Assembly (NCBI GenBank): GCA_012960115.1
Contig: DUBX01000043.1
Span: forward strand, 34,750 to 69,430
Direction: 5' to 3'
Length of the DNA stretch: 34,681 nucleotides
Origin: Porticoccaceae bacterium
GTDB taxonomy: Bacteria; Pseudomonadota; Gammaproteobacteria; Pseudomonadales; Porticoccaceae
A program made the position numbers and the translations under genes. Position 1 is the stretch's first letter, and every line of letters begins with the position of its first letter. The notes under the pieces are model-generated. The model had not been told where the DNA came from. It did not search any database and saw nothing but the letters and a program-made list of their open reading frames with translations. Shown here one piece after another: positions 1 to 34,681 of the stretch.

Positions 1-2
1 AC

Positions 3-821
3 AGCACCATTGGTTTAGAAGACCCCGGTTACGTTGATGTGCGCAACATAGTATCCCTAGGTAACAGCACGATTAAACCGCTACCGGTCAATAACCAAGG
101 TTTAATTATTAACAACAATATAAACGACTGTGACTACATCTACGTCACTCCCAGTCATCAGTCGCCAACGACCGTCACCATGCCGTTGGCAAATCGTCGG
201 GCTCTGCTTGATCAGGCTGCAAGCAACGACATTATCTTGGTGGAAGACGACTACGAAAGCGAATCTAACTACCAATCTAACCCCCTACCAGCATTAAAAA
301 GTTTAGATGTTAATGATCGCGTGTTGTATATCGGCAGTCTTTCCAAAACCATATCTGCGGGCCTGAGAATGGGCTATGTGGTTGGGCCCGCTAAACTCAT
401 TTCAGAGCTGCGAGCGCTGAGGCGGCTAATGTTGCGCCACCCTGCAGCTAACAATCAACACTCAATGGTTCTATTTCTATCTCGGGGCTATCACGAATCT
501 TTGGTAAAAAATCTACACCGCACCTATCAAGACAGGTTCCAAATAATGTCTGAGGAACTTAGTAATATAATGCCGGTATCAGTAGCGACCACCGCATTTG
601 GCGGATCATCATTTTGGATTGAAGGTCCAAAAACCCTGGATGCTCGAGTACTTGCCTTGGAAGCTAAAAAGATAGGTATTATTATTGAACCTGGGGACCT
701 GCATTTTTATGGCCCAACGCCCCCTAAGCATTTCTTCAGGTTAGGTTTTTCTGCCATAAAAACGGAACAAATAAGGCCCGGAATAAAGTTGCTTGCAGAT
801 CTAATCACCCAGCTAACCTAG
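3..821 (+). CDS. tauR: MocR/GntR-family regulator, aminotransferase-like domain (TauR-like), 5'-truncated by window
   Basis: The reading frame is open to the window edge, so this is the C-terminal ~272 residues of a longer protein. The visible part is a fold-type I aminotransferase domain: an EDPGY motif near the start, VTPSHQSPT, the PLP-binding VEDDYESE segment, and SLSKTISAGLRMGY carrying the Schiff-base lysine. This combination is typical of MocR regulators, which fuse an N-terminal GntR winged helix (outside the window here) to this domain and use PLP as a sensor. Being immediately upstream of xsc in the same direction recalls the tpa-tauR-xsc arrangement of Rhodobacter, where TauR activates taurine genes. 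The TauR role is inferred from that context; a stand-alone aminotransferase is less likely because of the EDPGY/TPSHQ signature. Confidence 0.75.
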   Translation, partial: STIGLEDPGYVDVRNIVSLGNSTIKPLPVNNQGLIINNNINDCDYIYVTPSHQSPTTVTMPLANRRALLDQAASNDIILVEDDYESESNYQSNPLPALKSLDVNDRVLYIGSLSKTISAGLRMGYVVGPAKLISELRALRRLMLRHPAANNQHSMVLFLSRGYHESLVKNLHRTYQDRFQIMSEELSNIMPVSVATTAFGGSSFWIEGPKTLDARVLALEAKKIGIIIEPGDLHFYGPTPPKHFFRLGFSAIKTEQIRPGIKLLADLITQLT

Positions 822-822
822 G

Positions 823-854
823 CTGGAACAATAGAACGGTATAAACTGGTTCTA
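823..854. promoter_or_regulatory. candidate regulator-binding half-sites upstream of xsc
   Basis: Between the MocR-type gene and xsc there are two CTGG-containing heptamers, CTGGAAC at 823-829 and CTGGTTC at 846-852, whose starts are 23 bp apart. AGAAC (833-837) and GTTCT (849-853) also form an inverted repeat. MocR proteins, TauR included, are known to bind repeated CTGG-type motifs, so this is a plausible operator. No footprint or comparative alignment backs it. Confidence 0.3.
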
Positions 855-954
855 CCCTTTATCCCGTCGACTTACTAAGCTACGTCTAGAATTGTGGTGG
901 TTTAATTTTCAACTTCACAAACAGACACTTTAAAATTTAAAACAGGACAATATC

Positions 955-2718
955 ATGGCACGTATGACACCTAGCGAAGCATTCGTTGAAACACTAGTCG
1001 CCAATGGTGTCACAAAGATTTTTGGCATTATGGGCTCGGCATTTATGGACGCCATGGATATTTTTGCCCCAGCGGGCATCGAACTCATTCCGGTAGTCCA
1101 TGAGCAGGGCGCTGCTCATATGGCCGACGGTTACGCTCGCGCGTCCGGTGATCACGGCGTCGTCATTGGCCAAAATGGGCCAGGAGTTTCAAACTGTGTC
1201 ACGGGTATTGCTGCCGCTTTCTGGGCGCACTCCCCGGTCGTTATGATTACACCGGAAGCCGGCACTATGAGCATTGGCTTGGGCGGATTTCAGGAAGCGC
1301 AACAGCTTCCTATGTTCCAAGAATTCACCAAATACCAGGGACACGTAAACAACCCCAAACGCATCGCGGAGTTTACCGCTCGCTGCTTTGATCGAGCCAT
1401 GTCGGAAATTGGCCCCACACAATTGAACATCCCGCGTGATTTCTTTTACGGTGATATTTGTATAGACATTCCGCAACCACAGCGCTTGGATCGTGGTCCC
1501 GGAGGTGAAAAGAGTCTAGGAGAAGCGGCGTATCTATTATCTACCGCGAAGTTTCCTGTCATGGTTTCTGGCGGCGGTGTGGTCATGGCCGATGCCATTG
1601 ACGAGTGCAAGGCCCTAGCTGAATTACTCGGCGCACCCGTTGTTAATAGCTATCAGCACAATGACTCGTTCCCCGCTAGCCACCCTCTATGGTGTGGCCC
1701 TTTAGGTTATCAAGGGTCAAAAGCAGGCATGAAGCTCATATCCAAAGCTGACGTAGTGTTGGTCTTAGGCTCACGTCTAGGACCTTTTGGCACCCTTCCC
1801 CAGTATGAGCTTGAGTATTGGCCAGAAAATGCAAAAATCATTCAGATTGATGCAGATCACAAAATGCTGGGGCTGGTGAAAAAAATATCTGTCGGTATCT
1901 GTGGTGACGCAAAAGCCACTGCGGTTGCCTTGACTGAGCGCCTGTCTAAGTTAAACCTTGACTGCCATGAAAATCGGGACGCACGTATCGCTGAAATCAC
2001 GGCTCAAAAACAGGTGTGGGAAACAGAATTAGACGAGTGGACCCATGAAAAAGACCCCTACAGCTTAGATATGATTGTAGAGGCCGCTAGCGAAGACGGC
2101 GAATGGTTACACCCAAGACAAGTCCTGCGTGAGCTAGAAAATGCTATGCCAGAAAACGTTATGGTTTCTACGGATATCGGTAACATTAACTCTGTGGCTC
2201 ACAGTTACCTGCGCTTTGAAAAGCCTCGCAGTTTTTTTGCCCCTATGAGTTTTGGTAACTGTGGCTATGCCCTACCCACGATCATAGGTGCAAAGGCGGC
2301 AGCTCCACACCGACCCGCCATTGCCTATGCTGGTGACGGCGCCTGGGGTATGAGCATGTCTGAATTAATGACCTCTGTGCGTCACGACATTCCTGTTACA
2401 GCCGTGGTATTTCATAATCGTGACTGGGGTGCAGAAAAGAAAAACCAAGTTGAGTTCTATGATCGCCGCTTTGTCGCAGCCGAACTGGTTAGCGAAAGCT
2501 GGGCTGGTATTGCACAAGCGATGGGAGCAGAAGGCATTATCGTCGACAAATTGGAAAATGTTGGACCGGCTCTCAAGAAAGCCATAGACCTACAAATGAA
2601 TGAAGGTAAAAGCACCGTTATTGAGATTATGTGTACCCGAGAACTGGGCGATCCCTTCCGGCGTGATGCGTTATCCAAGCCAGTACGTTACCTTGAGAAA
2701 TACAAGGACTACGTTTAG
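955..2718 (+). CDS. xsc: sulfoacetaldehyde acetyltransferase (Xsc)
   Basis: Xsc is a thiamine-diphosphate enzyme that cleaves sulfoacetaldehyde with phosphate to acetyl phosphate and sulfite, the step where taurine, isethionate and related sulfonate pathways converge. The 587-residue length is normal. The N-terminal pyrimidine-binding domain has the catalytic Glu50 in VVHEQGAAHMADGYA. A central domain follows at about 185-340, and the C-terminal domain carries the ThDP/Mg motif starting G460-D461-G462 (AGDGAWGMSMSE), then FHNRDWGAEKKNQ. The ATG at 955 follows an AGGA Shine-Dalgarno at about 943-946. pta lies 98 bp downstream and uses the acetyl phosphate. The sulfite exporter and the taurine transaminase or dehydrogenase that often accompany xsc are not in the window. 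Confidence 0.96.
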   Translation: MARMTPSEAFVETLVANGVTKIFGIMGSAFMDAMDIFAPAGIELIPVVHEQGAAHMADGYARASGDHGVVIGQNGPGVSNCVTGIAAAFWAHSPVVMITPEAGTMSIGLGGFQEAQQLPMFQEFTKYQGHVNNPKRIAEFTARCFDRAMSEIGPTQLNIPRDFFYGDICIDIPQPQRLDRGPGGEKSLGEAAYLLSTAKFPVMVSGGGVVMADAIDECKALAELLGAPVVNSYQHNDSFPASHPLWCGPLGYQGSKAGMKLISKADVVLVLGSRLGPFGTLPQYELEYWPENAKIIQIDADHKMLGLVKKISVGICGDAKATAVALTERLSKLNLDCHENRDARIAEITAQKQVWETELDEWTHEKDPYSLDMIVEAASEDGEWLHPRQVLRELENAMPENVMVSTDIGNINSVAHSYLRFEKPRSFFAPMSFGNCGYALPTIIGAKAAAPHRPAIAYAGDGAWGMSMSELMTSVRHDIPVTAVVFHNRDWGAEKKNQVEFYDRRFVAAELVSESWAGIAQAMGAEGIIVDKLENVGPALKKAIDLQMNEGKSTVIEIMCTRELGDPFRRDALSKPVRYLEKYKDYV

Positions 2719-2719
2719 C

Positions 2720-2771
2720 GTCAATGAGGAGTACCCTTATCTTACTCAGAGTGTACTTGGGGTACATTGAC
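2720..2771 (+). repeat. imperfect inverted repeat between xsc and pta
   Basis: GTCAAT (2720-2725) pairs with ATTGAC (2766-2771) and GTACCC (2731-2736) pairs with GGGTAC (2760-2765), leaving a 5-base bulge (2726-2730) on the left arm and a 23-base loop. There is no U-run after it, so it looks more like an mRNA processing or stability structure, or a weak attenuator between the two cistrons, than a full terminator. Confidence 0.5.
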
Positions 2772-2816
2772 CTCCTGTTTGGGAAAAATCTCTATAAATA
2801 ATAAGCTAAGCTCATT

Positions 2817-3821
2817 ATGTCTATATTAAATACAATTATTGAAAGAGCGAAAACGACTGCAGCTAAACTTGTTTTCGCCGAAGGCCAGGATCCTCGTGTC
2901 ATCCAAGCGGCTCATAAGATTGTTAATGATGGAATTGCGCAAATCACAGTGCTTGGGACTGAGTCAGAAATCACCCAAGCATGTCTCTTAGCGGGCGTAG
3001 ATGCATGCAATTTTGATGTGATTGATCCTTTGTCATCTCCCCTTATTGCTGATTTTGCCCGCAATTTCTGTGAGGTACGTAAAGCGAAAGGCATCACCAT
3101 AGATGCTGCCACTGACATCATGAAAAACAGGCTGTATTTCGCTAGTATGATGTGTCATCAAGGATTAGTTGATGGTGTCGTCGCAGGAAGTGTTGCCTCA
3201 ACCAGTGATGTGCTTCGCGCCTCGTTACAGGTAATTGGTACTTCAAAAGGTATTAAAACGGCGAGTAGTAGCATGCTTTTAGACCTTGCAAGCCCTTCCC
3301 CTGGTGGCTACTCATCACTCCTATTTGCCGACTGTGCCGTTAATCCCAACCCAGATGCCGAGCAATTGGTTGATATAGCTATCGCATCGGCTAACACCTA
3401 TGCCACATTGACCGGCGAAAAACCCAAGGTTGGTTTCTTATCTTTTGCAACGCACGGCAGTGCTCAGCACGAATCACTAGATAAAATTAGACTTGCAGCG
3501 GCCCTGACACTATTAAAAGTAAAGGCCGAAGGGCTAGATATCATTGTCGATGGGGAGATACAGGCAGATGCTGCCTTAGTCCCTAGCATCTCTGCAAGAA
3601 AATGTCCTGATAGTGCATTAAAAGGAGAGACGAACGTTTTAATTTTTCCCGATCTTAACTCGGGCAATATTTCCTACAAACTGGTGCAAAGGCTAGCTGA
3701 CATATCCGTATATGGCCCACTTCTTCAGGGTTTAGGAAAGCCGATTAATGACTTATCTCGCGGCTGTAGCACAGATGATATATACGGAGTTGCCGCCATC
3801 ACTGTCTGCCAGGTGATCTAG
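2817..3821 (+). CDS. pta: phosphate acetyltransferase
   Basis: Interconverts acetyl phosphate and acetyl-CoA. Behind xsc it would channel acetyl phosphate from sulfonate breakdown into central metabolism. At 334 residues it is the short, single-domain PTA_PTB form, not the ~700-residue enterobacterial Pta with an N-terminal DRTGG region. Family signatures seen: KLVFAEGQDPRV near the N-terminus, VDGVVAGSVASTSDVLRAS in the middle, and the C-terminal NVLIFPDLNSGNISYKLVQRL segment. The start at ATG 2817 has only a weak Shine-Dalgarno, which would fit coupling to the upstream cistron. A strong terminator follows about 70 bp after the stop. Confidence 0.93.
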   Translation: MSILNTIIERAKTTAAKLVFAEGQDPRVIQAAHKIVNDGIAQITVLGTESEITQACLLAGVDACNFDVIDPLSSPLIADFARNFCEVRKAKGITIDAATDIMKNRLYFASMMCHQGLVDGVVAGSVASTSDVLRASLQVIGTSKGIKTASSSMLLDLASPSPGGYSSLLFADCAVNPNPDAEQLVDIAIASANTYATLTGEKPKVGFLSFATHGSAQHESLDKIRLAAALTLLKVKAEGLDIIVDGEIQADAALVPSISARKCPDSALKGETNVLIFPDLNSGNISYKLVQRLADISVYGPLLQGLGKPINDLSRGCSTDDIYGVAAITVCQVI

Positions 3822-3887
3822 CCTCGCCTATCAGGCAATAATATATCTAGTGGCACACTGATCCTGAGGAAAACTATCTTATACGCC

Positions 3888-3914
3888 AAAACCCCCCGAT
3901 CTCTCGGGGGTTTT
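3888..3914. terminator. bidirectional rho-independent terminator
   Basis: An A-tract and C-run (3888-3899) pair with TCGGGGGTTTT (3904-3914) around a 4-base loop, with one C bulged. The stem is GC-rich and flanked by A4 on one side and T4 on the other, so it can work both ways. It sits between the convergent pta (+) and the 239-residue secreted-protein gene (-). Confidence 0.85.
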
Positions 3915-3941
3915 GCGAACGTAAATATAATTGTGTAAAAC

Positions 3942-4661
3942 CTATTGTTTAGGCCAAGCTCTAACGGGAAGTACCAAAGAGGTGTTTAATACCGTTCTTA
4001 ATTTACCCACTTTTCTAGAAAATTTAGCAACCGCGCGGGATGACGTTAGAGTCGCTTGATTTGCTGTTAGCGTTTCAAAGTCTGAAGCACCGATATAAAC
4101 AAAATGTGAAACGTCATTGTTACCCAAGAATATTCTGTTCAAACCGTAAGAGCTAGTGACCGTTCCATCTGCAACGCTAGAATCTATAAGCTCGGTCCAT
4201 GCAGCGCCATAAGCCGCTTCATCGCTTACTGCCATATCATATTTCATGAAAACAGAATCTCTTCCCCAATCACCAACTTCGATCGCAGGAGTGACAGCAA
4301 ATTCTGACACCGGGTCAGACCCACTTCCAATTTCTTGGAACATAGTTGCACCCTCAGGACAAGATTGCATCAAGGCACCGGCTTTGGTGAAATCTGCCAT
4401 TTTTTCATAGGACACTATGATGAAATGGGTCGAAGCTACCGAACCATTAATGCCTTCAGCCATAAGGCCAACGTCAGCAGGTAACTGCTTGTCGCAATCT
4501 GAAGCGGCAAATTTATCCATTGCGCCAACAACAACCGCAGGATTTGTTACATTTAAGAAATAAAATGCGTGCATTGCATGCTTTCCTTCGCCCTCTGCAA
4601 AAACACCTTGCGATAAAAGAGCTGAAAGTAATATGAATATTCTTTTTATTTTTCTCTCCAT
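3942..4661 (-). CDS. secreted protein of unknown function with two similar halves
   Basis: I do not recognise a named family. The protein (239 residues) begins with a Sec signal peptide: MERKIKR, a hydrophobic stretch, and probable cleavage after GVFA (about residue 22). The mature part looks like an internal duplication. Half one (about 29-115) contains HAFYFLNV and THFIIVSYEKMADF; half two (about 133-225) contains VFMKYDMAV and SHFVYIGASDFETL, in the same order and spacing. That pattern suggests two ferredoxin-like alpha+beta units of the dimeric alpha-beta barrel type fused in tandem; this is inference from pattern only. Two cysteines in the first half could form a disulfide. The gene stands alone, facing pta across a bidirectional terminator. 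Confidence 0.75.
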   Translation of the reverse strand: MERKIKRIFILLSALLSQGVFAEGEGKHAMHAFYFLNVTNPAVVVGAMDKFAASDCDKQLPADVGLMAEGINGSVASTHFIIVSYEKMADFTKAGALMQSCPEGATMFQEIGSGSDPVSEFAVTPAIEVGDWGRDSVFMKYDMAVSDEAAYGAAWTELIDSSVADGTVTSSYGLNRIFLGNNDVSHFVYIGASDFETLTANQATLTSSRAVAKFSRKVGKLRTVLNTSLVLPVRAWPKQ

Positions 4662-5208
4662 AAGAAGTTAAGGACTTCTTATATGTAACAATTATTCATG
4701 AATGAAAAGAAAAAATTAATTGTCATCGCGGTTTTACCTAACATACGGGTCCTCTTTTTAGTGAAATATTACTTCTTTCATTTGGGGTTTTTACTCATCA
4801 AATGCTAGTTGATCCAAAGATAATTGATGGCGAGTCGCTAAATCACAGGCACTACAAAGTATTAAAAACCTAGGCGAACGAAAGGTCATACCGCTGAACT
4901 AAAACAGCTTTTTGGCGTTAAATACAAGCAATTGAAAGGCAAAAAAAACCCTGATTTCTCAGGGCTTTTGCAAAAGCAAATAAATGTATATATCTTCAGG
5001 GGGAGAACATGTACATTACTTAAGACAACTGTACGCACAAAAGTTCAATTTAATTTGCAAAAGAGTATAAATACGTTGAATTTTGTTCCATTCCTATTAT
5101 TTCATACCCTATATAACCCCTAGTTTTTAAACGCCTTAGCATCTATAGTTGAGTGCGTTCGATACTTTGAAATTGCAATAGATCACAAGATAATAAAAGG
5201 TCAAAAGC
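4662..5208. other. 547-bp intergenic region with possible gene relic
   Basis: AT-rich and without a credible intact gene. The left end must hold the promoter of the minus-strand secreted-protein gene and the right end that of the oxidoreductase gene at 5209. Around 4802-4985 short protein-like stretches appear in shifting frames (for example LQSIKNLGERKVIPLN ending in a stop, then QLFGVKYKQLKGKKNPDF in another frame), which may be debris of a decayed gene. I cannot assign its family. A terminator-like hairpin lies at 4941-4969. Confidence 0.4.
4941..4969. terminator. terminator-like hairpin
   Basis: CCCTGA (4949-4954) and TCAGGG (4959-4964) form a perfect 6-bp stem with a TTTC loop, preceded by A8 and followed by CTTTT. 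It could act on either strand. No intact gene ends here, so it may be left from a lost transcription unit. Confidence 0.55.
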
Positions 5209-6615
5209 ATGGCAACCATTAGCGAAGCCGCTCGAGAAACTCCCATTATTCACCATACCGACGTATTGGTTGTCGGCAGTGGTCCGGGAGGGCTGGCCGC
5301 CGCTATAGCTTCTGCCAGAGCAGGTGCCGAGACCACCCTTCTTGAACGCTATGGTTGCTTTGGCGGGAACCTCACTCAAGTGGGCGTCGAAGGCTTTGCA
5401 TGGTATCGACATGACAACACTGTCGACAGCGAGGGTATCGGCGTGGAATTTGAACAACGTGCAAAATCTATTGGCGCTGCAACGCCTGAACCTCAATCAA
5501 ACAGTCACGCCATAGATGGCGAAGCCTTTAAATATGTCGCCGACGTCTTGGTCGAAGAATCTGGGATTACACCAATGCTGCATAGAACAATGGTCGCACC
5601 TATTGTCGAAGGCGGCGTAATTAAAGGCGTTATTGTCGAGAGTAAAGCTGGGAGAGAGGCGATATTAGCTCAGCGTGTTATCGATGCTACAGGTGATGCC
5701 GATATTGCTCATAGGTCAGGCGCAATAGTAAACAAAACGCCGGTCGAAGAAATGATGGCGGCGTCTGTTATGTTTTCAATGAATGGCGTCGATAAAATGC
5801 GTTTTATAGAGGACGTTAAAGCAGACCCACATACCTACAGTGACTGGTGTGGCCCAGACTGGGCCATGGAAACTTCAGGTAAAGAAGACGCACTATTTTC
5901 GCCATACCTCAAGAAACCGTTTGAAAAGGCCATTAAATCAGGACTAATACCAGAGAATCTAAACACGATTACTGGAACCTGGGGCGCTATTACCGATCAA
6001 GGTGACCTGACTTATTTGAATTTGATTCATTTGGCTGGCCTTGATGCCACTAACCCAGACCACCTTACAAAAGGTGAGATGGAGGGCCGACGGCAGGCTA
6101 TGTTGGCTATAAAAGCCCTCAAACAATTTAACCCAGGGTGCGAGAATGCCAAATTGAGAAATTTCGGTATGACTCTTGGTGTTCGAGACACACGGAAAAG
6201 TTGTAAAGAAGATATTGAAGTTTTAAAACCAATGTTCAATAAAATTGATGCTGTTTATAATATGACCGCCCAGGATGTTCGTGAGCAAGGGAAGTTTGAC
6301 GATAGCATTGGTATCTTCCCAGAATTTATCGATGGCTATGGCATCCTCATTTTACCCACGACGGGCCGTTACTTTCAGCTGCCCTACCGTGCAATGCTGC
6401 CGAAAGGTGTTCGTCATCTTTTAGTGACGGGACGCAGCACCGGTGGCGATCGTGATTCCCATGCTGCAGTGCGTAATATGATGTGTTGCGCCGTCAATGG
6501 TCAGGGTGCTGGGGTTGCGGCGGCTATTTCTGTACAGACAGGTGTTGATGTCGCAGATGTTGACATCAAGTTAGTACAGAAAAAATTACTCGAGCAAGGC
6601 GCGCGAATTCATTAA
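5209..6615 (+). CDS. FAD-dependent oxidoreductase (FAD_oxidored family)
   Basis: A 468-residue flavoprotein with no signal peptide. The N-terminal Rossmann fold is clear: VLVVGSGPGG at residues 19-28, with Glu46 at the end of strand 2 (LLERYGCFGGN) to bind the FAD ribose. RVIDATGDADIAHRSG gives the second FAD contact, and the C-terminal LVTGRSTGGDRDSHAAVRNM segment is the usual FAD-closing motif. These match the PF12831-type oxidoreductases, whose substrates are mostly unknown; nothing here identifies this one. The ATG at 5209 has AAGGT about 10 bp upstream (5198-5202). It is a single-gene unit with no enzyme partner next to it, so pathway assignment is not possible. Confidence 0.85.
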   Translation: MATISEAARETPIIHHTDVLVVGSGPGGLAAAIASARAGAETTLLERYGCFGGNLTQVGVEGFAWYRHDNTVDSEGIGVEFEQRAKSIGAATPEPQSNSHAIDGEAFKYVADVLVEESGITPMLHRTMVAPIVEGGVIKGVIVESKAGREAILAQRVIDATGDADIAHRSGAIVNKTPVEEMMAASVMFSMNGVDKMRFIEDVKADPHTYSDWCGPDWAMETSGKEDALFSPYLKKPFEKAIKSGLIPENLNTITGTWGAITDQGDLTYLNLIHLAGLDATNPDHLTKGEMEGRRQAMLAIKALKQFNPGCENAKLRNFGMTLGVRDTRKSCKEDIEVLKPMFNKIDAVYNMTAQDVREQGKFDDSIGIFPEFIDGYGILILPTTGRYFQLPYRAMLPKGVRHLLVTGRSTGGDRDSHAAVRNMMCCAVNGQGAGVAAAISVQTGVDVADVDIKLVQKKLLEQGARIH

Positions 6616-6703
6616 AGCATTGCAAAGTCTACGATAAGTACTTGGTTTGCATCGGCATTTCTTTACTCATTGCAGACCCCTTTTCATTAGCCTCTCCCCT
6701 TAT

Positions 6704-6760
6704 TGATCACTTAATCATAGCTGAATAGCCCCTCCAGTCAAATCAGGGCTAGATCAAGGT
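6704..6760 (+). repeat. 57-bp direct repeat, copy A
   Basis: Matches copy B (8962-9018) at 53 of 57 positions in the same orientation. It contains TAGCCC (6726-6731) and GGGCTA (6746-6751), able to form a 6-bp stem around a 14-base loop. It lies downstream of the beta-propeller lipoprotein gene, which is bracketed by the two copies. Confidence 0.9.
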
Positions 6761-6834
6761 ACCCCCCTCCCGAAAGAGCCTAGTTCTGATATCTATATGG
6801 GCAACGCAAAAAAGGCAGAACCTTTAAGATTCCA

Positions 6835-6857
6835 CCTATGCAGATAGTTACCGGCTC
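6835..6857 (+). repeat. 23-bp dispersed motif, copy 1
   Basis: CCTATGCAGAT, a variable 6-base middle and CGGCTC. It matches 9554-9576 at 19 of 23 positions. Here it lies in the noncoding stretch after the oxidoreductase gene. Function unknown. Confidence 0.5.
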
Positions 6858-6863
6858 TAGATG

Positions 6864-6906
6864 TGCGTAGGAATAGTTATTCTACGCAATGCGCAGCCCT
6901 TTTTTT
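6864..6906 (+). terminator. hairpin followed by T-tract
   Basis: TGCGTAG (6864-6870) and AATA (6872-6875) pair with TATT (6878-6881) and CTACGCA (6882-6888) with one bulged G and a 2-base loop. A T-tract (about 6900-6906) follows about 11 bases later. It may end plus-strand transcription from the oxidoreductase gene before it reaches the convergent lipoprotein gene; the gap between stem and T-tract is longer than ideal. Confidence 0.5.
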
Positions 6907-6912
6907 ATAACT

Positions 6913-8919
6913 TTATAGCGGGCCTTTTTGTTCGGTAGGATTGGTCCATAAAGCCGACCATACAGCGTTACCATTAACGTAATACACTGCATCATCATGA
7001 ATCACAGAGCGCTTGACGTTGCTTTGCCACCATTCTCGCCCAGCGCTAATCCGGCCGATCTCATCAATAGAGGCTAAGGCTGCGTTGTCTTTACTATTGA
7101 TCTCAAACATATACAGCCGATTATCTTCTTGATAACCCATTTCTGCCGAATAAAACGAAATGGTAGCTGGGATAAGAAACCGATCTTTGCTGGCATCAAT
7201 TGCCTGATAGGTAAATGCATGACGATTGTAGCGCGCTTCTGAGTATCCCCAGGATGCTCCCTCACTTTCTCCCAAAGAAATACCCCCCAGAGAGTAGGGT
7301 GCGGTCATATCTGCAACATTAAAAAGCTCTAACTTGACTAAGCCATTTTCATCCTGTCCTAAGCCCATGAGTAGATCGTCATTGACCGCATGAAGAAAGT
7401 CCGAAAAGCCAGTCACCATTAGCTCGCCGGCAATCATTGGATCTGTGGGTTTTGAGAGATCAACAACATACAGTGGATCGATACGTTCAAAGGTAACTAG
7501 GTACAGTGCATCACCCATAAATCTCACACCATAAAGAGCTTCATTGGGTTTTCCGATGGCTTCTGGGCGCTCAGAATTAGGCAAGGTGGAGACGAGATCA
7601 AGCTCAACATCTTGGGTACTTAATTTAAGTATAGAAAGTTTATGGTCAACAGTATCTGACGAATCACCGGTTCTCTGTGTAGTCACTAGCCGCAGATATC
7701 CATCATGCTCATTTATTCTGAAATCTCTGTCACCGCTAAGATAAAGGGAGCCTTTAGCTGCCCCTGATCCTTGATATACCAAATTTTCCGTCAATTCGAA
7801 ACGATGAATAATCGTGCGTGACGATGGCTCTATCAGAGAGTCATCGTAATCAATTTGACTGAGGTAGATTGCATTTTGACTGACATAGATACCGTCTGTG
7901 GGCTCTAGATAGCAGCGTGCTTTGGCAATACTGCGATCGACAAGGTCAACTGCAATAAGGATTGTCATAGTGGGATAACCGTTGACTGCGGGAGATAGTT
8001 CATGCTCGGAATCAGTAATGAGACAATCACCGGCATTAACTAAGGGGCTTGAAACCCCATCAATGGACATGGTGGGTAGCATATCTTCTAGCGATATTTC
8101 ACTTAACAGACGCTCATTTTCAATCTTTTGTGTGTCATCGGGATAATAAACAAAGCCTTCGATAATTGGAGTGTGGCGAGCGACGAGATAGACAATGTCA
8201 CCTTTTTTACGGCTGTTGACGAAACCACCTTCGAATTCAATATTTATCTGATTGGTGGGCGCAGTTACATCAGCGATATCATAAACGCTAAGAATAGTTG
8301 TTTGTGATTCCCAGTTGGCGACGCGGGTAAAGGAGTCACCATAGCCACCCCACCAGCCTGAACTGCTGATAGCCACAAGCTGGGAGTCGTTTACATAGAG
8401 ACCCTCTACAGACAGATTGTCACTTAAAGCTATAGTGCTGACTTCTAAGGCACTGGCATCGCTGGGGTCTGTCGCTAAAATACGAATACTACGCTCATCA
8501 TTTTCAGTAGTCATTACGTCAGCCATGGTCATTTCAGGTGCTAATGCATCGTTAACTATAAAGCAGCAATCCATGCCTCGGCTGGGCGCTATAAATAGAT
8601 GCTCTCCATCGTATTTAACAAAATCATGCTCGTCGACATTAGCCTCTAGGGTGTAGGTTATGGTGAAGTTGGTGCTTGCATCTGCTGACGTGGCCTCCAG
8701 AACCTGGCCGCCCATACGCGCAGCGTTAGCTTCAGCGATCTGAGCAAATCCGCCACGCATGCTGTCCAGTAATACGGTGCTGTCACTAACCGGAATTAAT
8801 AGGCCGGTGGGAGCTGCCGCTTGGGGCTGAGTGACTTCAATTTTCTCACTACCGCCGCCACAAGAAGTAACGACCAATAAGCAAAGAGCTAGGGAGCTGA
8901 TGTTTTTCATTAGACACAT
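6913..8919 (-). CDS. secreted beta-propeller domain lipoprotein
   Basis: A 668-residue exported protein. The N-terminus is a lipoprotein signal with lipobox VTSC (Cys20) followed by GGGS. A second ATG at residue 4 (MKNISSLALCLL) gives an equally good signal peptide; neither start has a clear Shine-Dalgarno. The rest fits the PF09826-type secreted beta-propeller: the diagnostic VDEHDFVKYDGEHLFIA segment is at about 95-111, followed by repeated beta-strand blades with motifs such as LSVYDIADVTAP, LYVVDLSKPTDP and LELFNVADMTAP. Family members are usually annotated only by fold, so the role is unknown; surface or periplasmic scaffolding is a guess. The gene is single, bracketed by two 57-bp repeats. 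Confidence 0.85.
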   Translation of the reverse strand: MCLMKNISSLALCLLVVTSCGGGSEKIEVTQPQAAAPTGLLIPVSDSTVLLDSMRGGFAQIAEANAARMGGQVLEATSADASTNFTITYTLEANVDEHDFVKYDGEHLFIAPSRGMDCCFIVNDALAPEMTMADVMTTENDERSIRILATDPSDASALEVSTIALSDNLSVEGLYVNDSQLVAISSSGWWGGYGDSFTRVANWESQTTILSVYDIADVTAPTNQINIEFEGGFVNSRKKGDIVYLVARHTPIIEGFVYYPDDTQKIENERLLSEISLEDMLPTMSIDGVSSPLVNAGDCLITDSEHELSPAVNGYPTMTILIAVDLVDRSIAKARCYLEPTDGIYVSQNAIYLSQIDYDDSLIEPSSRTIIHRFELTENLVYQGSGAAKGSLYLSGDRDFRINEHDGYLRLVTTQRTGDSSDTVDHKLSILKLSTQDVELDLVSTLPNSERPEAIGKPNEALYGVRFMGDALYLVTFERIDPLYVVDLSKPTDPMIAGELMVTGFSDFLHAVNDDLLMGLGQDENGLVKLELFNVADMTAPYSLGGISLGESEGASWGYSEARYNRHAFTYQAIDASKDRFLIPATISFYSAEMGYQEDNRLYMFEINSKDNAALASIDEIGRISAGREWWQSNVKRSVIHDDAVYYVNGNAVWSALWTNPTEQKGPL

Positions 8920-8961
8920 AATGATATCCGATACTTTGCAAATAGAGCAATATGACTAAAA

Positions 8962-9018
8962 TGATCACCTGATCATAGCTGAATAGCCCATCCAGTCAAA
9001 TCAGGGCTAGATCGAGGT
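8962..9018 (+). repeat. 57-bp direct repeat, copy B
   Basis: Second copy of the element at 6704-6760 (four mismatches). It lies about 43 bp upstream of the lipoprotein start, where its promoter or leader should be, and has the same TAGCCC (8984-8989) / GGGCTA (9004-9009) arms. It may act as a regulatory site, or mark a duplication or insertion event. Confidence 0.9.
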
Positions 9019-9085
9019 GAGAAGTATTTTCCGCTGATAAAAAAGGATTTTGGGTAGAGCCTTTGAGAGCAGGTCTAAACTGACA

Positions 9086-9412
9086 TCACTGAGTGTTTAC
9101 GAACACTGTGGTAATAGCTGTTCCGATTAAAGTTAGCCAGACAATAGGTTGCTTGAGCAATAGTGGTCGTACCAAGAAAGGGCTGATGTGGTTTCGCCTT
9201 ATCGCTCCTCCGTTAATATAACTGGATATAGCCATAAGAACTACAGCGCCTCCAAAATACATAAGAAGCTTTAATGGATCATCTTCCTGCAAAGTGCGAA
9301 TCTCATCTTCAAACCAAACAATAGCACCAACTATGAACCAGATGAAAATGGATACAATCCATGCCAGTCTTTTTACGCAGCGATCAATTTCTGGTTCCCA
9401 ATATCCCGACAT
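9086..9412 (-). CDS. small integral membrane protein, unknown function
   Basis: A 108-residue protein I cannot assign to a family. It has three predicted membrane segments: about residues 17-34 (AWIVSIFIWFIVGAIVWF), 47-64 (around LMYFGGAVVLMAISSYI) and 89-106 (around PIVWLTLIGTAITTVF), joined by a charged acidic loop (EDEIRTLQEDD) and a basic loop. The ATG at 9412 is well supported by a GAGGT Shine-Dalgarno about 6 bases upstream. A 27-codon exported peptide gene lies 51 bp upstream on the same strand, so the two could be co-transcribed. Confidence 0.7.
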   Translation of the reverse strand: MSGYWEPEIDRCVKRLAWIVSIFIWFIVGAIVWFEDEIRTLQEDDPLKLLMYFGGAVVLMAISSYINGGAIRRNHISPFLVRPLLLKQPIVWLTLIGTAITTVFVNTQ

Positions 9413-9463
9413 TCAACACCTCATTATGAAATACTAATGCTAAGTACTGCTTTTTATTTCCAA

Positions 9464-9547
9464 CTAGTCAATGATAATGTGGAAGGTAGCGTCATCAGCA
9501 AAGGTGGACATGGAGACTAATGGAATTAGCAAAAGTAATCGTTTCAT
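9464..9547 (-). CDS. 27-residue peptide with Sec signal sequence
   Basis: A short ORF with strong features for its size: an AGGA Shine-Dalgarno 6 bases before the ATG at 9547, then MKRLLLLIPLVSMSTFA, a near-ideal signal peptide with an AXA-type cleavage site, followed by only DDATFHIIID before a TAG stop. If processed it would release a 10-residue acidic and hydrophobic peptide. It lies 51 bp upstream of the 108-residue membrane protein gene on the same strand. Alternatives: the first exon-like stub of a truncated exported protein gene (a premature stop), or a leader peptide. The sequence cannot separate these. Confidence 0.5.
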   Translation of the reverse strand: MKRLLLLIPLVSMSTFADDATFHIIID

Positions 9548-9553
9548 ATCTAT

Positions 9554-9576
9554 CCTATGCAGATTGCTGTCGGCTC
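9554..9576 (+). repeat. 23-bp dispersed motif, copy 2
   Basis: Matches 6835-6857 at 19 of 23 positions. Read on the minus strand it covers the Shine-Dalgarno of the 27-residue peptide gene, so it may be part of its leader. Confidence 0.45.
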
Positions 9577-10059
9577 AAATCTATCTAATTTTTATCAGTG
9601 GAATCAGGTACAATTATTGGAGGTCGGCAAAAAGCTTGGCATGAACGAAAGTTACGCAAGTAACCTATGGTACATTTAGTGTTTTTTTGGATTGTGTGAT
9701 TTTTAAATTATTGATTTAATTGTATTTTATTTTTACAAAATCATAAATGGTGCCCGGGGCCTCCCGTCATTGCCTCAGCTAGGCATTAGCAACACCCCTG
9801 ATCCTTGTGTTTACTGATGTTGACACCCCTGTAGTTCATTGTCAAAGGCACATTCACGTCTACCATTTTGTCTACCTCAGACTCACACAAGGCGCCCATG
9901 AGTTTTCCATTTGGGGCAGCCTTCAGGGGGCGGGGGTGTTTTTTGTACTTGTACTTTTGATTGTTACTGTGTCTGTGGGTATACATTAGAAGAGTGGTTT
10001 GAATTAGGGTGTGAGTTTGCATGATTGAGTAGCTTTTGCCATAGTAAGTAAAGCCTCCT
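9577..10059. other. gene-poor AT-rich stretch
   Basis: No credible gene. It contains a very AT-rich tract (about 9679-9746), a 15-bp match to the tRNA-Leu 3' end (9747-9761) and a 9-bp direct repeat ACACCCCTG (9792-9800 and 9823-9831). Overlapping open frames on both strands at about 9786-10022 lack Shine-Dalgarno sequences and recognisable domains. Confidence 0.5.
9747..9761 (-). repeat. copy of the tRNA-Leu 3' end (att-like)
   Basis: ATGGTGCCCGGGGCC is identical to 12091-12105, which is the 3' acceptor end of tRNA-Leu including its encoded CCA plus one flanking base. The rest of the tRNA is absent. The orientation is the same, and the copy lies downstream of the tRNA, which is where an element inserted at a tRNA 3' end leaves its distal attachment site. 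No integrase is found between the copies. Confidence 0.6.
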
Positions 10060-10182
10060 ATGGAAAAGCTTAGAAAGATAGTTGAGGAAACCGATACTCG
10101 CTCAGGGCTTATCTTTGATATGTCTGTTTAAGGTCTGATTTTAGCCTCCATTGTGATTTTTTCTTTGGATTCGGCGCAATAG
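10060..10182 (+). pseudogene. decayed N-terminal fragment of a voltage-gated ion channel
   Basis: From ATG 10060 the frame reads MEKLRKIVEETDTRSG then LIFDMSV, a TAA stop at 10129-10131, and on the same frame GLILASIVIFSLDSAQ up to a TAG at 10180-10182. This resembles the cytoplasmic lead-in (LRKIVEETDT..G..FD) and first membrane helix (SIV.FS...) of bacterial potassium-channel / ion-transport (PF00520) proteins, interrupted by a nonsense codon and then lost. No Shine-Dalgarno precedes it. The family call rests on recalled similarity of about 40 residues. The rest of the channel is not in the window. Confidence 0.45.
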
Positions 10183-10188
10183 ATTTTG

Positions 10189-10201
10189 AGGAGCTACTCC
10201 T
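10189..10201 (+). promoter_or_regulatory. Shine-Dalgarno sequestered in a hairpin, before an ATC start
   Basis: AGGAG (10189-10193), a CTA loop and CTCCT (10197-10201) form a perfect 5-bp hairpin. AGGAG is the best Shine-Dalgarno for the downstream lipoprotein, 8 bases from an ATC codon at 10202. Folding would hide it. Confidence 0.5.
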
Positions 10202-12001
10202 ATCGTTAAACTTTTATTTTATTTAAGCATTTCTTGTTTTCTACTCGTAAGTTGCGGTGGAGGAAGTTCATCTAGGCCCGCAGCATTAACATTTTCAGTT
10301 TCCGGGTTGCCTAACTCAATTGAAAGTTACGGATTGGTTAATCTTACGATAACGCCGAGTATTCAAGGCTGCACATTTGTCATTGATAGTCCTGATTTAT
10401 TATGGCAAGGCTCTGTAGATGGCTTAAGTTTTAATTTTAGAGCGCCTATTATTTATGAAGAGAAACAAATTTCTTTTAACATTAAGTCTATACAAGCCTC
10501 TTCCCAGGCAGAGTGCACAGCTTCTAAGTCGTTTGAATTAACTATTTTAAAGAATCCTACTAAGTTTGACATTAATCCGGTACCGGTTAATGCAACATAC
10601 CTAGCCACTCCTTATTTCCAAGTCCATAATATTGGGCTTGGCGGTATTGAGATAACAGATAGGTATTCGGCAACTATTTGTTATCCCACTCCTGATGATT
10701 GTGTCGTTAAAACTAACCAACTCTTTGGTCAGGATGCCCATAATATGGCAATAGGCGATTTCAATGCCGATGGATTTGAGGATTTTGTGGTTTCTTGGGC
10801 TTTATTCCCGCATACCGTTGAGGAAAGTCAAAAAGTTGATGCGCCAGTTAATATATATCTTAGTGATGGTCAAGGTGGGTTTACAGAAGATAGCTCTATT
10901 TATGCGTCAGGCGAGGCCTCTACGCACCCTTCTGCATATAGACTGGTCATCGAAGACTTTAATGGGGATAGCATTGATGACATCTTCGCCGGTTCAATGG
11001 GCATACAGGTGAGAGGTGAGGACTACACGCAAAATTATATAGATCCTTACCCTCACTTCCTATTGCTTTCCAATTCAGAGGGCAAATTTGTAGAGAGTTC
11101 AGACCATATTAATGATGAGAACGATGGAAAAGGATTGGCCTGTGGATTTTCTCATGATGCTAGCAGCGGTGATCCAGATGGTGATGGTGACATGGATGTT
11201 TTCACCTGTAATATGTTACTGATCAATAATGGGCAGGGAAATTTTACTATTCACTCTTATGTGGGCCTTGAATGGAATCATGATCACTTAAATCCGATGA
11301 GTAGTCTGCTAACTGACCTTAACAATGATGGCTTTGATGATCTAATATTCTGGAATTTTGACAATAGACATAACTTTGAACAAATTCCACAGGAAGGCTC
11401 TATCTTCCTAAGTGATGGTACTTCGCAGATACAGAATTGGGAGCAGATAGATTTGCCGGCCGGCCCCTTCGGCAGTAACCACAACAAGTATAATCATGCA
11501 GTCGCAGGTGATCTCAATAACGATGGTTTTATAGATGTTGTTGTTGCTGTTACCAGAGATTTACCTTATTACGTTGGAGCTTACGTGCAAGTTCTATTGA
11601 ACGATGGCTCAGGAAAGTTAGTTGATGAAACCGCAACCCGACTGCCGCTACAAGAGCGTGCGGATACTCATCATGGAGAAGGAAATATTTATCTCCGTGA
11701 TATGAATTTAGATGACAGTCTTGATATTATTCACTCAACCAGGGACTTTGAATCTAGTTTTCATGGTGCACATATACTTATTAATGATGGTCAAGGTGCC
11801 TTTAGATCTGTACATGACTCTGTATTACCTGATCGCCCTGACCCAGGCTGGAATCATTCGAATTCCCTTTTTAAAGGCTTGCCCATAGACACAGATAAAA
11901 CAGGATGTCTTGATTTGGTTTCAACAGTAGATAGCTGGAGCGATGAGAATGTAGTCAGAAACTACCTTTTTACCATTGTTAACCTCGACTGTGATTACTA
12001 G
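10202..12001 (+). CDS. FG-GAP/VCBS-repeat lipoprotein, apparent ATC start
   Basis: The first ordinary start in frame (TTG 10307) falls after a perfect lipoprotein signal, so it must be too late. Extending upstream in frame gives (I/M)VKLLFYLSISCFLLVSC followed by GGGSSS, with lipobox LVSC at Cys18. No ATG, GTG or TTG exists between the in-frame stop at 10187 and this signal. The only codon with a properly spaced Shine-Dalgarno is ATC at 10202, giving 599 residues. After an Ig-like region (about 35-125) come six calcium-binding FG-GAP motifs at about residues 186, 252, 324, 372, 437 and 500 (DFNADGFED, DFNGDSIDD, DPDGDGDMD, DLNNDGFDD, DLNNDGFID, DMNLDDSLD), an integrin-type beta-propeller. It is probably an outer-membrane surface protein. 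Visibly AT-richer than its neighbours. Confidence 0.75.
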   Translation: MVKLLFYLSISCFLLVSCGGGSSSRPAALTFSVSGLPNSIESYGLVNLTITPSIQGCTFVIDSPDLLWQGSVDGLSFNFRAPIIYEEKQISFNIKSIQASSQAECTASKSFELTILKNPTKFDINPVPVNATYLATPYFQVHNIGLGGIEITDRYSATICYPTPDDCVVKTNQLFGQDAHNMAIGDFNADGFEDFVVSWALFPHTVEESQKVDAPVNIYLSDGQGGFTEDSSIYASGEASTHPSAYRLVIEDFNGDSIDDIFAGSMGIQVRGEDYTQNYIDPYPHFLLLSNSEGKFVESSDHINDENDGKGLACGFSHDASSGDPDGDGDMDVFTCNMLLINNGQGNFTIHSYVGLEWNHDHLNPMSSLLTDLNNDGFDDLIFWNFDNRHNFEQIPQEGSIFLSDGTSQIQNWEQIDLPAGPFGSNHNKYNHAVAGDLNNDGFIDVVVAVTRDLPYYVGAYVQVLLNDGSGKLVDETATRLPLQERADTHHGEGNIYLRDMNLDDSLDIIHSTRDFESSFHGAHILINDGQGAFRSVHDSVLPDRPDPGWNHSNSLFKGLPIDTDKTGCLDLVSTVDSWSDENVVRNYLFTIVNLDCDY

Positions 12002-12014
12002 CCATTTCTTATTT

Positions 12015-12065
12015 TTGTGTATACCGCATTGTCTACCCTACCTGTGTAATTGCAAGAATACACAA
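12015..12065. repeat. inverted repeat downstream of the FG-GAP gene
   Basis: TTGTGTAT (12015-12022) and ATACACAA (12058-12065) are perfect 8-bp inverted arms 35 bases apart. They lie between the stop codon and tRNA-Leu. Possibly a weak terminator or an element end. Confidence 0.35.
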
Positions 12066-12091
12066 GGAAAACAATGGGTTACGTGTAACTA

Positions 12092-12178
12092 TGGTGCCCG
12101 GGGCCGGACTTGAACCGGCACAGTGTTTCCACCGACGGATTTTAAGTCCGTTGCGTCTACCAATTTCGCCACCCGGGC
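12092..12178 (-). tRNA. leuZ: tRNA-Leu (anticodon UAA)
   Basis: An 87-nt class II tRNA on the minus strand. The acceptor stem GCCCGGG pairs with CCCGGGC; the D arm contains AATTGGTAGAC; the anticodon stem is ACGGA/TCCGT with loop CTTAAAA (anticodon TAA); a long variable arm follows; the T arm has GGTTCAAGTCC; discriminator A and an encoded CCA end at 12092. Its position after pgsA and tRNA-Cys matches leuZ of E. coli, which has the same anticodon. Confidence 0.97.
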
Positions 12179-12317
12179 ATACTGAAGGGGGCTTTTTAGA
12201 GATAAAAACTTTACGATTTCGTTAAGTAAAACTAAGCTTTAGAAATCGTCGAGAAGTATACATTACCAAAAACTGAAAAGGGAATGATTCTCACCTTTTA
12301 ACAATGCCTTTACGTCA

Positions 12318-12337
12318 TTTAACCGCCACCGGTTAAA
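12318..12337. repeat. perfect hairpin between tRNA-Cys and tRNA-Leu
   Basis: TTTAACCG (12318-12325), loop CCAC, CGGTTAAA (12330-12337). In the minus-strand tRNA transcript it lies in the spacer, so it may guide processing. The T-run is on the wrong side for a minus-strand terminator. Confidence 0.5.
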
Positions 12338-12375
12338 AAGTCCTAGTCTATGCAGAGAAAGGCTAACTAAAAGAA

Positions 12376-12449
<74 letters not shown>

Positions 12450-12517
12450 TTAATTTTTATTCTTTCTTACAGCATTTGACGAGGCCGCTATTCTAGGGAA
12501 TACGAGCAATAAATCAA

Positions 12518-13078
12518 CTACTTATCAACGCCGGCACCTAATTGTGGCCATGCTTTCTTAAGATAGAAAATCATAGACCATAATGTTAGCCCTGCCGCTG
12601 CATAAATTGCAGACAATCCAATCATTGTTAATAAGTGTTGCTCAGGCTTAGCGAGCAACAAAATCGCTATAGCAACCATCTGAACCCAAGTTTTCACCTT
12701 TCCTAAAGTGGATACTGCAACGCTTTGACCGGACCCTAATTCAGACATCCACTCTCTTAGAGCAGAGATGACTATCTCTCTACCTATAATGATGATTGCT
12801 GGAAGAGCGAACCAAGGCGTTGAGTGGACTTCCAATAGAAGAACCAGAGCAGCAACAACGATGAGTTTATCCGCTACAGGGTCAAGGAAGGCTCCAAAAG
12901 GAGTGACCATATTGAGTTTTCTGGCAAAATAGCCGTCAATCCAATCAGTTAAAGCGGCTAGGCCAAAGATCGCGGCTGAGGCAAAGTGATGCCATTCCCA
13001 TGGCAAATAATAAACAACAATAAAGACTGGAATCATCGCGATACGCGTTAACGTCAGTATATTGGGCAGATTCCACAT
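12518..13078 (-). CDS. pgsA: CDP-diacylglycerol--glycerol-3-phosphate 3-phosphatidyltransferase
   Basis: Makes phosphatidylglycerol phosphate from CDP-diacylglycerol and glycerol 3-phosphate, the committed step to phosphatidylglycerol and cardiolipin, in the inner membrane. Length 186 is standard. The CDP-alcohol phosphotransferase signature is complete: Asp45, Asp48-Gly49, Ala52-Arg53, Gly62, Asp66 and Asp70 in TDWIDGYFARKL...FGAFLDPVADK. Hydrophobic helices cover most of the rest. It opens with the usual MWNLPNILTLTR. It lies 52 bp after uvrC on the same strand and upstream of tRNA-Cys and tRNA-Leu, so all four may share transcripts. Confidence 0.96.
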   Translation of the reverse strand: MWNLPNILTLTRIAMIPVFIVVYYLPWEWHHFASAAIFGLAALTDWIDGYFARKLNMVTPFGAFLDPVADKLIVVAALVLLLEVHSTPWFALPAIIIIGREIVISALREWMSELGSGQSVAVSTLGKVKTWVQMVAIAILLLAKPEQHLLTMIGLSAIYAAAGLTLWSMIFYLKKAWPQLGAGVDK

Positions 13079-13130
13079 AAATAGTTATTCCGATACCTGT
13101 GTATAAATAGAACTAAAAAAACGTTATCGC

Positions 13131-14954
13131 TTAATCATTGTACAGTGCGCCGTAAATTGCTTCAGCAACCTTTTTGTTTATATTTACCACTTTCATAAGG
13201 TCTGCCACGCTGGCCTTCTTTACTTCAACAATTCCACCAAAGTGTTTTAATAAATCTCGACGACGAGTCGGCCCTACCCCAGGAATACCTTCCAGAGTAG
13301 ATGTACGACGTTTTTTATCCCGCCTCTGCTTGTGACCCGTAATAGCAAAGCGATGAGCTTCATCTCGAATTTGTTGAATTAAATGAAGAGCCGCTTGCTG
13401 CGGGCGCGCTATCACTTTGTTGTTTTGGTCAGCCAAGATTAGGGTTTCCATACCGGGCTTGCGCGTTGTTCCCTTAGCCACACCCAGCACAATAACACCG
13501 ACTACTCCAAGTTCCGTCAACACCGACTTGGCTATACCAATCTGCCCTTTACCCCCGTCGATAAGCAGAATATCAGGTAGTTTCCCCTCGCCCTTCATAA
13601 GCCGAGTGTAACGGCGTCTAATGGCCTGCTCCATGGCGGCATAATCATCTCCACCGGTGATATTTTCAATATTAAACCGACGATAATCACTCTTCAGTGC
13701 GCCGTTACTATCGAATACCACACAGGATGCTACAACGGCTTCACCGCTACTGTGGCTGATATCGAAACACTCGAGACGCTGCGGTATCTCGTCAAGGCCA
13801 ATGGTGTCTCTTAGGGATTCAAATCGCTGCTGCAAGGTCTGCTTTGACGCTAGCTTACCGGCAAGATTTTGTTGCGCAGTACGTTGAGCAAGTTCGATCC
13901 ACTTAGCCCGAAAACCTCTGACCGAATCACGAATCTCTATGTTCCGCCCTATCCTTTCTTTCAACGCAGCCGTCAAAACCTCTGAGCCTTCTAAAGAAGC
14001 GTTAACTAAAATTTCCTTAGGCAAGTCAGGTCGTCCGCCACCATCTAGATAGAGGTGGGGTAAAAATTCATCGAGTAGTTCACTGACCTTCTCTGCCAAT
14101 GGCGCCTTGGGATAGTAACTCCGGCTGCCTAATATGCGACCTTGACGCACATAGAGCATATGTACGCAGGCTTGGCCGTCAGTTACCGCACCAGCCACGA
14201 TATCAATGGTTCCACGGCCCTTTTCAATCATTTGCTGTGCTTGAACTTGGCGCAGTGCTGATATCTGATCTCGATAGTCACCCGCCTTTTCAAATTCCAA
14301 TGCAAGAGCTGATTTTTCCATGTCTTGCTCTAATTGCTGAAGTATCTTTTCGGCCTTACCATCAAGATACAGGCGCGTTAGATTCACGTCCTCCGCATAG
14401 CTCTCTGGTTCGACAAAATCAACACAGGGCGCTGAGCAACGTTTTATTTGATACTGTAAGCAGGGTCTAGACCGGTTTTTAAAAAAGACATCTTCACACT
14501 GTCTCACGCGAAATATTTTTTGCAGAAAGCTCATGCTATCTCGCACTGCATGGACACTGGGAAACGGCCCAAAGTACGTTCCCTTCGCTTTTTTGGGGCC
14601 TCGGTGAAAGGACAATCTAGGCCATTGATCACGATCCGAGAGAAAAATGTAGGGATAACTTTTATCGTCACGCATCAATATATTAAATGGCGGACGATAT
14701 TGTTTTATTAGGTTGTGCTCTAAGATCAGCGCTTCGGTTTCAGTTTCGGTGACCGTGACATCGATTTCAACAATACGTTTGACCAATGCCGCTGTCTTTG
14801 GTGTTAGGCCCGTTGTTCGAAAATAGCTAGTGACTCGATTCTTTAGATTTTTGGCTTTACCCACATACAAAACCTGCCCCTCACCATCAAGCATCTGATA
14901 GATACCTGGGCGTTGAGTAAGCGATTTTAAAAATGATTGATGATCGAAAGCCAT
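13131..14954 (-). CDS. uvrC: excinuclease ABC subunit C
   Basis: UvrC makes the 3' and 5' incisions in nucleotide excision repair with UvrB on damaged DNA. Normal length (607). Domains in order: an N-terminal GIY-YIG nuclease (PGIYQML ... VLYVGKAKNLKNRV, about 16-45), a cysteine-bearing linker region, a UVR motif (about 200-235, LEFEKAGDYRDQISALR) that contacts UvrB, the RNase H-like C-terminal nuclease (ECFDISHSSGE ... DILLIDGGKGQ) and tandem helix-hairpin-helix motifs (LEGIPGVGPTRRRDLLKHFGG). It is followed by pgsA. The uvrY/gacA regulator that often precedes uvrC is absent; a kynureninase-like gene ends 69 bp upstream instead. Confidence 0.98.
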   Translation of the reverse strand: MAFDHQSFLKSLTQRPGIYQMLDGEGQVLYVGKAKNLKNRVTSYFRTTGLTPKTAALVKRIVEIDVTVTETETEALILEHNLIKQYRPPFNILMRDDKSYPYIFLSDRDQWPRLSFHRGPKKAKGTYFGPFPSVHAVRDSMSFLQKIFRVRQCEDVFFKNRSRPCLQYQIKRCSAPCVDFVEPESYAEDVNLTRLYLDGKAEKILQQLEQDMEKSALALEFEKAGDYRDQISALRQVQAQQMIEKGRGTIDIVAGAVTDGQACVHMLYVRQGRILGSRSYYPKAPLAEKVSELLDEFLPHLYLDGGGRPDLPKEILVNASLEGSEVLTAALKERIGRNIEIRDSVRGFRAKWIELAQRTAQQNLAGKLASKQTLQQRFESLRDTIGLDEIPQRLECFDISHSSGEAVVASCVVFDSNGALKSDYRRFNIENITGGDDYAAMEQAIRRRYTRLMKGEGKLPDILLIDGGKGQIGIAKSVLTELGVVGVIVLGVAKGTTRKPGMETLILADQNNKVIARPQQAALHLIQQIRDEAHRFAITGHKQRRDKKRRTSTLEGIPGVGPTRRRDLLKHFGGIVEVKKASVADLMKVVNINKKVAEAIYGALYND

Positions 14955-15023
14955 GACTGAAGTGTAACGGTTTTTAGCCCTAAAAGGATCACTTTAGACG
15001 GACTCTACTGTTATGGATTAGCC

Positions 15024-16136
15024 TTATCGACTGTTGCCTATCAGTTGCGTTACAACGTCAATCTGAGCCTCAGAGTTGTAAATGTGAGGTGAAAGTCGAA
15101 TACCTTTAGATCGGCTGTCAAAATGAACACCTTGACTGCGCAATTTTTCAGTAATCTGATCATGTTTTTCACCAAAGTGGATAATCAACGTTCCGCTGCG
15201 GCAGTTGGACTCAGTAGGCGACATCAATTCACCCGTCCCTAAGCTAGCAATAATTTTGTCACACAGCTCTAAATTGTGTTGCCGGATCTTATCTACCCCA
15301 AGGTTGCCAACAAACTCTAAACTGGCAGACGCTATACAAAACGGATATACCGAGGGCGTTCCACCCAAAAATCGAAGAGCATCTTTGGCATAGCGAAAAT
15401 TGTGAATGTCGAACTCAAATGGGTCTTCATGGGAGAACCAGCCAACATTTTGTGGCTGACAGAGCTCAAGTATGTCTGGGTTAACCCAGAGAAAACCAGC
15501 ACCTGGACCACCGCTAAGCCATTTAACGCAGGACCCGACAATAAAGTCGGCAGACCATTGCTGAATATCGATGGGAATAATTCCGATAGCCTGAGCGATA
15601 TCGACTAAGGACCGAATTGATCGCTCTGCAGCCATTGCAGTAACGGCCCCGATTGGCAACTGAACACCATTGTTAGATTGCACTTGAGTGACCAAAACTA
15701 AAGCAACATCATCGCTTAAATACTCATCCCACACGGTTAAATCGTTTAGGTTGAGGCCTGCAGGAATATAACGCATCTGATAACCCAGGCTCTGCGATTG
15801 CTGCAGCGCGTAAGCTACCGAAGGAAAGTCCTCCTCACTCATTAGAATGACATTTTTGTGCGTTGAAGGCGTCAGCGAAAATATAATGTTATTCACCGCG
15901 CTGGATATCGTTGTTTGCGGACAAAAGTGGCTTGCATCGCTATTTAACAGCGTGCCAAGTTGCCCCCTAAATCGCTCAATCTCGGCTAACCAATGGTTCC
16001 AGATGCTTTCATTACCTCTAACCCAAGGTTGCCAGAAACCCTCGTCTGCAACTGATTTTGAATTCTTCAGCGGCAGCCCGACTGAATGACTGAGCAAATA
16101 GATGCCTTGCTGATCAACGAAATTATCTTCCATCAT
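15024..16136 (-). CDS. kynU: kynureninase-like PLP-dependent enzyme
   Basis: Kynureninase splits kynurenine (or its 3-hydroxy form) into anthranilate and alanine using PLP. This 370-residue protein has the family's hallmarks: SHSVGLP near the N-terminus, the PLP-nitrogen aspartate Asp179 in LVDIAQAIGIIPID, Schiff-base Lys205 in GSCVKWLSGGPGAGFLWV, GWFSHEDPFEF, FLGGTPSVYP and the C-terminal RLSPHIYNS. It is shorter than the ~415-residue Pseudomonas enzyme, and the N-terminal substrate motif differs, so the substrate may not be kynurenine itself. Its ATG overlaps the stop of the upstream DUF1864 gene by 4 bp (ATGA), so the two are translationally coupled and probably act in sequence. Confidence 0.85.
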   Translation of the reverse strand: MMEDNFVDQQGIYLLSHSVGLPLKNSKSVADEGFWQPWVRGNESIWNHWLAEIERFRGQLGTLLNSDASHFCPQTTISSAVNNIIFSLTPSTHKNVILMSEEDFPSVAYALQQSQSLGYQMRYIPAGLNLNDLTVWDEYLSDDVALVLVTQVQSNNGVQLPIGAVTAMAAERSIRSLVDIAQAIGIIPIDIQQWSADFIVGSCVKWLSGGPGAGFLWVNPDILELCQPQNVGWFSHEDPFEFDIHNFRYAKDALRFLGGTPSVYPFCIASASLEFVGNLGVDKIRQHNLELCDKIIASLGTGELMSPTESNCRSGTLIIHFGEKHDQITEKLRSQGVHFDSRSKGIRLSPHIYNSEAQIDVVTQLIGNSR

Positions 16137-17302
16137 GCTATACAGTCCTTAAGGCTCTGAATATCTCTATAACGGGTATCAAACCCCTCAGTGGCTGGTG
16201 CAGCGCAACGCATATCGCAGAGCTTTCTAAGGCCTTTCAAAAGCACGGGCAAAGGTGGGCCGCTAGCAGTAAGGTCAGCCTGGTCCGTATGTGCGCCCGC
16301 ATCTGCAGGGCGTTCTATAAATTTGCGCACTAACCGCTCGTGATGCTGAATCGCCACTCTGCCATGAGCCTCGCACACGTCTAAAAACATGCTTAAATTG
16401 GTCTGGAACCAAGGGTCATTTTTATGCTCAGACTGACATTCTAGAAAGCTATCGAGCAGACTTTTACGTCGCATACAGTCACGAAGCACGAGTTGATCTT
16501 CTGGGCGCATGAACAAGAATTTATCCACCAACAGCTGGGAGTAATAGGGATCATCTGCTTTACAGACACCCAGAAGTAAATCAATAACATTAATGCCTGC
16601 AAAATCCCCAGCATTCGCACCCCTATACTCGTGCAAACCAACACGGTGTGGTCGGTAGTAAGGCCTGACACAATAGAAAAACCGATTGATATCTAGTTGA
16701 TCAAATAAACTCGCATTGGAGGCATAAACCTCGTCAAGTGCTACCTTGGCTGTGGACAATAATTCGTACGTTATCGGATGTGAGACACCCAGCGGCAGAC
16801 AACTTCTCAGAGCCTCTGAAGCACGAATAAAAGAAAACACGCCGCGTGTATTGAAGTCGATAAATATCTTTTCATCTGCCAGCGAAGTGAACGTTTTGTA
16901 TTCCCCGTTGACGGCACGATTGTGCGTTTCCAAATGACAAGAGGCAAACCGTGGAATTACGCCGAGTGATGCACCCAGCTGCATGGCAAGGGCGGAGGCT
17001 TCTTGCAACGGTGATTTGGTCTCTCTTGATGGCTCAGTAATATCATGGCGGCGACAGGCTGCCATGTAAAAGCCAACATTACCCAACAATTCAAATCCGC
17101 TATCAAAACCCTCATCAGTATTACCCTCACCGAGAAGATCTGTAATGAGCGCTCTACCCTCGTCAACTAATTGTGTTTTGATACTTTTACCCAAGGGCTC
17201 AGTTGAATCGCGATTCTCAAAATACAGCTCTTCCAACCCTGTGTTCATCGCTTTGAAATCACTGCGAATCCATCGATCCAGCGCCTGCGCTTTCTGCGTC
17301 AT
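16133..17302 (-). CDS. PrnB-like/DUF1864 protein, IDO/TDO heme dioxygenase superfamily
   Basis: A 389-residue protein matching what I recall of the PF08933 (PrnB-like, DUF1864) family. PrnB rearranges 7-chlorotryptophan during pyrrolnitrin synthesis and shares the heme-binding fold of indoleamine and tryptophan 2,3-dioxygenases. A Shewanella oneidensis homologue (SO4414; from memory PDB 1ZEE) sits next to a kynureninase gene in the same way. Visible features: mostly helical sequence, a conserved-looking block RPYYRPHRVG...GANAGDFAGINVIDLLLGVC (about 213-247), LLVDKFLFMRPEDQ (257-270), and His320-His321 in VAIQHHERLVRKF, one of which is the likely proximal heme ligand. The start at 17302 has an AAGGG Shine-Dalgarno. 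Coupling to kynU suggests an oxygenase acting on tryptophan or a related indole. Activity not demonstrated. Confidence 0.7.
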   Translation of the reverse strand: MTQKAQALDRWIRSDFKAMNTGLEELYFENRDSTEPLGKSIKTQLVDEGRALITDLLGEGNTDEGFDSGFELLGNVGFYMAACRRHDITEPSRETKSPLQEASALAMQLGASLGVIPRFASCHLETHNRAVNGEYKTFTSLADEKIFIDFNTRGVFSFIRASEALRSCLPLGVSHPITYELLSTAKVALDEVYASNASLFDQLDINRFFYCVRPYYRPHRVGLHEYRGANAGDFAGINVIDLLLGVCKADDPYYSQLLVDKFLFMRPEDQLVLRDCMRRKSLLDSFLECQSEHKNDPWFQTNLSMFLDVCEAHGRVAIQHHERLVRKFIERPADAGAHTDQADLTASGPPLPVLLKGLRKLCDMRCAAPATEGFDTRYRDIQSLKDCIA

Positions 17303-17386
17303 CTTAATACCCTTTTGGCAATTCTATTAAAGGGAAATATTAACAAAATTACAGTGGCATTATCGGGCAAAGAAAAGTCATATTTT

Positions 17387-17407
17387 TTAATATATGTGAT
17401 ATATTAA
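17387..17407. promoter_or_regulatory. palindromic operator candidate in divergent promoter region
   Basis: A perfect palindrome: TTAATATAT (17387-17395), GTG spacer, ATATATTAA (17399-17407). It lies between the divergent Lrp/AsnC-family gene and the DUF1864-kynU operon, just upstream of a TATAAT (17416-17421) facing the regulator, so it overlaps where a -35 box would be. Lrp-family proteins bind AT-rich palindromes of about this size. Inferred site for control of both units. Confidence 0.6.
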
Positions 17408-17443
17408 TCGTTAAATATAATTAATTAGCAGATTATACTAATA

Positions 17444-17929
17444 ATGGATAACAAATTAGATCATATTGATATCAGTATATTATCCGCGTTACAGGATAAT
17501 TCGCGTATCAGCAATGCAGAGCTATCCGCCAAGGTGAACTTATCTCAGACGCCCTGTTTGAGGCGACTTCGCAGGCTCGAACAAAGCGGTCTGATTGAAC
17601 GCTATAGCGTCCAGTTAAATCATCAGATGATAGGCGCCAACGTTTCCGCCTTTGTATTTGTGAAAGTGAACAAAAACACATCCGGCAATGCATCTGCCTT
17701 TGAATCAGCAGTAGCTAACTTACCTGAGGTTACCGAATGCTGTGTGCTTGCAGGGGCTCATGACTACATGCTTCGCGTCAGTACAGCGACATTGCAATCC
17801 TTTGAGATATTTCTCAAAGAAAAGCTAGCCAATGTACCCATGGCAGAAGATATTGAATCAACCATAATACTTAATCAGCTGATTAAGCGAGACGCGCCCC
17901 TACCCACCCCACAGGTAAAGGGTGGATAA
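17444..17929 (+). CDS. Lrp/AsnC-family transcriptional regulator
   Basis: A 161-residue regulator. The N-terminal helix-turn-helix (about 6-60) reads LDHIDISILSALQDNSRISNAELS then VNLSQTPCLRRLRRLEQSGLI, typical of Lrp/AsnC. The RAM ligand-binding domain follows (about 68-150), with the TECCVLAGAHDYMLRV core in which amino-acid effectors bind. Divergent from the DUF1864-kynU operon with 141 bp between starts, it is probably its regulator, as KynR (also Lrp-type) is for kynurenine genes in Pseudomonas aeruginosa; tryptophan or kynurenine would be the natural effector. That assignment is by context. No strong Shine-Dalgarno precedes the ATG. Confidence 0.93.
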   Translation: MDNKLDHIDISILSALQDNSRISNAELSAKVNLSQTPCLRRLRRLEQSGLIERYSVQLNHQMIGANVSAFVFVKVNKNTSGNASAFESAVANLPEVTECCVLAGAHDYMLRVSTATLQSFEIFLKEKLANVPMAEDIESTIILNQLIKRDAPLPTPQVKGG

Positions 17930-17951
17930 TAATTATCCCGTCAAGTCTGTC

Positions 17952-20450
17952 TTATTTCTGGCGGATCCAATAGCGCCGCCGTGCCATCAGCAAGCCTGTT
18001 GCTAGCATCAAGATCACTAACGACGAATCACGTGAACTGTCAGTGGCTATAGTACAACCGCCTCCACCACTTTTAGGTAAAACAACGGGCGGTTGCAGAG
18101 CCGCTACGACAACACTAATCGCCACAGTATCCGTGCCAACGCCACCCAGATCATCAGTCACTGTTAACCTAAAGCTGAGTTCGCCTGCCGAGCCAGGTGC
18201 AGTGAACTGCGCTGCTGCTTCGTTAGACTGACCGATCGATACTGTTGTTCCCGTTAACTGCTCCCAAGCATAGGTCAGCACAGAGCTATCTGCATCAGTG
18301 GCCGACCCTTGCAAGTTAACCGTCGTGCTGGTGTTCACAGTCATATCGGCACCCGCATCAACAACGGGTGCTTCATTCTCCTCAGGTTGAACAACGCCTT
18401 CGCTGACTTCTATCGAGATAATAGCAATGCTTGGCGATGCCAGCGATAGTGAACCAACTGGATCATGTAATCGAATGAAAAAGCTCTCTTTTGGCTCGCC
18501 ATTACTGTCAGATTTAACTGGAATGCTGATGGACTGCACCTGGCTTTCACCATCGCCCCAAGAGAGCGTCCCGGAATCAAGAGACAGATCATCGCCATCT
18601 GTGGCCCCCGCTAAAATCTCCCACTTAACACTAACAGCCCCCTCGGTGCCATTGTTGCGTGCAACCTCAACTGTTGCGCTACCGCCCTCTTCAACCAAAT
18701 AACTTTGGGCATCAAAACTAGCATTGCCCTCCGCTGTCTGCAGCGTATTATCACGAACAACGTAGAGTCCACTACTGATATCACTAATCAACACGACACC
18801 ACTAGGTAAGTAAGGATAAACACCCCAAGCGCCATTAAACGACGTATTGTCAGACATCGGGAAGGTATCAAAAAAACCTATTTCCTTTGGAACGGAAGTG
18901 TCCGAAATATCCAGAACAGTCATCCCTCGTGTGTAATTGGACATGTAGTAGCGATTACCACGAACAAAACCATTGTGATCGATTGCACCAGTTGGACCCG
19001 TCCAGGTTGATAAAAGAGACGGCGCTCTGAAATCTGACATCTCAAATAATCGAACCGTCGTGTTAAGTCCATAGTCCATCTCGTCCAGCTCATCATGAAC
19101 AAGTACGACCTGCTTATCCTCTGTGTACCAACCTGAATGAACATAAGAAACATTCTTATAAGAGGTCGTACTTAATCGTGCTGGAGCACTGTTCTGCGTT
19201 TTATCCCAAATCTGGAAGTTATCTTCATTAAAATCAAAGAAAATCTCACAGTGAGGACCACCAGAAACACATTGAGTATCCTTACGCTCATCTGTCACCA
19301 CCATAGAGCTGACATCATGAGTATAGTTTGTGCGCGAGGAAGAGCTATTCTGATAGATTGAGACCGGTGACTGAGGGTTATCCAACCCATACGTATTAAA
19401 TGAGCCGCCCTTTCGATTTGAACCAGAAATATGCAGATAGGGCTCGACACCGTTGAGTGCTACCCCTAGCGAGTAATCAACATTACTTAAATAAACATTA
19501 TGCGCACTGATATCACTTGAGTCTGAGCCGGCAACAGAAATTGTCTCAGGCAAGGAACGTAAGTCTATGATCATCGTCCCAACAGACGCGCTATCGGCTG
19601 TCACATAGGCGTAACTCTCCCATCGTGCGCTTTGAAAGTTAAAGTGTTGATAAACTTTGATATCACGCCAAGAGGTTGACTGACTAGAAACACTTCCTAC
19701 CATACGCGGCGACTCAGGGTTAGTTACCTCAACGACGCCAACGCCATTCCGCAGGCCCATGATCGCGTATTCTCGGCCATCATTCACATCGTAAAATCCC
19801 CAAACATCGTTGGCAGCACTAGGGTTAGTTGAAAAACTCGAGAGCGGGACATGTGACAATAAGTCCATGTTTTCACAGGCGTGATCTCCAGCAAAACCAT
19901 TTTCACAGTTGGTTGCTGCCTTGGCCTCTTTTAATCGTTCATAAACCTGCATTTTTTCGCGAATATCTTGAGTTTTATCGATATCCAAGCCTTTCGCGTC
20001 AACAATTACGGTAAAGCCTTTGCTGGCTAATTTATCGGCGAATTCTAGTGGCACCCCAGTTAGGCGTGTAATGTTATTGGGATCGGTTTTAGCGAAAGCA
20101 GATTCTTCACTGTACAAACCTTTTACAGGAACTAGATCACTAAGCAGATAAAACAGCGTATCGACATCTTCGACCTTATAGTTACCCGCAGCCATCCGGA
20201 TAGTATCGCCCTTGTTAGACTGCAATCCGGCATAGTTAATCGTTTTACACGGCTGTGCAGCATCATCGCACTTGCCACTATCGACGCCGGTGGCGGCGAC
20301 AAAGCGGGCTTTGTCATGATCTGCATGGCTCAGGACTAAGGAGGAATAAAACGTCAGTGCCAAGACTGTAACCAACAATAACAAACCGTCTTTAATTGCC
20401 GCTATCGGCCTATGATTTATATGCATTCTTATTCTCTTTATTAGTGACAA
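17952..20450 (-). CDS. choice-of-anchor B surface protein with Calx-beta and PKD-like domains
   Basis: An 832-residue exported modular protein. Layout: signal peptide with a long basic N-region (to about 42, ...SLVLSHA); a short pectin-lyase-like stretch (about 48-95, CDDAAQPCKTINYAGL...GDTIRMAAGNY) that looks cut short; a beta-propeller-like choice-of-anchor B region (about 190-600) opening MDLLSHVPLSS and containing VWGFYDVNDGREYA, VVEVTNPESPR and HDVSSMVVTDER; a Calx-beta domain (about 605-705); a PKD/Ig-like domain (about 715-800, DAGADMTVNTSTTVNLQGSA); and a C-terminal sorting tail: GGGGCT, a hydrophobic helix and an arginine cluster (RRR). The tail resembles GlyGly- or JDVT-CTERM signals cut by dedicated membrane proteases. 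Function unknown; surface display is likely. Confidence 0.82.
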   Translation of the reverse strand: MSLIKRIRMHINHRPIAAIKDGLLLLVTVLALTFYSSLVLSHADHDKARFVAATGVDSGKCDDAAQPCKTINYAGLQSNKGDTIRMAAGNYKVEDVDTLFYLLSDLVPVKGLYSEESAFAKTDPNNITRLTGVPLEFADKLASKGFTVIVDAKGLDIDKTQDIREKMQVYERLKEAKAATNCENGFAGDHACENMDLLSHVPLSSFSTNPSAANDVWGFYDVNDGREYAIMGLRNGVGVVEVTNPESPRMVGSVSSQSTSWRDIKVYQHFNFQSARWESYAYVTADSASVGTMIIDLRSLPETISVAGSDSSDISAHNVYLSNVDYSLGVALNGVEPYLHISGSNRKGGSFNTYGLDNPQSPVSIYQNSSSSRTNYTHDVSSMVVTDERKDTQCVSGGPHCEIFFDFNEDNFQIWDKTQNSAPARLSTTSYKNVSYVHSGWYTEDKQVVLVHDELDEMDYGLNTTVRLFEMSDFRAPSLLSTWTGPTGAIDHNGFVRGNRYYMSNYTRGMTVLDISDTSVPKEIGFFDTFPMSDNTSFNGAWGVYPYLPSGVVLISDISSGLYVVRDNTLQTAEGNASFDAQSYLVEEGGSATVEVARNNGTEGAVSVKWEILAGATDGDDLSLDSGTLSWGDGESQVQSISIPVKSDSNGEPKESFFIRLHDPVGSLSLASPSIAIISIEVSEGVVQPEENEAPVVDAGADMTVNTSTTVNLQGSATDADSSVLTYAWEQLTGTTVSIGQSNEAAAQFTAPGSAGELSFRLTVTDDLGGVGTDTVAISVVVAALQPPVVLPKSGGGGCTIATDSSRDSSLVILMLATGLLMARRRYWIRQK

Positions 20451-20677
20451 TTTCTAATTAAGAGCGGAATAATAGTGCAAATGTGCAACCGATGATAGCC
20501 GCTAAAAACACTAAGATAAGGCAATTTATACATAGTGCCCCCCACTTCACATTATCATTCTAAGCACCAGTAGAGGTATAAACTAAAAAAGACTCTGGAT
20601 ACATCAATTTCAAGGGACTTTTCGGTCTCTGACTTTTATACTGCACGCTAAAGTTCGTCTTAACCAACTCTAGAGTA

Positions 20678-21694
20678 ATGTTGCCCTTGACCACTACAGC
20701 CCCAACCACGGGTAGCAAGCCTAGCCGACGATTTTGTGTCGCACCAATGTTGGACTGGACGGATAGGCACTGCCGGTTCTTTTTGCGTTTAATCAGCCAA
20801 CATGCCGTTCTTTATACAGAAATGCTCACTACCGGAGCCATATTGCATGGTGACACCGAGCGTTTTTTGGAGATGAATGCCGCAGAGCACCCCGTTGCAT
20901 TGCAGCTAGGTGGGAGCAACCCAGGCGATTTAGCCGCTGCATGTAAACTCGCTGAAAAATATGCGTACGCTGAAATAAACCTTAACTGCGGCTGCCCCAG
21001 TGATCGTGTCCAGAGCGGAATGTTCGGGGCCGTTATGATGAAAAATGTAGCTATTACCGCTGACTGCGTAGCCGCCATGCGAGACGCAGTAGACCTTCCG
21101 GTGACTGTAAAGCATCGTATTGGTGTCGATGACTATGACTCTTATGACTTTTTGTGCCAATTTGTTGGCACCCTCTCTGACGCCGGTTGCAACACATTTG
21201 TAGTGCATGCGCGAAAGGCATGGCTTAAAGGCCTTAGCCCAAAACAAAATCGAGAAGTACCTGAGCTTAACTATGATCGTGTTTATCAATTAAAGCGTGA
21301 TTTCCCCGATGCCGAAATTGTCATCAATGGGGGTATTACCACCCTCGAACAATCTATTGAGCATTTGAACCATTTAGATGGGGTAATGATGGGACGCGAG
21401 GCCTATACCAACCCCTATATATTGGCTACTGTTGATCAAGATATCTATGGTGCCAATCATCCGGTTAAGAGCCGTGAAAAAATCGCTGAACAATTTCTTG
21501 ATTACATAGATAATGAGATGAGTAAGGGCACCAAACTGCACGCGATGACACGCCATATTTTAGGGTTATTTCATGGCATGCCTGGTGCACGGCTGTTTAG
21601 GCGACACATTAGCGAGAATGCCTACAAGCCCACTGCGACAATTGACGTTTTAACAACCGCATTAAAAGCCACTTCAGGAGCCATGAACAAATGA
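20678..21694 (+). CDS. dusA: tRNA-dihydrouridine(20/20a) synthase
   Basis: An FMN and NADPH enzyme that reduces uridine 20/20a in the D loop of tRNAs. At 338 residues it matches DusA. Signatures: [15 protein letters not shown] at the N-terminus; [14 protein letters not shown] with catalytic Cys106 (second Cys); [32 protein letters not shown], which is characteristic of DusA rather than DusB/C; and INGGITT...GVMMGREAY for phosphate binding. Its stop overlaps the tal start by 4 bp (ATGA), so the two are coupled. The Shine-Dalgarno before ATG 20678 is weak, but the upstream leucine- and threonine-rich N-terminus is typical. Confidence 0.96.
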
Positions 21695-22656
21695 GCAATA
21701 TAAGTAAATTAGCACAATTAAAAGAAATGACGACTGTCGTTGCCGATACTGGCGATTTTGAGGCGATTAGTCAGTATTCTCCTGAAGATGCCACGACTAA
21801 CCCATCGCTGATATTAAAAGCCGCTCAGATGCCTGCCTATGAGGGCCTTGTTAAAGAGGTTATTGCGTCTGTCTCTGGGGGGAAGCTATCAAGTGATGAG
21901 CAACTGTCTCTCTGCATGGATAAATTAGCGGTCGGTATTGGCGAAAAGATCATCAATGTTATTCCTGGGCGTGTCTCAACAGAGGTCGATGCTCGATTAT
22001 CCTTTGATACTGAAAAATCTATTACCAAAGCGCGTCAGCTAATTGCGCTGTACGAGCAAGCCGGCATAGGGAAAGAACGTGTTCTTATTAAAATGGCATC
22101 AACCTTTGAAGGTATACGTGCAGCAGAGCAACTTGAAAAAGAAGGCATCAACTGCAACCTAACGTTGCTATTTAATTTTACTCAGGCAGCCGCCGCCGCA
22201 GATGCAGGGGCATTCTTAATCTCCCCCTTCGTAGGCAGGATATTGGACTGGTACAAAGCTAATACCGATAAATCTGAGTATACGGCTGCCGAAGATCCGG
22301 GTGTGCAGTCAGTCACGCAAATTTATAACTACTATAAACAGTCTGGCTATGACACCGTAGTGATGGGCGCAAGCTTTAGAAATATAGGTGAAATTACCGA
22401 ACTAGCAGGCTGTGATCGACTCACTATTAGCCCGCAACTTTTGCAAGAACTAGATGATGATTTTGGCACCTTAGATCGTAAACTAGATCCCAAACATACC
22501 GGTGATAAAATTGATTATAAAATGGCAGGTGAAAGCGCCTTCCGTTATGAATTAAATGATGACCCCATGGCGACTGAAAAATTAGCGCACGGTATTAGAA
22601 GCTTTGTGGCCGATCAAGTTAAGTTAGAAGTATGGTTGAAAGAGCTAGACAAATGA
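21691..22656 (+). CDS. tal: transaldolase
   Basis: Transfers a dihydroxyacetone unit between sugar phosphates in the non-oxidative pentose phosphate pathway. At 321 residues it is the TalB type. The Schiff-base lysine is Lys134 in [13 protein letters not shown] (Lys132 in E. coli), with VADTGDF near the N-terminus, [20 protein letters not shown] and [11 protein letters not shown] in order. It overlaps dusA by 4 bp and the following TerB-like gene by 4 bp, forming a tightly packed three-gene operon. Confidence 0.97.
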
Positions 22657-23111
22657 TTGATAAAATAAAGAGTTTTTTTTCAAAAAAAGTTTTAGAGGCT
22701 GATTCAGATGCGGTCAGTGCGGATCAACTCGCTATGGCTGCCCTGCTGATAGAGGTCATGGTGATTGATGGGAATCTTGATGAACAAGAGCTGAACTCAA
22801 TTGCAGAAACCCTATCTCGCATGCTCGGCCTAAGCGCCGAAGAAGTTGATGAACTGATCAGCCTTTCTCGTGAAGAGGTCACCGAAGCAACATCACTGTA
22901 CCAATTTACACGAGAGATTAATGAGCACTTTGATATTGAGAAGAAACTATCGCTAATGACCGCGATGTGGCGTGTTGCCTATGCTGATGGTCACTTAGAT
23001 AAACATGAAGAAAGCATAATACGTAGAGTAGCTGATTTACTGCATATTCGGCATAGTGAGTATATTCGCTGCAAGCTCAATGCTCGGGAAAATATCTCGT
23101 CAACTATCTGA
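22653..23111 (+). CDS. TerB-like (tellurite resistance TerB family) protein
   Basis: A small helical acidic protein, 152 residues from ATG 22653. An earlier ATG at 22632 lies inside tal; the later one is preferred because it makes a 4-bp ATGA overlap with the tal stop, as tal does with dusA, and starts [12 protein letters not shown]. The TerB domain spans most of the protein, with the paired DG motifs of the family: [10 protein letters not shown] (about 40) and [11 protein letters not shown] (about 115), likely metal-binding. TerB-like proteins of this kind are linked to stress or envelope functions, but no reaction is known. The 3' end overlaps the convergent STAS gene by 12 bp. Confidence 0.85.
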
Positions 23112-23591
23112 CTCAAGGGCGCTAATCAAGTCGGTGAAATCTGCGCTATTTTCTGGATTCATCTCGATTAGCAGTTTATGTGCCTCCAAAACTTGGCGCC
23201 GAATATCGTCAACCGCCACGTTTTCGATGCCAATATTGTGCAAATTTATGTGTTCTTTTATTTCAGGAACATCTTGAAAGATATCGAAAATCTCGTCAAA
23301 ACTCATGTGCTCCAGGGTACGTAGAATACTCGCATTTTCGCAAAAAACTTGGAGGTTAATGCCGTATTGCTTGCGACAGTGAAGCCCCAATTTTGCAAGT
23401 AGCCCTAGCGTAGTGCTATCTAGGCAATCGGCATCTAACATATCAACAACGACTTGCTTGACATTTTTACTACCAAAAATGGTCTCAATATGCCGATTCA
23501 ATGTTCCGCACAGTGTCACCCTCACATCACCAGAAAGCTTAAGTAGGTAATCGCCCATGCTGTCTGCTACAAGAATTTTACCAGGATTCAC
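23100..23591 (-). CDS. STAS-domain anti-anti-sigma factor
   Basis: A 163-residue protein with an N-terminal STAS domain (about 1-105). The strand-helix core VVVDMLDADCLDSTTLGLLAKLG carries Ser59 in the DST motif, the residue phosphorylated by partner anti-sigma kinases and dephosphorylated by PP2C phosphatases. A C-terminal helical extension (about 110-163) is longer than in SpoIIAA. It lies 1 bp downstream of the SpoIIE-type phosphatase gene, so the pair forms the output half of a partner-switching module like HsbR/HsbA or PA2798/PA2797 of Pseudomonas. No kinase or anti-sigma gene is in the window. Confidence 0.88.
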   Translation of the reverse strand: MNPGKILVADSMGDYLLKLSGDVRVTLCGTLNRHIETIFGSKNVKQVVVDMLDADCLDSTTLGLLAKLGLHCRKQYGINLQVFCENASILRTLEHMSFDEIFDIFQDVPEIKEHINLHNIGIENVAVDDIRRQVLEAHKLLIEMNPENSADFTDLISALESDS

Positions 23592-23592
23592 C

Positions 23593-24777
23593 CTACATTC
23601 CTCTTGTCAGTAACAACATCGATACGTCATCTTGGGGGGACTCAATAAAATCAACTGACAGCGCATCTTTCAAATTTTCAATGGTGTTTGAGCTAGTGCC
23701 CAAAAATTGCAGTAAGGTTTTTTCTTTGTCGATTAACTCTTTATCAGGCACCAACTCGAAAACTCCATCAGACAAAAGGACTAAAGCGCACCTTTCTGGT
23801 AGCTGTATTTCCTCCACGTCCCAAACCGCATCTTCAAATATACCCACCGGCTTGCCCTTGCCGGGTAAATAGTCTGCTTTGCCATCTACGATCATAATCG
23901 GTCTGGGTAGTTGAGCACCTACAACATACCGTAATGTACTGGTCTCGGTATCTAAACAGCCTGCCACAACCGTCAAATGCTTACCCAAGCCCGTCGCCAA
24001 AATTTGGTTGTTAATGTGCTCTAAAAGACCTTCTGGCGCAGCACCAAGCGCCGCATGATCATTTTCCGTAATATGACGACGGATAACTCGCCCAATCATA
24101 AAACGTAACAGCACAGTCACAAAAGCAGATGAGGACCCATGACCAGACACATCTGCGAAATAAAATAGCAGATAACGTCCCAAGACAAAGTTATAGCCAA
24201 TAAAGTCACCACTGAGATAAAGCGAAGGCGTGACCGAATGCGATATTTCATAATCACCAAACGTCAAAGGACTTTCAGGCATTAGGCTTTTTTGTACCTC
24301 AAGACCAGCAATCTGATCTTGCTTGAGACGTCGTACGCTTTCTTGAAGCTCTAGGTTCATTTTCTCCAGATCACCGCTATATTCATGACGTTGCATACGA
24401 GTAACAGCAATATCTTGGATTCGAGAGAGCGATTCAGAAATGTCTTTTTGAGACGCCCCATCAAACCAAACATCTGAGGCTCCGTATCGAAAATAGCGGG
24501 CTACCGTTTCCACGGAGGGAGAATCTAAATAAACTACCACGAGGTATTTAGACAAAAGTGCTTTTAAAACATTGTCTTGGTCAAGTATTTCGCCAGACGA
24601 ATCTGAAGAAACTAACACAACCAGCTGAGAAACAGAATCTTCACAAGCAGACACCAACGCCGCTATATCAGGCACAAGCACACAGGGTCTGTCGCAGCTT
24701 TGGACAGCTTCTTGGAGAGTTTTAAGCCTAACCGTATTCTCTCCGACGAGAATAACAGGGCTATCAATTGCAGTCAT
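23593..24777 (-). CDS. SpoIIE-type PP2C phosphatase with degenerate receiver domain
   Basis: A 394-residue protein: N-terminal receiver-like domain (about 1-125), coiled-coil linker (about 130-163), PP2C/SpoIIE phosphatase (about 170-394). The phosphatase keeps its metal-binding aspartates: Asp191 (SGDF), Asp209 in ADVSGHG, Asp337 in LLSDGVFE and Asp383/384 in QDDVSML. The receiver lacks the usual acidic pair near the start (VILVGENTV) and the phospho-aspartate (QLVVLVSSDSSGE has Val or Ser there), and Lys of strand 5 is replaced (VWFDGAS). So it probably cannot be switched by a histidine kinase in the ordinary way. Partner and substrate are most likely the STAS protein encoded 1 bp downstream. 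Confidence 0.9.
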   Translation of the reverse strand: MTAIDSPVILVGENTVRLKTLQEAVQSCDRPCVLVPDIAALVSACEDSVSQLVVLVSSDSSGEILDQDNVLKALLSKYLVVVYLDSPSVETVARYFRYGASDVWFDGASQKDISESLSRIQDIAVTRMQRHEYSGDLEKMNLELQESVRRLKQDQIAGLEVQKSLMPESPLTFGDYEISHSVTPSLYLSGDFIGYNFVLGRYLLFYFADVSGHGSSSAFVTVLLRFMIGRVIRRHITENDHAALGAAPEGLLEHINNQILATGLGKHLTVVAGCLDTETSTLRYVVGAQLPRPIMIVDGKADYLPGKGKPVGIFEDAVWDVEEIQLPERCALVLLSDGVFELVPDKELIDKEKTLLQFLGTSSNTIENLKDALSVDFIESPQDDVSMLLLTRGM

Positions 24778-24874
24778 GGTACATTCGACTTTTCAATTTC
24801 TTATAATCTTTATAGCAATATAGCTATCTAACTTTCGTACGTTTAACTATGCCGTTATGACGATTTAAGTGTCA

Positions 24875-25573
24875 CTAATAATCGTCTAAGTCACCAAAAT
24901 CATCTTCAATGGCTCCGTCATTGATAACATACTCTCTATTTTGCAGATATACATCCCGAATAAAAAGATATTTATCACCAGAAATAACGTCTAATTGATC
25001 TAGATAAGAACCATTCTCAGCAATCATACTAATGCTCTTCACACCAATCCGAAGGGCCAATTTATCCGAATATGAGAAAGGATCTAGAAAGCTGTCTATA
25101 AAGTCAGCTGGAGCATCACGGAATGTTGTCGGTCCGATGAAAGGCAGCATGAGATAAGGCCCCTGCCCAACACCCCAAACAGCCAGTGTCTGACCAAAAT
25201 CTTCCCCTCCCCCGGCATGCAAGCCTGCGCTTTTAGCAACATCAAACAGACCAGCCAAACCAAGAGTTGTATTAATCAAGAACCTACCCGTGTCATTGGC
25301 CGCCTGTTTCACTTTACCCTGCAACAAGCTGTTAGCCGCATTTGGAATTTCATTAAGATTACCGAAAAAGTTCACTATGGCGTTGCGGATCGGCGTTGGC
25401 GTCACTGTTTCGTATATATCAACCACGGGTCGTGCGACACTGTTGATGACCGTCTCATTAAAGCCCCAAACGCCGCGGTTCAAACCCTCTAGCGGATCAG
25501 GATTTTCTACCTCTTCAGCAAAGGCAGTCATCGACACAAAAAGCAGAGTAATAATTGTTACTAGTTTAAACAT
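24875..25573 (-). CDS. mlaA: MlaA/VacJ-family outer-membrane lipid asymmetry protein, no lipobox
   Basis: MlaA removes phospholipids from the outer leaflet of the outer membrane and passes them to MlaC for return to the inner membrane. This 232-residue protein has the family core: DPLEGLNRGVWGFNETV (about 26-42), RPVVDIYETVTPTPIRN, NLNEIPNAANSLLQGK, RFLINTTLGLAGLFDVA, EDFGQTLAVWGVGQGPYLMLPFIGPT and DSFLDPFSY. The signal peptide ends ...VSMTAFA then EE with no cysteine, so it would be cut by signal peptidase I and not lipidated, unlike E. coli MlaA. The rest of the Mla system is not in the window. The gene lies upstream of the SpoIIE-STAS pair on the same strand. Confidence 0.92.
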   Translation of the reverse strand: MFKLVTIITLLFVSMTAFAEEVENPDPLEGLNRGVWGFNETVINSVARPVVDIYETVTPTPIRNAIVNFFGNLNEIPNAANSLLQGKVKQAANDTGRFLINTTLGLAGLFDVAKSAGLHAGGGEDFGQTLAVWGVGQGPYLMLPFIGPTTFRDAPADFIDSFLDPFSYSDKLALRIGVKSISMIAENGSYLDQLDVISGDKYLFIRDVYLQNREYVINDGAIEDDFGDLDDY

Positions 25574-25816
25574 GTCTTTTCTGTAAATTTCATAAATGGC
25601 AAGTTTTCAGGTTAGTCTTTTCGCTATTCTACTAGCACTGGCGCCCTAGGTACACAATTGAATAGGGCGGAGAGGCAGGCTAAACGAAGATTTTTCTTAG
25701 CATTGGTAATCGGAGGGTTTCACCTACAATAAAAAACAATCAATGGGAGCTATCTCTGTAACGAGATGATTATACTAGCTCATCACTTGATTTCACCTAA
25801 CAGATCAATGAGCTAG
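25574..25816. other. 243-bp spacer between hrpA and mlaA
   Basis: Both flanking genes are on the minus strand. No gene is visible. It should hold the mlaA promoter (right-to-left) and the end of the hrpA transcript. A small hairpin (ATCTC 25753-25757 / GAGAT 25764-25768) and the larger inverted repeat listed at 25774-25821 are present. Confidence 0.5.
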
Positions 25817-25821
25817 CTAGT
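25774..25821 (-). terminator. inverted repeat at the hrpA 3' end
   Basis: ACTAGCTCAT (25774-25783) is complementary to the right arm beginning ATGAGCTAG (25808-25816), enclosing a 24-base loop with a nested TGAT/ATCA pair. The right arm runs into the hrpA stop codon. No clear U-run follows, so a terminator role is tentative. Confidence 0.4.
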
Positions 25822-28800
25822 GATAATCAGGCAAAAGTATTTTTAACTGGTTTAATATATCCGACCAACGCTTAGCTAAGCGCTTTGCTGAAACCGGCAC
25901 TCGCGTTTTTAGTTGCTGAGCAAATAAGGAGATCCGATATTCTTCTAACAACCACTGAAAATCTAACAATGAATCGGCTAAATCTGAGGTAAGTAGTTGC
26001 TGTTTTTCTCGCAACCCCTCAACGCCATCAGCAAACGAGCGCAAGTCTATTATGTGCTCACGATCTTTAGCGACTTGAGAAGTGAGCTTATCGATTCGTA
26101 TACTGATTCCCTTCACAAACCGTGGATATTGCTGAGTATTCTCGGGTTTCACCCTGCGTAGTGTGTCGTTGGAAAATAGCCAACTCACCTGCGAGGCTAT
26201 ATCAAGCTGCGCATCAACAGCCAATGAATCAAGTCCTCGCAAGCGCTTTTGCTGTTCGTGCAGTTCAGTCAGAACGCTACCAATCTGCACCGCATGCTGC
26301 TGCGCAATATCAACTACATGTGAAATGCCCGTAGAGAAACAATTTTCAAAATTATCTCTTTCGCGGATAACAATCCCGCTAGAGAATATAGCCTGCTGAA
26401 AACTCGCTTCAATAATAGCTGTGACTATTTCATCTCGAGATCCTAAAGCCGCTCCTTTAAGAGCAAGTTCTTCACCTCTTAAGAGATTCTTCGACAGGTA
26501 TTTATGTTGCTCCTTACCTTTGAGCAAAGCCAGTCTAAGCTGTCCATGCCGAGATATTTGCTCGGCTACCAAAGGATTGTCCACCAGCTCTATAGAGGTC
26601 GATTCACCATCATCTTGGAGTGCGGGCCATGCCTTAATGGTCATATCGCCACGAGGTAGCTCTACTTCAACAGGCAACTGGTCAAAATCCCATTCCAGAA
26701 TACATTTTCGCGCAATAGACTGCTCTGATGGTCGACCTAAACTTTGTTTAATCTGTTGTTTGAAGTCTCCCTGTAGCTGGTGCAGGCTTCGGGCCATTGC
26801 GATTAACTGGCCCTTGTCGTTCTGCAACACAAAGTTCATCTGATACCAGTTATCAAGCTTTTTCGCGTTCCAGGAAGCTTCTTCAATTTTTATTCCAGTC
26901 AATCGCTGTAATTGTTCACTCAACACGATAGTCAGAGGTCTGTCTTGAGCGCTGACATTAAGCAGGATTTTGTCAACATAATCTGGAACAGGAACAAACT
27001 GCCTACGGATCTGTTTAGGTAGACCCTTAATCAATGCAATACACTTATCTCGTAGCATCCCGGGAACCAACCATTGGAATAGATAGTGGGGTAATTGATG
27101 CAGTATTGCTAAGGGTATCAATAGATTGACGCCATCCTCTGGGTGACCGGGTTCGAAGTGGTAGCGCAAATCAAACTCAAACCCCTCATGGATTATTATC
27201 TCCGGAAATTGCGCCTCTTCACTGTCGGACAGTCCCCGTAAAAGTAAAGATTCTTTGCTCATGAAAAGTAATTTAGAGTCTGATTTTTCAGCTGTTTTAC
27301 GCCATTTTTCAAATGCTGGGAGATTGCACACGGACGGCGGAACTCGCTCGTCATAATGGCTAAAAATAACCATTTGTTCTGCGAGGAGATCTCTGCGCCT
27401 AAAACGATCCTCTAGCGCTTGAAGCTCTGACACTAGCGCATGATTGTCCGTATAAAATGCTCCCTTACCGCGATACCCCTCTTCCACTAGAGCTTGCTGT
27501 ATGAATACCTTTCTGGCCTCAGAAACGTTTATATTGCCATATACGACCTTTTTTCCCTCGACGATGGACAAGCCAAATAAGGTTTGACGCTCACTGGCCA
27601 TCACTTGACCCGATTTGTGATGATAAAAGGGCTCGCTATGGGTTCTCTTAACTAAATGCGCAGCGAGGCTTTCAAGCCAAGCAGAATCAATTTTTGCGGC
27701 ATTTAAGGCATATTGCTTGGTCGTCTCCATTAAGGATCCAGCCATGACCCATTTTGGCGGCCTCTTACTAAGTCCAGATCCGGGAAAAATGAAAAACTTA
27801 CGATTTCTAGTCCCTAAAAACTCCCACTTTTCTTCTCGGATACCAATTTGCCCTAGCAGACCAGACAGCAACGACCGATGAACACTAGCGTAATCTGCAG
27901 GCTGCTGATTCTCTTTTAGAGACAGCGCTCTGCACGCGCTGTGAAGCTGATGATGTAAATCACGCCACTCTCTCATTCTGATAAATGATACATACTGAGA
28001 ACGGCAATATTTACTATATTGATTCGTCGAAAGATCGCTCCGCTTCTCTTCGAAGTGATTCCACAAGTTGAGTAGGGACACAAAATCAGAGTCTTGATCT
28101 GCCCATTGCTTATGCGCTTGGTCAGCCGCCTGCTGCTTATCTCCCGGTCGTTCTCGAGGATCTTGAATGCTCAATCCGCTGGTAATAACGATCAATTCAT
28201 TCAAAGATCCGTTCTTATCAGACTCTAAGATCATTCGTGCAAATCGTGGATCCACCGGCAATGTCACTAGTTTCTTACCCATCGCGGTCAATTTTCCATC
28301 CGCTGTTACTGCTTGGAGCTCTTCTAAGAGTTTATAGCCATCGTTTATCAAACGACTATCGGGCGGATCGATGAAGGGAAAATTTCTGATATCACCCAGC
28401 CGCAGTTGCAACATCTGTAAAATGACTGCTGCTAAATTAGTACGAACTATCTCTGGATCAGTAAACTCGGGTCGCCCGTCAAAATCGTCCTGACGGAACA
28501 ACCGAAAACATACGCCGTCACTGACGCGACCGCAGCGTCCAGCACGCTGATTGGCACTAGCCTGCGATATGGCCTCTATCGGTAGTCTCTGAACCTTTGT
28601 CCTAAAACTATAACGAGAGACTCTTGCACGACCTGTATCGATGACATAGCGAATACCCGGCACTGTGAGGGAGGTTTCAGCCACATTCGTGCTCAAAATA
28701 ACTCGCCTACCCTTGTGTGGCGAAAAAATCTTGCTTTGCTCGGCCAAGCTTAATCTAGCATAAAGAGGGGCTATTTCCGTATTGGGGAATTGGGCGCGCC

Positions 28801-29740
28801 TAAGCGCTAGGCTCGCCTCACGTATTTCTCTCTCACCACTTAGGAAAACCAGCACATCTCCCTGTTCTTGCGCATCTTGAATGTTACGCAAACAATCAAC
28901 GATTTGTTGATTTCGATCACCCTCTAAAACATCCAAATCGCTATATATAATGTCAACTGGGTAAGTCCTACCCGACACCTCAACGATAGGCGCATCGTTA
29001 AAATGAGCTGAGAACTTTTGTATGTCGATAGTCGCCGAGGTAATAATCAATTTTAGATCTTTCCGCTGTACCAACAGCGTCTTTAGGTAGCCGAGTAAAA
29101 AATCAATGTTTAAACTACGCTCATGAGCTTCATCTATAATCAGAGTATCGTATTTACTGAGAAACCTGTCCTGCTGTATTTCTGCCAGTAAAATACCGTC
29201 TGTCATTAATTTAATGTAGCTATCAGACGATGTTTGATCAGCAAAACGAACCTTATACCCAACGGCCTTACCCAGAGGAGACTCCAGTTCTTCTGCGATG
29301 CGATTTGCCACGGTGCGCGCTGCAATTCTGCGCGGCTGAGTATGGCCAATAATACCCTTCACGCCTCTTCCAGCCTGAAGGCATATTTTAGGGATTTGAG
29401 TGGTTTTACCTGATCCTGTTTCTCCCGCGATGATAACCACTTGACTGTCTTCAATTAGCTGTCTAATTTCTTCAGAACGAGCACTAATAGGTAAATCTGG
29501 AAAGCGAATCTTTGGGACGTTTTTTTGCCGCGATTGAACCTTTGCGTGAGCGCGCGTCACGGCATCTTGAAAGCTTTTCCATTCTTTAGACACGGCTTCA
29601 TCGTTAACACTTGATTGGGCAAATCGACTCGCACGCTTCGTCAAACGAAACAAGTCTGAACTTGGCACCGACACGATAAGGTCGTGCTTTAACTGCCCAA
29701 GTTGCCTCGACGTTAATGGCAACTTAGCCGGAAATTTCAT
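25817..29740 (-). CDS. hrpA: ATP-dependent RNA helicase HrpA
   Basis: A DEAH-box helicase of about 1,300 residues. The Walker A motif GETGSGKT is at about 106-113, DEAH at about 203-206 (LIIDEAHERS), then SAT, the RECA2 motif TNVAETSLTVPGIRYVID and QRAGRCGR, followed by the winged-helix/HA2/OB region and the long DUF3418-type C-terminal extension seen in bacterial HrpA. It acts on stalled ribosomes and mRNA in other bacteria. Two starts are possible: ATG 29758, with no Shine-Dalgarno, or ATG 29740, with AGGAT 9 bases upstream; the second is chosen. Only 9 bp separate the upstream start from the dnaQ stop. Confidence 0.95.
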   Translation of the reverse strand: MKFPAKLPLTSRQLGQLKHDLIVSVPSSDLFRLTKRASRFAQSSVNDEAVSKEWKSFQDAVTRAHAKVQSRQKNVPKIRFPDLPISARSEEIRQLIEDSQVVIIAGETGSGKTTQIPKICLQAGRGVKGIIGHTQPRRIAARTVANRIAEELESPLGKAVGYKVRFADQTSSDSYIKLMTDGILLAEIQQDRFLSKYDTLIIDEAHERSLNIDFLLGYLKTLLVQRKDLKLIITSATIDIQKFSAHFNDAPIVEVSGRTYPVDIIYSDLDVLEGDRNQQIVDCLRNIQDAQEQGDVLVFLSGEREIREASLALRRAQFPNTEIAPLYARLSLAEQSKIFSPHKGRRVILSTNVAETSLTVPGIRYVIDTGRARVSRYSFRTKVQRLPIEAISQASANQRAGRCGRVSDGVCFRLFRQDDFDGRPEFTDPEIVRTNLAAVILQMLQLRLGDIRNFPFIDPPDSRLINDGYKLLEELQAVTADGKLTAMGKKLVTLPVDPRFARMILESDKNGSLNELIVITSGLSIQDPRERPGDKQQAADQAHKQWADQDSDFVSLLNLWNHFEEKRSDLSTNQYSKYCRSQYVSFIRMREWRDLHHQLHSACRALSLKENQQPADYASVHRSLLSGLLGQIGIREEKWEFLGTRNRKFFIFPGSGLSKRPPKWVMAGSLMETTKQYALNAAKIDSAWLESLAAHLVKRTHSEPFYHHKSGQVMASERQTLFGLSIVEGKKVVYGNINVSEARKVFIQQALVEEGYRGKGAFYTDNHALVSELQALEDRFRRRDLLAEQMVIFSHYDERVPPSVCNLPAFEKWRKTAEKSDSKLLFMSKESLLLRGLSDSEEAQFPEIIIHEGFEFDLRYHFEPGHPEDGVNLLIPLAILHQLPHYLFQWLVPGMLRDKCIALIKGLPKQIRRQFVPVPDYVDKILLNVSAQDRPLTIVLSEQLQRLTGIKIEEASWNAKKLDNWYQMNFVLQNDKGQLIAMARSLHQLQGDFKQQIKQSLGRPSEQSIARKCILEWDFDQLPVEVELPRGDMTIKAWPALQDDGESTSIELVDNPLVAEQISRHGQLRLALLKGKEQHKYLSKNLLRGEELALKGAALGSRDEIVTAIIEASFQQAIFSSGIVIRERDNFENCFSTGISHVVDIAQQHAVQIGSVLTELHEQQKRLRGLDSLAVDAQLDIASQVSWLFSNDTLRRVKPENTQQYPRFVKGISIRIDKLTSQVAKDREHIIDLRSFADGVEGLREKQQLLTSDLADSLLDFQWLLEEYRISLFAQQLKTRVPVSAKRLAKRWSDILNQLKILLPDYH

Positions 29741-29754
29741 AGGATTCAGATCCT
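29741..29754 (-). promoter_or_regulatory. hairpin covering the hrpA Shine-Dalgarno
   Basis: On the minus strand AGGAT, a CTGA loop and ATCCT lie directly before the ATG at 29740. The Shine-Dalgarno is one arm and its complement abuts the start codon, so folding would limit initiation at this start. Confidence 0.4.
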
Positions 29755-29767
29755 GCATAAAAAAGCG

Positions 29768-30487
29768 CTATTCGCCAGAGCCTTGCCAGATACATTGGCC
29801 AGCTATACCAACAATGGCAGATAACTTTTTCTCATGACTGACTATTTCTTCATCGGAAGCTTTAACAACCCTCAGCGGGGGTCTATCTTCAGGAAGTCGT
29901 CGAATGACCGAGGTTTTGTTCATTTCACCACTATCGGAGTCTGACTGATCATTGATGTTTAAATTGACCTGACCTCCCGTCATTAGCAGATACACATCGG
30001 CTAAAATCTCCGCATCCAGCAAAGCACCATGCAGCTGACGCTGAGAGTTATCCACGCCATATCTCTTACATAAGGCATCGAGGTTATTTTTTTGTCCAGG
30101 GTGCCTCTGGCGTGCAAGGGCGAGAGTATCAATAACCCTGCACTGGGATTCTAAGGGCTGGTACTTGCCACGCAATTTTTTAGACTCGTGATTAATAAAG
30201 CCAATATCAAAAGATGCATTGTGAATGATTAATTCGGCACCATCTAAAAACTCAAAGAAATCGGAGACTATGGCGTCAAAGAGAGGCTTGTCTTCGAGAA
30301 ATTGATCAGTAATGCCGTGCACCTCCATTGCGCCTTCATCTACCTTACGCTGAGGATTTACATATTGGTGGTAATGGCGGCCCGTCAACTTTCGGTCGAC
30401 CAATTCGACACACCCAATTTCAATAATTCGATGGTCTTGAGAAGTCTCTAATCCAGTGGTTTCGGTATCAAGAACAATCTGTCTCAT
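29768..30487 (-). CDS. dnaQ: DNA polymerase III subunit epsilon
   Basis: The 3'-5' proofreading exonuclease of the replicative polymerase. At 239 residues it is the expected length. Exo I: Asp7 and Glu9 in VLDTETTGLE; Exo II: HNASFDIGFINHE; Exo III-epsilon: HGALLDAEILADVYLL with catalytic His and Asp. The C-terminal tail (from about 180) is the flexible region that binds the alpha and tau subunits. It lies 46 bp after rnhA on the same strand, the conserved rnhA-dnaQ neighbourhood, here co-directional. Confidence 0.97.
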   Translation of the reverse strand: MRQIVLDTETTGLETSQDHRIIEIGCVELVDRKLTGRHYHQYVNPQRKVDEGAMEVHGITDQFLEDKPLFDAIVSDFFEFLDGAELIIHNASFDIGFINHESKKLRGKYQPLESQCRVIDTLALARQRHPGQKNNLDALCKRYGVDNSQRQLHGALLDAEILADVYLLMTGGQVNLNINDQSDSDSGEMNKTSVIRRLPEDRPPLRVVKASDEEIVSHEKKLSAIVGIAGQCIWQGSGE

Positions 30488-30533
30488 TATCTATATTTCT
30501 TTAATAGTTGATTTTAGTATGGGACGGACAAAC

Positions 30534-30965
30534 CTAAAGTTCGTCGATACCCCTATTTGCTAATTGGTCAGCAATCTCATTTTCAGCATGCCCGCTATGC
30601 CCTTTAACCCACTGCCAATCAATGGTGTGCCCCTGAATAGCATCATCTAGCAGCTTCCACAGATCAACATTTTTAACAGGTTTTTTTGCCGCTGTTTTCC
30701 ACCCTCTTTTTTTCCAGCTAGGCATCCATTCTTGGATTCCTTTTAGAACATAGGTTGAATCAGAGGTCAAGACGACATCACAGGGCCGTTTTAACGCAGA
30801 CAATGCCTGAATAACGGCCATTAACTCCATGCGGTTATTAGTAGTCTCGGCTTCACCGCCACATAACTCTTTCTCATCATCGCCAAATCGCAACAATGCA
30901 CCCCACCCGCCGGGTCCTGGATTCCCGCGACAAGCACCGTCAGTAAAAATTTCTACTCTGTTCAT
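30534..30965 (-). CDS. rnhA: ribonuclease HI
   Basis: Degrades RNA in RNA-DNA hybrids. At 143 residues it is the compact single-domain type. The catalytic set is complete: Asp9 ([11 protein letters not shown]), Glu47 (NNRMELMAV), Asp69 (TSDSTYV), His123 ([10 protein letters not shown]) and Asp133 (NEIADQLAN), one residue offset from E. coli numbering. The basic handle region [12 protein letters not shown] is present. It is flanked by the methyltransferase gene (39 bp upstream) and dnaQ. Confidence 0.98.
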
Positions 30966-31004
30966 TCTATACCCTATTAATCTCTAATCACGGAATATCA
31001 GTAT

Positions 31005-31817
31005 TTATTTAGGCTCTTTTTTGGATCCTAATGGTTTAGCATTAGATGACGTTAAGCGACCACTAACGCTGCGTTTCCAGACTCGAGGTGAACTGCTAAT
31101 ACCACGTGCAACACGTTTGACTGCATGAATCATATAGAAATTACCAACGGGAAGACGAATTTTTTCGCAGGCATTATCCCACGAGGAAATCTGCTCCCCC
31201 TCAACCATAGAGTTTGATTCATGTTCCTTGGTTACCACTGAGCGGCGCGGCCAGTGATAAGCTCCGTGATCAACGTCAAGAACCTGACAATTCAATAGTG
31301 TTAACCAATCAATTAACCTGCCTTTACGCAGGTTATGAAACCGATACTGGGGCCGATTCGTCACCAACTGCATTGGAAACTTAATCAACCCTGTGGGGCC
31401 TACCGGATTAAATACGCATATAATTAGATGCCCCCCCGGGGCTAGAACTCGGAGCGCTTCGTTTAACGACGCCTGAGGAGATTCTGAAAACTCGATAGAA
31501 TGTTGTAGTAATACAACGTCTACCACCTCAGAGGGCAGCGGTAAATCTGAAAAATCAGCCACCGCGGACATTTCTTCGATATTGCCTGACAACTGGGATT
31601 GCAAACCAAAACGGTGTATTTGAGTGAAACAATCCAGAGTATCTTGACTAGGCGACAGCCCAAGGCGTAAGAATCGATAACCGGGTAAGTGTCCATATTT
31701 TTTTGTAAAAATCCGCCTCTCGACCGACATTATATAGGAGGAAAATGCCGACTCGGACCAGTCAAGCAGACCCGCGCTGGACACGCCTAAATTTTCTATG
31801 TCAAAACGTTTTAACAT
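31005..31817 (-). CDS. SAM-dependent methyltransferase-like protein (YafS type)
   Basis: A 270-residue class I methyltransferase-like protein in the position of E. coli yafS, next to rnhA. The post-I and later motifs are recognisable: VVDVVLLQHSIEFSESP (motif II region), LNEALRVLAPGGHLIICVFNP (motif III) and a basic C-terminal tail. Motif I, normally a glycine-rich SAM loop, reads FLRLGLSPSQD with a single glycine, so cofactor binding may be altered; YafS homologues also tend to be weak here. Substrate unknown. Divergent from mltD with 228 bp between; the gloB gene that usually lies there is missing. Confidence 0.8.
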   Translation of the reverse strand: MLKRFDIENLGVSSAGLLDWSESAFSSYIMSVERRIFTKKYGHLPGYRFLRLGLSPSQDTLDCFTQIHRFGLQSQLSGNIEEMSAVADFSDLPLPSEVVDVVLLQHSIEFSESPQASLNEALRVLAPGGHLIICVFNPVGPTGLIKFPMQLVTNRPQYRFHNLRKGRLIDWLTLLNCQVLDVDHGAYHWPRRSVVTKEHESNSMVEGEQISSWDNACEKIRLPVGNFYMIHAVKRVARGISSSPRVWKRSVSGRLTSSNAKPLGSKKEPK

Positions 31818-31996
31818 TTATTGTAATAGCCTATAACGAGCGAATAGTACATAGAATATGGATTTTGACATCTGTTCTCCACTATTATGGCGGCTGAATC
31901 AATTAAACTCCACTTGAGAATGTGCCATCTTAGTGACAGTTAAACGCCCCTTGCACCCACCCATCAAAGTTAGAGTCTCTTTATGCCTTTCCGTAT

Positions 31997-32025
31997 TTGT
32001 CTTCAATACTTAACCTAGCTACAAT
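31997..32025 (+). promoter_or_regulatory. candidate sigma-70 promoter for mltD
   Basis: TTGTCT (31997-32002), a 17-bp spacer and TACAAT (32020-32025). The -10 is 5/6 to consensus and the -35 half-consensus. Transcription would start near 32032, leaving about 14 nt to the GTG at 32046 and about 35 nt to the ATT at 32067. Confidence 0.45.
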
Positions 32026-32045
32026 CGCGTCATAAAAATTTATAG

Positions 32046-33647
32046 GTGTTATCAGGGGCCTTCGCTATTAAAAATTTGTCTTTCAATTCATCTTTTGTAC
32101 TGTCTACACTTTTAATTTCAAGTTGCAGTCTGCTCCCAAAAACGCCGCAGGCTATGGGGTTAGAACAAAGCGGGTCAGCGCCTGAACCAGTCGCTGCAAT
32201 CTTGGTAGACGCCCGTCCTGAGGAGCACTTAAATCAGGTTGAGCATTCAGTCAATACAGAACTAGTGGTGCCTATCGAAGAGCCTGTTAATGCGGGCGAC
32301 CCAGACGACCTATGGCAAAGAATTCGCCTGGGGTATCAATTAGATTTAAGCAATCTGCCTGAGTCCGTAGCAAGACAACGTAAATGGTATATTGATAACC
32401 CCCACTATTTGAAAGCCGTATTCTCCAGAGCGGAACCTTTTATATACTATATAACAGACCAGTTGGAGCAGGCTGGGCTTCCGCTAGAATTAGCCCTGCT
32501 ACCCATCGTTGAAAGCACCTATGATCCTCTAGCCTATAGCCCCAGTCATGCAGCTGGTTTATGGCAATTCATCCCGTCTACCGCCAAACAATTCGGGTTA
32601 GATAGGAACCCCTGGTACGATGGGCGACGCGATATTGTTAGCTCTACAAACGCCGCTATCAAATACCTTACCTATTTATATAATCGCTTTGATAACGACT
32701 GGCTTTTGGCGCTTGCTGCTTACAATTCTGGTGAAGGCTACGTAAGTAAGTCCATTTCCAAAAACCGTAAAGCCGATAAGCCTTTAGATTTCTGGTCAAT
32801 ACGGTTACCCAAAGAGACGCGTAATTATGTACCGCAGCTGTTAGCTCTGGCCTCATTGATCGATACCCCCTCAGCCCATAAGATAGAATTGCCATTTATA
32901 GCAAATGCACCCTACTTTGAAATAATTGAGCTCGAGCACCAGGTCGCTTTGCAAACGGTCATGGAGGTTTCAGGTATGGATAGATCTCTATTCAATCGAC
33001 TGAATCCTGCATTTCGTCGCTCAACAACTCCCCCAACGGGTCAGCATACGCTACTTTTCCCATACGAAAACGCCAATTCGTTCAGAGCGGCACTCATAAC
33101 AACTAGTCAAAAAGATTGGATTCCACACACCGAATATGCCGTTGTCGCGGGTGATACTCTCTCGCAGATAGCGGAAAAATTTGGCACCCCTCTATCTTGG
33201 ATAAACGTACGGAATAATCTGAACTCAAGCCGACTCAAGATTGGGCAGATATTGATCATTCCCCACGATGAAGAAACAACGACATTTACAAGCGCAAACC
33301 CAAGCTTCAAAAATACCCGTTATAGGGTAGTTAGGGGCGATTCACTCTCGCAGATAGCCGCTCGATTCAAAACATCTGTGAAAAGTCTGCAGCAACAGAA
33401 CGGTCTGAGAACAGATGCTATTAAGATAGACCAGTACCTCAACATTCGCACTGCCACCAACAGGTCTACTGATGAAAATCTCAGGAAACTGTCTTATAAA
33501 GTGCGGTCGGGCGATTCGCTATATATGATCGCTGCAAAGTTTGATCTGAACATTAGAGATATTACGAATTGGAATAAAATTAGTCGCGATGAATATTTAC
33601 AACCTGGTCAAAGATTGACTCTTTTTATTAATCGCTTGCGAATCTAG
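32046..33647 (+). CDS. mltD: membrane-bound lytic murein transglycosylase D with three LysM domains
   Basis: Cleaves peptidoglycan glycan strands to 1,6-anhydro ends. Lipoprotein signal with lipobox ISSC (Cys27 in this numbering). The SLT domain has catalytic Glu156 in LLPIVESTYDP, then SHAAGLWQFIPSTA and LAAYNSGEGYV. Three LysM domains follow (about 364-406, 426-468, 484-528), one more than E. coli MltD. The GTG at 32046 has no Shine-Dalgarno and adds a peptide (MLSGAFA) before the signal. An in-frame ATT at 32067, 8 bases after AGGGG (32054-32058), would start (I/M)KNLSFNSS, a more natural signal peptide. I give the GTG coordinate but consider ATT a serious alternative. Confidence 0.95.
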   Translation: MLSGAFAIKNLSFNSSFVLSTLLISSCSLLPKTPQAMGLEQSGSAPEPVAAILVDARPEEHLNQVEHSVNTELVVPIEEPVNAGDPDDLWQRIRLGYQLDLSNLPESVARQRKWYIDNPHYLKAVFSRAEPFIYYITDQLEQAGLPLELALLPIVESTYDPLAYSPSHAAGLWQFIPSTAKQFGLDRNPWYDGRRDIVSSTNAAIKYLTYLYNRFDNDWLLALAAYNSGEGYVSKSISKNRKADKPLDFWSIRLPKETRNYVPQLLALASLIDTPSAHKIELPFIANAPYFEIIELEHQVALQTVMEVSGMDRSLFNRLNPAFRRSTTPPTGQHTLLFPYENANSFRAALITTSQKDWIPHTEYAVVAGDTLSQIAEKFGTPLSWINVRNNLNSSRLKIGQILIIPHDEETTTFTSANPSFKNTRYRVVRGDSLSQIAARFKTSVKSLQQQNGLRTDAIKIDQYLNIRTATNRSTDENLRKLSYKVRSGDSLYMIAAKFDLNIRDITNWNKISRDEYLQPGQRLTLFINRLRI

Positions 33648-33668
33648 AATACTCAAAAGTCTTATCCA

Positions 33669-33698
33669 AACATAAAGGCGTACAACCGCCTTTATGTT
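33669..33698. terminator. strong hairpin between convergent mltD and ppiD
   Basis: A perfect 12-bp stem, AACATAAAGGCG (33669-33680) with CGCCTTTATGTT (33687-33698), and loop TACAAC. U-runs are short on both sides, but the position between converging genes suggests a bidirectional terminator. Confidence 0.7.
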
Positions 33699-33719
33699 CG
33701 AATAAAAAACAATTTAAAC

Positions 33720-34681
33720 CTATTTTTCTATGGTCGCATTTGCTAGCAAGGACTGTTCATAAGCTGCCAAATCACGACTTCCCCTAGACACTGTTGAGGC
33801 AGCGACAAGTGAAGTCTTCTGTTGCTTAGTCAAACGATCTAGTCTGCCCTCTGTTACCCCGGTCAAACTTGCCACCACAAAGTCACCGTTGGACAGATAG
33901 AAACTTTCCACCACACTTTCAGCCACTGGTTTTGGTAACGAGAAAACCTTTTGTCCAATCTCAGCATTTGAACTAGCATTACGCCGAGTTCCATCAATGA
34001 CGACCTGCCAGCTAAGATTCTCACTTTTTGCGACAGTTTCAACGCTTTCTCCAGCCATAACTCGCGCCAATAGCGCGCCGCCTTGCTCTGCTAATTGGTT
34101 TTTAGACACATCGTCCGTAACTAACTGAACTACCCGCTCACGCACCTCAGGCAATTCTTGTTGCCGAGCGGCTATATACTCATTAAGTTTTAATACTAGA
34201 TATCTGTCATTACCTAATTCAAGAACCTCGCTAGCATATTGATCATTTACGACCTCAGGACTAAACGCAGCTCTTGCGACAGCAGGAAAAGCAGCCACTC
34301 CGCCGCCGCCTGACCGAGGAAATGCCTCGGAGGTCTTTAGCTCCAAACCAACATCCGCAGCTACCTCTGCGAGTGATTCAGCGTTAAAACTCAAATCTTT
34401 AAGGTTTTGCAGTTTCTCAACCAGCAAGTCGCTAGTAAATTCTTGAATGAGCTCTCGCTCAATTCTAGATCTCTGTTCAGACAATTCGTAAGTCTCTTGC
34501 TGGATATCCAAGAGCTTAATAAAATGCGTGCCCGCGTCAGTATTAACCGGCCCAGAAATCTGCCCTACCTCTAGCCCTGCCAACGCTTTTTCGAACGCCT
34601 CAGGAAAAGTCTCGCCTGAGGTATAACCTAAGTCACCACCTGACTCAGCTGAACCAAAATCTTCGGAATAGTCCTTGGCTA
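33720..34681 (-). CDS. ppiD: peptidyl-prolyl cis-trans isomerase D, C-terminal part (runs off window)
   Basis: The frame is open to the right edge, so only about 320 C-terminal residues are seen. The visible start is the end of a parvulin domain: AKDYSEDFGSAESGGDLGYT, FPEAFEKAL, GQISGPVNTDAGTHFIKLLDI. After it come an alpha-helical region (ELSEQRSRIERELIQEF) and the SurA_N-like/PpiD C-terminal domain. PpiD is an inner-membrane-anchored periplasmic chaperone near the SecYEG exit; the N-terminal membrane anchor lies outside the window. The length after the parvulin domain fits PpiD better than SurA or PrsA. Confidence 0.85.
   Translation of the reverse strand, partial: AKDYSEDFGSAESGGDLGYTSGETFPEAFEKALAGLEVGQISGPVNTDAGTHFIKLLDIQQETYELSEQRSRIERELIQEFTSDLLVEKLQNLKDLSFNAESLAEVAADVGLELKTSEAFPRSGGGGVAAFPAVARAAFSPEVVNDQYASEVLELGNDRYLVLKLNEYIAARQQELPEVRERVVQLVTDDVSKNQLAEQGGALLARVMAGESVETVAKSENLSWQVVIDGTRRNASSNAEIGQKVFSLPKPVAESVVESFYLSNGDFVVASLTGVTEGRLDRLTKQQKTSLVAASTVSRGSRDLAAYEQSLLANATIEK

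Follow-up and report, generated by a model that had tools for sequence, protein, structure and literature searches.

A conserved pairing of SO4414-type heme enzyme and kynureninase-like genes as a candidate module for tryptophan breakdown

The window analysed here, a stretch of 34,681 nucleotides from a Porticoccaceae bacterium, contains an operon of two overlapping genes, one for a heme enzyme of the family PF08933 and one for a class-V PLP enzyme related to kynureninase (hereafter KL). In 40 of 44 related loci, the KL gene has a PF08933 gene as its direct neighbour, an arrangement that is no chance event. With moderate confidence, the pair is read as a compact, often Lrp-linked module that degrades L-tryptophan or a closely related indole amino acid by oxidation; ring opening would be followed by C-C cleavage by KL, perhaps directly on N-formylkynurenine. 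The gene pair appears to have evolved separately as another way of carrying out the first steps of tryptophan degradation.

The heme-enzyme gene (positions 16133-17302, - strand; ORF of 389 aa) encodes the proposed ring-opening oxygenase for tryptophan or another indole amino acid and is followed by the KL gene (15024-16136, - strand; ORF of 370 aa). As described in an earlier note made from the sequence alone, the two genes overlap by 4 bp: direct reading places the oxygenase stop codon and the KL start codon in a common ATGA (16133-16136, - strand), and translational coupling would be expected from this arrangement. Divergent from the operon lies the gene of an Lrp/AsnC-family regulator (17444-17929, + strand; ORF of 161 aa), and the 141 bp in between (17303-17443, no strand assigned) form an upstream region common to both transcription units. 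The coordinates of all three ORFs proved exact on re-reading of the window. No formamidase gene was seen in the operon or among the neighbours scanned.

The heme enzyme matches PF08933 over residues 2-387 of 389 with 572 bits (Pfam gathering cut-off, 27), so its proposed membership of PF08933/DUF1864 holds for nearly the full length, and a Pfam scan at E 0.1 gave no match to PF01231 (IDO). Its nearest solved relative is SO4414 of Shewanella oneidensis (1zee and 2nwb, “putative 2,3-dioxygenase”; E about 1e-147), a full-length member of the same family with 56% identity according to Foldseek; the PDB titles confirm the kinship with the Shewanella protein that the earlier note had named. By its title, this closest relative was crystallized as a ferric-heme complex, which agrees with the suggested heme pocket, and we infer heme binding by the window enzyme from homology to 2nwb only. 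SO4414 itself is known from its structure only, and no function for it was found in the main texts of the open-licence literature among the matches listed. In profile searches, SO4414 reached 635 bits and chains of PrnB (monodechloroaminopyrrolnitrin synthase) 26-30 bits. PrnB has the Pfam family and the fold in common with the window enzyme, and its Arg-Pro-[YF]-Tyr region aligns, whereas the window enzyme is coupled to KL and often to an Lrp gene. The assignment as “PrnB-like” is therefore sound for family and fold, but the kinship to PrnB proper is remote. Likewise, the description “heme-oxygenase-like” was loose, as the enzyme belongs with the heme-dependent aromatic oxygenases (the IDO/TDO/PrnB superfamily) and not with heme oxygenase itself. 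Foldseek with the predicted structure (pLDDT 79.7, with two weak stretches) returned SO4414, then PrnB, then IDO1, all at E < 1e-3; the similarity in fold to IDO1 (E 4e-5) is accompanied by about 15% identity. The pair His320-His321 is invariant in 24 aligned sequences, and His321 falls on His346 of human IDO1 in a profile alignment that is weak (E 0.19). R213 and F208/F209, compared by eye with the IDO1 sequence, are presumably the counterparts of R231 and F226/F227.

KL matches Aminotran_5 with 99.6 bits (Pfam), and reaches 93 bits against the kynureninase equivalog TIGR01814, below the cut-off of 246.4, so that the wording “kynureninase-like” was apt. A tree, built quickly and with SH-aLRT support alone, places KL in a separate clade beside kynureninase. 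Asp132, His204 and Tyr226 (P. fluorescens numbering, from the 1qz9 alignment) are all present in 36 of 36 ordinary kynureninases and in none of 51 KL proteins, one of which is gapped at the Asp132 column; the window KL carries V107, Q182 and V204 in their place, and KL has a D-x-A-Q form. By contrast, the PLP lysine K205 is kept in 51/51 KL sequences and the substrate arginine R347 in 48/51, the remaining three showing a gap or X. The window protein also keeps D179, S18 and W233, the alignment retains equivalents of kynureninase Lys227, Asp201, Ser36, Trp256 and Arg375, and the kynureninase G-W-x-x-H segment is preserved. The best Foldseek matches of the KL model (pLDDT 88.5) are kynureninases, with cysteine desulfurases close behind, and the fold is like that of the kynureninases of P. 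fluorescens (1qz9, TM 0.89) and human (3e9k, TM 0.87). An identity of KL as an ordinary kynureninase was nevertheless rejected on the basis of its own clade and the three replaced active-site residues, and the partner cannot be called a strict kynureninase. Tyr226 and Asp132 of kynureninase serve catalysis, and KL may therefore do other chemistry.

The co-occurrence with a kynureninase-like gene, which the earlier note had proposed as a check, was found to be strongly conserved. In a class sample of 369 genomes, KL adjoins the PF08933 gene in all four genomes that hold one. In a phylum sample of 398 genomes, scored with at most 4 candidates per genome, KL-clade scores stand apart (six genomes at 398 bits or more, the next at 199), and all six KL genomes hold a PF08933-type gene, adjacent in four and elsewhere in two. 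Two genomes (G758 and G650) considered as counter-examples, with KL and no adjacent heme gene, were rejected as such since PF08933 is located elsewhere in both. Where KL lies just downstream on the same strand, a spacing of -4 recurs in 19 of 37 loci. A single marine clade is over-represented among the 44 loci, and in several of them the reading frame of the oxygenase or of KL is interrupted or truncated; the pair is spread over several bacterial families (five family codes). Among the 37 PF08933 genomes searched for kynureninase, four were without a TIGR01814 match although their loci contain KL, and for this reason “no KL” is uncertain in five others. PF08933 genes with no adjacent KL were seen in three loci (L027, L040 and L046), and most hosts of PF08933 loci look marine by their record titles. 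No paper on the pair was found in the main texts of the open-licence literature among the matches listed.

In three genomes (L108, L110 and L111), KL adjoins a divergent tryptophan 2,3-dioxygenase (TDO) instead, i.e. the oxygenase is swapped while the KL partner stays; in L108, the TDO-KL pair lies behind a divergent Lrp gene. The swapped-in TDOs carry S-L-K-G-R/H where TDO has GTGG(S/T), and among solved structures ordinary TDO scores best with them, ahead of MarE. The 2-oxindole-forming MarE has an SLGGR loop according to PMC11904535, to which the SLKGR/H loop is close. A divergent TDO for which no KL was seen occurs in two genomes.

Whole-genome searches that took in TDO and kynureninase and left out IDO (PF01231) covered 37 PF08933 genomes, namely those of 33 loci out of 44 (11 being left out) and four others, and TDO turned up in none of them. 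It was likewise not found in five further KL genomes. TDO is present in 25 of 312 class genomes, which taken alone makes a weak contrast with 0/37. A further contrast emerges among genomes with ordinary kynureninase: 11 of the 37 PF08933 genomes hold one, all with no TDO found, vs. 17 of the 23 other kynureninase genomes of the class sample that have TDO (Fisher p 9e-5, or 8e-4 with near kin collapsed to 7, on the inference that the 312 genomes make up the opening portion of the 339-genome sample). The remaining 6 of these 23 lack both TDO and PF08933. Since KL and ordinary kynureninase coexist in some genomes, they may act on different substrates. The kynurenine formamidase of animals and yeast is an alpha/beta hydrolase. 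An alpha/beta hydrolase at E < 1e-50, likely to be a formamidase, is present in 7 of 44 genomes, always directly beside an ordinary kynureninase gene, which follows the hydrolase gene; no TDO was found in these seven. Proteins of the other formamidase type, PF04199, are present in 18 of 39 genomes searched, so that for many hosts a formamidase elsewhere in the genome is possible. The genome of the window yielded no TDO, no kynureninase besides KL, no PF04199 formamidase type and no formamidase-like alpha/beta hydrolase at E 1e-10.

The divergent gene is indeed that of an Lrp regulator: Pfam detects HTH_24, HTH_AsnC-type and AsnC_trans_reg domains at about 62-69 bits, among them the AsnC-type HTH (PF13404, 61.7 bits) and the ligand-binding domain (PF01037, 64 bits), both above cut-off. 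A divergent Lrp gene is also found in 22 of the 44 loci and in three more (L104, L147 and L149), and the protein probably regulates the pair. When 12 intergenic regions were aligned, a conserved block became apparent within 17303-17443 (ATTATCGGGCAAA, window + strand), which is complete in the five nearest relatives and present only in parts in the rest; it may hold the regulator site. Compared with the Lrp gene of the window, that of L108 scores 69 bits and that of L138, 87 bits, and the former is consequently no closer, with likeness at the family level only. KynR of Pseudomonas is, by a title cited in PMC4938989, an Lrp/AsnC-type regulator of the kynurenine pathway. The kynA-kynB-kynU genes with KynR, as named in that source, likewise combine a heme oxygenase, a kynureninase-type enzyme and an Lrp/AsnC regulator; however, the window oxygenase is of another subfamily, KL belongs to another clade, and no formamidase gene was seen in the operon.

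The proposed route would begin with the SO4414-type heme enzyme, which would use O2 to open the indole ring, produce N-formylkynurenine and so stand in for TDO in genomes where none was found. KL would then cleave this ring-opened amino acid between C-beta and C-gamma. In a published simulation (PMC11704957), kynurenine packs its aniline ring against Tyr226 of one kynureninase. In KL, a small residue replaces this Tyr226 beside the aniline ring of the substrate, and neither TDO nor ordinary kynureninase nor either formamidase type sought was found in the window genome; for both reasons it is proposed that KL might take N-formylkynurenine directly, yielding N-formylanthranilate and alanine, perhaps with no need of a formamidase. 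The order of ring opening and C-C cleavage suggested in the earlier note is thus favoured by its context, namely the TDO swap, the absence of TDO from the searches and the formamidase-like/kynureninase pairs, though not with a strict kynureninase as partner. It is put forward more tentatively that KL has a previously undescribed PLP activity, as a C-C hydrolase specific for N-formylkynurenine (or an oxindolylalanine-type lyase), that tryptophan degradation could proceed in two steps with no formamidase, and that the module was built at least twice, from KL with either the SO4414 type or a divergent TDO.

Among the alternatives, the strongest, though rather unlikely, is that the heme enzyme adds a single oxygen to tryptophan, giving 2-oxindolylalanine, 5-hydroxytryptophan or 3a-hydroxypyrroloindole, and that KL is a different PLP lyase acting, for example, by beta-elimination to an oxindole, pyruvate and ammonia. 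The D-x-A-Q form in place of the Asp132/His204/Tyr226 set would suit such a lyase, as would the model of KL, whose matches to cysteine desulfurases and other class-V lyases come close to those with kynureninases; the MarE-like loop of the divergent TDOs (PMC11904535) points the same way, and the superfamily is reported to include monooxygenases in MarE, a heme-dependent tryptophan hydroxylase and, in part, IDO. Against this, N-formylkynurenine is indicated by the PF08933 genomes in which hydrolase-kynureninase pairs occur and TDO was not found. KL also retains the substrate arginine and the G-W-x-x-H segment, and by score the divergent TDOs lie closer to ordinary TDO than to MarE. Less probable is an ordinary kynurenine pathway, with a plain tryptophan dioxygenase, a formamidase encoded elsewhere and KL as a divergent kynureninase acting on kynurenine. 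The genomic context of tryptophan ring opening, the frequency of PF04199 and the Lrp/AsnC type of KynR (by the title cited in PMC4938989) speak for it, as does the Lrp gene of L138 (genome G726), which lies near a kynureninase-type gene identified with no TIGR01814 score. However, three residues invariant in the 36 kynureninases are missing from the 51 KL proteins, KL forms its own clade and has ordinary kynureninase alongside it in some genomes, and neither formamidase type sought was found in the window genome.

Two readings depart further from tryptophan catabolism. The same two-step chemistry on a different indole or aromatic amino acid, such as 5-hydroxy- or halogenated tryptophan from marine organic matter, would fit hosts that look mostly marine and would explain a separate enzyme set beside ordinary kynureninase in some genomes. 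It is nonetheless improbable, as no gene making such a substrate was found in a scan of 20 neighbour representatives, out of 174 clusters, and transporters adjoin the module in few loci only. A biosynthesis of the PrnB kind, i.e. a ring rearrangement of halogenated or modified tryptophan toward a secondary metabolite or signal, is the least probable of all: the Pfam family in common with PrnB argues for it, but the kinship is remote, the scanned neighbours include no recurrent biosynthetic genes, and the spread over several bacterial families is rather that of a small catabolic module. The pair as a piece of pyrrolnitrin synthesis was rejected for the same remoteness; no other pyrrolnitrin genes (tryptophan halogenase etc.) were found in 16 scanned of the 30 listed window ORFs or among the 20 neighbour representatives of related loci.

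The structure of SO4414 has been out since 2005, two decades in which no function appears in the literature searched. The KL partner, the frequent Lrp gene, the TDO swap and the missing TDO make this function concretely and cheaply testable. If the tryptophan route holds, many marine gammaproteobacteria would degrade tryptophan in a way missed in present annotation, and KL would show the kynureninase scaffold working without residues that other kynureninases keep.

Several minor observations concern plasmids and neighbouring genes. A plasmid search with the oxygenase returned one record, Novosphingobium KACC 22771, whose class-V enzyme at 5.6 kb from the oxygenase was rejected as KL (132 bits); a search with KL returned the RL4 record (L108), and no other relative of the RL4 protein above 33% identity was among the matches listed. 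A constant third gene of the module was rejected, as none was found among the 20 cluster representatives scanned. A PhoD phosphatase (11 loci) and the uvrC cluster of the window (18 loci) are confined to loci of the SAR92/Porticoccaceae type and so appear to be specific to these hosts. In 4 of 44 loci, which come from at least two genera (L025; L031, L035 and L037), the module has an SBF-family transporter as its neighbour, in one (L026) an EamA transporter, and a short-chain dehydrogenase lies nearby in four loci (L015, L029, L037 and L047); these proteins are possible helpers of the module, though not constant ones.

Known kynurenine systems combine a heme oxygenase, a kynureninase-type enzyme and an Lrp-type regulator, KynR (named as such in a reference title in PMC4938989), and the module described here is of the same kind; its heme enzyme and its kynureninase-like class-V PLP enzyme (KL) are both unusual variants. 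The matches listed in a search of mainly open-access literature for the pair or its family included work on PrnB and on the superfamily; among them, no paper addressed this pair, which does not imply its absence from print. The ORF check bore out the claimed positions of the KL gene (15024-16136, minus strand), the PF08933 heme-enzyme gene (16133-17302, minus strand) and the divergent Lrp/AsnC gene (17444-17929, plus strand). At the oxygenase/KL junction, start and stop codons overlap in the sequence ATGA. A block of the oxygenase-Lrp intergenic region (17303-17443), ATTATCGGGCAAA, is conserved in the nearest relatives and represents a candidate regulator site. The draft genome holding the window measures 2.43 Mb and is 94% complete, and its oxygenase is 97% identical to that of a SAR92 clade bacterium record, which makes a marine SAR92/Porticoccaceae host probable.

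The earlier note had described the heme enzyme as PrnB-like. Membership of PF08933 was confirmed (572 bits, residues 2-387 of 389), but PrnB proper is remote. The closest solved relative is SO4414 of Shewanella oneidensis (1zee and 2nwb, E about 1e-147; 2nwb is the ferric-heme complex by its title, and two structure surveys name both entries), and PrnB structures match at E 3.5e-5 and 6.8e-5. In a profile comparison, SO4414 scored 635 bits, PrnB 26-30 and IDO1 14, and a structure search with the AlphaFold model (pLDDT 79.7, two weak stretches) returned the three in the same order. His320-His321 is invariant in 24 sequences of the family, and a weak profile alignment places His346 of IDO1 on His321. 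These sequence, profile and model-fold scores and the histidine pair assign the enzyme to the SO4414 type within the heme-dependent aromatic oxygenase superfamily rather than to PrnB proper.

KL scores below the cut-off of the kynureninase equivalog model (TIGR01814; 93 vs. 246 bits). In a quick tree of 50 rows (20 KL, 17 ordinary kynureninases, eight other class-V enzymes and five desulfurases), KL formed a single clade (SH-aLRT 97) separate from the ordinary kynureninases (SH-aLRT 99). The best structural matches of the KL model (pLDDT 88.5) were kynureninases, with cysteine desulfurases almost equal. Residues were compared in 51 KL and 36 ordinary sequences, 35 of the latter from loci above the TIGR01814 cut-off and one (L168) taken without a score, using P. 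fluorescens numbering from the 1qz9 alignment. Positions Asp132, His204 and Tyr226 are D, H and Y in all 36 ordinary sequences; in KL, they are occupied by I/M/V/T/A/L (50 sequences, one gap), Q (51/51) and V/I/L (51/51), respectively. Equivalents of Lys227, Asp201 and Trp256 are present in all 51 KL, that of Ser36 in 50 (one gap) and that of Arg375 in 48 (two gaps, one X). A distant KL relative (L153:4539-5681) adjoins a tryptophan synthase alpha-chain gene.

Co-occurrence of PF08933 and a kynureninase-like gene, as anticipated by the earlier note, proved to be conserved. A search of genome contigs with the oxygenase yielded 44 loci, of which 40 show adjacency to KL: immediately downstream on the same strand in 37, divergent in two (L032, L034) and with an interrupted KL gene in one (L010). 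The sequence of L024 stops within the oxygenase gene, and no adjacent KL was seen in L027, L040 and L046. Since one marine clade is over-represented in this set, less biased samples count more. Among 369 genomes of the class, PF08933 was present in four, all with adjacent KL (three from one genus). Among 398 genomes of the phylum, six contained KL-clade scores (at least 398 bits; next score 199), and all six carry a PF08933-type gene, adjacent in four and elsewhere in two. In 22 of the 44 loci the oxygenase has a divergent Lrp gene as its neighbour, as it does in L104, L147 and L149, outside this set. An SBF-family transporter gene, a possible uptake partner, adjoins the module in L025 (4206-5123) and three Parahaliea loci (L031, L035 and L037:5069-6001). 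The genomes of L046 and L040 contain another class-V PLP type (L116:3-914, L117:6911-8074) with valine or leucine preceding the PLP lysine. In G758, where KL lies elsewhere in the genome, the PF08933-type gene shares 4 bp with the end of the gene upstream (L167:7249-8022), which encodes 257 aa without Pfam match at E 1e-4.

The genomic context points to the reaction of the heme enzyme. Tryptophan 2,3-dioxygenase (TDO) was found in none of 37 PF08933 genomes searched (those of 33 of the 44 loci and four others) and in none of five KL genomes of the phylum sample. As the background in the class is so low (25/312), this bare absence is weak evidence, and the association with kynureninase carries more weight. 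An ordinary kynureninase occurs in 11/37 PF08933 genomes vs. 26/339 in the class. TDO accompanies it in 0/11 of the former, vs. 17/23 of the remaining class-sample genomes with kynureninase (Fisher test, p 9e-5, or 8e-4 after merging close relatives to 7). Against this, six of the 23 lack both TDO and PF08933. An alpha/beta hydrolase, likely a formamidase, was found at E < 1e-50 in 7/44 genomes, counting that of the query (an eighth match, 4e-11, is weak); Pfam assigns it to BD-FAE in L096, L101 and L102, the three that were scanned. In all seven it directly adjoins an ordinary kynureninase gene, and no TDO was found. One genome, G386 (that of L027), holds PF08933 and this hydrolase-kynureninase pair, with no KL or TDO seen, and there the PF08933 enzyme would be the simplest source of N-formylkynurenine. 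The best reading is that it occupies the place of TDO in these genomes.

In the proposed route, the heme enzyme would convert L-Trp to N-formylkynurenine, and KL would perform the C-C cleavage. No TDO, other kynureninase, PF04199 protein or hydrolase of the kynureninase-adjoining type was found in the window genome, and therefore KL may use the formyl compound directly as its substrate, which is the least secure step. A simulation study packs the aniline ring of kynurenine on Tyr226 (PMC11704957), and valine at this position would give space for the formyl compound. A PF04199 protein in 18/39 genomes searched counts against a formamidase-free step.

The chief rival holds that the heme enzyme is a monooxygenase, followed by a different PLP lyase reaction of KL. 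It draws support from the residues absent from KL (positions Asp132, His204 and Tyr226) and from monooxygenation within the superfamily, as described in work on 2-oxindole-forming MarE (PMC11904535), heme-dependent Trp hydroxylase (PMC13036774, PMC12921851) and, in part, IDO. 

The oxygenase partner of KL can be exchanged, and the swapped enzymes bear on both views. In L108 (Novosphingobium sp. RL4 plasmid, also with the divergent Lrp gene), L110 (G052) and L111 (G320; KL gene broken, analysed as found), the gene preceding KL encodes a divergent TDO (PF03301, 90-107 bits). Identity is 23-28% with three ordinary TDOs and about 57% among the divergent ones. The divergent proteins retain His55, Arg117 and His240 of X. 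campestris TDO, and ordinary TDO is their nearest solved relative by score (1e-21 vs. 1e-8 for MarE). In place of the TDO motif GTGG they carry SLKG(R/H), which favours the rival in resembling the MarE loop SLGGR (PMC11904535). No KL was seen in two further genomes of the G320 genus with divergent TDO (L112:6214-6951, L113:5958-6698); a SIMPL-domain gene lies upstream of it in L111 and L112.

On a plasmid of Novosphingobium sp. KACC 22771 (L107:6084-9158), a PF08933-type gene, 52% identical to that of the window, is grouped with genes for an amidohydrolase and for an Lrp protein, the latter on the same strand. Within 8 kb there are also genes for a TonB receptor, a CDGSH/cupin protein and a class-V PLP enzyme distinct from both KL and ordinary kynureninase. 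Elsewhere in the window (955-3821), Pfam families place a gene for a phosphate acetyltransferase after one for a TPP-dependent enzyme, an order which we take to be that of xsc-pta in sulfoacetaldehyde breakdown.
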